IMG/VR virus record: IMGVR_UViG_3300019124_000016
Location: 1-40,761 of that record
From: a virus
DNA length: 40,761 nucleotides
Direction: 5' to 3' (one strand)
Below, piece by piece: positions 1 through 40,761 of the stretch; within the stretch, counting starts at the first letter, position 1; each line of letters opens with the position of its first letter. The translations under genes were made by a program, and so were the position numbers. The notes beneath the pieces are model-generated. The model was not told where the DNA came from and made no database searches. It saw nothing but the letters and a program-made list of their open reading frames with translations.

Positions 1-16
1 AAGGTGCGTTGTTCAA
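1..16 (-). promoter_or_regulatory. Phage RNAP promoter-like motif, cut by window edge
   Basis: The minus strand reads AACGCACCTT and then the window stops. This is identical to positions -11 to -2 of the promoter-like copy at about 22.7 kb. It lies just downstream of the terminase stop, where T7 has its phiOR promoter near the right genome end. The transcription start itself would lie outside the window. Confidence 0.45.
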
Positions 17-1698
17 CGGTGCCGGGCATTCCGGGAGTTCCAGTTGGGCTTTGGAGGCCCTGGGGGACCCCCTAGGACTTGCCTGGAGAACTTCTTCAGT
101 TCCTGCATCAGGAGCTTCTCACGGTGCTGCTGGTCAGCCTTCTCGTTGTCCCGGGCCATCGCCTTGGTCCAGTACCTCACGGCACCCTCCACGGCATCCA
201 GGCGGTCATCATGGACCAGGGCCCCTCGATCCTTGGTGATCCGGGTCATCTGGTAGAAGAGGCTGTACTTGATGTCAGTCTCTGCCGTCCGGTAATCCCG
301 TTCGATGAGGGCTTGGTCCACCACCAGCCGGTGGGAGGACATGACCGGCTCCAAGGTCTCGATGATCCGAAGCTCCTTCTGACCGCTTGCTCGGACCTCC
401 TCCACGGTACACGGGTAGATCCTCCCTAGGACCGGCTTCAGAAGCTCCGTGAACATGCCATCGCCGAAGTTGGACTCCACTTGGATCAGCTTCACCTGAT
501 GCTTCATGGCGATCCTGGCGAGGGCCTCAAGGGATTCCTTGGAGTACCCCAAGCGTAGACCACCGGCATCCATGAGGAAGATGTTCCCCATCAGGTGCTT
601 GGTCACCGCATAGCCAGTCTCGTCACTGCCTCGGCCGGAGGGGTCAATGAACATGACAGCCCCGGTGTATTCGGTCATCTGGTCTGACTTCCACATGGGG
701 CGGTAATACTTGTCCCCCGTGAGGGCCACGTTCGGGAGATCGTTGACGATCAACGCAGGGTCTGCCGCCCAGGCCACCTTGGTGTGGCCCATGGAAGCGT
801 TCAGGTTCATCACGATCAGGTCCGAGATCTTCAGCGGGTAGCGGTCCCCGTCAGACAGGCTCGTGTCCAGCATGAACTGGAGAGCGAAGCCGGCCCTGCC
901 GTAGGACGTTCGGCGCTCCATAAGGTCCACATCGGAGAACCGTTGGGCATCCGTAGTGGTCCCTGCGATGGTCGGGTCCTTCTTCAAGGCAGCGACGATC
1001 ATGGGAGCCAGGGTGCCCTTATAGGCGTCGATCTTGGAGACCTCTGGGTACAGGGCAGGCCAGACACGGATCTCGTAGCCACGCTCAGGAAGCTGGTTGT
1101 ACAGGCTCATCTCGGTCTGGGGCGTGCCCAGGTAGATGATCCGGCCGCCCGGCTTCAAGATCGCATCGAACTCCTTCACGGCCTCCGAGAGGCGGTCCCG
1201 CATGGTCTGCGTCTGGGAGTTGTTCGGGACCTCCACGTCGTCCGCAATCAGGACATCCGCACGGGACCCCGCAAGCTGCCCAGTGATGCCCACAGACTTC
1301 ACCGAGGGGGAATGGTCGGGAGTGGCTGGACCCACATCGAAGGCGATCATGGAGTCCCGTTGGCCCACCTCAGGCTTCAAGTGCTGGAGGATGGGGACCT
1401 CATTGATGAGGCGCTTCACGAAGGTACTGAACTGGTCAGCCCGGTCCTTCGAGGCGGAGACCACAAGGATCTTCGTCTGGGGGTTCTTGAGGAGCAGCCA
1501 GCAGACAAAAGCGGAGGTCAGCCATGACTTGCCGACACCTCGGAAGGCTTCGATCACAGCCCGCCTGGGGCCATGCTGCAAGTAGTGGGCTATGTCGTAT
1601 TGAACAACGGTCGGCTTGGGGAGGTTCAGGTGCTTCCACACAAGGAAGGCGAAGAGCCTGAAATCCCCCAAGATCCGATCCATCTGGGATTGGCTCAT
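13..1698 (-). CDS. terL: Terminase large subunit (T7 gp19-like DNA maturase B)
   Basis: This 561-aa protein is the ATPase-nuclease motor that packages DNA through the portal and cuts concatemers. A Walker A loop (FRGVGKS) is at residues 52-58 and a Walker B strand (VLIADDVE) at about 149-156. The C-terminal nuclease has the acidic motif FIDPSGRGSDETG, with D352. Length and motif order match T7 gp19. It is the last gene of the late operon, following the small terminase after a 115-nt spacer. Its ribosome site is weak (CTCCCTAAATG), and a second Met at residue 6 could also start translation. The family call is very secure. Confidence 0.96.
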   Translation of the reverse strand: MSQSQMDRILGDFRLFAFLVWKHLNLPKPTVVQYDIAHYLQHGPRRAVIEAFRGVGKSWLTSAFVCWLLLKNPQTKILVVSASKDRADQFSTFVKRLINEVPILQHLKPEVGQRDSMIAFDVGPATPDHSPSVKSVGITGQLAGSRADVLIADDVEVPNNSQTQTMRDRLSEAVKEFDAILKPGGRIIYLGTPQTEMSLYNQLPERGYEIRVWPALYPEVSKIDAYKGTLAPMIVAALKKDPTIAGTTTDAQRFSDVDLMERRTSYGRAGFALQFMLDTSLSDGDRYPLKISDLIVMNLNASMGHTKVAWAADPALIVNDLPNVALTGDKYYRPMWKSDQMTEYTGAVMFIDPSGRGSDETGYAVTKHLMGNIFLMDAGGLRLGYSKESLEALARIAMKHQVKLIQVESNFGDGMFTELLKPVLGRIYPCTVEEVRASGQKELRIIETLEPVMSSHRLVVDQALIERDYRTAETDIKYSLFYQMTRITKDRGALVHDDRLDAVEGAVRYWTKAMARDNEKADQQHREKLLMQELKKFSRQVLGGPPGPPKPNWNSRNARHR

Positions 1699-1813
1699 TT
1701 AGGGAGAGGCCCAGGAAGGGCCCTGAGAGGCTCTACAAGCTCGCCAAATGGGAAGGGTAAGGGCGTGGTAGCACCTCAGCCATTGGAGAGCCTGTAGAGC
1801 GTTTTAACGAGGA

Positions 1814-2068
1814 TCAGTGGCGGGCAGCATCCGGGTCCTCATCGAAGACCGGAAGATCCGCTAGGCCAGCCAGTTCGCCAGCCTTACTGGTCCCCACCTC
1901 GATGTGGTTGTCCTTCAGGAACTGCCGGGCGTTTGCCAGGACATGGGACGGAGGAGGGATCTTGTTCCCATCTTCGTCCTTGTACTCAGCCGTAAGGAAC
2001 TTCTTCAGGACCCGCGCGAACTCCGAATGAAGCTCGCTCAGTTCGTCTTCAGTTGCTTTCTTCGTCAT
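1814..2068 (-). CDS. terS: Terminase small subunit (T7 gp18-like DNA maturase A)
   Basis: This 84-aa acidic, largely helical protein is probably the DNA-recognition subunit that works with the large terminase. The call rests on size and place, immediately before the large terminase and after the holin as in T7 (17.5-18-19). The N-terminus has the pattern ELHSEFARVLKKFL, typical of short phage TerS helices. Its ATG directly follows the holin stop (TGAATG), with GGAAAG upstream as ribosome site. No helix-turn-helix is obvious by eye. Confidence 0.8.
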   Translation of the reverse strand: MTKKATEDELSELHSEFARVLKKFLTAEYKDEDGNKIPPPSHVLANARQFLKDNHIEVGTSKAGELAGLADLPVFDEDPDAARH

Positions 2069-2356
2069 TCACTGCGTCTTTCCAAAGCGATGTTGGAGGA
2101 TGACCTCCAGTGCGGAGTTGCCCAATGAGGCGATGCCGGCAGCTACACCGAACATGACCAAAGGGTCCGCTGTGGGAAACAGAAGGGTTGTGGCCCCGGC
2201 TGTGGCCCCGAAGCCGGCATGGATCAGCGCACGGCCAATCACGATGCGGGCAGTGAGGGGCTCCGTAGAAGCCAGCAGCTTGCCGATGCCGATAACGGCG
2301 CCGAGGCCAGCAAGGATTGCGAGGAATCCCTCAGGATGCTCGTTAGGGTTGACCAT
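2069..2356 (-). CDS. Holin, three-TM type
   Basis: This 95-aa membrane protein would permeabilise the inner membrane and time lysis. Three hydrophobic segments are visible at about residues 11-28, 37-60 and 65-86, separated by short charged turns, with a basic C-terminus (QHRFGKTQ). This is a class I-like layout resembling LydA/HP1-type holins, whereas T7 gp17.5 is smaller and built differently. I chose the ATG at 2356 because the frame continues upstream only through the preceding gene; it overlaps that gene by 14 nt and has AAGAGA upstream. Location beside the terminase genes supports a lysis role. Confidence 0.8.
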   Translation of the reverse strand: MVNPNEHPEGFLAILAGLGAVIGIGKLLASTEPLTARIVIGRALIHAGFGATAGATTLLFPTADPLVMFGVAAGIASLGNSALEVILQHRFGKTQ

Positions 2357-2684
2357 CTGGTCGTCTCTTGGATAAGGGTTGGATGAGCCACTGGGCGAAC
2401 TCAGGGTTGTCCTGAAGTACACCCATAAGGCCAGTAGCGAGTGCGCGAACATAGAGTTCCTCCTCCTCACTCCCTTGGTTCTCCCGGCCCTGCTGGGCAA
2501 GGATCGCGTGGAATGCTTCGTGAAGAAGGGTGTCCCGGGTGTCGAAAGCGGGTTGGCCGGTAGCCACGTCGATGCATCCCTTGTCGTAGTGGGTGAGGCC
2601 TAAGTTGCCTTCCATCTTCGACCTAGGGAGGTATCGAACGGGCCACTCCCGGCCCCCGATGCGGAGGGCCTTGGGAGACTTCAT
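2343..2684 (-). CDS. Small HEXXH-motif protein, putative zinc peptidase fold
   Basis: This 113-aa protein contains the zincin signature HEAFH at residues 55-59, preceded by a hydrophobic helix start (DTLL) and followed by an acidic stretch (EEEELY, about 73-78) that could give a third zinc ligand. Similar small HExxH proteins occur in many tailed-phage genomes without known function. It lies between the second tailspike and the holin. It could process a virion protein, act at the cell envelope, or be a non-catalytic zinc protein. Start ATG follows the tailspike stop by 2 nt; no strong ribosome site is visible, suggesting translational coupling. Confidence 0.7.
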   Translation of the reverse strand: MKSPKALRIGGREWPVRYLPRSKMEGNLGLTHYDKGCIDVATGQPAFDTRDTLLHEAFHAILAQQGRENQGSEEEELYVRALATGLMGVLQDNPEFAQWLIQPLSKRRPDGQP

Positions 2685-2686
2685 GC

Positions 2687-4018
2687 TTAGGCGTAAATAT
2701 GCTGCATCAACACGAACGTCTGAGGCGATGGGTCAATCGCACTGGCCGTGCGATTTATTGCGCGGACCCGAATCGTTCCGTTGGCAGGGCAGAAGACCTT
2801 GTACTCGATGCCATTCGGCCCACCATCAATGGGGAGGCCAAGGGTGCAAGGCATGTTCGCAATGCTTCCCGCTACGGCGGTGTCGAGATCGGCTGCACCA
2901 CCTCCAGCAATGCTGGGGAAATCTAGGGACGCTACAGCCTTCACAATTGCTTTGACCTCGATGGCCGTCGCTCCGGTACCTACGGTGAGGCCCGTCTTTC
3001 CAACCAATCCGGCATCGCTTGTGATCGCCCCGACCGCATTGATGGTCGAGCTGGCCGTCACGGCACCATTGAATGTAGGCGCCCCACGAACGTACAGCTG
3101 CCCTAGGTTATCCCCTGAGGACCCCATCCACGAGGTGCCGCCTTGACGGAACCTGTTGGTGAATGTTCCGGTACCGACTTTCTGAAGGCCCTTAACCGAC
3201 CACTCATTGCCGATTGCGGTATCGAGGTCAACAAGGCATGGCACAGCGGTACCGCTGGTCAGCGCAACGGTGAGGCCTGAGACATGGGCCTCCCGGTACA
3301 GCAACACCGGCACGGACGCGGCGGCAGGCGCCTCCATTTCCAGCCGATGGAAGTGACCGGAAGAAAGAATGAGGCCGTGTACGGATGTGTCAACCACGAT
3401 CAGATCGCAGGCCTGATTCGATGCGCCCTTGAACTCGATACCCACCCGAGTGGATTGGGTGGTGATGTTAGATACAAGGCCCACGTTCCCGTCAACCAAC
3501 AGGCCGTGGGCGTTGGGGGCGTCACGGAACCAAAGATACCGAAGGTTGCCCTCGGTACCGTATGGAATGCCGTCATTACCGAACTCCGCAACGTGCGTCA
3601 GGCCGGCGATATTGTTCCCGTAGAACGCCATATCGCTCATCGTTAGCTTCTGTGCACCGTTGCCTCGGTCAGACCACCACTTGCCGGTGGTGCCTGCTGC
3701 ACACCAAAAGCTCGTGACGTGGCGACCATCCCCGATTAGGGTCGAGGTGGGGTACACCGTGATTTGACCGCACAGGTATCCGCCAGCGGGGAACCGGATG
3801 GCCCGCCCATTTGCGTAGCCCCAATCAATCGCTGCTTGGATAGGCACAGTGACATCGAGGGCTCTCGTGTTGGCCCGGACATCCGCGATCTGTGCGGCTG
3901 TCATGAAGTCGAAGACGGATGGGGTGTCTAGCAACTTGTCGTGTACCGTCCTCCGCACCGCAGCCGCAGCCGAATGCAGGAACGTCACCAGACGGGCGGT
4001 GACTTTGGTAAGGCTCAT
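2687..4018 (-). CDS. Tailspike / receptor-binding protein (beta-helix)
   Basis: This 443-aa protein begins with a basic amphipathic segment and a TPSVFDFM...AAQIADV motif (about residues 32-48), typical of phage tailspikes just before a pectate-lyase-like parallel beta-helix. The body has many short Gly/Asn/Val-rich strand repeats up to about residue 330, then a C-terminal Ala/Gly-rich part. No catalytic residues can be assigned by eye. It has its own ribosome site (AAGGTACGTTT before ATG) and follows a terminator hairpin, so it may be expressed at a different level from the first tailspike. It lacks the T7 gp17 virion-anchor domain and may attach to the other spike. Confidence 0.8.
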   Translation of the reverse strand: MSLTKVTARLVTFLHSAAAAVRRTVHDKLLDTPSVFDFMTAAQIADVRANTRALDVTVPIQAAIDWGYANGRAIRFPAGGYLCGQITVYPTSTLIGDGRHVTSFWCAAGTTGKWWSDRGNGAQKLTMSDMAFYGNNIAGLTHVAEFGNDGIPYGTEGNLRYLWFRDAPNAHGLLVDGNVGLVSNITTQSTRVGIEFKGASNQACDLIVVDTSVHGLILSSGHFHRLEMEAPAAASVPVLLYREAHVSGLTVALTSGTAVPCLVDLDTAIGNEWSVKGLQKVGTGTFTNRFRQGGTSWMGSSGDNLGQLYVRGAPTFNGAVTASSTINAVGAITSDAGLVGKTGLTVGTGATAIEVKAIVKAVASLDFPSIAGGGAADLDTAVAGSIANMPCTLGLPIDGGPNGIEYKVFCPANGTIRVRAINRTASAIDPSPQTFVLMQHIYA

Positions 4019-4037
4019 AAACGTACCTTGTGAGAAT

Positions 4038-4071
4038 TGAAAGCCCCTCTACAGCACTGCCATAGAGGGCT
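4038..4071 (-). terminator. Rho-independent-like terminator after tailspike 1
   Basis: On the minus strand AGCCCTCTA and TAGAGGGGCT form a stem with one bulged base around an 11-nt loop. TTTCAATTC follows. It sits between the two tailspike genes. Confidence 0.65.
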
Positions 4072-4090
4072 CTTTGGATAGGCTTAGGGA

Positions 4091-6388
4091 TTACTTCCGG
4101 CCTATGCCAATTACATGCCGAACTGCGTCACTCGCCGTACCAGAGATCGCCAGTGAGGTGCTGGTGGCAATGGACATAGAAGCCGAGCCGTTCTTTGTTC
4201 GGACGTTGATGTGGTCCGTCCCTGGGCGGAATCCGCTGGTGGACCAACCCCGAGCCTCATCTGTCACAAAGTTCGCGCCCGCCGAGCCTGTAGCTACCCG
4301 CACTTTCTGATACTTCGTGATGTCGTCGTTCAGCGTGATAGACCCGGTGGTCACCGAGAGCGTGCCCGTGAGGAACGTCTCTCCGTCGATCTCCGTGAGG
4401 GTGCCCCCATCGTTGATGAGGCCAGTCACGCCAGATTCGAAGTCATTCCAGTTCACTCGGTTTGAGTTCGCTGAAGCGCCTTGGATATGCAGGGCGTAGC
4501 GGTACGGATTGACCGCACCCATCGTCCTGGCGTAGTTCCGCTCCAGGCGATTCCCGCTGCACCCATCCTCGATGTAGAACGCGTCGTAGGTGGCAGCCAA
4601 GAGATGACCGCACGCTTGGACTTTGTTCCGAGTTAGGACGCAGTTGGAGGACGTATTAGCGAGCATGAAGCCCCGCTTACTGGCCCTGTAAACCTCATTG
4701 TCCCGGACCTCCCCATTGACAATCCCAGCGAGGTAGAACCCCTCACCAGCCACGTCATAGGCCTTGTTGCCCTCTACAAGGACATTCTTCGGGTAGACGC
4801 CTCCGGAGATACTGAACCAGTAGCCTCCGGTAGAAGTCGTCCCGCCACCCCGGACGGTGTTCTTCGAGATCTCGCAGCCGTCCACGTTACCCACGACATG
4901 CATCGGCTTCTCGCCGCAGTTCTCCAGATAGTTGTTGGAGACCTCCGAGCCAAAGCCCCAGCCCTGCACACGGATGCCGCAGGCACTCATGTTGTAGAAG
5001 CCGTTGTCTCGCACAGTCATGCCGGCATGAAGACTACCGGCCGGGTTGGAGTGCGAGCCGACACCGGAGTGGCCGTTGCGGAAGATGTTGTGGGCCACCA
5101 CCACGTCCCGGCAGGGAGTGTTGTCGTAGCTGCCGAAGGAGGGGAATCCAGAAGCATGCGAGTAGTCGAACTGGACCATCTCATAGAGACTGCCACCGGC
5201 ATACGTCATGTCCTCGAAGGTGTTCCGTAGGATGCGCACATGCTGTGAGCTATTGATCTCCACGAAGTGGGTATTGGAGGCGTTGCGGAAGGTGAGGTCC
5301 GTGATGGCTACCTTGTTGGCATGCGCGAAGGTGATCGCAGCGAGGCCCCCATTGCAGTCGATCGTTCCGCCTCCGGTGAAGATGATCTCCCCGTTGCCGG
5401 CATACCCGCTCGCGTAGGTGGCATTCCCGTAGGTACCATTGATGAACCGACTGGTGGACGTGCCAGCCATCTTCACCGTTGCGCCTGCCTCAACCATGAA
5501 GATGGACTTCGAGGGGACCTCAATGCGGCCCGCGATGTAAGTTACGGTCCCGGCAGGGAAGCGGACAATACGCCAGCCTGAGGTGTGGACCACAGCCAGG
5601 GCCTTAAGGACTGCTGCAGTGTCGTCGGCGGTGCCATTGCAGAGGGCCCCGAAGTCCTTGACGGTGGGGACCTCGCGGAGCTTGTCTTCCACGTTACGTG
5701 CCACAGCATCCGTCTCGGGGCGGCGGAACTGGATGTTGGTCGATAGCTGGCCCTGAGCGACATCTACGCCCGAATCCACCTCCACAGCATCGCCTGCCTC
5801 GCATGGTTCTGAGAGGGTGATGGACGTTGTGGACGTTTCGGTGAAAGCTCCACCCTCGCGGAACTGTGCGACACCGTTAACCTTGACGGACAAGGCCCCC
5901 ACACCTTGGATGTATGGGAAGTCCAGATTGAATACGGTCTGACCTGCGGTTGCCGTGAATGTCTTCTTGCGGCGATACGCGGGGAATGCAGAGGCGGCAA
6001 TCTGGGCTGCTGCGGCTGCAACAGCTGCTTGTTCGGACGCCTCCAGGGCCTGCACTAAGGCATCTGAAGCGTCCCCACTGTTGTCTAAGGCCTCCTGCGC
6101 GATGTAGAGGGCCCACAGGGCGAGGCGGTCTAGGTCTTTCTCAAGGAGGTTGGACCCATCCGTAAAGTCCACCGGGACGGAGTTCTTATTGGTGCCCCGC
6201 CGAATTTGGACAATGGAGTTTGCTGGCGGGGTACTGGTGGTCCGAATCGCGTTTGCGTTGAGGAAGGTGAACGGGACCGATTCCCCATCTACGTAGACAC
6301 CAATGTCTTCTTGTTCAAGGTACGGGAACGAGAATGTCCAGTCCGTTTGGCTGCCGTTGCCGGCATAGGTTACGGTGCTGAATGGCAA
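4091..6388 (-). CDS. Tail fibre/tailspike with T7 gp17-type anchor and beta-helix
   Basis: This 765-aa protein is the main receptor-binding protein. Residues 1-130 match the T7 tail-fibre N-terminal anchor (FSTVTYAGNGSQTDWTFSFPY and a later LLEKDLDRLALWALYIAQEAL). Residues about 142-205 form a small adaptor (AGQTVFNL...VKVNG...PCEAGDAVEV) that recurs in the SGNH hydrolase at 16.2-18.0 kb. From about residue 242, KDFGA and NGTADDTAAVLKAL open a pectate-lyase-like beta-helix rich in Asn/Gly strand repeats. Translation starts at a rare TTG, with GGAG seven bases upstream. It probably binds or cleaves a surface polysaccharide. Confidence 0.88.
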   Translation of the reverse strand: MPFSTVTYAGNGSQTDWTFSFPYLEQEDIGVYVDGESVPFTFLNANAIRTTSTPPANSIVQIRRGTNKNSVPVDFTDGSNLLEKDLDRLALWALYIAQEALDNSGDASDALVQALEASEQAAVAAAAAQIAASAFPAYRRKKTFTATAGQTVFNLDFPYIQGVGALSVKVNGVAQFREGGAFTETSTTSITLSEPCEAGDAVEVDSGVDVAQGQLSTNIQFRRPETDAVARNVEDKLREVPTVKDFGALCNGTADDTAAVLKALAVVHTSGWRIVRFPAGTVTYIAGRIEVPSKSIFMVEAGATVKMAGTSTSRFINGTYGNATYASGYAGNGEIIFTGGGTIDCNGGLAAITFAHANKVAITDLTFRNASNTHFVEINSSQHVRILRNTFEDMTYAGGSLYEMVQFDYSHASGFPSFGSYDNTPCRDVVVAHNIFRNGHSGVGSHSNPAGSLHAGMTVRDNGFYNMSACGIRVQGWGFGSEVSNNYLENCGEKPMHVVGNVDGCEISKNTVRGGGTTSTGGYWFSISGGVYPKNVLVEGNKAYDVAGEGFYLAGIVNGEVRDNEVYRASKRGFMLANTSSNCVLTRNKVQACGHLLAATYDAFYIEDGCSGNRLERNYARTMGAVNPYRYALHIQGASANSNRVNWNDFESGVTGLINDGGTLTEIDGETFLTGTLSVTTGSITLNDDITKYQKVRVATGSAGANFVTDEARGWSTSGFRPGTDHINVRTKNGSASMSIATSTSLAISGTASDAVRHVIGIGRK

Positions 6389-6404
6389 ATGCCTTCTCCA
6401 ATAG

Positions 6405-6435
6405 AAAAAGCCCCCGAGGATTTCTCCAGGGGGGC
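6405..6435 (-). terminator. Rho-independent terminator before tailspike 1
   Basis: On the minus strand GCCCCCCTGGA and TCCTCGGGGGC pair (six GC pairs, two mismatches, three pairs) around a GAAA loop, followed by TTTTTC. It separates the internal virion protein gene from the tailspike genes. Confidence 0.85.
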
Positions 6436-6453
6436 CTTAGGGTTGCTGTTTGC

Positions 6454-9400
6454 TTACTTGTCGCGGACTGAGAAGTCCAACTGACCGCTACGGGCCTTCG
6501 CCTTGTTGAGTTCTAGCTTAATGACCTCATCAATGACACGCTGCTCCTGGGCCATGGTCCTCATGAAGGCCACGTCACGGAGTTCGTTCATCAGGCCTTG
6601 GACCGTCTCCACCCGCATAGCCTTGTGCTTGAAGGTCCCATCAGGCATCTCTGCCGTCACCACCGGGTACAGGATCTTCTCTGGCTGTAGATCCCGATAG
6701 TTCCTCTGCCAGCGGTCATACAGGGTCTCCGTCTTGTCCTCAGTGAGGATCGTTCGGAGGTCCAGCGGGCCCGTCATCTTGTGCTTCAAGGGAGGAGCGA
6801 AGGTGGCACCCGTCTCCTTCTGAAGGCGATCCAGTTCAAGCATCACCTTTTGGCCCTCTTCAGACATCCCCTTAGAGCGCTCCTCAGGAGTCGATACGGA
6901 GAAGATGTTCCACAGGGTGCCGGTATCGGTGAGCTTGCGGGGGTTGCCTAGGACATCGTAGGAATAGGAAGTCTTGACCTCCTCACGGTCCACCTTGATC
7001 CCAGCCAATCGGGTCTCCACAACCTGCCAGAAGGTAGCCGGGTCCTTGATCGTTGGGTCGTTCTCCTTGGCGATCTTCGTCAGGGTGTTAGGCACCAGTA
7101 GCTGGAGCTTCTCCCCGAACATCTTCAGGTACTTCCCTTCGTTGGCCTCAGGGTCCTTCATGGCCTCGAAGAACTCGATGGTCTGGTCCAGGCCCTGCAC
7201 AAGGTTGGCATCACGGAGAGCCGCTGTGATCGCCGAGGTGCCCACTGAGACGTAGGCACGAGCTTGATCCCACATGGACTTGTCAATGAACTCCCCCTGT
7301 GCCTGACGGATAGCCAGACGGTCCATCCGCTCCAGACCATTAATCATGATCTTGAACGGGGTGGCGATAGGGTCGAAGTTCCGATAGCTCCACGTAGAGC
7401 CGTCTTCCATGATGATGGAGTACGGCGCAGGGGCAGGGCCATCCGTGCGGGTCCGCTGCTGCTTCCAGTCGTTGTAGGCCCCGTCACCAGTGATCCGGCC
7501 AGCGGCGTAAAGCGACAGGACAGCCCCGGTGATTGCCAGTGAGGTCATTGCCTCAGCCTGTGCCCGTGCCTGCCTCATGGTCCCGTTCTTCCCAGCAAGA
7601 TCGCTGAGGAACTTAGGGGCCAGGATCTGCAAGCCAGGGGTCAGCCTTACGCCTTCCTCAAAGACCCGGATAGGCGTCCTGAAGAACAACTGCCCGAAGA
7701 TCAGCTTCCAGGCAGGCACCCGATTGGTGAACGTCTCGTAGCTCTGGGCAGCCTGCGAGGCCACACCTTCACCGGAGAACTTCCTCTTGTAGAGAACGTC
7801 CCGAACGGCATCCAGGGCTTCCTCATTGCTCCCATGACGCAGGGCCTCAGGGTTCCTCTTGAGTTCCCGCATGACCCACTCGTGGAGTTCATCCCCAGTG
7901 AGTCCCAGGTTGACCCCTTTGTTCACCAGCGGCTGGATCAGAGCTTCCCCATCAGGCTGCGTATAGGCGTCCTTGAGGGCCTTCTCCGTGGCCTCCTTGA
8001 TGAAGTCGTTCAGGGCCTTCCCAGTGAGTCCCTTCTCCGCGCCATCAGTCACTGCCTTGGCGGCAGCCTGACCAGCGACGAAGCCGTTGTAGTTCACCTG
8101 ACTCAGGAACTCGTCTGAGGCATTCAGGACACGCGGAAGGAAGCGCCATACACCGGCCATCTTCCCCTTCATCGCAAGCTCGCCCTCCATGAGCCTGCCG
8201 CTGCCTCGGGTGAGGAGCGATTGCTCATAGCGGAAGGAGGCCCTAGCTGCTCTCCAGGCTTGTCCTAGGGTGGACCCCATGGCCGAGTAGCTGGCAGCCA
8301 GTTCGACCCGCGTAGCCTTAGCCAACGGGTTACTGACAGCAGCCTTAGCCATGGGCAGCACGAGGGTCTTCACGGCAGCCGGGATGAAGTTGATGGCGAC
8401 CGTGGTGGGGCTGAAGACGTTGCTGATGACGAACTCGTTGGCCTTCTGCATGAAGGAGGCGCCGCCAGGGAGTTGCTGCTCCGCCATGCCCTCCAGTTCC
8501 CGGTGCTTCATCGCAGTCAGCCTTGCGGCCTCCGTCAGGTTTCCCTGTTGGAGCGATGCCTGAATCTGGGAGTCATAGGTCTTGGCGATCTCCTGGGCCT
8601 TGGCTGTCTGCTTAGAGGCCTCCACAAGCTGGATGTAGGTTGCCTCTGCGGCTTCCCGTGTGAGTCCCTTCTCGTTCACCAGGGAGTCAATGGTGACCCC
8701 TTGGAGACCCGGAAGGCCCTCCTGCCGTTGACGCAACATGGAGCCGGCCATGGAGCCGAAGGCATCGTCAGCCAGGGAGAGAGGGATCAGCCTCTTCTCC
8801 ACCTCGTCCAGCAGCGCAGGGATCTCCGCCTTGCGGGCATCAGGAGTTCCCGGGAGGTTCATCTCCTTCAGCAACTCGGCCTGCTTGATGCGAAGCTCAT
8901 CGGCATGCAGCTGGACACCCCGAGCGATCACCCGCATGTCCTCCAGGGGAAGAGCTAGGTTCCTGAAGGACTCCAGAACACCATGCATATCCCGATCCGG
9001 CAGGGCCCGCAGTTGATCCGCGATCTTCATGCCGTCCTGAGTCAACTCCTCCATGGAGCGGGGAGTGGACCGGAGCCCGGTGTTGGTGTCCGGTAGCTCC
9101 AGCTTGGCGGTCTCGGCGGGATTCTCAGGAGTCACGGGGGGCAAGTCGTCCACCCAAAGACGCCCCTTCTGGCCCCTCTCTGTGGCTGCCTTGATCTCGG
9201 CATCCGTTAGGATGGTTCCAGGGAGAGCCCCTTCAGGGGCGACAGCAGGCGTCTCCAATGCAGCGGCCGTGGGCGTCCCAGGGGTACCTTCAGGAGACAC
9301 AGCAGCGGGGACCTCAGGAGAGGCCGTAGGAGCGTCTATAGCTGCCGCCGCTGGTGTGCCCTCAGGAGCGATGTGCGGCTCAACCTTGGGGCTGCTAGGG

Positions 9401-10617
9401 GCCTTCCCAGAGGCTTCCTTACGGAGCACCTTGGCGATCCCGGTGAAGGCAGCATCGGCAGCCGTACCTAGAACCAGGCCACCCACAGCGCCGGCGCCAG
9501 CGGAGATCGCCAGTTCCTTCCCAGAGACCTCCTTCTTGCGCCCTGCGTCCACCTCCACGCCCTGCTTGATGGCGTTCTCAGCGGTGGATAGGATGCCGCC
9601 CTCGATACCAGCGATCACCCCGGTGCGACCAACGCTCTCCAAGAGGGCCTTCTTCACACCCTGCTTGGCGGCGGCCGCCCCCATGATCTTGCCGACCGTA
9701 CCGATGCCTAGGGTACCCAGACCCACGTAGGTGGTCGGGTCCGTACCGATGGCCTTAGCCGCTCGCTTGGTGCCTTCCCAGGAGAACTCCGTGTTGTCGT
9801 AGGAGTCCATCAGGTACAGGAAGGCTTCCTTCTCCTCCTGGGTCCCGTTGCGCACGAGGTCCGCTGCGTAGCGGGTCATGTCAACGAGGTTGAAGTTGAA
9901 GTTACCCATCAACTCCTTGCCCCATTCGGCAAGCTCTTCGTCTGAGCCAGTAAAGTCCCGCCGCTCCCGCAAGCCATGCATAGCCCGAGATGCCTGGAGC
10001 CACCCTTGGTCCGTCTTCAGGGTGGCCGGGTCGATCTTCTGACGCACGGGCCCATAGCGACCTGCGGCTGGTTGTCCCACAGGAGCGGCTGAAGGAGGGG
10101 AGTCAGGGAGCGCCGTGCTGAGTTCCTTCTGGGCCCACTCAGCGGACCTCTTGGGTTGGCTATAGCGGCTCGAAGGGAGACTCGCCCAGCGTCCACCGAG
10201 CTTGCTGATGGCGGTATTGAAGTCGCCTGTCTTGACAGCCTCTAGCGCACCTTCCTGCTCGATGATGGCCTGGGCGATCTTGTCCTGGGACTCAGGGCTG
10301 AAGTCGTTGATCCCGAGCTTCTTAGCGAACTCTGAGTAGGTGGTGTGTGTGATCTGGTAGCGGCCGGCAGCAGTGCTGGGGCCTTCCTTCGTCCGCAGCC
10401 CGATCACGTTGGGGTGCTTGGTGTAGTCGGTGAACTTGGAGCCTCCTACGATGGTGTCGTAGTCGGCCCCTTCAGCCTTCCCTAGGAACCCCAGGAACTT
10501 CTGGACGTTTCGCTGTTGGGCGTGCTGAACCAGTTGCTCCAGGGTCTTCGTTAGCTGCTCCCCTTGGATGCTATCGTCAACCTCGTATCGGTTGCCGTGA
10601 ATGTCGTACTTCGCCAC
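6454..10617 (-). CDS. Internal virion protein with N-terminal lambda-R-type muralytic domain (gp16-like)
   Basis: This 1387-aa protein sits where T7 has gp16, the inner-core protein ejected into the host to help DNA entry. Instead of the T7 lytic transglycosylase, residues about 36-165 resemble lambda endolysin R: a catalytic AEG (E49), IVGGSKFTDYTKHPN, STAAGRYQI, INDFSPESQDKIA and WASLPSSRYSQ. An Ala/Pro/Glu linker (about 400-470) leads into a long helical region like that of T7-type ejection proteins. Translation starts at GTG with AAGGA six bases upstream. It lies directly after the gp15-like gene. The muralytic call is strong by motif; the structural role is from gene order. Confidence 0.9.
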   Translation of the reverse strand: MAKYDIHGNRYEVDDSIQGEQLTKTLEQLVQHAQQRNVQKFLGFLGKAEGADYDTIVGGSKFTDYTKHPNVIGLRTKEGPSTAAGRYQITHTTYSEFAKKLGINDFSPESQDKIAQAIIEQEGALEAVKTGDFNTAISKLGGRWASLPSSRYSQPKRSAEWAQKELSTALPDSPPSAAPVGQPAAGRYGPVRQKIDPATLKTDQGWLQASRAMHGLRERRDFTGSDEELAEWGKELMGNFNFNLVDMTRYAADLVRNGTQEEKEAFLYLMDSYDNTEFSWEGTKRAAKAIGTDPTTYVGLGTLGIGTVGKIMGAAAAKQGVKKALLESVGRTGVIAGIEGGILSTAENAIKQGVEVDAGRKKEVSGKELAISAGAGAVGGLVLGTAADAAFTGIAKVLRKEASGKAPSSPKVEPHIAPEGTPAAAAIDAPTASPEVPAAVSPEGTPGTPTAAALETPAVAPEGALPGTILTDAEIKAATERGQKGRLWVDDLPPVTPENPAETAKLELPDTNTGLRSTPRSMEELTQDGMKIADQLRALPDRDMHGVLESFRNLALPLEDMRVIARGVQLHADELRIKQAELLKEMNLPGTPDARKAEIPALLDEVEKRLIPLSLADDAFGSMAGSMLRQRQEGLPGLQGVTIDSLVNEKGLTREAAEATYIQLVEASKQTAKAQEIAKTYDSQIQASLQQGNLTEAARLTAMKHRELEGMAEQQLPGGASFMQKANEFVISNVFSPTTVAINFIPAAVKTLVLPMAKAAVSNPLAKATRVELAASYSAMGSTLGQAWRAARASFRYEQSLLTRGSGRLMEGELAMKGKMAGVWRFLPRVLNASDEFLSQVNYNGFVAGQAAAKAVTDGAEKGLTGKALNDFIKEATEKALKDAYTQPDGEALIQPLVNKGVNLGLTGDELHEWVMRELKRNPEALRHGSNEEALDAVRDVLYKRKFSGEGVASQAAQSYETFTNRVPAWKLIFGQLFFRTPIRVFEEGVRLTPGLQILAPKFLSDLAGKNGTMRQARAQAEAMTSLAITGAVLSLYAAGRITGDGAYNDWKQQRTRTDGPAPAPYSIIMEDGSTWSYRNFDPIATPFKIMINGLERMDRLAIRQAQGEFIDKSMWDQARAYVSVGTSAITAALRDANLVQGLDQTIEFFEAMKDPEANEGKYLKMFGEKLQLLVPNTLTKIAKENDPTIKDPATFWQVVETRLAGIKVDREEVKTSYSYDVLGNPRKLTDTGTLWNIFSVSTPEERSKGMSEEGQKVMLELDRLQKETGATFAPPLKHKMTGPLDLRTILTEDKTETLYDRWQRNYRDLQPEKILYPVVTAEMPDGTFKHKAMRVETVQGLMNELRDVAFMRTMAQEQRVIDEVIKLELNKAKARSGQLDFSVRDK

Positions 10618-10626
10618 TAGGGGTCC

Positions 10627-12225
10627 TTATTGAACTAGTTTCACCCCCGGAGGTAGCGCCACAGCGGAGGGTGCTGGGGCAGGGGATGGACGGGCAGGTG
10701 AATTGGCGCTCGATGCGGCAGGCTTAGGCGTACCGGCAGAGCCACCCAGGCTTTGAATGGAGGTGAGTTCCTTCAGGCGGGCCGAGGCGCGATCCACCGC
10801 ACGGTCGATCAGTTCCTCCTTCTTGAAGCCCCGAGGCCACTCTCCGGTCTCCTCGTAGTGAGCCCTGAAGTAGCGCCGAATGTCGGTCTCATAGCCGCGC
10901 ATGACCTCCGAGCGGAGATTGCGGCCACTGAGCATCGTCTCCAGCTTGGAGCCCAAGGAGGTCTCAAGGGCCGTCAATGCTGGATTCAAGATGTTCTTCA
11001 CCGGGAGGGAGACCATCTCATCACTCATCACAGAGCGGCCTTCGACCAGCTTAGGAAGCTCCTCCAGAAGGGCCTTGCGTTCCTTCGGGTTGAGATCCGG
11101 GCGGGTGAGAATGTCCATCTGGAGGTCCTCAAGGGACTTCGCCTGGGACGTTGAGGAGAGCGTGAGGACGCTGTTCTTGATGCTCTGGGCAGTAGCCACA
11201 CTGTCAGACTCGTTCAGCCGGGGAGCCTCACGCATCTGCATTGCATACTCGAATGCCTCCGGGATCTTGTAGTACTTGGCCGGATCAATGCCCATGCCCT
11301 CAGCGGCTGCCGCTACGATCTCCTGCTTGGCAGACCGGATCTCTTCGGTGCGTTGGACTTCCTTGATGTACTGGGCATTGCGGAAGTCACTGATCCGCTT
11401 GTCCTGAAGAGCCACTTGGGCCTTCTGAAGAGCAGCCTTGGAGTCAGCGTTAAGGAACCTAGAGGGGACCGACTGGAGGACCTTAGGGTCGTCATTGAGG
11501 AACGCGATGTCGATGGCCGTATTGACCACCACCTTGTTCCGCTCCAGGGGGTTCAAGGATGAACTCTTGCCCCACTTCTCGTCCATGCGCAGAAGGGTAG
11601 TCTTCGGGTCCGCCGAGTTGAGGGCGTTAGCCACATCATCAGAGAACTGGTCCGTCTGGACCTTCTGGTGGTAAGCAGCCGTCTCCGTGGCCCAGTTCTG
11701 CTCGTGGGTTGCGATCTGCTTGTCGAGAGCGGAGACCACACCGGCACCGTAGAACTCGTTGCCCTCACCGATTCCCGAGAGCAACTCCTCACGCTTCTTC
11801 TTCAGGAACTCCGAGCGGCGTCCTGAGTCCAGCCTGAGGGCGTCGTCCTTCTGGATCTCCGAGATCACAGACTCGAATTGCTTCTTGCCCCACTGGTGAC
11901 CCACGGCCTCTGCCACACGGGCAGCAATCACAGGCACCGTCTCTGGGAAGCGCTCCTTCACCTGGGCCTGAGATACGGCTCCTCCGGTGTGGTCCTTGGA
12001 GAACTGCTCCACGTACCATTCGAGCTTCAGGGCCTGCTCTTGGTGCTTCTTCTCTTCATGCTTCCGGTGGAAGGCAGCAAGCTCCCTCTGGACCGAATCG
12101 GCCCCCAGAGCGGAGACCAGCTTGTCCACAGCCCCGTTCGGGTCAAAGCGGGCCTTCTCAGACACGAGATTGGGAGCGGCAGTAACAGCGTACTGCTCCC
12201 GGCCAGGGTTGTAGCCTTGAGCCAT
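10627..12225 (-). CDS. Internal virion protein (gp15-like position)
   Basis: This 532-aa, highly charged, mostly helical protein occupies the position of T7 gp15, an ejected core protein that forms the periplasmic DNA tunnel with gp16. It is shorter than T7 gp15 (747 aa). Long helices rich in Lys/Glu/Gln are visible, and the C-terminus is a Pro/Ala/Ser-rich tail ending in VALPPGVKLVQ. Its ATG overlaps the stop of the gp14-like gene by one base (TAATG). The identity is inferred from order, size class and composition. Confidence 0.78.
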   Translation of the reverse strand: MAQGYNPGREQYAVTAAPNLVSEKARFDPNGAVDKLVSALGADSVQRELAAFHRKHEEKKHQEQALKLEWYVEQFSKDHTGGAVSQAQVKERFPETVPVIAARVAEAVGHQWGKKQFESVISEIQKDDALRLDSGRRSEFLKKKREELLSGIGEGNEFYGAGVVSALDKQIATHEQNWATETAAYHQKVQTDQFSDDVANALNSADPKTTLLRMDEKWGKSSSLNPLERNKVVVNTAIDIAFLNDDPKVLQSVPSRFLNADSKAALQKAQVALQDKRISDFRNAQYIKEVQRTEEIRSAKQEIVAAAAEGMGIDPAKYYKIPEAFEYAMQMREAPRLNESDSVATAQSIKNSVLTLSSTSQAKSLEDLQMDILTRPDLNPKERKALLEELPKLVEGRSVMSDEMVSLPVKNILNPALTALETSLGSKLETMLSGRNLRSEVMRGYETDIRRYFRAHYEETGEWPRGFKKEELIDRAVDRASARLKELTSIQSLGGSAGTPKPAASSANSPARPSPAPAPSAVALPPGVKLVQ

Positions 12226-12785
12226 TAGTCCCCCATGCCTCGGTTGGAGTAGTAGATTGAGTTCATCGGGTCCCTACCACCTGTCGTTCGGGCCCCACTG
12301 CTGTAGCCGGCGTAGGCCGAGCCGATCTTCAGGGCAGCCCCGAGGTAGTCCGGTTTGGCAGGCGAGCGGAGACTATTGATCTCACCGGCTGCCCCACGGT
12401 TCACATTGGTGAGTTGATTGTTGAGGGACATATTGACCCTCTCGAAGTTCTCATGGACCGATGTGTTGTAGGACGATCCCTTGCGCTCGATGTCGCCCAA
12501 TAGGGCATCTACAGAGAGTCCTGAGAGGCGTCCTTGGGCGACCACTGCGGCCTGCGCCTCCCGCCTTGCGACGTTCTGCTCGTTGATCTTCTGGGCGGAA
12601 GACTCCGCATGCTGCTGCCGCGCGAGTCCCACCTGATTGATGTTCTCCGCCCGAGCAGCCATGGTGTTCTTGTACTGCTGCTCGTTTACTGCTTCTTGAT
12701 AGTCCGCCTGCTGCTTCTGCTGGGCCACACCGGCTGCGGCAGAAACGCCAGCCATGATGAGCATGAGCGTAGTTGCTTCACACAT
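12225..12785 (-). CDS. Internal virion protein (gp14-like)
   Basis: This 186-aa protein has a short hydrophobic N-terminus (about residues 6-20) followed by a Gln/Ala/Glu-rich amphipathic helix and a Gly/Ser-rich tail. T7 gp14 (196 aa), the ejected outer-membrane pore protein, has the same layout. The start at 12785 has AGGA six bases upstream; an in-frame upstream extension is ignored because it lies inside the preceding gene. It overlaps the gp13-like gene by 8 nt. Confidence 0.82.
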   Translation of the reverse strand: MCEATTLMLIMAGVSAAAGVAQQKQQADYQEAVNEQQYKNTMAARAENINQVGLARQQHAESSAQKINEQNVARREAQAAVVAQGRLSGLSVDALLGDIERKGSSYNTSVHENFERVNMSLNNQLTNVNRGAAGEINSLRSPAKPDYLGAALKIGSAYAGYSSGARTTGGRDPMNSIYYSNRGMGD

Positions 12786-13248
12786 CCTTAGTCCTATGAA
12801 AATGGAGGAAGACTTCCCCGTTGTGAACGGAGGAGCCCTCAAATCGGAAACCCAGCCACTTGATCCAGTTGATGTGGACCTCGTTCTTGGACCAGACCAT
12901 GTTGGTCAGGTAATGGAAGACCTCGGTGTAGACCTCAAGACGCTCCCGGCACTCCCTAAGGAGACTCCAGCAGCGCCTCAGGTCATCTGTCCCGAGCATC
13001 CATGGGGCCCCAGCTACGCCAGGGGTTCCCACCACACCGAAGATCGCCACCACCTTCCCGTCCCACTCGATGGTGCGAGGAGCCATAGAGGCCCTAACGC
13101 CAATCTCTAGGGACCTCTTAGGCGTCCTCCCAGAGGCGTGGAAGATTTCCTCCACGTCCTCCTTACGCATCGTCCGGGATAGCTCTTCGATATCTTCAGG
13201 GCGGGTGACCCGGATAAACGGCTTAGAACGCCCTACTACGCTTGACAT
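12778..13248 (-). CDS. GNAT-like virion-associated protein (T7 gp13-like, DUF2833)
   Basis: This 156-aa protein starts MSSVVGRSKPFIRV and has the beta-alpha pattern of an acetyltransferase-like fold: a VVAIFGVVG strand with adjacent PGVAGAPWMLGTDDL, then VHINWIKWLGFRFEG. T7 gp13 belongs to this family and is needed for core assembly, though acetyltransferase activity is not established. The start at 13248 has an excellent GGAGG six bases upstream. It overlaps the end of the tail tubular B gene by 26 nt. Confidence 0.85.
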   Translation of the reverse strand: MSSVVGRSKPFIRVTRPEDIEELSRTMRKEDVEEIFHASGRTPKRSLEIGVRASMAPRTIEWDGKVVAIFGVVGTPGVAGAPWMLGTDDLRRCWSLLRECRERLEVYTEVFHYLTNMVWSKNEVHINWIKWLGFRFEGSSVHNGEVFLHFHRTKDV

Positions 13249-15595
13249 AGAAGGCCTCCCAATCGGCACTAAGGATCGACACTGGCAGCGGCAAGTCGCT
13301 CTCCAAGGAGATCTCCACGGAGGTGTTACGGCTCATCACTGGGACAGAGAACCTGCCGGTTGTGATCGGCACTTCACCGATCTTGGATGCTCCGAGGTAC
13401 CGCCCACCGAATGGATAGGAGTACGTCTGGCGAGCCTCAGGGATCACCTTGACTCTGTAGTAGCCGGTGTCAGCGTGGTTGAACGAGATCTTCCTGATCT
13501 GCGTCCTTCCCTCCGTGTCCGACTTCAGGCCACCGCCTTGGGCAGGGAACTTGAGAGTCAAGGGAGAGAGGACGTAGCGCCACAGGTACTTCTGACCGAA
13601 GGCTAAGGGACTGGCCGTTACATCACCCTTTACCTTGATGGTTCCGTCATACGTCACTGGACACAGCAGCCCTGCCTTAACGTCCCCTCCGCCCTTCGTC
13701 ACGGCCATGTAGTCGCCATCACTGGGGGTGTACCCAATGGCAGCCGGGTTGATTACCGTGTGGGTCCCGTTGAAGCTCAAGGCACTGGTAGGGATCTGGA
13801 CCTTGCGATCCAAGTGGACCTGATACGGCTCCCCTGCTGCCTCTTCCCCAAGGGCGAAGTTCATCTTCTCCAGGTACACCCCATCCGCCCTAGAGACCAC
13901 CAAGTACAAGACTGACTTCACGAAGCCACAGTCGAGGATGGAGCCCCCTGCGGAGAACGAGAAGTGTGACCAAGAGCTTTGGAGTTTCTCGCTTCCTGCG
14001 AAGTAGTACCTGTAGATGTAGAGCTTGCTCCGGTCGTTCTCCGACAACACGGCAATCACATCCTCGTTGGCCCCAGCGGCAAGCCTCACGACACCTGAGG
14101 GGATGTACCGAGGGACATGCGAAGACACCTCCAGGGCGTCGTTGGTGCTTGTCACTTGGTCCGAGAAGAACTCCCGCACGGCCGACCAGTTGCCCCTGTC
14201 AGAGGCGAAGTAGACGTTCCTCCCGGCAGCCACAGGCTTGGCCTTGGTGCTCATGAAGAAGTCCGTAGCGGGCTTGATCGGGGCACTCTTGGGCGTCATT
14301 GGCTCATCGCTGTCTACGATGAACTGCTGGTGCTGAGAGAACAGGAGGAGGTGCCTGTTGAACCCTACGGCATGGGAAAGGAGGGCGACCTTGTTGGTAG
14401 CCGCAGTGACATCTATGGGGTCACTATCGAGCAGCGTTGTGACTGTCGTTCGGAACAGGTTGAAGTAGTGGCCCGTCTCGGACTGGATGTAGTTCTCATC
14501 GGAGAGGAGGCCCAGGCGGTTCTGGAAGAAGAACACATCATTGATGGTTCTCCCCACGAAGGAAGGGTTCGGATTGGATTCCGCGTCCCCGACCTTGCGA
14601 TTGGTCCATGTCGCAGGCTTGAACGTGAAGGTGCCGTTAGATTCCCGAATGAGAACGTGAGGCATCGTCAACGGGTCCAGTCCCACAGGTACCCCGGGGG
14701 CAACAGTCTCCCGCCACACGCCGCTGGTGTTACTTGCCCCAGACTGGCCCTCGAATCTGACCCAGTAGTTGTCAAAGTCACTGGCCTGATCCCCTACGAT
14801 CTCCACCATGAAGCCGTTCACACGGGGATTCGCGGGGAGGTCTGAGAACTTCTGCAGTCGGTCCTTGACTGCCACCATGGCATTTCCACCGAAGCCGTCC
14901 TCTGCCGCCACTGTGAAGGCGGACGAGGTGTTCGATATGTGAATGACGGAGCCGTGCTGGGTTACGTTCCAGGGAGGGGCGATATACAGAGGTACCGTGA
15001 GGAGTGAATCAACCAACTTCGCGGCAATGTAATCCGTCGCAATCTGCGATGTGTGCAGCGCGTCACTTCCATCGGGGGTGGTGAAGCTGGCAGCCGTCAG
15101 ACCGTTGATAAGGATTCGATAGGTCTTTCCGAAGTTGCCTGTGCGGACACTGATGAGTGCCTCATGGGGCCTGCTTGGGGTGAGCGTAGGGCTGACTGCA
15201 ACCGTCTTCGTCTTGTTGACGATGAAGGTGTAGTCAGCCACCGTAGTCATGGCGAAGGACTGATTGGCTGGAAGGACTGTGTTGAGGTACGGCTTGTTGG
15301 TGAAGTTGACCGTCTGCTCCACTCCCGTCAAGGAGTAAATCTTCAGGTCTCCATTGGTGACCAGTACCTGATACTGCTCCGCATCATCCCGGTGGATCAG
15401 GTGAGAGAAGGCGTCAGTAAGGGGAGCGTTCTGGATCTTGGCTAGATGCTCCGTAGGAGGTCTCTTCCGCAACCCCGAAGAGACAGTCGAAAGACCATTC
15501 TCCTGCTGCTCGCCTTGGGAACTTAGGCGCAGCGTAAAGGGTTGCTGAGAGATCCCGTTGACGAAGTTGGGGATTGAGGAAGAGATCAGGCTCAT
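13223..15595 (-). CDS. Tail tubular protein B / nozzle (T7 gp12-like)
   Basis: This 790-aa protein forms the tail nozzle below the portal and adaptor. The N-terminus (SSSIPNFVNGISQQPFTLRL, then GLRKRPPTEHL) is the classic opening of T7 gp12-type proteins, and the length matches T7 gp12 (794 aa). The ATG overlaps the tail tubular A stop as ATGA, so the two are translationally coupled in the usual A-B order. Confidence 0.95.
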   Translation of the reverse strand: MSLISSSIPNFVNGISQQPFTLRLSSQGEQQENGLSTVSSGLRKRPPTEHLAKIQNAPLTDAFSHLIHRDDAEQYQVLVTNGDLKIYSLTGVEQTVNFTNKPYLNTVLPANQSFAMTTVADYTFIVNKTKTVAVSPTLTPSRPHEALISVRTGNFGKTYRILINGLTAASFTTPDGSDALHTSQIATDYIAAKLVDSLLTVPLYIAPPWNVTQHGSVIHISNTSSAFTVAAEDGFGGNAMVAVKDRLQKFSDLPANPRVNGFMVEIVGDQASDFDNYWVRFEGQSGASNTSGVWRETVAPGVPVGLDPLTMPHVLIRESNGTFTFKPATWTNRKVGDAESNPNPSFVGRTINDVFFFQNRLGLLSDENYIQSETGHYFNLFRTTVTTLLDSDPIDVTAATNKVALLSHAVGFNRHLLLFSQHQQFIVDSDEPMTPKSAPIKPATDFFMSTKAKPVAAGRNVYFASDRGNWSAVREFFSDQVTSTNDALEVSSHVPRYIPSGVVRLAAGANEDVIAVLSENDRSKLYIYRYYFAGSEKLQSSWSHFSFSAGGSILDCGFVKSVLYLVVSRADGVYLEKMNFALGEEAAGEPYQVHLDRKVQIPTSALSFNGTHTVINPAAIGYTPSDGDYMAVTKGGGDVKAGLLCPVTYDGTIKVKGDVTASPLAFGQKYLWRYVLSPLTLKFPAQGGGLKSDTEGRTQIRKISFNHADTGYYRVKVIPEARQTYSYPFGGRYLGASKIGEVPITTGRFSVPVMSRNTSVEISLESDLPLPVSILSADWEAFYVKRSRAF

Positions 15596-16179
15596 CGGTT
15601 AAGAATCCGAGCTACCGACCAGCTATCCGAAAGGATGTTGTAGTCAGCGGTGTTGGCATTGAGCTTGCGGAGAGCCGCACGGGCCCGCATCTCGTCTTCC
15701 CTTGTGAATGCTTCAAGGGTCTCCGAACCCACCATCCGCTTCTGGAAGACACGAGCGGCCCTTACAGCGATGTAGTGACGGGCAGCCTGAGGCATCTCCT
15801 CGTAGTCGAGAAGGATCACCATGTCCACGTTCAGCGTCTTGGTGAACTGGAAGGTTCGGTTGGTGCGGTCGTAGAGGCGTCCCCCACGGGCCACCACATC
15901 CACCCCCAGGTCTTTCCCTGAGGTGTCAATCTGGATGCAGTTGGCCGGCACAAGGATCTCCTTGGTGTCAGCCGTGGGGGACAGAGGCCAGTTGATCTCC
16001 GTGTTGAAGTGCCAGCCTTCCTCAAGGACTTGCGTGGCAATCTCGCGGAGAATCTGACGGGCCAGGGCCACATCCACCATGCTCTGGTCACCAGCCAAGG
16101 AACTCACCGGGGACTCCCCGATGGTGCTCAACATGATGTTCACCGCATCCAACTCAGATGTTGGGGATAGGGTTTGCAT
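15592..16179 (-). CDS. Tail tubular protein A / adaptor (T7 gp11-like)
   Basis: This 195-aa protein would form the ring that joins the portal to the nozzle. The N-terminus (LDAVNIMLSTIGESPVSSL) and the internal AARVFQKRMVGSETLEAFTREDE segment are characteristic of gp11-type adaptors, and its length equals T7 gp11 (196 aa). It is coupled to the gp12-like gene by an ATGA overlap. Confidence 0.95.
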   Translation of the reverse strand: MQTLSPTSELDAVNIMLSTIGESPVSSLAGDQSMVDVALARQILREIATQVLEEGWHFNTEINWPLSPTADTKEILVPANCIQIDTSGKDLGVDVVARGGRLYDRTNRTFQFTKTLNVDMVILLDYEEMPQAARHYIAVRAARVFQKRMVGSETLEAFTREDEMRARAALRKLNANTADYNILSDSWSVARILNR

Positions 16180-16181
16180 AC

Positions 16182-18014
16182 TTAGCTGACCTTAGACACC
16201 CGGACGTTTCCGATGTAGACGTTGCATCCCGCTGCTGCGTTCATGTTCACGAAGAAGCGAACGAGGGATGGATTTCCCCCTAGGCCTGTCCACGCCCAAG
16301 AGGCGGGAACGGTGAACCTAGGGAGGGCTGCGGTGAACCTCATGGGCGACGTAGAGCTAGACAGGGAATCCCCAGAGACCAGCCCGAAGGAGACCCTATC
16401 GGCACCGTTGAACTCCAGGCAGACATCGAAGCGAGTCATGAGACTCGGGTTGTCCACATAGAAGTCGGCAAGTCCACTGATGACATCGCCCGGTGCGAAG
16501 TTCGCCAGGGCGAGCGAATGGAAGGCCCTAAGGAACCCGGACGCACTGATGGCGACCCTCCAGTAGTTGCCAGGGGTCTTGTCCGTAGCATCCACACTGG
16601 CGCGGGTCACGATGGAGCTAGTGGCCGCCGAAGCTGATCCAGCGGGGTTCCACAGAGACCAGTCGTCTGGAGGGGTACCTGACAGCGACCCTGTACCAGA
16701 GACGATGTTGGCGCCCGCCACAGTGCCTGTACGGGCAGAGCCGACAAGCATCTGAGGATTGGTCAGTAGGTTGCCGCTGGGGTTGTTCGTGGCGTCATAA
16801 AGGTGGAAGGGGGATTCCCACCGGGTCCGCGTCTTACCGTCCTTCATGTTCGCTGCGATAGCCGATGCAAGGACGAAGGAACCCTTCCGGCTCGGGTGGA
16901 TATAGTTCCCGCCTACGGTGTTGAACAGGGTGGTGTCAACATCAAAGGGAGAAGCCGTGGGGTACGTCAGCGTGGACACCATGGCCGGGTAGACCTCGAT
17001 GTACCGCATCAGGGGCTTGCCTTCCGCGTATCTCTCGATCCACCGATTGAGGCCCCGAATCCGCAATTGGTACGAAGCATCGCCCCGGGGGAGAATCCCT
17101 GGGGTGGTTACCCGGATCCCGGCCGCCATGAAGGTTTCATAGACGGTCTGAAGGAGACCTGTGATGGTGGCGTAGGACCGCCCTGCTGCAATGTCGTTGG
17201 TCCCGATCAGCACCAGCACCTCATCAGGCGCCAGGGCAATCACCTCTGGAATCTGGTCAATGATGTTCTGGATGTGGTTACCTGAGTTGGCCCACTTGCC
17301 GATCACGGTGTACTCGGGAGCTAGCAGTCCCGGCAGCCAGTCCGCATACGTCTCGATGCCGTAGCAGACGTTGGGCATGTACCCGTTGCCCGTGGCTCCC
17401 ACGTTGATGGTGGTGTCCGTCAGATCCGTGCTCGGCAAAGAACCAGCACCATTCGGGCGGAGGGTTACGTAGATCCCGCGCCCCGCCGTGGCCGACTCCA
17501 AACGAACCAGCTTCGTCCGATCCAGCACTACAGGAGCGCCAGGACCCGAATCACCGTTAGCCCGCCAAGTGATGCTGTTCGTGGCCTTGGTGTACGTCAG
17601 AGTCCCGTTGCCTGCGGTGCAGTTGCGTTGCGCCCCATGGAACAGCACTACGGTTGTGCAGAGGGCCCCAGAGAGGCCCCCGTTAGAACCGACTAGGCTC
17701 TCCGTAAGGCCACCGAAGTTCCCGGTGAGGGGCACTACAGAGATCCCTTGGGTGATGCTGTCGCCCATCAGAGCGAGACGCTTCCCGGTATCGGGGGGGA
17801 TGTCTTCGGTGTTGCTAATGCCAGCCGGAGTGACAGCGAAGGAGATCGCCACGGTGTCCCCATAAGCACAGGGGGTGGCAAGGGTGACCGATTCGGCGTT
17901 CTGACTTGCGATGGTGGCAGCGCTTCCGTTAACAGTAACGGTGGCGAGGCCAGTATGAATGGGGAGGGGGAAGACCGTTTGGCCGGCACTGGCCCGCTCA
18001 GTGAGTACAGCCAT
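16182..18014 (-). CDS. SGNH/GDSL hydrolase with tail-adaptor module
   Basis: This 610-aa protein lies between the capsid gene and tail tubular A, where T7 has no gene. Residues 1-60 form the same small adaptor found in tailspike 1 (AGQTVF...VTVNG...TPCAYGDTVAI). The middle is an SGNH hydrolase: GDSITQG with nucleophile S86, GTND with N273, and IHP with H373. The usual Asp three residues before that His is Asn370. The C-terminal 200 residues look like a beta-sandwich carbohydrate-binding domain. A likely role is removal of acetyl groups from host surface polysaccharide as a virion-attached enzyme. AGGAG lies about ten bases before the ATG. Confidence 0.85.
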   Translation of the reverse strand: MAVLTERASAGQTVFPLPIHTGLATVTVNGSAATIASQNAESVTLATPCAYGDTVAISFAVTPAGISNTEDIPPDTGKRLALMGDSITQGISVVPLTGNFGGLTESLVGSNGGLSGALCTTVVLFHGAQRNCTAGNGTLTYTKATNSITWRANGDSGPGAPVVLDRTKLVRLESATAGRGIYVTLRPNGAGSLPSTDLTDTTINVGATGNGYMPNVCYGIETYADWLPGLLAPEYTVIGKWANSGNHIQNIIDQIPEVIALAPDEVLVLIGTNDIAAGRSYATITGLLQTVYETFMAAGIRVTTPGILPRGDASYQLRIRGLNRWIERYAEGKPLMRYIEVYPAMVSTLTYPTASPFDVDTTLFNTVGGNYIHPSRKGSFVLASAIAANMKDGKTRTRWESPFHLYDATNNPSGNLLTNPQMLVGSARTGTVAGANIVSGTGSLSGTPPDDWSLWNPAGSASAATSSIVTRASVDATDKTPGNYWRVAISASGFLRAFHSLALANFAPGDVISGLADFYVDNPSLMTRFDVCLEFNGADRVSFGLVSGDSLSSSTSPMRFTAALPRFTVPASWAWTGLGGNPSLVRFFVNMNAAAGCNVYIGNVRVSKVS

Positions 18015-18036
18015 GCTGTGTCTCTCCTAGGATGGT

Positions 18037-18083
18037 AAAAAAAAGCCCCCTTAGGGCTCGGTTAAGAGGCTCCTAAGGGGGCT
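18037..18083 (-). terminator. Strong Rho-independent terminator after capsid
   Basis: On the minus strand AGCCCCCTTAGG and CCTAAGGGGGCT form a perfect 12-bp stem, followed by TTTTTTTT. It lies 8 nt after the capsid stop, the position of the main T7 late terminator (T-phi), and would keep downstream tail gene expression below capsid level. Confidence 0.95.
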
Positions 18084-18090
18084 TGATTGA

Positions 18091-19035
18091 TTACGCAGTC
18101 TTGACTTCGATGGCGCACTGCGGGGCCAGAGTGCCGTAGCCCTTGGCGAACTTCGCAACCATCAGGGTGCCCTGACGGCGGATGTCGTACTCGGACTCAA
18201 TGGCGAGGTCCAGCAGCTTCACGGCACCGAGGGCGCCCTTCTGGAGAGCAAGACCAACAGTCGTGCTGAACACGCCTGCGTACTTGTTGCCCGTGCCGGC
18301 GTCTACCGTACCGTTGGACACCGTACCGCTGGGCAGATGGTTCGTCTTCACGATCTCCATACCAGCCACACGCAGGACCTTACCGTCCGCGTAGACACCA
18401 GCACCACCCCAATCCTTGTTCATGATCGTGGTGTTCTGGGCCAGCAGGTAGTACTGGGCCGGGCGCAGGAAGAAGACACGCTCGTTCATCGGAACGTCCT
18501 TCTCATCGAACTTCTGAGCCGCAGCGAAGATCGCAGCGATCAGGTCCGTAGCGACGGTGCCGGCGTTTGCCGAGGTGATGACCGAGCCACCTTGCTCACC
18601 CGTGATACGGGCAGCCGAACGTGCAGCCAGGATGCCGAGTTGCAGCAGCTGCTTGTCCTCGGTGTTAGCCAGGAACTGGCCCATCTGGTTGGAGTACTCG
18701 CTCCGAACCTCGTAGTGGTTCATTGCCTCGTCAATGTTGGCAATGAAGGTGTCCGAGATCAGGAGATCGTCCACCGTGATGACCACTTCGTTGTGGGCGA
18801 CAGTGCGGCCCACGATCTCCGCGCCGGGAGTGTGGTAGCCACCGCTGGCCTTACCCATCACCGGGAACTGAGCGCTCTTGCCGCTGGAGATCACACGCTC
18901 GCGGACATAGCGCGAGGCAACGCGGGTCTCATCGTATGCCGTCAGGACTTCACCAGCGAAGACCTTCAGGAAGTTTGCTTTAACGTCGCCAGCAAGGTTC
19001 TGTTGACCAGAGCGCGACGGGGTGGCATCAGCCAT
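18091..19035 (-). CDS. Major capsid protein (T7 gp10A-like)
   Basis: This 314-aa HK97-fold shell protein opens RSGQQNLAGDVKANFLKVFAGEVLTAYDE and continues FPVMGKASGGYHTPGAEI, both typical of T7-like capsids. It is followed by a strong terminator and preceded by a 258-nt leader carrying a promoter-like motif, consistent with very high late expression. No slippery-site extension (10B) is visible: the stop is followed directly by the terminator. Confidence 0.96.
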   Translation of the reverse strand: MADATPSRSGQQNLAGDVKANFLKVFAGEVLTAYDETRVASRYVRERVISSGKSAQFPVMGKASGGYHTPGAEIVGRTVAHNEVVITVDDLLISDTFIANIDEAMNHYEVRSEYSNQMGQFLANTEDKQLLQLGILAARSAARITGEQGGSVITSANAGTVATDLIAAIFAAAQKFDEKDVPMNERVFFLRPAQYYLLAQNTTIMNKDWGGAGVYADGKVLRVAGMEIVKTNHLPSGTVSNGTVDAGTGNKYAGVFSTTVGLALQKGALGAVKLLDLAIESEYDIRRQGTLMVAKFAKGYGTLAPQCAIEVKTA

Positions 19036-19211
19036 GTTGAATTACCTATGCGGAGTTGAAGGAAGTTGTTGAGCAACTCGCCAGAACTCGGCACACGGCA
19101 CAGAAGGTTGTCCCCGCAGGGGCCAGCGTTTGTGTTGCCTACGATCTATTGATTTGCAGCACCGCCACGTAGAGACGCAGCGCGGATTGCTTCTTCAGAA
19201 CTCGCTATAGG

Positions 19212-19234
19212 GACCCCTTACGGGGGTCAGTCGG
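19212..19234 (-). promoter_or_regulatory. Possible phage RNAP promoter upstream of capsid
   Basis: The minus strand reads TGACCCCCGTAAGG, matching 11 of 14 positions of the motif TGACGCACCTAAGG seen at 33.47 kb. The predicted start G is at 19217. The motif also forms a palindrome (GACCCC-CGTAA-GGGGTC), so a hairpin function is an alternative. The surrounding 19036-19293 has no gene. Confidence 0.45.
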
Positions 19235-19293
19235 TCCCACCTACGAAGAGGCAGGAGGGGAAACCGGGATGACGCTCCGGTAGACGGACAAAA

Positions 19294-19713
19294 TTACTGT
19301 CGGTGTTCTCTCTCTTGGCACGCCTGAAGGGCAGCCCTTAGTTCGTCTGCTCTGGCAGCAAGCCGTTCAAGAAACGCTGCATCTCGTCCTGAAAGCTCTC
19401 TCCCAGTGGAACCTTGGCAGGCGGGGCGGGAGGCTTCGGGCAGACGTTCGGGACGGTTGCGCAGCCGCTCAAGAGCATCATCAAGGCGAGAACGGATGCG
19501 GCGGATCTCAGCGTCTTTCGCATCAGTGATCTCCTGTTGGATGGTGGCCCTGCGCTGCTCGATACGGCGGGCCTCTTGGGTTGCCTCTAGCATCTCCTCA
19601 GTGATCTCCTCACGCTCCTCCGAGGCACCCTTAAGGTACCCAAGGAAGAACAGCGAGGCAGCCACGAGGAGCGCCACTAGCCAGCGCATAGCGGGGGACA
19701 GTAGGAAGCCCAT
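19294..19713 (-). CDS. Rz: i-spanin (Rz-like)
   Basis: This 139-aa inner-membrane spanin subunit has an N-terminal signal anchor (about residues 9-26, WLVALLVAASLFFLGYL) and a long Glu/Arg-rich coiled coil. It acts with Rz1 to fuse inner and outer membranes at lysis. The ribosome site is perfect (AAGGAGG six bases before ATG). Its location between scaffold and capsid is unusual, since T7 keeps its spanins beside the terminase genes. Confidence 0.9.
   Translation of the reverse strand: MGFLLSPAMRWLVALLVAASLFFLGYLKGASEEREEITEEMLEATQEARRIEQRRATIQQEITDAKDAEIRRIRSRLDDALERLRNRPERLPEASRPACQGSTGRELSGRDAAFLERLAARADELRAALQACQEREHRQ
19338..19523 (-). CDS. Rz1: o-spanin lipoprotein (Rz1-like), nested in Rz
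   Basis: This 61-aa outer-membrane lipoprotein is encoded in another frame entirely inside Rz. The signal sequence ends in a lipobox (LLSG-C, Cys21), and the mature protein starts Cys-Ala-Thr and is Pro-rich (CPKPPAPPAKVP), the hallmark of Rz1 proteins. AGGAG is seven bases before its ATG. The nested arrangement is the classic embedded spanin pair. Confidence 0.93.
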   Translation of the reverse strand: MRKTLRSAASVLALMMLLSGCATVPNVCPKPPAPPAKVPLGESFQDEMQRFLNGLLPEQTN

Positions 19714-19724
19714 AGGGGACCTCC

Positions 19725-20537
19725 TTAGAAGACGCTTGAACGAGCGATCTTGGCTGCTACCTTGGCACGATACGCAGGATCACTCTTGTAGAGAGGATTG
19801 CGCATAGCCTCAGTCACCTGGGCGCGGGACTCGAAGACATCAGCGGCATCTGCATTGGTGCGGCCCGACTGGAGCGTGGGCTCGTTGCCGACAGCAGAAG
19901 CGAACCGGGCACCCAAACCTTGGACGGCCAGCTTGGCACGGGCCATGTCACCAGAGGCAACGGCATCGTTGTAGGCAGCGATCTCGGCATCGCTCATGTT
20001 GACCTTGGCCCACTCCACCATCTCACCGTACTTGTCGGGACCACCGGGGGTCTCGGCCATCACGGCTTGATCGTATTGGGCGGCAAGGGCTTGGCGTCCA
20101 GCGATGTACGTCTGGACATCCGCCTCACTGAAGCCAGCATCCGCCAGCTTCTTCATGTTGTCTTCCGAGAGCTTGCCGTTGGTGCGCCACTCGGTCTCCA
20201 AGTCGGCCAGCTTCAGGCCCGCCTTCTCGGCAGCCTTCTGACCATCTTCGGGAGTCGCTTGGTTCTCCGTAGGCTTCGGCGGATCGGTAACCTTCGGGGG
20301 CTCCTCACCGGGAGTCTTCTGGCCCAGCTTCTGCTCCAACTCGGAGTAAGCCTTTGCCATGTCCTCCACGGACTTGAACTTCTCAGGCAGCCAGGAGGGA
20401 CGCTCAGGGTTTGCCGGAGGGTCCTCCGCAGGCGGAGTCACTGCGGCATTCGCAGCGTCCACCTTGGCGATCATGGCCTCTTCATGGCCTGCCGGAGGTG
20501 CAGAGACTTCCGGCTTAATAACAACGGTGTCAACCAT
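19725..20537 (-). CDS. Scaffolding / capsid assembly protein (T7 gp9-like)
   Basis: This 270-aa acidic protein has a Pro/Glu-rich N-terminal half (WLPEKFKSVEDMAKAYSELEQKLG at about 48-71) and a helical C-terminus ending YRAKVAAKIARSSVF, which in this family contacts the capsid protein. The WLPEKF...AKAYxELE motif is typical of T7-like scaffolds. I chose the ATG at 20537 because it overlaps the stop of the 55-aa gene upstream (TGATG) and has GGAG about nine bases before it. Confidence 0.92.
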   Translation of the reverse strand: MVDTVVIKPEVSAPPAGHEEAMIAKVDAANAAVTPPAEDPPANPERPSWLPEKFKSVEDMAKAYSELEQKLGQKTPGEEPPKVTDPPKPTENQATPEDGQKAAEKAGLKLADLETEWRTNGKLSEDNMKKLADAGFSEADVQTYIAGRQALAAQYDQAVMAETPGGPDKYGEMVEWAKVNMSDAEIAAYNDAVASGDMARAKLAVQGLGARFASAVGNEPTLQSGRTNADAADVFESRAQVTEAMRNPLYKSDPAYRAKVAAKIARSSVF

Positions 20538-20704
20538 CAGTAGGTCTCCACCACGATCCCGCCGTTCCACACCTCACGGAGCGGAGCCTTGGGGGATGGC
20601 GTGGTGTTCTCTTTAGGGGTTTCTTGGGGAGACACCTGAGGAGTCTCTTCAGCCACTACGGCTGGGACCTCAGGAGCCTTGGGTTGGGTTCGGGCTTTGG
20701 GCAT
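20537..20704 (-). CDS. Small Pro/Glu-rich protein between portal and scaffold
   Basis: This 55-aa protein (MPKARTQPKAPEV... ending WNGGIVVETY) overlaps the end of the portal gene by 35 nt and ends in a TGATG overlap with the scaffold start. AAGGA lies seven bases before its ATG. The tight coupling on both sides and the ribosome site support a real gene. The sequence is Pro/Glu/Thr-rich and low in complexity, with a more hydrophobic C-terminus. Function unknown; it could be a head-assembly accessory. Confidence 0.7.
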   Translation of the reverse strand: MPKARTQPKAPEVPAVVAEETPQVSPQETPKENTTPSPKAPLREVWNGGIVVETY

Positions 20705-22265
20705 TCGCCATTCCTTGCTTCGCCACTTGGCCTAGTGCAGTGACGCTAGGGCCAATCCCTTGAGCCATCATTTGCTGCATCATGGCCTGCTTCTGTTCCT
20801 GCATGACTTGCTCTTCGGTCTTGATGAGACCTTCAGTGTCAATGCCTAGGGCAGTCGCTCGGCGGGTCATATAGTCGGACCAGTTGACTCGGGAGACAGC
20901 CTCAGGGATCTGCATGACCGCAGCCATGAACTCGTCCAGCTTGTTGAGGTCGTTGCCTCGTCCCAGTGCTTCCAGGCCAGTCACAATCATTGGACGGACT
21001 ACACCCTTGGGCAGGACGGGTAACTCTCTGTTCCGCTGCATCACAAACATCAGCCGGCCAATCAGGGGAAGCTGTAGCTCCTGGCTCAGGATGGAGTAGA
21101 TCCCTCCAAGGCTGGACTCAAGCTCCTGGGCCATGAAGCGGATCTCTTCCTGAGTGACTCGCTCGCCATTCCGCTGAACTGCGGAGTTCAGCATGAAGGC
21201 AAAGGCCAGTCGCTTCTCGATGTTGTTGGCAGACTCTAGGGCCACACGGAAGTCGTTGTACTTCTCCAGTTGGAGAACCGTGACATCCTCGGCCGTGCCG
21301 TCAGCGAAGCCTCCGCTCTCAGTCTTGGCGAGGTCTTCCATCGAGGTGGTCCCGTTAGGGTTCACCAAGAAGAGGATCTTGGCTGCCGCAGCAGCACCCT
21401 CTACGATGGCCTGAGACAGCCCTTCGAGGCTCTTCAGGTCACCGATGTATTCCTCAACATAGCCTCGGCCGTAGTTCTCACCGGACACCTTGGTCATCCG
21501 AATGGGAATCCAAGGGGACTTCCCTTTGGGATACGTGCCGATGGTGGAGGGAACCTTGATGCCCTTGACCTCTTGGTAGACCTCCCAGTGGGAGTCACCC
21601 CATTTGACATGGGTGTAGAGGTCAATCTCCTTGGTACGGCTGGCCTGCTCGTTGGAATCCTCAGGGCAGTGGTGTGCAAGAAGATCTCGAATCTCCTGGG
21701 ACAGCATTGCCATGGAGAGAGTCTCCTTGACCACGATGTCCAGCACGTTGCCCATGGCGTCCCGTTGGACCACATAGTTGTGCAGCGTGAACACCCTCAT
21801 ACCGCCCTCTTTGGGCGTGTAGAGGAGCGCATTGCCGGCAGCCAGGAGGTGCTTCAGGGCCTCGAATAGGGAGACCCTTAGGGCTTCCGTCTCGATCTTC
21901 CGCTGGACTGCCCGCTCCATCTTGTTGAGCTTGGCATCCACATTCGCCTTCATCTCCGGCTGGGCCCCCAGCTTCTCCAGGGTGAACTGGTCAATGTCCA
22001 GGCGGAAGCACGGGGTGTTGACAGGGAAGAGCGCCAGGAGGAGCTTCGATGCGAGGTTGTTCAGGCCACGGGCTCCTACGGATTGGTAGGGCGTGTAGAA
22101 CTTCGTCGCATTGGAATGGCCGATGGGCGGGACCAGCGTGGGGACCGTAAGCTTGGCAGCCTCAATGGCTCTGTCTAGGAACGGCTTACGGTCTGTCTCA
22201 AGCGTTGAGTACAAGTGCCCGGCCTGCCCCTTGTCGCCCGATACGGGCTTCTGTTCTTCGGCCAT
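20670..22265 (-). CDS. Portal / head-tail connector protein (T7 gp8-like)
   Basis: This 531-aa protein would form the dodecameric portal at the capsid vertex. The N-terminus has LYSTLETDRKPFLDRAIEAAKLTVPTLVP followed by the Q-S-V-G-A-R-G-L-N-N-L-A-S-K segment, diagnostic of T7-like portals. Length matches T7 gp8 (536 aa). GGGAG lies four bases before the ATG. The C-terminus is Gln/Met-rich. Confidence 0.96.
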   Translation of the reverse strand: MAEEQKPVSGDKGQAGHLYSTLETDRKPFLDRAIEAAKLTVPTLVPPIGHSNATKFYTPYQSVGARGLNNLASKLLLALFPVNTPCFRLDIDQFTLEKLGAQPEMKANVDAKLNKMERAVQRKIETEALRVSLFEALKHLLAAGNALLYTPKEGGMRVFTLHNYVVQRDAMGNVLDIVVKETLSMAMLSQEIRDLLAHHCPEDSNEQASRTKEIDLYTHVKWGDSHWEVYQEVKGIKVPSTIGTYPKGKSPWIPIRMTKVSGENYGRGYVEEYIGDLKSLEGLSQAIVEGAAAAAKILFLVNPNGTTSMEDLAKTESGGFADGTAEDVTVLQLEKYNDFRVALESANNIEKRLAFAFMLNSAVQRNGERVTQEEIRFMAQELESSLGGIYSILSQELQLPLIGRLMFVMQRNRELPVLPKGVVRPMIVTGLEALGRGNDLNKLDEFMAAVMQIPEAVSRVNWSDYMTRRATALGIDTEGLIKTEEQVMQEQKQAMMQQMMAQGIGPSVTALGQVAKQGMANAQSPNPTQGS

Positions 22266-22274
22266 AGGGCTCCC

Positions 22275-22484
22275 TTAGGTCGGGATGTTGAGACCGCTTC
22301 CGGCAGCACCGGGGGCGTTCTGTGTCTTGTCGATCCGTAGAGCGCTACGGCCACGGTTGGCAGCGATTGCCTTCGACTTGGTAGAGCCGCTCTCGTCCGC
22401 TGGCTTCAGGATCGCCAGGGCGGGCGTGGGCTGTGCAGGGGCTGGAGGAGGTGCGGGCGGCGGTGCGTCAGGACCGAAGCACAT
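22275..22484 (-). CDS. T7 gp7.3-like virion protein
   Basis: This 69-aa protein has a Pro/Ala-rich N-terminus and a basic C-terminus ending AAGSGLNIPT, like the GGGINI end of T7 gp7.3, a tail-associated assembly and adsorption protein. It lies immediately before the portal gene, as gp7.3 does in T7. AAGGA is nine bases before the ATG. The match is short, so the call rests mainly on position and C-terminus. Confidence 0.72.
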   Translation of the reverse strand: MCFGPDAPPPAPPPAPAQPTPALAILKPADESGSTKSKAIAANRGRSALRIDKTQNAPGAAGSGLNIPT

Positions 22485-22496
22485 TCGGAGGGTTCC

Positions 22497-22688
22497 TTAG
22501 AGGACCCGTGGCAGTCCCGCTTCCTGCGTCTGTTGCCGGTTGTGGATCGTCTGGAGGTGTTGAATCACCTTCTGCTGGCCGATCAACACTCCCAGCCCTT
22601 CAGGCGCAACGGGTGCCCCAGGCAGTTTGTCGGGGAATATCTTCTGGAGGTACTCCAAAAGGTCTTTAGAAATCTCTGGAATAACCAT
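22497..22688 (-). CDS. Small conserved-looking phage protein (gp6.7-like position)
   Basis: This 63-aa protein starts MVIPEISKDLLEYLQKIFPDKLPG and ends with a Gln-rich helix (QQKVIQHLQTIHNRQQTQ). It lies where T7 has gp6.7, a small virion protein, but I do not recognise a domain. A promoter-like motif and its ribosome site (GGAG, seven bases upstream) overlap, so this is probably the first gene of a late transcript. Confidence 0.65.
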   Translation of the reverse strand: MVIPEISKDLLEYLQKIFPDKLPGAPVAPEGLGVLIGQQKVIQHLQTIHNRQQTQEAGLPRVL

Positions 22689-22692
22689 TGAG

Positions 22693-22715
22693 TTCTCCTA
22701 AGGTGCGTTAATTAA
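22693..22715 (-). promoter_or_regulatory. Phage RNAP promoter-like motif before late head genes
   Basis: The minus strand reads TTAACGCACCTTAGGAGA. The predicted start G is at 22698 and the leader is only about 10 nt before the ATG at 22688. The core matches copies at 33.47 and 36.70 kb except for A instead of G at -11 and T at -2. Confidence 0.65.
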
Positions 22716-22939
22716 CGCGCCTTAAGTGCGCGGTAGAAACTCCGCTGGGTTCCGATGTCATTCACCAGGGTGCCGGTGTATGCGAAAGGGACCATCCGCT
22801 GGGTTCCATCGGGGTTCACTTGGGAGAAGTCGGGGACCATCCGCACGTTCATCCCCTTCGGCATGGAGAGGGACCGCTCACGGAGCAGCCCGGTGCTGCG
22901 AGCGAGACGGCGGAGTTCTTTCAGATGCTTTGCGTTCAT
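22712..22939 (-). CDS. Basic hypothetical protein
   Basis: This 75-aa basic protein (MNAKHLKELRRLARSTGLL...) contains an N-terminal amphipathic helix rich in Arg/Lys and a C-terminal part with YTGTLVNDIGTQRSFYRALK. No domain is recognised. It lies 42 nt after the end of the nucleotide-metabolism gene chain and just before the late head promoter-like motif. The only upstream ribosome-like sequence is TTAGG about ten bases before the ATG. Composition looks like a real protein. Confidence 0.6.
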   Translation of the reverse strand: MNAKHLKELRRLARSTGLLRERSLSMPKGMNVRMVPDFSQVNPDGTQRMVPFAYTGTLVNDIGTQRSFYRALKAR

Positions 22940-22981
22940 GTATTAGTCGCCTAATGGGGAGAATTAAGACGTGCTTGTGGA

Positions 22982-23191
22982 TTACTGGAGGGTCGTGGGA
23001 GGGGTCTTGGTCAGGGTCGTAATGAGATCCCTGAAGCCTTCCTCCATGACACCCACACGCTGGGACATGGACAGAGCTTGGCCGTCGAACTCCCTAGGGA
23101 TTCCCGCACGGTCACACAGAGCGTGGATCGCAAGGGATTCCTCAGTGAAGTAGTCGAGGGTAGCTGTGGAGATGGTTGTCATCTTGGTCAT
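22982..23191 (-). CDS. Small hypothetical protein at the end of the nucleotide cassette
   Basis: This 69-aa protein (MTKMTTISTATLDYFTEESL...) overlaps the deoxyribosyltransferase-like gene by ATGA, which sets its start at 23191. The middle has CDRAGIPREFDGQALSMSQR. It is reminiscent of short phage proteins that pair with nucleotide enzymes, but I recognise no domain. It ends the long coupled chain that begins near 26.4 kb. Confidence 0.65.
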   Translation of the reverse strand: MTKMTTISTATLDYFTEESLAIHALCDRAGIPREFDGQALSMSQRVGVMEEGFRDLITTLTKTPPTTLQ

Positions 23192-23610
23192 TGCATTGCC
23201 TTGATGAGGTCCTCCACGCTGTGGCAGACCTGAGTGGCGAATCTGTACATCACTTCCCAGCGGCAATCCTCAGGGGGCATGTAGATGAACCCAGGCTTGC
23301 CTGAGCCGATCACATAGCCAAGCTCAAGGTGAGCCGACTTGCCAGCCGGGAGGACCATCACCACTGCATCTGCCTTGTCAAGATTGGCCTTGTCGAAGCG
23401 GAAGACGTTGGTTGCCGCAGCACCAGCTAGGGCCTCTGCATACGTCCTACCCCGGCCCTGTTCATAGAGCTTCCAGTAGTCGTCTGCTTCGGGGCCGGCT
23501 GCATACCAATCGTCAAAGACCTCGAAGCCGGCAGTCCGAAGTTGGCTGCCAATGGTGGGGATGTTGGGGTTTCGTAAGGAGCCGATTACGTAGAGACGTT
23601 TGATGGTCAT
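23188..23610 (-). CDS. Nucleoside 2-deoxyribosyltransferase-like protein
   Basis: This 140-aa protein fits the N-deoxyribosyltransferase fold. It has a VIGSLRNPNIP strand-loop at residues 8-18, FEVFDDWYAAGPEADDYW at 29-46, and a C-terminal SAHLELGY with the likely catalytic Glu96 preceded by VMVLPAGK. Family members exchange bases on deoxyribose or hydrolyse nucleotides. Start overlaps the deaminase stop by ATGA. Together with the deaminase and the DUF5664 gene it forms a nucleotide-pool cassette. Exact substrate cannot be told from sequence. Confidence 0.8.
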   Translation of the reverse strand: MTIKRLYVIGSLRNPNIPTIGSQLRTAGFEVFDDWYAAGPEADDYWKLYEQGRGRTYAEALAGAAATNVFRFDKANLDKADAVVMVLPAGKSAHLELGYVIGSGKPGFIYMPPEDCRWEVMYRFATQVCHSVEDLIKAMQ

Positions 23611-23909
23611 GGGATCAATCTAAAGTTCCGCACGCCAAGAGCCCCTAAGGACTCCTGGCAGTGGCGGCAGATGTAGGTGTGGCCGGAGACCATCGCAGTG
23701 GCTCCCCTTAGGTCTCTCCCTTGGGCTGCCCTTATCGCCTGCGTCTCGGCGTGTCCTGACTGCTGGCAGACGGTGCGGCACTTGGTGTAGTCCTCACCGG
23801 GAAGCCGAGGGCACTCCACTTGGGGATTCGCGCAGGCATTGGTGCCAACGAATGTTTCCCCATTGGGGAGGATCAGGACGCACTTAACCGTCTGCTTGGC
23901 ACAGGTCAC
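23607..23909 (-). CDS. Cytidine/deoxycytidylate deaminase-like zinc protein
   Basis: This 100-aa protein has the deaminase zinc signature: HAE at residues 53-55 (proton-shuttling Glu55) and a CRHC at 81-84 in place of the usual PCxxC. A Cys-rich insert (CPRLPGEDYTKCRTVC, 33-48) before HAE could bind a second zinc, as in some dCMP deaminases. A likely role is dCMP to dUMP conversion. The protein is shorter than typical dCMP deaminases. It is ATGA-coupled on both sides. Confidence 0.8.
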   Translation of the reverse strand: MTCAKQTVKCVLILPNGETFVGTNACANPQVECPRLPGEDYTKCRTVCQQSGHAETQAIRAAQGRDLRGATAMVSGHTYICRHCQESLGALGVRNFRLIP

Positions 23910-24346
23910 TTGGCTGCCTCAAGCTCCGTCTGAAGGAGAGCCAAGGCTCGCCATGCCAGCTTGGCCGTATGGCGGATGCCGTCCGTGTCGAACGATCCCC
24001 GGTCGATCAGGTGTCGGCCGATGCAGTCAGCGTGGTCCGTGCTCTTCTCACGGTTCCAGTGCAAGGGTTGCCCAGGGTTGTGCTGGTCGTTCCCTGCCTT
24101 GCTGCACTTGGCGACCTCAGCGATTGCCAAGGGGAAGTAGTCAAGGACACCTGAGGTGATCGGCATGGACTTCCTGGCTTTGGGGTCCGTGGGGAGGACC
24201 ATCGGCTGCTCTGGGTTGTGGGCAGGAGATGCCTTAGAAGACGGGATGAAGTCCAGGGGATGGTCGATTCGCTGAACCCTAGGAACCCCACCAGTTGGCA
24301 CTGGGTATTCCCTCGGCGGCGTGGCGTGGTAGTCCGCCTCGTTCAT
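23906..24346 (-). CDS. DUF5664 / MazZ-like dNTP diphosphohydrolase
   Basis: This 146-aa protein has a disordered N-terminal 55 residues and then a domain with GVLDYFPLAIAEVAKCSKAG (66-85), HWNREKSTDHADCIGRHL (96-113) and HTAKLAWRALALLQ (126-139). This helical pattern is that of phage proteins annotated as dATP/dGTP diphosphohydrolase, an all-alpha NTP pyrophosphatase related to MazG. I chose the ATG at 24346 for its ATGA overlap with the preceding gene and GAGG seven bases upstream, over the more upstream in-frame ATG at 24391. Confidence 0.78.
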   Translation of the reverse strand: MNEADYHATPPREYPVPTGGVPRVQRIDHPLDFIPSSKASPAHNPEQPMVLPTDPKARKSMPITSGVLDYFPLAIAEVAKCSKAGNDQHNPGQPLHWNREKSTDHADCIGRHLIDRGSFDTDGIRHTAKLAWRALALLQTELEAAK

Positions 24347-24516
24347 TGGCAGGCCTCGCAGATGTCGTCGCCCTCGTTCCGCATAGGACATACCGGAAGG
24401 GGCTCTTCAGAATCGAAGTCAAACTCCAACAGTTGGCCCTGTTGGAGTTTCTCGTGGCGCTCCACCTCAGCGATGTAGTCGCCTAAAGTTTGCTTATGGG
24501 AAGGCTTATGAAACAT
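24343..24516 (-). CDS. Small acidic Cys-containing protein
   Basis: This 57-aa protein (MFHKPSHKQTLGDYIAEVERHEKL...) ends with CPMRNEGDDICEAC, four Cys-spaced residues that could form a small zinc-binding tip. GAGGT is about eight bases before the ATG. It overlaps the previous gene by 11 nt and the DUF5664 gene by ATGA, so it fills the chain exactly. No family is recognised. Confidence 0.7.
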   Translation of the reverse strand: MFHKPSHKQTLGDYIAEVERHEKLQQGQLLEFDFDSEEPLPVCPMRNEGDDICEACQ

Positions 24517-24697
24517 TTGTGTTACCTCGCAGAGGTTCGTGTTGGGGACATCCCCGCATCCAGCGGACTACCACGCGGTTGTCCTCCGGCCTCGCTGGGT
24601 GATGACATTCGATGTTGTCAAAGGGCTCACTTGTGCCGAACTTGTGGTGCGTACAGCCGAGGCAGTTAGGGGATTCGGTACGGGATTCGGAAGTCAT
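24506..24697 (-). CDS. Small putative zinc-binding protein
   Basis: This 63-aa protein has CLGCTHHKF, then ECHH and a later GCPQHE, a Cys/His spacing common in small phage zinc-ribbon proteins. The start is set by an ATGA overlap with the upstream coiled-coil gene. Function unknown; nucleic-acid binding or a structural zinc site are both possible. Confidence 0.7.
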   Translation of the reverse strand: MTSESRTESPNCLGCTHHKFGTSEPFDNIECHHPARPEDNRVVVRWMRGCPQHEPLRGNTNVS

Positions 24698-25053
24698 CGG
24701 ATAGCAGGGGACACCCCCCAGCGGTCGAAGGGGTTCACACAGGTCAAGCCTGTGCCATTGGACGAAGGCTTGTCCCCATAGAGGATGTACTCGGTGCAGG
24801 CTCGGATCGTGAAGTCCCCGCTGCGGTGCTCCCCAGCCCATTGAAGAATCTTTTTTGACCTGTCGCGTAACCGTGCGTTCTCGCAGCTGTAATCAGTAGC
24901 AGCCTTCTGAGCAACAGCGACTTGCCGCTGGAGTTCCTTGAACGCCACATCACGGATCTCGCGAAGCTGACGGATCTCCTTGCGCATCGCCCTTAGCTCA
25001 TCCTTAAGGACAGCCCTAGCGGCCCTCTTCATGGCTTTCAATGCGGTGTCCAC
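24694..25053 (-). CDS. Coiled-coil hypothetical protein
   Basis: This 119-aa protein has a basic N-terminal coiled coil (about residues 5-65: ALKAMKRAARAVLKDELRAM and LREIRDVAFKELQRQVAVAQ), followed by a Cys-containing C-terminus (CTEYILYGDKPSS...). It overlaps the exonuclease gene by 16 nt. No domain assigned. Possibly a replication accessory, judged only from its neighbours. Confidence 0.7.
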   Translation of the reverse strand: MDTALKAMKRAARAVLKDELRAMRKEIRQLREIRDVAFKELQRQVAVAQKAATDYSCENARLRDRSKKILQWAGEHRSGDFTIRACTEYILYGDKPSSNGTGLTCVNPFDRWGVSPAIR

Positions 25054-25922
25054 AGGATCACCTCCTTCTTGTTGAAGTCGTAGTCTTTGAAACGGCAGAT
25101 GCGGGAGACCCTGGCCTGTGCCAAGGCGTCCTCTTCAGAATGCCCATGGCGCTTGAACAGGCTGACCACGCAGTCCCATAAGGTCTCCTCACCGGCCACC
25201 GGGCGGTACCTCCACCGGGTCTCCTCAAGGCCCTTCCTAGGACCCCTCTTGAAGACGTGGGTGTAGGGCTCGCAGATGAAGGGATCGTTGAGGATCTCAG
25301 CGGCAGTCGTAGGGCCAGCCCCAAGGCAGCCCTTATAGCCATCCGTGGTGTCCCCGCAGATGGTCTGGTAGAGGTGCCACCAGTCAGCCGTAGCGTCTCC
25401 AATGAGCTTCGGCTTGGAGTCCTTAGCGGGGTTGTAGAGCCACCCTGGGATTGTCTTCATGTCCTTGTCTTCGGACACGATGATCTTGCGGGTCCACTTG
25501 GTGAACTCAGGGTGTTCCGCTAGGAGGGACTTAGGCAGCCCTGGCATCGTGGAGAGAATCCCCATGATGTCGTCGGCTTCCAAGGTGGGCCTTCGGTAGC
25601 TCGGGTAGTTCGCCGCTAGGTAGTTCTTTACGCCTGCCAGATGGGCCGGGCGGTTGAGGTAGTCCCGGTTACTCTTGTAGGTCGGAAGGACCTTCAGGCG
25701 CCAGTTCTCCTCGGTCGGGCAAGACAGGCAGATGATGACGTGCTCGGTGTTGAGGGCGTCTTTGAGCTTGTCTATGGCCCGGTGGATTCGAGGGACTACC
25801 TCCGCCCAGGGGTCTATGGCGACTACAGGGAGTTCCTCTGGTTCGAACAGGTAGGACTGCTGGGAGACCGCTGCGACTTGGAAGGCGATGATGTCGGCGT
25901 CTACTAGGAGGATGTCGCTCAT
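25038..25922 (-). CDS. 5'-3' exonuclease (T7 gp6-like, FEN family)
   Basis: This 294-aa protein is the FEN-type nuclease that degrades host DNA and removes primers during replication and recombination. It opens SDILLVDADIIAF with metal-binding D8 and D10, has LEADDIMG with the acidic cluster, VSEDKDMKTIPG, and a helix-hairpin-helix-like ICGDTTDGYKGCLGAGPTTA. Length fits T7 gp6 (300 aa). The start at 25922 is fixed by ATGA overlap with the 22-aa zinc-knuckle gene; no independent ribosome site is visible. Confidence 0.92.
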   Translation of the reverse strand: MSDILLVDADIIAFQVAAVSQQSYLFEPEELPVVAIDPWAEVVPRIHRAIDKLKDALNTEHVIICLSCPTEENWRLKVLPTYKSNRDYLNRPAHLAGVKNYLAANYPSYRRPTLEADDIMGILSTMPGLPKSLLAEHPEFTKWTRKIIVSEDKDMKTIPGWLYNPAKDSKPKLIGDATADWWHLYQTICGDTTDGYKGCLGAGPTTAAEILNDPFICEPYTHVFKRGPRKGLEETRWRYRPVAGEETLWDCVVSLFKRHGHSEEDALAQARVSRICRFKDYDFNKKEVILWTPH

Positions 25923-25987
25923 CGTTTCAGCCAACGGCAGGTGCTTACGGTGTGTCCAGCGGCACCACAAAGGCAGCAGTACTTCAT
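25919..25987 (-). CDS. 22-aa zinc-knuckle microprotein
   Basis: This tiny frame encodes MKYCCLCGAAGHTVSTCRWL plus KR, a complete CX2CX4HX4C (CCHC) zinc knuckle: C4, C7, H12, C17. It has one of the best ribosome sites in the window (AGGAGG four bases before ATG). It overlaps both neighbours by ATGA: the winged-helix-like gene upstream and the exonuclease downstream. CCHC knuckles bind single-stranded nucleic acid in other systems. A role next to the exonuclease, possibly in ssDNA handling or translational coupling, is inference. Confidence 0.8.
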   Translation of the reverse strand: MKYCCLCGAAGHTVSTCRWLKR

Positions 25988-26193
25988 ATGTCCTCCTGTG
26001 TCTGTTCAATCAGTGCCACACCAGCAGAGGTGCAGCGCCAGAGATAGCCGTAGCCATCCCCTAAGCGTGTCGTAATGAGTCCCAGAGAGGCCAACCGTGC
26101 GAACTCATATGCGTGAGTCCTTGCGTAATCCGATTGGAGCTTTCGGGGGAACTGATGGATTGAGGCTAGGACCTCGATTAGGGTGTGCCTCAT
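25984..26193 (-). CDS. Small winged-helix-like hypothetical protein
   Basis: This 69-aa protein (MRHTLIEVLASIHQFPRKLQ...) has helices followed by LASLGLITTRLGDGYGYLWRCTSAG, the typical recognition helix and wing of a small winged-helix domain. It is coupled to both neighbours by ATGA overlaps. DNA binding is plausible but not shown. Confidence 0.7.
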   Translation of the reverse strand: MRHTLIEVLASIHQFPRKLQSDYARTHAYEFARLASLGLITTRLGDGYGYLWRCTSAGVALIEQTQEDI

Positions 26194-26426
26194 AGCTTTA
26201 GTTCTCGGCGTAACCTCCAGAGCGCCCCCGCCACAGTCTTCCGGGGATTCTGGTAGAGCGGCACACAGGCCCAGCTATAGCGCCGGCGATCCAGCGAGAA
26301 CAGGGTCACGCGATGAACGGCGAGGCCGGTGCGATCCGCACGTACTTCCTCCATGTACCAGCGCGGTCCCTTGGGCACAGCGACAGGCTTCCTAAGGATC
26401 GGATACTTCAATGAGTGTCGGCCCAT
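26190..26426 (-). CDS. Hypothetical basic protein downstream of DNA polymerase
   Basis: This 78-aa basic protein (MGRHSLKYPILRKPVAVPKG...) ends in an Arg-rich helix (VAGALWRLRRELKL). Its ATG lies inside the end of DNA polymerase exon 2 (19-nt overlap) with AAGGA five bases upstream. It starts the ATGA-coupled chain that runs to 22982. No domain is recognised. Confidence 0.68.
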   Translation of the reverse strand: MGRHSLKYPILRKPVAVPKGPRWYMEEVRADRTGLAVHRVTLFSLDRRRYSWACVPLYQNPRKTVAGALWRLRRELKL

Positions 26427-26894
26427 GTCTTTCCTTGTTTGGCCTCGCCATCAAGGCGACACCTGAAGTTGAATATCTCCCCGGCTTTCGTGACCATCGC
26501 CTTAGCGACCTCAGCCACCGTGTCAGCGATCTCTTGGGTACGGCAGGCCCATTGGCCCTCATCGTGACTCCATGCCATGAGGCAGTAGTCACCATCCCAG
26601 CCATGCTTGAGTCCCCGGGCCTGGAGTTCGTCCTCCACCAGGGTCATCCACAGCTTGCACACGAGAGCCCCTGCGGATTGCAGTAGGGTGTTCAGTGCGG
26701 AGTGGCTGGAGCGGATGTGAACGAGACGGCCATCGAGTCCCCTTAGGCACCCATCAATCTTGGCCTTGGCCTGCACTGCATCCTTCAAATGCTTCAGTGC
26801 AGGGAGACCCTTCAGGAACTTCGCCTTGAGGCGCTTGCCATCGTCGGCAGTTCCGTTGACGATCAGGCCGATCTTGGCGTCACCGGCCCCATAT
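26408..26894 (-). CDS. DNA polymerase, exon 2 (C-terminal fingers and palm)
   Basis: This exon encodes about 162 residues that align with the C-terminal end of T7 gp5: YGAGDAKIG, GLDGRLVHIRSSHSALNTLL, GLKHGWDGDYCLMAW, the motif C SHDEGQW with catalytic Asp, and FRCRLDGEAKQGK before the stop. Spliced to exon 1 after the intron G at 26895, the junction codon becomes CTA (Leu) and restores FIYGFL-YGAGD exactly as in T7. The spliced protein would be 624 aa, against 704 for T7. Motif C reads HDEGQ rather than HDEIQ. Confidence 0.93.
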
Positions 26895-27659
26895 CTCGTG
26901 TGTTCAAGGAGTGTCGCTACACACTCCCCCGTCCCGTTGCAGGACTGCCCCACATCACTGTGGGGGACAGACTATATCTTCGCCCACCCGGAAAAGGGTT
27001 TGGGCGGAAAGCGCTTCCACAGTCAATCGCTTACTGTGTACTCCCCGGCGGGATAGTCGTTGCACCTTCCTCAAAACACATACGCACTGGATACCGAACG
27101 CCAACTAGTTCTACTCTTTATCTTGTACAACTGTCGGGGGCCGATTCCGGTTGCTTTCCGTATGCTCTTACTGTCAAGTCCTTGTTGAAGTAATTCACAC
27201 ACCAACCGAACTACAGGTAGTGGTAACTTCGCCCAAGGACACGCCGCACCCACAGGAGACAGCCCACTACGCACTGCGTGTTGGGTGTTTTCCAAAGGTG
27301 TGGACCATTCAAGATTGCACGCTCGATTGTCAAACGTATCGCCTGACAAGTGATTCACCTGTGGCTTAGCGTCAGGATTGCTTATGAATACCTGAGCGAC
27401 TAGTCGGTGGATATAGCACTGCACTGTTTTTCCGCCTTGCCTGAGGCCGACGAATAGGTACTTGCGCGAGGCGCCAGACCTTGCAGGTTTTAATATCTTG
27501 CGTGTTCGTGTAGACAGGATGAGTCCAGCGGGATGTACAAAGTATCCCGGGAATTCTGGATGTTCTAAGGCTTGGCTCAGGATTGTCTCGAATGAGATAT
27601 CCCCTGAGTTCACATTCTCTGCATTAGTTGTTACCAACCAAAGTCCCTGAAGTTAATCG
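26895..27659 (-). other. Group I intron in the DNA polymerase gene
   Basis: A 765-nt insertion splits DNA polymerase inside motif B. Exon 1 ends in U (TTTCCT) and GGGA 13 nt into the intron can pair with it as the P1 guide (U-G at the splice site). The intron ends in G (CACGAG). Conserved core elements are visible on the minus strand: Q-like AATCCTGAGCCAAGCC at 27569-27584, R-like GTGCAACGACTATCCC at 27050-27065, and S-like AAGATATAGTCT at 26969-26980. A P8-like hairpin (about 26981-27006) and a P9-like hairpin just before the 3' end are also visible. The insertion site is the one reported for self-splicing IA2 introns of T7-like phages PhiI and W31. Confidence 0.93.
27071..27637 (-). CDS. 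Intron-encoded HNH homing endonuclease
   Basis: This 188-residue frame carries a NUMOD4-like segment (FPGYFVHPAGLILS, about 30-43), an HNH nuclease core (IHRLVAQVFISNP, NHLSGDTFDNRACNLEWST, NTQHAV; about 76-122), and a C-terminal helix-turn-helix-like DNA-binding part (SIRKATGIGPRQLYKIK). It would cut intronless polymerase alleles and spread the intron. The start is uncertain: TTG at 27637 has AGGG upstream, and GTG at about 27613 is possible. Either way the first residues are read through the intron core (P3-P5/Q). It stops 6 nt before the R element. Confidence 0.88.
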   Translation of the reverse strand: MVTTNAENVNSGDISFETILSQALEHPEFPGYFVHPAGLILSTRTRKILKPARSGASRKYLFVGLRQGGKTVQCYIHRLVAQVFISNPDAKPQVNHLSGDTFDNRACNLEWSTPLENTQHAVRSGLSPVGAACPWAKLPLPVVRLVCELLQQGLDSKSIRKATGIGPRQLYKIKSRTSWRSVSSAYVF

Positions 27660-29047
27660 AGGAAACCGTATATAAAAGTTTTCGCGTTCGCTCGGGTCGG
27701 CAGGCCGGCAGCCTTTTGGTTCTCCGTATGGATGTCCCCGTTGAGGAGAACCTCGCCATACTTTCCTTGGTCCCACCTCGCCATGAAGTGGGCAAGGCAT
27801 CGAAGCTCTAGGCCTGAGGCGTCGGCACCGACTTGAATCCAACCTTCAGGGACTCCGAAGAGGGCCCGGCAGTCTTCGCCATAAGGAGAGCCGGAAGCCG
27901 GCACTTGGGAGATGTTTGGTTTTGAGTGGGTTGCCCGCCCAGTAACCGCGCCGTTTGGATTGATCGAGCCATGGATCTTCCCTTTCTTGACCAGCTTCAA
28001 CCAAGCGTTGTCTCCCTCGGATAGTTGGCCGAGGCGCTTAGTCACCATTAGGTACTCCGCGAGAAGAGGCGCTTCCGGGTAAGGAAGGTCCTTCATCACG
28101 TCTTCATCCACCTTAGGCTTGCCGCCATCGGTGAACTCTTCGGGGACCCATCCATGGAGTGCGATGAGTCGGTTGGCGATGTGGTCCCGGGATCTCGGGT
28201 TGAACATCACCGTCTTGGAGCGGGGAACAGGGACGCCCTTCTTGTAGCCCTTGGTCTTGTTGTCTCGGGCAGGGATGAAGTCAGGGAGCTTCACCTCCCA
28301 GGACTGGAAGGTCTGCTTCAGTTGCTCCTCAAGGCGGTCCCTATGGGCAACCAACTTGACCAGCAGTTGGGCTGCCGCTGCCTCATCGAACGGGAAGCCG
28401 TTGCGCTCCATCTGAGCCATGACCCACTGGATCTTGTGTTCGAGGTCAATGGCCTGCTGGCTGTAGTTCTTCCCTAGGCACTTCTCTAGGAGCCTTGCGG
28501 TGACCTCGGTGTCCCTATCGCAATAGTCCAGCATCTCCTGCGTGAACACTGCCCAGACATCGGTGTCGTCCTCCGTCTCCTTCTTGCCGAAGTCGCCCTT
28601 TAGGAGACCCAGACGAACCCCCCAAGCTTCCAGCGAGTGGCGCCCATAGAGAGCCCCGGGGAGCTTTCCCTTCTTCATCAGCCCGAGATCAATCTCCTTG
28701 ATGTGGGACCAGATGAGTCGGGCCATGACCATGGTGTCGAAGGTGCGGGCCTTGTCCACCTTGAACATCCCGGGGAATAGCTTCTCCACCACCGGGTGGT
28801 CGTACTTGATTACGTTGTGACCACCAATGTGGTAGCCCTCTACGTTATGCAGACGGAACAGGAAGGTCAGTCCCTCAAGTACCGTCCCGGCTCTGTTCGT
28901 GGCTGGTTCGTCTGAGTAGCGGTAGACACCGCCTGCATCGTCGTTTGTGTCTGAGAGTCGAATGACCAAACAGTGGATCTTGGTGACCTCATCCAGTAGG
29001 CCGTTCGTCTCCAAGTCCCAAATGGCCCGCTTGATGGTGTCGCTCAT
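27660..29047 (-). CDS. DNA polymerase, exon 1 (exonuclease and first part of polymerase)
   Basis: This exon encodes 462 residues plus two bases of a Leu codon. The proofreading domain shows IWDLETNG (D11, E13), GHNVIKYDH (Exo II region) and YCDRDTEVTARLL (Exo III). The polymerase domain has motif A VGADASGLELRCLAHF (D409) and motif B RANAKTFIYGFL (R452, K456, Y460), where the intron interrupts. Without splicing, translation stops two codons into the intron. A promoter-like motif sits just upstream and AAGAGA precedes the ATG. Family A, T7 gp5 type, probably thioredoxin-dependent as in T7 (inference). Confidence 0.94.
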
Positions 29048-29050
29048 TGG

Positions 29051-29073
29051 TTTCTCTTAGGGGTGTCGTTAAG
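29051..29073 (-). promoter_or_regulatory. Phage RNAP promoter-like motif before DNA polymerase
   Basis: The minus strand reads TTAACGACACCCCTAAGAGA. Ten of twelve core positions match GACGCACCTAAG, and the predicted start G is at 29056. The A at -8 and C at -6 differ from the copies at 33.47 and 36.70 kb. Confidence 0.55.
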
Positions 29074-29121
29074 TTGAGCGATACTCGGCACTCCTTATCC
29101 ACCTCCTTAGGAGTCAAAGGA

Positions 29122-29472
29122 ATGTCGAATCGAATCCGATGGACGCCCGAAGAACAGCAAGCGATCTCTGCTGAGTACGCTCGGTTGCTGGGCGAGGGAA
29201 TGAGAAAGCTGGCAGCCATTGAGGCTGCGCAGAAGAGGGCCCTCCCGAAGAATCGGAGGAGGACCATCAGGGCAATTACGGCGCTCCCTTGGCTTGCCCA
29301 AGAGAGTCAGTCAGTGGAGCCTGTCATGAAGAAGGCCCCGCCGAGGGGAAGACCGCTGCGAGATGATGACCCGCCACATGACGGGACACCGGCAGTCAAC
29401 CTGAGGGAGATCCTAGCGAGGGAGCTAGGGGCTTTCCTAAGGGATGTCTTGAGGGAGGCCCGGACCTATTAG
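29122..29472 (+). CDS. Plus-strand basic DNA-binding-like protein
   Basis: This 116-aa protein (MSNRIRWTPEEQQAISAEYA...) is the only convincing gene on the plus strand. It has a helical N-terminus with WTPEEQQ and a run of basic residues (KRALPKNRRRTIRAITALPW, about 42-61), a Pro/Arg linker and a C-terminal helix (NLREILARELGAFLRDVLREA). It resembles regulators seen in betaproteobacterial genomes, but I cannot name a family. AAGGA is directly before the ATG and AGGAG about nine bases upstream. It converges with the small membrane protein gene, overlapping by 4 nt. Being opposite to phage transcription, it may be expressed in the lysogen. Confidence 0.75.
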   Translation: MSNRIRWTPEEQQAISAEYARLLGEGMRKLAAIEAAQKRALPKNRRRTIRAITALPWLAQESQSVEPVMKKAPPRGRPLRDDDPPHDGTPAVNLREILARELGAFLRDVLREARTY

Positions 29473-29648
29473 TCACGGTTAACCCACCGCACAACCCTAG
29501 CGAAGCCTTTGCCGAAGAAGTAGGCCACAGCGGCGGCTCCTGCCCATCCAATGATGTGCTTCGCTAGGTCCGTCACGAGGTACCAGATGACTACCGTCTC
29601 TGTACTGCCGGCCACGGACTTGAGGAGTTCAATTACTTCCTTGTCCAT
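29469..29648 (-). CDS. Small membrane protein
   Basis: This 59-aa protein (MDKEVIELLKSVAGSTETVV...) has two short hydrophobic stretches (about residues 18-26 and 32-46, with HIIGWAGAAAVAYFF) and a basic tail (FARVVRWVNRD), as expected for a small inner-membrane protein with a cytoplasmic C-terminus. GGAGG lies seven bases before the ATG, an excellent ribosome site. It fills the gap between the winged-helix gene and the plus-strand gene. Function unknown. Confidence 0.75.
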   Translation of the reverse strand: MDKEVIELLKSVAGSTETVVIWYLVTDLAKHIIGWAGAAAVAYFFGKGFARVVRWVNRD

Positions 29649-29650
29649 GG

Positions 29651-29872
29651 TCAGGCCTCCAGGCTGTACCGCATATAGCGTTGGCCTGTCACAGGGTGCG
29701 CCTTCTGCTCCCCCTTGATGTTGAACCCAGCGTCCCGTAGTTCGGTAATACGGCGGGTCAGCGATTGGATCGAATGGTCCACGATGGCCTCCCGTTGGGA
29801 GATCGAACCGGCCTTCTTGATGTGGGTCAGGACGGTGTGGGCCTGGGGTGTGAGTCGGGGAATGGCGGTCAT
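29651..29872 (-). CDS. Winged helix-turn-helix protein
   Basis: This 73-aa protein (TAIPRLTPQAHTVLTHIKKA...) matches the common phage winged-helix domain: GSISQREAIVDHSIQSLTRRITELRDAGFNI, then a wing with GQRYMRYSL. It sits directly after the primase-helicase gene without a spacer. Small HTH proteins at this site are common in T7-like phages and may be regulators. DNA target unknown. Confidence 0.82.
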   Translation of the reverse strand: MTAIPRLTPQAHTVLTHIKKAGSISQREAIVDHSIQSLTRRITELRDAGFNIKGEQKAHPVTGQRYMRYSLEA

Positions 29873-31486
29873 TTAGAAATCCGGTTGTGTCTCATTAGAT
29901 GTCGATTGCTCGTCCAGGGGATCGGTCTCATAGAGTCGTCCGGTCTCCCGGTCATAGCCGAGGAACAGAAGCTGGCCTGTGGCCTGCCCTGTATAGCGGT
30001 CTTTAAGGCCCCGCAAGGTTGTCGTTGAGCGGACCCTCTCGTCGGCCGCCTGCTGGTTGCGCTCTAAACCAAAAGCGAAGTGAGTCCAGAAGCCGATGGC
30101 CCGGGACCCCTTGAAGTGCTTTAGCGAGACGTGACCGCCCTCCTCGTGGGACTTCCCTTCGGGAGTCGCAAGATGGGAGATGAAGTGGATGATGACCTTT
30201 AGCTCGTTGGCGAGCCCAGCCATCTCCTTCATGATCTGCTCTAGGCTTCCCCGCTCGTCCTCCGTGTCGGCCATCGCTGTGAGATGGTCGACGTAGAAGA
30301 TGCGGATGCCTTCAGAGACAGCCATGAAGCGGATCTTGGAGGCGACTACGGCCCAGTCGGTTTGTCCGAAGGAGTCATAGAGGGTGACCTTGCCGTCGAG
30401 CTTTAGCACCCACTCATTGCGCTCTTCCTTAGTCCAACTCCCATCTGGGATGTGGAACCGTTTTCCTGCCAGCTTCCCGGCAACACGAGTGACCGTCTCC
30501 GTGGGCTGCTGCTCCAGAAACACAAGTCCCACACGCTCATTGAGGTCGTGGATGTCGAAGGCAATTTGTTGGGTGAAGAAGTCAGTCTTGCCGATCCCCG
30601 TTCCCGCACCGAATCCATAGAGTTCTCCAAAACGTCTCCCGAAGGTGAGCTTGGTGAGAGGCTCAAGGAACCACGGGAGGCCGGCTTCCACCGGCTTGTT
30701 CAGTTGCTCCATCAGGTCAGCCACACCGACCAGCCCATCAGGACGGTAGGGCTTGGCCTGCCAGATGGCCTGGACGATCTGCTCGCCTTTGCCCTCCATG
30801 AGGAGTTCATTGGCGTCCTTCATGGGCAGCGAGGCGATCTTGCACTTCCCTGGGGAGAACAATGCGGCGCACTCTTGGGCTGCCTTGGTGCCAGGCTCGT
30901 CCATGTCGAACATCAGCACCACTTCCTCGAAGGCATCGAAGTAGCTGAGGTTCTGCTTGATGGCCTTGGCTGCCCCTTGGGCGCCATTCGGGACGGAGAT
31001 CACCGGCCACTTGTTGCCCTGCACCTGGGAGACCGACATTGCGTCGATCTCACCCTCGGTCACTACGATCTTCCTACCGCCACCCCAGAGCTTGGCCCCG
31101 AAGAATCCACTGGACTCCTTCAGGTCTCCCAGGACGGTGAACTCCTTGTCCGGGAAGCGGATCTTCTGGGCGACCATCTCACCGCTCTTGCTGTAGTACG
31201 GGGCGATGTGGACGGACTTGTCCTTGAAGGTACCCACTTGGTACCCGAAGAAGCGACAGGTTTCTTCCTTGATGCCTCTCTTGATGAGGTCTCGGTATTC
31301 GCCTTGGATCAGGCTCATGGATTTCCTTGAGGTGTTCTTTGGGGCAGCCGGTGCCCCGTCCCCCTTGGTGTGGTGCTGGCACACAAAGCAGTGCCCATGG
31401 CCGTCTGAGTAGGTCACGAACCCGTCAGAGGATGGGCACGCTGGGCAGGGACCTTTGAAGAGGGCATGGGACTCTTCGTGGGTCAT
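29873..31486 (-). CDS. Primase-helicase (T7 gp4-like)
   Basis: This 537-aa replicative enzyme makes primers and unwinds DNA at the fork. It has a zinc-ribbon with C14, C17, C33 and C36, a TOPRIM primase core with VVTEGEIDAMS (E145) and MFDMDEPG (D194/D196), and a DnaB-like helicase with Walker A GAGTGIGKTD (293-302) and YVDHLTAM. T7 gp4 is 566 aa. An internal ATG at codon 57 (31318) has AAGGA five bases upstream and would give a shorter helicase-only form lacking the zinc ribbon, as gp4B in T7. Confidence 0.95.
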   Translation of the reverse strand: MTHEESHALFKGPCPACPSSDGFVTYSDGHGHCFVCQHHTKGDGAPAAPKNTSRKSMSLIQGEYRDLIKRGIKEETCRFFGYQVGTFKDKSVHIAPYYSKSGEMVAQKIRFPDKEFTVLGDLKESSGFFGAKLWGGGRKIVVTEGEIDAMSVSQVQGNKWPVISVPNGAQGAAKAIKQNLSYFDAFEEVVLMFDMDEPGTKAAQECAALFSPGKCKIASLPMKDANELLMEGKGEQIVQAIWQAKPYRPDGLVGVADLMEQLNKPVEAGLPWFLEPLTKLTFGRRFGELYGFGAGTGIGKTDFFTQQIAFDIHDLNERVGLVFLEQQPTETVTRVAGKLAGKRFHIPDGSWTKEERNEWVLKLDGKVTLYDSFGQTDWAVVASKIRFMAVSEGIRIFYVDHLTAMADTEDERGSLEQIMKEMAGLANELKVIIHFISHLATPEGKSHEEGGHVSLKHFKGSRAIGFWTHFAFGLERNQQAADERVRSTTTLRGLKDRYTGQATGQLLFLGYDRETGRLYETDPLDEQSTSNETQPDF

Positions 31487-31489
31487 AGG

Positions 31490-31714
31490 TCAGTCGAGGC
31501 CCCAGCTATCGGTGACGTCTTCCGCGTCCGAGTAGATCTTGAGCGACCACTGAGCAAGGAAGTCACCAGTGTCGTTATGGAACGGCCGGATAAAAGCAGC
31601 CGCTGCCATCGCCATGCTCCGTAGAATGCCGTCCAGCAGCACCGGAAGAACGAGACAGAGGCATGCCAGGGACGCCAGAAGGTTTCCCTTGATTGATAAG
31701 AGCATGTTGTTCAT
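31490..31714 (-). CDS. Small membrane-associated hypothetical protein
   Basis: This 74-aa protein has an N-terminal hydrophobic stretch (LLASLACLCLVLPVLLDGIL, about residues 12-31) and an acidic C-terminus. The start at 31714 overlaps the amidase stop by ATGA and has AGGA five bases upstream. It lies between the lysozyme and primase genes, where T7 has its small 3.7/3.8 genes. Function unknown. Confidence 0.68.
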   Translation of the reverse strand: MNNMLLSIKGNLLASLACLCLVLPVLLDGILRSMAMAAAAFIRPFHNDTGDFLAQWSLKIYSDAEDVTDSWGLD

Positions 31715-32154
31715 TTCAGTCCTACCGTCTTAAGCCACGCCTTCAAATCGAAGGAAGGGCAGGCCTTAGTCACATTAGGAAAGTCTCGATGGCCCTGGAT
31801 CTTGGCCTTCGGGTACTTCCCAGCGAGCGTGGAGAGCAGGCTTGTGAGGGCCTGGAACTGCTCCACGGTGAAGTTGTTTGCCGGCTTACCGGCTGAGTCC
31901 ACACCGCCCACCATGCAGATGCCGATGGAGTTGTGATTGAAGCCCTCTACGTGGGCACCAATGGATTCCTCATCGCGGCCCTTCTGGACCGTGCCATCGG
32001 CCTTGATGACGTAGTGGTAGCCGACCATCAGGAACCCCCGCTGGCGGTGCCAACGGTCGATGGTTTTCACGTCTGTCTTAGGGTCAGGCTGGGATGCCGA
32101 ACAGTGGATAGCGATGTACTCGGTGGACTTCCGAGGGGACAGTCCGGGGGTCAT
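31711..32154 (-). CDS. N-acetylmuramoyl-L-alanine amidase (T7 gp3.5-like lysozyme)
   Basis: This 147-aa zinc amidase would cut the peptidoglycan cross-bridge side at lysis and, in T7, also inhibits the phage RNA polymerase to end middle transcription. Zinc ligands H17 (IHCSAS), H122 (GHRDFP) and C132 (KACPSFD) and the catalytic Y46 and K130 align with T7 lysozyme H17/H122/C130/Y46/K128. HVEGFNHNSIGICMVGG and FTVEQFQAL also match. The start at 32154 is fixed by ATGA overlap with the endonuclease gene; an in-frame upstream extension is not needed. Confidence 0.95.
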   Translation of the reverse strand: MTPGLSPRKSTEYIAIHCSASQPDPKTDVKTIDRWHRQRGFLMVGYHYVIKADGTVQKGRDEESIGAHVEGFNHNSIGICMVGGVDSAGKPANNFTVEQFQALTSLLSTLAGKYPKAKIQGHRDFPNVTKACPSFDLKAWLKTVGLK

Positions 32155-32585
32155 TTCTTGGGCTCCTCCAGCCACGCCTGAGGGATGCCCTTGTCGGCGT
32201 ACTTGAAGCCGTGCTTCGTACACCAGTCGGCATAGGTCGTGGTTGAGCGTTTACTAATCTTGGCTTTCGAGTTCGAGAAGACGAACCGAATATCAAGGTC
32301 GGGGTGTTGGGCCTGCACCCACTGCATCTTTTGTCGATCACACGTTAGGAACCGCCCCTTGGACTCAATGATGATTCCATTAGGAAGCCGGAAATCCGGA
32401 GTGTAGGTACGCTTCTTCGCAGGCTCCATGAACGGGAGCTTCAGCTCTTCGTACTCGTAGGAGATCCCAGCCGCCTCCAGTTGGGCGGCGATGGATTCCT
32501 CAAGGCCAGACCTAAAGCCATGCTTTAGGCCGACCTGTAATGCAGTGAGTTTTGTCTTCGGCTTAGAAGTCCTGGGGGCCGTCAT
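32151..32585 (-). CDS. Endonuclease I / Holliday junction resolvase (T7 gp3-like)
   Basis: This 144-aa protein belongs to the T7 endonuclease I family, which resolves branched DNA and breaks host DNA. FRSGLEE (catalytic E29), YTPDFRLPNG (D64) and IESKGRF (E74, K76) match the T7 active site E20, D55, E65 and K67. LDIRFVFSNSKAKISKRS and GFKYADKGIPQAWLEEPKK complete the match. The start at 32585 has AAGG five bases upstream and overlaps the SSB gene by 23 nt. T7 works as an intertwined dimer, and the same is expected here. Confidence 0.95.
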   Translation of the reverse strand: MTAPRTSKPKTKLTALQVGLKHGFRSGLEESIAAQLEAAGISYEYEELKLPFMEPAKKRTYTPDFRLPNGIIIESKGRFLTCDRQKMQWVQAQHPDLDIRFVFSNSKAKISKRSTTTYADWCTKHGFKYADKGIPQAWLEEPKK

Positions 32586-33267
32586 TGGCACCTTGAGACT
32601 GTTCTTCACCGCTACCGCCGAACTCATCGCCCGGCTGGTCTTCGGCCTCGTAGCCGTCCTCTTGACCGAAGCCGTAGCTCGATGCGGAGCGGGCACCTGG
32701 GCCGACCAGTTCAATCACTTGAGCGGCACTGAGGCGCAGCGTGAGGCCTGCCATGCCTTGACCAGCGACGAAGTAGGGGCTGGCCTGGAAGGCAACCTTG
32801 CCGATGGTCCCACCGTAGATCGCGGTGTTATCCGGCAGGGGCTTCTGCTTGGAATCGAACAGGCCGATCTTGTTGTACCGGACCTCTTTGGTCTTCTTGT
32901 CGGTGATCTTGTACTTCGTCTTGAAGTTGAAGATCACGTTGCCGGTGGGCTGCTCTTCACCTTCCTCGCCTGCGTACTCCTCCTCGTAGAACATTTGTTC
33001 CTTGAGGGAGCCCAGCTTCTTGCGGTTGGCGATAGGCAGCTTTGCGAACTCCACTTGGCCTTCCTCAATCGCCTTCTGCCACTCGGGCATCAGCTTGTCG
33101 ATCAGCGGCTGGGCTTCAGCGGCCGGCACGATGAGGCGGGTCTTGAACTCACCGTCAGGCTTCGGGTACTCCTCAGTGCCGAAGTCCGGCTTGGTCAGTG
33201 AGGGGTACTTGAAGACGCCTTTAGGAGAGATGTAGGTGGGGCGCTTGGGTTTCTTCTGGGTTGTCAT
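32563..33267 (-). CDS. Single-stranded DNA-binding protein (T7 gp2.5-like)
   Basis: This 234-aa protein is close to T7 gp2.5 in length (232 aa). It has the OB-fold pattern with PTYISPKGVFKYPSLTKPDFG at the N-terminus, VIFNFKTKYKITDKKTKEV in the middle, and an acidic Gly-rich C-terminal tail ending in Asp-Phe, the hallmark used to recruit polymerase and helicase. The start at 33267 is 4 nt after the 52-aa gene's stop; ribosome site weak, suggesting coupling. Confidence 0.93.
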   Translation of the reverse strand: MTTQKKPKRPTYISPKGVFKYPSLTKPDFGTEEYPKPDGEFKTRLIVPAAEAQPLIDKLMPEWQKAIEEGQVEFAKLPIANRKKLGSLKEQMFYEEEYAGEEGEEQPTGNVIFNFKTKYKITDKKTKEVRYNKIGLFDSKQKPLPDNTAIYGGTIGKVAFQASPYFVAGQGMAGLTLRLSAAQVIELVGPGARSASSYGFGQEDGYEAEDQPGDEFGGSGEEQSQGANDGPQDF

Positions 33268-33271
33268 TGGG

Positions 33272-33430
33272 TCAGGACTTTTGATTGCGATGCGCTGCTT
33301 CCAGGGCGAGGACATCAAAGCCCTGCTCAGTGAGATCGCGGCGGAGGGTGAACGGGAGGCTGTAGCCATTCCTAAGAAGGTCAATGGCCCGGCCTAGCGG
33401 GGATTCGTAGGGGGAGTCTTTGGTGTCCAT
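33272..33430 (-). CDS. Small acidic-basic protein upstream of SSB
   Basis: This 52-aa protein (MDTKDSPYESPLGRAIDLLR...) reads LPFTLRRDLTEQGFDVLALEAAHRN in its C-terminal half, a helical pattern that looks like a real folded small protein. It fills the gap between the promoter-like motif at 33.47 kb and SSB, and its stop is 4 nt before the SSB start. The ribosome site is weak (AGAGA about nine bases upstream). I do not recognise a family. Confidence 0.65.
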   Translation of the reverse strand: MDTKDSPYESPLGRAIDLLRNGYSLPFTLRRDLTEQGFDVLALEAAHRNQKS

Positions 33431-33463
33431 GAAGTGGGTCTCTGTGAGGGGAGGCAGCGCTTG

Positions 33464-33486
33464 CTGTCCTTAGGTGCGTCAATAGA
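33464..33486 (-). promoter_or_regulatory. Phage RNAP promoter-like motif after the RNAP gene
   Basis: The minus strand reads TTGACGCACCTAAGGACA, the best copy of the repeated motif. The predicted start G is at 33469. It sits between the RNA polymerase stop and the next gene, as the T7 class II promoters do, and would drive SSB and the replication genes. Confidence 0.75.
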
Positions 33487-33515
33487 ACTGGCGAGAGTTG
33501 CCAAGTGGGAAGGAA

Positions 33516-36020
33516 TCAGGCAAAGCAAAAGCGCGAGTCAATGACACCCGACAGGTCCAAGTGGCCGGGCTTTGGAAGCTCCGGGAGGTCCCCCACACGC
33601 TCCTCGCTCAACTGCCGCACGATCTCCGCGCGGAACTGCTCAAGGACAGGGACATCGGTGTAAAGCTCAACGAAGGACTCCCGGACGATCCTGAAGAGGT
33701 CTTCAGTCTCAGCCGCAGTGGTCCCAAAGGAGTCGTGGATCATGGCGAATGAGTTGATGCCCGCTTGGTTGGCCCGCACGGTGGTGAGCATCATGTGGGC
33801 GGCATCGCAGCTATGGACGAAGTTCGGGGAGATCCCGTTAGCCTGCTTACGGCTGTCCAGCCTGTCCGTCTTCTCACGCAGGGTCAGGGTGATGCGCCCT
33901 TGGAGGCTGGTGTTGACCCTCCGCTCCTTGGTGTCCCAGTAGGCCTGCATTACGGGGAACCCTACGGGGCTCTGCCAGCGGATCGGAAGACCCTCAGCAG
34001 ACACCATCTGGGCTGCCTTCTGGAGCCACTCCATGGCCTCTACGGACTTCACAAGGGTCTTCGTTACGGCCTCCCAGATGTGCCCTGCCATGAACAGCGA
34101 GGCCTTGTAGCCGTCACCCTCGAAGGGGAACTTACTGCGGTCCACCTCACCATCAGGACCGGCCGCCTTCTTGAATGCTGGGTCGAGGATGTCCTCCATG
34201 AGTTGGTCCTTGAAGCCGTACTGCTTGGAGCCGTAGGCCAGCGTCATGACCGAGCGCTTGCAGGTCTTACGGTCCACACCAAAGGACAACCATTGGCTCG
34301 CCATTACCTGATCCAGGGAAAGCTCGCCATCTGGGGAGGGTCCGGACGCAATTACCCCATTAAGGGACTCGGTGACTTTCCCTGCGACCAATCCATAGAC
34401 ATCCTTGGGCTTCTCTGAGGGGATCAGATTCACCGCAGCCCCGCCAATCTCATCGCGGAGCATGGCGGAGAAATGCTGGAGGCCTGAGCAGCTACCGTCC
34501 AAGGCCACGGCCAGCTTGGAGACAAAGGATTCCCCATGCTCCACATACCCGGCCCACTCAAAGCAGAAGGCCAGGAACTGCCACGGCTTGTCGATCTTCT
34601 GACCGCCAATCTCCGTGTACCAGCCCTTGTTCCCGTGAGGGTCCTTGGCGCAGGCCACGATCTCCTCCTCGTTATCCAATACCCACTGGACCCGCTCCTC
34701 CAGGCTGCACTTGTCATTGCCAGCCACGTTGGCGCCGTGCATAGCCAGCCACTGGGCCCCATATTCCCCCAGAGGTTTCCCATTGGAGAACCTGAGGAGG
34801 GCCTTCATGTGGTCAGGGCCTTGGGGATTGAATGCTGGGACTGCGTAGATGCGGCCACGGAAATCCAGTTGATAGGGAAAATAGATTCGGGGGTATTGAT
34901 TGTAGCGCTGGGCCACGTCCAAGGTGAAAGCCACGGAGATCCGCTTGGAGCGCTCCTCGGTGTTCGCTTGGTACACCTTCGCGGCACGCTTACGCCACTC
35001 CTTACGGGACTCCTCGTTGGTTTCAATATCGAAGGGCTTGGGCGGAATCTCTTGACCCAGCCGGGCAGGCAGGCCAGCGACATCATTCCCACGCTCCCAA
35101 AACTCAGCCAGGACTTCCAGTACCTGGGTATTGATCTGCCATGCGGTCTGCTGGAGGGCATTCACCGCTGCATAGACCACCGGCATGTCGGTATTGACCA
35201 GTTCCTCGTAGTAGCCCTTGGAGGCCAGCTTGACCAGCCTGAGGGGGCGGATATTGGAGGACAGGTAGCCACCGTCATACGGGTTCGTCCAGTTCCTCGG
35301 CTGGACCACCATAGGCTCATATACCGGCCGCAGGGTGGCCGTGAGTTGGTGGTTCTCTTCCATCTGGCGGACCAGTTCCTCGGAGGCCACTAGGAACTTC
35401 TGGGTGTTGTTACGGGATACCTGACGGGTCTCCTGCTCAAACCACCCAAGGGATTCAATGGCGAGGTCAATCATCTTCATGCCCACATGCAGGCAATCGA
35501 CCTCCGGCCACTGGTCAAGCTCAATAACGTCATTGACCCGTCGCATGGCATAGACCCGCTTGTAGTGGTCCGATACCCGCTTCTTGGCGCCCAGCATGAT
35601 GCCGTCATAGGTCCGCCGCTCGGAGTCCCTTACGGCTGCCAGACGGACCTCATCCTCGATTGCCGTACCGATCTCCCTGGCTGCCCTTTGGACCATCACG
35701 GGGCTGCTGATGCGGCCCAGGAGCTTCTTCAGGGTCACGTAGGACAGCATCTGGGGGTCCAGGTCCTTGACGTACTTCCAGGCGATGTTTCGGTTACCCG
35801 CACGGCCCACCTTGCAGGCCTCCATCCAGACCGCGATGGCCTCAGCCATGCGGCCGGTGTAGTGCTTCATCAGGGTCTGGGCAGCCTGGAGTTCGTCCTC
35901 ACGGCCCTTCTGCTTGGCATCAGTGACCTCCTTCATGTAGCGGTCAATGCCCTTCTGGGTCATGGCCTCTTCCAGGCGGATCTGAACGTCGATCAGGGTG
36001 TCTTCGGTGTGGTGGGTCAT
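33516..36020 (-). CDS. Single-subunit phage RNA polymerase (T7 gp1-like)
   Basis: This 834-aa enzyme transcribes the phage middle and late genes from its own promoters. Catalytic residues match T7: D508 in LDGSCSGLQHF (T7 D537), K588 and Y596 in KRSVMTLAYGS (T7 K631/Y639), and D763 in IHDSFG (T7 D812). The C-terminus FCFA replaces T7 FAFA. In the specificity loop R701 and N703 match T7 R746 and N748, while T7 Q758 corresponds to T713. This fits the promoter motif seen in the window. AGG lies seven bases before the ATG. Confidence 0.97.
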   Translation of the reverse strand: MTHHTEDTLIDVQIRLEEAMTQKGIDRYMKEVTDAKQKGREDELQAAQTLMKHYTGRMAEAIAVWMEACKVGRAGNRNIAWKYVKDLDPQMLSYVTLKKLLGRISSPVMVQRAAREIGTAIEDEVRLAAVRDSERRTYDGIMLGAKKRVSDHYKRVYAMRRVNDVIELDQWPEVDCLHVGMKMIDLAIESLGWFEQETRQVSRNNTQKFLVASEELVRQMEENHQLTATLRPVYEPMVVQPRNWTNPYDGGYLSSNIRPLRLVKLASKGYYEELVNTDMPVVYAAVNALQQTAWQINTQVLEVLAEFWERGNDVAGLPARLGQEIPPKPFDIETNEESRKEWRKRAAKVYQANTEERSKRISVAFTLDVAQRYNQYPRIYFPYQLDFRGRIYAVPAFNPQGPDHMKALLRFSNGKPLGEYGAQWLAMHGANVAGNDKCSLEERVQWVLDNEEEIVACAKDPHGNKGWYTEIGGQKIDKPWQFLAFCFEWAGYVEHGESFVSKLAVALDGSCSGLQHFSAMLRDEIGGAAVNLIPSEKPKDVYGLVAGKVTESLNGVIASGPSPDGELSLDQVMASQWLSFGVDRKTCKRSVMTLAYGSKQYGFKDQLMEDILDPAFKKAAGPDGEVDRSKFPFEGDGYKASLFMAGHIWEAVTKTLVKSVEAMEWLQKAAQMVSAEGLPIRWQSPVGFPVMQAYWDTKERRVNTSLQGRITLTLREKTDRLDSRKQANGISPNFVHSCDAAHMMLTTVRANQAGINSFAMIHDSFGTTAAETEDLFRIVRESFVELYTDVPVLEQFRAEIVRQLSEERVGDLPELPKPGHLDLSGVIDSRFCFA

Positions 36021-36076
36021 GTGGTTACCTGCTGGGGATAGTTGTCAGGTGGGAAGAATAAGGACGCAATGAGGGC

Positions 36077-36592
36077 CTAGGGGGCAATCTTCTTCAGGCC
36101 CATTTCGACCATCCAAAGGGCCGTCTTCCGGAGTTCCGGGTTGGCCCGCTCCATGGCGATCAGCAGGGCCTGCTTCTCTGCGAGGTAGGTCCGGGCGAAC
36201 TTCGGGTCATGCTCAACGATGCTTGATGTGTTGTCGATCAGGTCGGCCACCTTGATGGTCTGGGCTGACGCGGGCGACTCCTTCAGGCGCTCTAGGGCAG
36301 CAGCCTTTCGGGTGGCTCGGTTCCCGGTGATGCTGGCGTCGTCGGTTAGGCAGGCCACCAGCTTGGCAACCTGAGGACCGAACTCATACCGGACCATCTC
36401 GATGGGGACTCCGGTGTCTTCCACCACATCATGCAGGAGGGCAGCCGCAACCATCTCTTCGGTCCCATGGACCCTCCGGACGGTCTCAGCCACAGCGACC
36501 GGGTGTGTGATGTAGGGGGCGCCTGTGTACTTCCGCTGCTGGGCTCCATGGGCCTTGGCAGCAAACACTAGGGCCTGGGTATAGAGGTTCAT
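36077..36592 (-). CDS. SpoT/MESH1-like HD-domain hydrolase
   Basis: This 171-aa protein is a stand-alone HD hydrolase of the RelA/SpoT type: YTGAPYITHPVAVAE (H30), ALLHDVVEDTG (H54, D55, E58, D59) and a later IKVADLIDNTSS. The layout matches small alarmone hydrolases such as MESH1. It lacks a synthetase domain, so it probably degrades (p)ppGpp or a related nucleotide. AAGGA is six bases before the ATG. It is the first gene downstream of the promoter-like motif at 36.70 kb and precedes the RNA polymerase, an early position. Confidence 0.85.
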   Translation of the reverse strand: MNLYTQALVFAAKAHGAQQRKYTGAPYITHPVAVAETVRRVHGTEEMVAAALLHDVVEDTGVPIEMVRYEFGPQVAKLVACLTDDASITGNRATRKAAALERLKESPASAQTIKVADLIDNTSSIVEHDPKFARTYLAEKQALLIAMERANPELRKTALWMVEMGLKKIAP

Positions 36593-36609
36593 AGGGTGTC
36601 CTTTGGATG

Positions 36610-36697
36610 GTCTCTAGAGACTCTATCGGTAGGTCTCTTTACTTGATCTCTATAAGAAGGTTCCTTTGGAGTGGTTCCTTAAGAGTTCTCTTTAAGG
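36610..36697 (-). other. Leader with hairpins before the HD hydrolase
   Basis: The minus strand has a CCTTAAAGAG/CTCTTAAGG hairpin (36677-36697) just after the promoter-like start, and a 12-bp perfect palindrome GTCTCTAGAGAC at 36610-36621. Both lie in the roughly 110-nt leader. They could be RNase III processing sites or transcript stabilisers, as in T7 early RNA. No run of T follows either one. Confidence 0.4.
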
Positions 36698-36698
36698 G

Positions 36699-36721
36699 GT
36701 CTCCTTAGGTGCGTCTTTCAA
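36699..36721 (-). promoter_or_regulatory. Phage RNAP promoter-like motif before HD hydrolase and RNAP
   Basis: The minus strand reads GAAAGACGCACCTAAGGAGA. The predicted start G is at 36704. The core GACGCACCTAAGG is identical to the copy at 33.47 kb. It would let the RNA polymerase raise its own expression. Confidence 0.7.
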
Positions 36722-36735
36722 GCTTGGTCAGGGAA

Positions 36736-37081
36736 GTGCCACTTCAGATGGCACGATTTCTACTGAGGATGGGATGGTCGTAAACGTAGGAGCGTTGCCT
36801 ATCGGCAAGCTAAAGGCACCCTTAAGGGCTTCGGCAGAGGAGAGGGCGGGAAGTGTGGATTCGTACCGGGTGGCGATACTTGCCAAAGCGGTAGATTTAG
36901 AGGAATAGAAAAGCGGGGATTTTGAGTCTCTTCCTTGCCAATGTGGCACGGTTGGAGAGCCCAAAAGCCCCGCTAAGTTGTTGATTCTGCGTAGTCACAT
37001 AAGAGAGTCAGGAAGCACGCTTGCCAACTGGTGACAGTCGTTGCCACTGGCACATGGCACGGTGGCACAGCTATGTGGCAC
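36736..37081. other. attP: attP-like region with arm-type repeats and tRNA-derived core
   Basis: No gene is convincing here. Seven TGGCAC boxes (either strand) occur at 36736-36741 and 36749-36754 (inverted pair), 36944-36949, 37048-37053, 37055-37060, 37063-37068 and 37076-37081. Between the two groups, 36917-36928 (GGATTTTGAGTC) is identical to the anticodon loop of the tRNA-Leu(CAA) at 37130-37141. Core plus flanking arm repeats is the layout of attachment sites used by tyrosine integrases, and the integrase gene lies nearby. The exact crossover is inferred. Confidence 0.7.
36917..36928. repeat. Candidate attP core: 12-bp copy of tRNA-Leu anticodon loop
   Basis: GGATTTTGAGTC repeats the tRNA-Leu(CAA) sequence at 37130-37141, which spans the anticodon loop and part of its stem. 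It lies in the middle of the TGGCAC arm-type boxes. Integration at the anticodon loop is common for tyrosine integrases. Confidence 0.6.
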
Positions 37082-37084
37082 TAG

Positions 37085-37171
37085 TGGTGCCTCGGGTCGG
37101 ACTCGAACCGACACCCCCTCGCGGGGACTGGATTTTGAGTCCAGCGTGGCTACCGATTACACCACCGAGGC
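37085..37171 (-). tRNA. tRNA-Leu(CAA)
   Basis: The minus strand folds as a full class II tRNA: acceptor GCCTCGG/CCGAGGC, discriminator A and an encoded CCA end. The anticodon stem is CTGGA/TCCAG with loop CTCAAAA (anticodon CAA). The variable arm is CCCC-GCGA-GGGG and the T arm TCGG-TTCGAGT-CCGA. It decodes UUG. It looks intact and functional. It lies between the integrase module and the attP-like region, beside four TGGCAC boxes. Confidence 0.95.
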
Positions 37172-37360
37172 AGGCCCGCTCTGGCCCTGTTGGGCGCCAT
37201 TATGCATGCCTTGAGGAGGCAGCCTACGGAGCGCGTAGAAGTGCTTGAGGGAGTAGTCCACCCAGGCAGCCCGAGCGGTGGCGCCCCGGCCGGTGATGGG
37301 CCAGTTGGTGACCCGCCACTCGCCGTGGTGCATCCAGAAGAGGGGCTTACGCGGGGACAC
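37157..37360 (-). CDS. Small hypothetical protein overlapping the tRNA 5' end
   Basis: This 67-aa frame starts at GTG and reads PLFWMHHGEWRVTNWPI, then ARAAWVDYSLKHFYALRRLP, which looks like real phage protein sequence. It overlaps the upstream gene by 14 nt, but its last codons run 15 nt into the tRNA and no good ribosome site is seen. It may be real with a C-terminus shaped by tRNA capture, or spurious. Confidence 0.45.
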   Translation of the reverse strand: MSPRKPLFWMHHGEWRVTNWPITGRGATARAAWVDYSLKHFYALRRLPPQGMHNGAQQGQSGPASVV

Positions 37361-37547
37361 GGGGACGGCGGAGGTTAAGTTGTACGTTGGTAAGCTGGTG
37401 GTCCCACGAGTGGTAGGCCTGCTTGGGCGTGGAGCCGACCCCGAGGGCCGCCGGAACTGCGCTGATGCACACCCATACAGACCTCCCGATTGCGGGATGC
37501 CACATGAACCTCAAGCGGGGCTTCAAAGGCACCATAGGGGGTCTCAT
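37347..37547 (-). CDS. Small hypothetical protein downstream of integrase
   Basis: This 66-aa protein contains FMWHPAIGRSVWVCI and LGVGSTPKQAYHSWDHQL, a pattern often seen in small phage proteins of proteobacteria. It overlaps the integrase stop by ATGA, so it is translationally coupled. It could be a recombination accessory such as an excisionase, but there is no clear winged-helix signature. Confidence 0.65.
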   Translation of the reverse strand: MRPPMVPLKPRLRFMWHPAIGRSVWVCISAVPAALGVGSTPKQAYHSWDHQLTNVQLNLRRPRVPA

Positions 37548-38581
37548 ACTTCCTCCAATTCGACGCTACGGGCTTCCAGGCGCTTCACCGCGTCACGCAT
37601 AGCACCTGGGACCAAGTGGGCATACCGCATGGTCGTCTGGATCACCTTGTGGCCCATCCAGGCCTGGACTACCGGCAAGGGAACCCCAGCGGCCACCAAG
37701 CGAGTGGCACAGGTGTGCCTCAAGACGTGGACGATGAAGCCAGGGTCATCTTCCTTCTTCAGGATCGCCCTGAGGTCATCCCACTGCTTCCTGAGGGTGC
37801 TATTGGTCAGCGTCGGGAAGACCTTCGCGGAGCCATCCTTGCGGCGCTTCTCAAAGATCGCCTTGACCCTCTCTGTTGCTGGGACCGAACGAGCATCCCC
37901 GTTCTTGGTTTCCCCGGCGTGGGCCATAACATGACCCTTCATGTAGTCCCTGAAGGGGTCCAATCGCAATAGCTCGGTACGGCGAAACCCCGTGTCGATA
38001 CCCACAATAATGAAATCGTGAAGCTCATGGAGACCCATGTGGGCGGTCATCTTGAGCATCTGGGTTTCTTCGGCATCGGAGTACCAGCGAATACGATGCT
38101 GCGATTCCTTGTACCGCTTGGTCCGGGGCAGATGCTCCAGTCCACCAAACTCATGGGCCCTCTTGAGAATCACATTGAGGGCTGAGAGCTTCTTATTGCA
38201 GGTGGACCCACTATTCTCGTGTTCGTCCTGAAGCTCCTCCATCCACTCCACTATCCGGTTGGCAGTAATTGCCGATGTGGGAGTATCTGGACCAAAAAAA
38301 GCCAATAGCTGTCTTGCATTAACCAGCACCTTACGCTCCCCAGGGGTGCCCTTCCAGATGTGCTTATAGGTCTGGTCAAAGGCTTCCTGAAGGGTCCAGC
38401 AAGGGGCAGCCGCAGGGGTATTGGCCTGGGCCACTTCAGAGGCCTTTACAGCCCCTCTACGGGCTTCCTCTTCCTGTTCCCAGGCCGAGGCCTCCGCTTC
38501 AGTATTGAAGGTCTTGCGAACGCGATTAGCTCCAGCCCCGACAGAGGCCATGAACTTGTTGCCCTTCGGATATACCGCCAC
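37544..38581 (-). CDS. int: Tyrosine-family integrase
   Basis: This 345-aa recombinase has an N-terminal arm-binding-type domain, a core-binding helical domain (LQEAFDQTYKHIWKG to LGGLEHLP, about 63-152) and a catalytic domain with TGFRRTELL (R200), HVLRHTCATRL (H285, R288), WMGHK (H311) and the nucleophile Y320 in TTMRYAHL. It would insert the phage at a host tRNA-Leu. GTG start with GGGGG six bases upstream; the MarR-like gene ends just before it. Integrases are rare in classic lytic T7 relatives but known in temperate ones. Confidence 0.95.
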   Translation of the reverse strand: MAVYPKGNKFMASVGAGANRVRKTFNTEAEASAWEQEEEARRGAVKASEVAQANTPAAAPCWTLQEAFDQTYKHIWKGTPGERKVLVNARQLLAFFGPDTPTSAITANRIVEWMEELQDEHENSGSTCNKKLSALNVILKRAHEFGGLEHLPRTKRYKESQHRIRWYSDAEETQMLKMTAHMGLHELHDFIIVGIDTGFRRTELLRLDPFRDYMKGHVMAHAGETKNGDARSVPATERVKAIFEKRRKDGSAKVFPTLTNSTLRKQWDDLRAILKKEDDPGFIVHVLRHTCATRLVAAGVPLPVVQAWMGHKVIQTTMRYAHLVPGAMRDAVKRLEARSVELEEV

Positions 38582-38583
38582 GA

Positions 38584-38955
38584 TTAACCCCCGTTGAGAG
38601 TGCTACGAATCTGGTTGACGATACGGCGACCCTTTGAAGTGGTCCGCAGGACTTTCCTACGGCGCTCCATTGGGTCCACTTGGTCGCTCACTAGCTCATG
38701 CCCGGGGCGACGGTGGCGGTCCATCTCGCCCAGTGCTTGGACATACCGACTGGCCGAGGAGAGGGCAAAGTCACCGAGCTTTGACAGTTCGGTAATCGAG
38801 ATGCCGCTCTCCTTGGTTTCACCGTTGGCGATCATGAGGAAACTGACCGCCTCACCCATAGGCATATCAGGATCGATGGTCCTGAAGATTTCCAGAATCT
38901 GGAGTGCCTTGCTCAGTGCGAGCTTGGTGTCCGGCGTCGTGTCCAGCGTACCCAT
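38584..38955 (-). CDS. MarR-like winged-helix regulator
   Basis: This 123-aa protein has a leading helix, then MGEAVSFLMIANGE, a winged-helix core (GISITELSKLGDFALSSASRYVQALGEMD) and a wing followed by MERRRKVLRTTSKGRRIVNQI, the MarR layout. It immediately precedes the integrase in the same operon, so it may control lysogeny or excision. The ribosome site (TTGGATAAACGA) is weak. DNA target unknown; a palindrome at 39170-39186 is a candidate. Confidence 0.82.
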   Translation of the reverse strand: MGTLDTTPDTKLALSKALQILEIFRTIDPDMPMGEAVSFLMIANGETKESGISITELSKLGDFALSSASRYVQALGEMDRHRRPGHELVSDQVDPMERRRKVLRTTSKGRRIVNQIRSTLNGG

Positions 38956-39112
38956 TTCGTTTATCCAATTTGAGTTTTGAAATTACTACGTGAAGGCGGA
39001 AGACCCACCATTCACTGTCCCGCTCGTTGTGTTTTATATACTCGAAACCTGCCTCCTCTCTAGGCACGATCTCGAAGAAAACCTCTCGGTTGAATGCGCG
39101 AAAGTCTGACAT
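38867..39112 (-). CDS. Uncertain small protein before the MarR-like gene
   Basis: This 81-aa frame begins SDFRAFNREVFFEIVPREEA and continues with SEWWVFRLHVVISKLKLDKR, which looks protein-like, but the last 30 codons overlap the MarR-like gene by 89 nt and read poorly. No good ribosome site precedes the ATG. An out-of-frame 24-codon frame at 39060-39134 with AGGAG upstream overlaps it and could act as a leader. Treated as tentative. Confidence 0.4.
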   Translation of the reverse strand: MSDFRAFNREVFFEIVPREEAGFEYIKHNERDSEWWVFRLHVVISKLKLDKRNGYAGHDAGHQARTEQGTPDSGNLQDHRS

Positions 39113-39421
39113 CTTGGCTGTGTGTGTTAGTCATTGTTGCAAAGCTCCTGTTGTGTTGAGTAGACAAGTCAAGTGTGACATACTTGGCAACCATTTCACA
39201 ACGGCAAGCATTCCTGCGATCTAGGGGGGTCCCACCATCAAGCGGTCCCCTGGTCCAGTTCACAGGCAATGTCTTCGGGCCCCCATAGCTTGCGTTAAGG
39301 GGCTATCTACACGCTCTCCCGGTCGCCGTGCAAAAGCGCACGAAGGGCCCTCCCTCGGGCTCGGTCTTGGACTCAGCGCACTCCGAGGGCCTCCCAGTGA
39401 TTGGAAGGCCTACGGACTGAA
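39113..39421. other. Gene-poor early spacer with hairpins and one palindrome
   Basis: No convincing gene is seen in these 309 bases. It holds an 8-bp GC-rich hairpin at 39388-39410 (GGCCTCCC/GGAAGGCC with one G-U), small GAGGGC-rich inverted repeats near 39345-39360, and the palindrome at 39170-39186. A host sigma70 promoter for the lysogeny module is expected here, but none stands out; the best -35 match on the minus strand (TTGACT at 39172-39167) lacks a -10 partner. Confidence 0.5.
39170..39186. promoter_or_regulatory. Operator-like palindrome
   Basis: CAAGTGTGACATACTTG is symmetric at 14 of 17 positions (CAAGT-n-TG-n-CA-n-ACTTG). It lies about 60 bases upstream of the first tentative frame of the lysogeny module and overlaps a TTGACT -35-like hexamer. 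It could bind the MarR-like protein or another repressor. Confidence 0.35.
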
Positions 39422-39571
39422 CTAGTTGGGAGAATAGAGCAACCGCAGTAGGTTAAATCTCGCTTGCAGGTACGCTTGCCGACCATCGGGTTTATGGAGC
39501 GACAAGCGGGCAATTTGGTAGCGTATTCGCGCCACCCTCAGGGCATGCAGCCGGTGTTCCCTTAGGGTCAT
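39422..39571 (-). CDS. Small basic early protein
   Basis: This 49-aa protein (MTLREHRLHALRVARIRYQI...) is strongly basic (Arg-rich) and ends in LLRLLYSPN. Its ATG overlaps the preceding stop as ATGA, with GGAG eight bases upstream. It extends the row of coupled early genes to four. Basic early proteins of this size in T7-like phages often bind nucleic acid or host targets, but function here is unknown. Confidence 0.68.
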   Translation of the reverse strand: MTLREHRLHALRVARIRYQIARLSLHKPDGRQAYLQARFNLLRLLYSPN

Positions 39572-39780
39572 CTTTCGGGCTCCTCAGGTTCTGCTTCACG
39601 GCTCCAGGGGTGCAGGATGATGTCAGGATCTTGTAAGACTTCAATCGAGATCCCCTCGCAGGCATTCCAGCAGGCGACTAAGCGCTGTGCCTGTTCCACC
39701 GTGGAGACCACAGCGACCGTCTTCCCGTCCTCTGTGGTAATGGAAATGACTCTCTTTACGATTGCAAACTTAAGTCTCAT
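39568..39780 (-). CDS. Small early hypothetical protein
   Basis: This 70-aa protein (MRLKFAIVKRVISITTEDGK...) has a short beta-rich N-terminus, then VEQAQRLVACWNACEGISIEVL and an acidic tail (REAEPEEPER). The AQRLVACWNACEG pattern is common in small phage and prophage proteins of Betaproteobacteria. ATGA overlaps couple it to both neighbours. Function unknown. Confidence 0.7.
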   Translation of the reverse strand: MRLKFAIVKRVISITTEDGKTVAVVSTVEQAQRLVACWNACEGISIEVLQDPDIILHPWSREAEPEEPER

Positions 39781-40088
39781 AGAGGGGTCTCCTTAAAGCA
39801 CACCTGAGCAGCAGCCAAGTGCCTAGCGTCCCTGTGGCCCAGTTGATAGGCCATCTTCTGCCGCTCATCCATCCACTTAGGAGGCTCACAGGGGACGTTC
39901 ATGACCTTCCCAAAGAGGGCATCACAGACCCTCTCTAGGGCAGTCACAGCGGCATCCCTTTCGGCCATCAAGCGCCTAATCCTGACCGCTGCACTTAGCA
40001 TGGCAAACTCCGGGCCGGCTTCGGTGAGGCCTAAGGCTGCCTTGAGTTCGTTTAGGGCGGACTCTAGGGGGTCATTGGGGGAGGTCAT
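39777..40088 (-). CDS. Early hypothetical protein
   Basis: This 103-aa protein starts MTSPNDPLESALNELKAALG and has a helical middle (RIRRLMAERDAAVTALERVC) and a C-terminal KMAYQLGHRDARHLAAAQVC. The start is fixed by an ATGA overlap with the preceding gene. It resembles small Ala/Glu-rich phage early proteins of proteobacteria; no domain assigned. Confidence 0.7.
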   Translation of the reverse strand: MTSPNDPLESALNELKAALGLTEAGPEFAMLSAAVRIRRLMAERDAAVTALERVCDALFGKVMNVPCEPPKWMDERQKMAYQLGHRDARHLAAAQVCFKETPL

Positions 40089-40747
40089 TGGGTGTCCCCT
40101 TGGTCCTGCGCTGAGGGCATCAGCCCAGCACATGAAGCGGTCGCTGCTGTCTCGGCCTCTGTCAGGCCATTGGCCATCACAGACTGCGAAAGCAGCGCAA
40201 CGACCTCCTTCGCGGTGTCCCACGCCTCGTGCTTCCGGTCACTGATGCGCAGCACCTCCTGGAGCGCCGTGATGTGGCGTTGCGTGAGCCCCTGCGCCGA
40301 GGGCGGCTGTGGTGCTGGTGGGGTGGGCGTGGCGAGCATCTTGGCGCGGTACGCCATATGCCCCCTTGCCGCCATGGCGGCATCTTGTACAGCAGGGATG
40401 GTCAGAGCCACTGCCGGCTGCTCTGCCTGCTCGGCCTTGCGCTTGTCGTAACGACCGGCCATGTAGGCAACAGTCAGCAGGCCGTCGTCCTGCTCTGCCT
40501 GCTCGGGCACTGATGGGGCGGCAGCATAGATGGGGCGCACCTGCCGCCATTGCGACGAGTCAAGCTGCGTGTCACACCCGATCCATGCTGTCCATGTGCC
40601 GTCGTCTCGTGCCTCGCGGTACTGCCACCCCACCTCCGTCAGTGCTGCGGGTGCCTGCTCGGTGGTGGCGAGGGCGGCGTCGATCTTGGCGAGCGTGGCC
40701 TGAGCTTGACGCCTGCGGAGGTAGCTTTCCGTGTTGGTGGCGGCCAT
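40085..40747 (-). CDS. Early hypothetical protein, possibly truncated at the window edge
   Basis: This protein of at least 220 aa has an N-terminal helix (SYLRRRQAQATLAKIDAALA), a WQYREARDDGTWTAWIGCD segment (about 41-59) like repeats seen in Betaproteobacterial phage proteins, a Pro/Gln-rich middle and a C-terminal helical region (QRHITALQEVLRISDRKHEA). An ATG at 40747 is preceded by an in-frame GTG, and the frame stays open to the window edge, so the true start may lie outside. No ribosome site is visible. Base composition is richer in GC than most of the phage. Confidence 0.65.
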   Translation of the reverse strand: MAATNTESYLRRRQAQATLAKIDAALATTEQAPAALTEVGWQYREARDDGTWTAWIGCDTQLDSSQWRQVRPIYAAAPSVPEQAEQDDGLLTVAYMAGRYDKRKAEQAEQPAVALTIPAVQDAAMAARGHMAYRAKMLATPTPPAPQPPSAQGLTQRHITALQEVLRISDRKHEAWDTAKEVVALLSQSVMANGLTEAETAATASCAGLMPSAQDQGDTQ

Positions 40748-40761
40748 CACGTAGTAGCGCG

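Follow-up and report, generated by a model that had tools for sequence, protein, structure and literature searches.

A predicted mobile group IA2 intron with an HNH endonuclease frame at codon 529 of a T7-like phage DNA polymerase

The DNA polymerase gene on the minus strand of the window, which is the whole stretch of 40,761 nucleotides analysed here, appears to be interrupted by a mobile group IA2 intron carrying an HNH homing endonuclease, inserted after the second base of codon 529 (T7 numbering) in the O-helix of motif B, a reading to which a probability of about 0.93 is given. The T7 residue numbering was set from the known positions of K522, Y526 and D654. The intron is predicted to be self-splicing and is probably capable of homing. 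It is judged to be a mobile intron of the ordinary kind, in an insertion site that recurs among phages and seems not to have been described before.

Boundaries of the intron and the restored polymerase

The intron extends on the minus strand from C27659 to its terminal G26895 (26895-27659, 765 nt). Its 5' splice site follows U27660, with which exon 1 ends, and exon 2 begins with A26894; the minus-strand junctions read ...AAAACTTTTATATACGGTTTCCT/CGATTAACTTCAGGGACTTTGG and CTTGAACACACGAG/ATATGGGGCCGGTGACGCC. Exon 1 (27660-29047, minus strand) encodes 463 residues of a T7-like DNA polymerase up to ...AKTFIYGFL and was delimited by its open reading frame, Pfam DNA_pol_A and the splice frame, whereas exon 2 (26408-26894, minus strand), delimited by Pfam and the splice frame, runs from YGAGD to the stop codon. 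Joining 27660 to 26894 yields an uninterrupted polymerase of 624 residues that contains ...AKTFIYGFLYGAGDAK..., with the insertion at residue 463 in motif B and the HDE of motif C, encoded by exon 2, intact at residue 573, and the two halves are contiguous in the Pfam DNA_pol_A profile (29-216, then 219-381) with nothing lost. The coordinates proposed in an earlier note on this DNA are exact to the base, its placement of the insertion in motif B is borne out by the FIYGFL/YGAGD break, and the codon-neutral restoration of the T7-like protein that it described agrees with the exact frame after joining and with the empty sites in relatives. Since exon 1 and the endonuclease share one frame, linkage of the halves by an intein, by programmed frameshifting or by readthrough was also considered, but an in-frame TAA at 27655-27653 closes unspliced exon 1 no more than seven bases into the intron, the endonuclease frame does not cover the 3' part of the intron, which is structured RNA, and no intein domain was found in Pfam; such a linkage was rejected by the stop codons and the exact RNA boundaries and is given next to no credence.

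The polymerases of close relatives are uninterrupted, including that of the closest one, L040 (83% identical protein), whose DNA is contiguous across the empty site when aligned. The only relative of the polymerase in the genome collection, from a Binatia bin (L074), is uninterrupted as well. At least 80% of the 60 residues around the site were covered at one place in 1,820 of the 1,853 matching phage records, a count that includes joined pieces and is therefore an approximate measure of how rare interruption is.

Ribozyme core and endonuclease frame

The predicted RNA displays a P3-P9 core with P4-P6 and P3-P7-P8 domains, a U.G pair at the 5' site and a terminal G. P1 (27644-27663) pairs exon UCCU (27663-27660) with the guide GGGA (27647-27644), ending in the wobble U27660.G27647, and has a homologue in the intron of Proteus phage vB_PMG_YP1 (YP1), while P2 (27624-27641) is the hairpin UUGGUUG-GUAA-CAACUAA seen in the sequence and with RNAfold. 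P3 (27007-27617) joins GAAUGUG (27617-27611) to CGCUUUC (27013-27007) with six of seven positions paired; P4 (27576-27608) joins CUCAGG (27608-27603) to CCUGAG (27581-27576) around P5 (UCUC/GAGA, 27597-27586); and P6 (CC/GG) is continued by P6a, formed by CCUUAGAAC (27570-27562) and GUUUUGAGG (27077-27069), the two together spanning 27065-27575 with a cofold energy of -9.9 kcal/mol. P7 (26970-27058) pairs GACUAU (27058-27053) with AUAGUC (26975-26970) and encloses P7.1 (27052-27043), a GUA linker, P7.2 (27038-27018), the 3' strand of P3 and P8 (27005-26982), followed by P9 (CCCCACA-GUGA-UGUGGGG, 26948-26965) and by P9.1 (26945-26931) and P9.2 (26927-26908), which together occupy 26908-26945 and were drawn from the sequence and RNAfold. 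The intron is assigned to subgroup IA2 because P7.1 and P7.2 are joined by GUA (27052-27018), which is the mark of that subgroup (PMC3428280). No clear P10 was seen by eye in the intron.

No group I match was returned by Rfam at gathering level, and a permissive scan of the region gave RF00028 with 24.4 bits (E 6.8e-4) across 27673-26948, where the gathering score is 50; that score is a curator's cut-off and not a biological feature, and the match includes a long insert for the reading frame. Because this score was below threshold and the RF00028 alignment placed the R element wrongly, inside the reading frame, a covariance model was built on 3' cores taken from ten phage introns, the window's own not among them. 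This held-out model matched 27070-26938 at 90.1 bits (E 4.8e-22), the only match in 40.8 kb, and the 5' half of the core was found by a DNA profile of 5' cores from which the window was likewise left out (E 2.4e-10). Across 11 introns, 97.4% of the cells for 35 pairs of P3, P4, P7, P7.1, P7.2 and P9 were standard, and two-sided changes were observed in 17 of the 35 pairs, a level reached in none of 500 shuffles, with 26-49% paired when the alignment was slid. P3 is the most telling helix for group I identity: the consensus CUGUGUG/CGCACAG is replaced in the window by GAAUGUG/CGCUUUC, so that three pairs differ in both bases and one position is a U.U mismatch, and P4, P7 and P9 are fully paired. 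The earlier note had named a search with group I models as a check on its proposal of a group I intron, and although RF00028 stayed well short of its cut-off, the held-out model and the compensatory changes uphold the proposal; all the features that it listed are present, namely a U preceding the 5' site, a G at the 3' end, a P1 guide and Q-, R- and S-like core elements. Phage genes often have lone HNH genes beside them (PMC3984707), which would suit a free-standing HNH gene inserted without a ribozyme, with the flanking matches arising by chance, but the sole held-out match in the window and the long-range pairing of P3 and P7 with covariation argue against it, and this explanation was rejected on sequence grounds as vanishingly improbable.

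The HNH reading frame (27071-27637, minus strand; 188 residues when counted from TTG27637, the start being uncertain), absent from the earlier note, sits between the strands of P6a and extends upstream through the core. The protein matches HNH_3 in Pfam (2.3e-5; 24.4 bits, slightly below the cut-off of 24.8) and PHROG 59 (1e-35), and a four-member profile of the endonuclease returned I-HmuI (1u3e) as the best solved relative (4e-19). The residues H77, N95, H96, N104 and N108 are conserved, comprising the HNH motif with its catalytic His and Asn, and by these matches the encoded protein is an I-HmuI-like HNH homing endonuclease, predicted to cut or nick the intron-free site. ATG is absent from the window frame, and in both the window and YP1 sequences no ATG, GTG or TTG occurs from the core to the conserved domain; translation should therefore begin at TTG27637 or GTG27613 in the window and at an ATG in YP1, or else at a non-standard codon. 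The possible starts adjoin the guide GGGA on its downstream side in both phages, which raises the suggestion that ribosomes might bind weakly at this guide.

In the proposed mechanism, the pre-mRNA would fold into the P3-P9 core with P1 aligning the end of exon 1, exogenous guanosine would attack after U27660, and G26895 would then be used for exon ligation to give the intact polymerase, whereas in unspliced RNA the ribosomes arriving from exon 1 would halt at UAA 27655-27653 and the endonuclease would be translated from a start near UUG27637. Splicing efficiency could be reduced by the P3 U.U mismatch and by a competing 9-bp helix, GGAAGGUGC/GCGCUUUCC, which RNAfold places in the 3' half of the intron. 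The same two features, together with an in-frame GTG at 26953, would suit a decayed or splicing-poor group I intron in which the polymerase consists of two polypeptides, with exon 2 translated separately from a start such as that GTG; however, P3 is re-paired by its three two-sided changes, P4, P7 and P9 are all paired, and the endonuclease frame remains open and retains its motif, none of which one would expect once the ribozyme had died; moreover, the split would fall within the O-helix. Such a two-polypeptide polymerase is accordingly considered improbable, and a splicing intron is the preferred reading.

Introns at and near codon 529

An intron at exactly the insertion point of the window (TTCCT/, codon 529, phase 2) was detected in YP1 (PV535314, L038), where an unannotated group I intron (L038 2925-3717) splits the polymerase into two halves, both labelled hypothetical proteins. 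The two introns share a homologous core, HNH endonucleases 50.6% identical over 172 residues, and an endonuclease frame that lacks any start codon past the core, but YP1 is an 89-kb phage that is not T7-like, its genes in this region are labelled hypothetical with no intron noted, and the polymerases are distant (33-45% identity over matched pieces). By scanning viral contigs for intron ends joined to YGAGD, the 3' exon junction, eight environmental contigs were found (L174, L176, L178, L181, L182, L185, L186 and L195; seven distinct, L186 and L195 holding one and the same intron) in which a T7-like polymerase is broken between the same two residues as in the window, all with IA2 cores at 92-126 bits. 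TTCCTT gives the best pairing with their guides, which probably puts their splice site 1 nt further downstream than in the window; they also differ from it in their contents, namely an endonuclease VII type in L174, other small frames in L176, L182, L185 and L186, and no frame in L178 (335 nt) and L181 (251 nt). These introns, within 1 nt of the window's site, carry three further endonuclease types or none. The guide GGAGG at the intron starts of L176, L182 and L174, besides being complementary to exon UUCCUU, has the sequence of a perfect ribosome binding site. An exact-pattern scan of viral contigs for the P4-P5 of the window intron gave no match, and protein searches with the HNH frame returned many relatives, none of the new contigs among them having the window's polymerase site. 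No description of codon 529 as an intron site was found in the literature searched, with most subscription papers beyond reach.

In the polymerase tree the window is sister to the empty-site L040 with full support, and occupancy of the site takes 6 changes, at least 5 of them forced by well-supported branches, while the intron core tree is poorly resolved, with support too weak to order the introns. When 9,012 ten-codon windows from the genome's main genes are compared, the one that ends at the splice site is the most atypical of all, which fits a short exon tract brought in with the intron; alternatively, P1 pairing may have imposed selection on the exon. The junction is unexceptional in its divergence from L040 (41 of 543 windows are as low), so that it is codon usage that speaks for a co-conversion tract. 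The endonuclease family, the empty sites and this codon-usage footprint suggest that the endonuclease would nick or cut polymerase alleles that lack the intron, for example the L040 allele, repair then copying the intron with a short exon tract, and the polymerase tree together with the YP1 homologue points to a recent entry of the intron into the window lineage, probably from a distant phage lineage. A broader proposal can be put forward tentatively and with considerable doubt: that codon 529 is a shared landing place, entered several times by introns with at least three unrelated endonuclease types in phages with or without an integrase, and that in the window and YP1 lineage the guide GGGA doubles as a site for ribosome binding and translation covers the 5' half of the ribozyme core, making endonuclease synthesis and splicing mutually exclusive on each RNA.

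Introns in motif B are in general not new. Upstream positions are occupied at F524 in Salmonella phage Vi06, close to F524 in Pectobacterium phage Jarilo, and at Y526 in Bas94, Aeromonas phage MQM1 and Pseudomonas phage TL, the last annotated as similar to LUZ24, a phage whose genome paper has 'intron-containing' in its title. These five are IA2-like as in the window and lie in the same motif a few codons upstream, but they are inserted about 10 to 15 nt away and have other guides and endonucleases. MQM1 (L083 3256-4881) carries a pair of introns in a single polymerase gene, one within motif B and the other ahead of the DE of motif C, which shows these motifs to be separate regions of one gene. 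Site 881 of E. coli Pol I lies at motif C, with His881 preceding Asp882. The introns of PhiI and W31 (Bonocora and Shub 2004), which the earlier note had assigned to the site found here, resemble the window intron in subgroup IA2, an HNH frame in P6a and a T7-like DNA polymerase host gene, but both are reported at Pol I site 881 (PMC3428280), in motif C and thus at another place in the gene. Site 674 is used in SPO1, SP82, Bastille and Pf-WMP3, and 676 in phiL7 (PMC3428280); the introns of I-HmuI, I-BasI and I-PfoP3I (SPO1, Bastille and Pf-WMP3) share with the window subgroup IA2, an HNH endonuclease and a family A polymerase, differing in their position at 674. In Escherichia phage O18-011 (LC553735; L196 2500-2640, L199), a polymerase frame without motif B was observed that shows a handful of intron-like bases where it is broken, and an intron 3' core with a polymerase fragment lies about 63 kb away in the record, an arrangement that may represent rearrangement, misassembly or a split intron.

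Phage context and meaning

The closest phages to the window are Bordetella phage BB8, Limnohabitans phage YIMV22061 and LUZ100. A temperate T7-like gene set is present on the minus strand, with a tyrosine integrase (37544-38581; Pfam, PHROG) near a T7-like RNA polymerase (33516-36020; PHROG), a transcriptional regulator adjoining the integrase (PHROG 9665, 38584-38955) and a candidate attachment tRNA beside it (tRNA-Leu(CAA), 37085-37171), and the phage is likely temperate, its lysogeny being suggested by these genes. LUZ100 has the same elements, an integrase, an adjoining regulator (MarR-like in LUZ100), a tRNA-Leu and a T7-like RNA polymerase, but its paper mentions no intron (PMC10134795). 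The series of tRNA, integrase and regulator at 37085-38955, as in LUZ100, forms a candidate attachment region; an HD-type metal-dependent phosphohydrolase (PHROG 990) lies at 36077-36592 between RNA polymerase and integrase, and a short lipoprotein-like frame (19338-19523) nested in 19294-19713 resembles Rz/Rz1 spanin genes. The integrase-bearing T7-like setting described in the earlier note is supported by the integrase and the RNA polymerase, and the wider range of such introns that it foresaw does follow, but the window is not alone in this, as T7-like contigs L176 and L182 likewise have an intron at codon 529 together with an integrase gene.

Codon 529 joins 674, 676 and 881 and the nearby F524 and Y526 as a place where phage family A polymerases carry introns, and the site given in the earlier note is corrected. 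At least nine distinct phages use this codon, within 1 nt, making it a natural case for studying how unrelated endonucleases have come to share a target in conserved codons. Such polymerases are split by gene callers, and the YP1 copy went unannotated. The finding also places mobile introns in integrase-bearing T7-like phages, in which a lysogen could bring the intron and incoming intron-free phages together.
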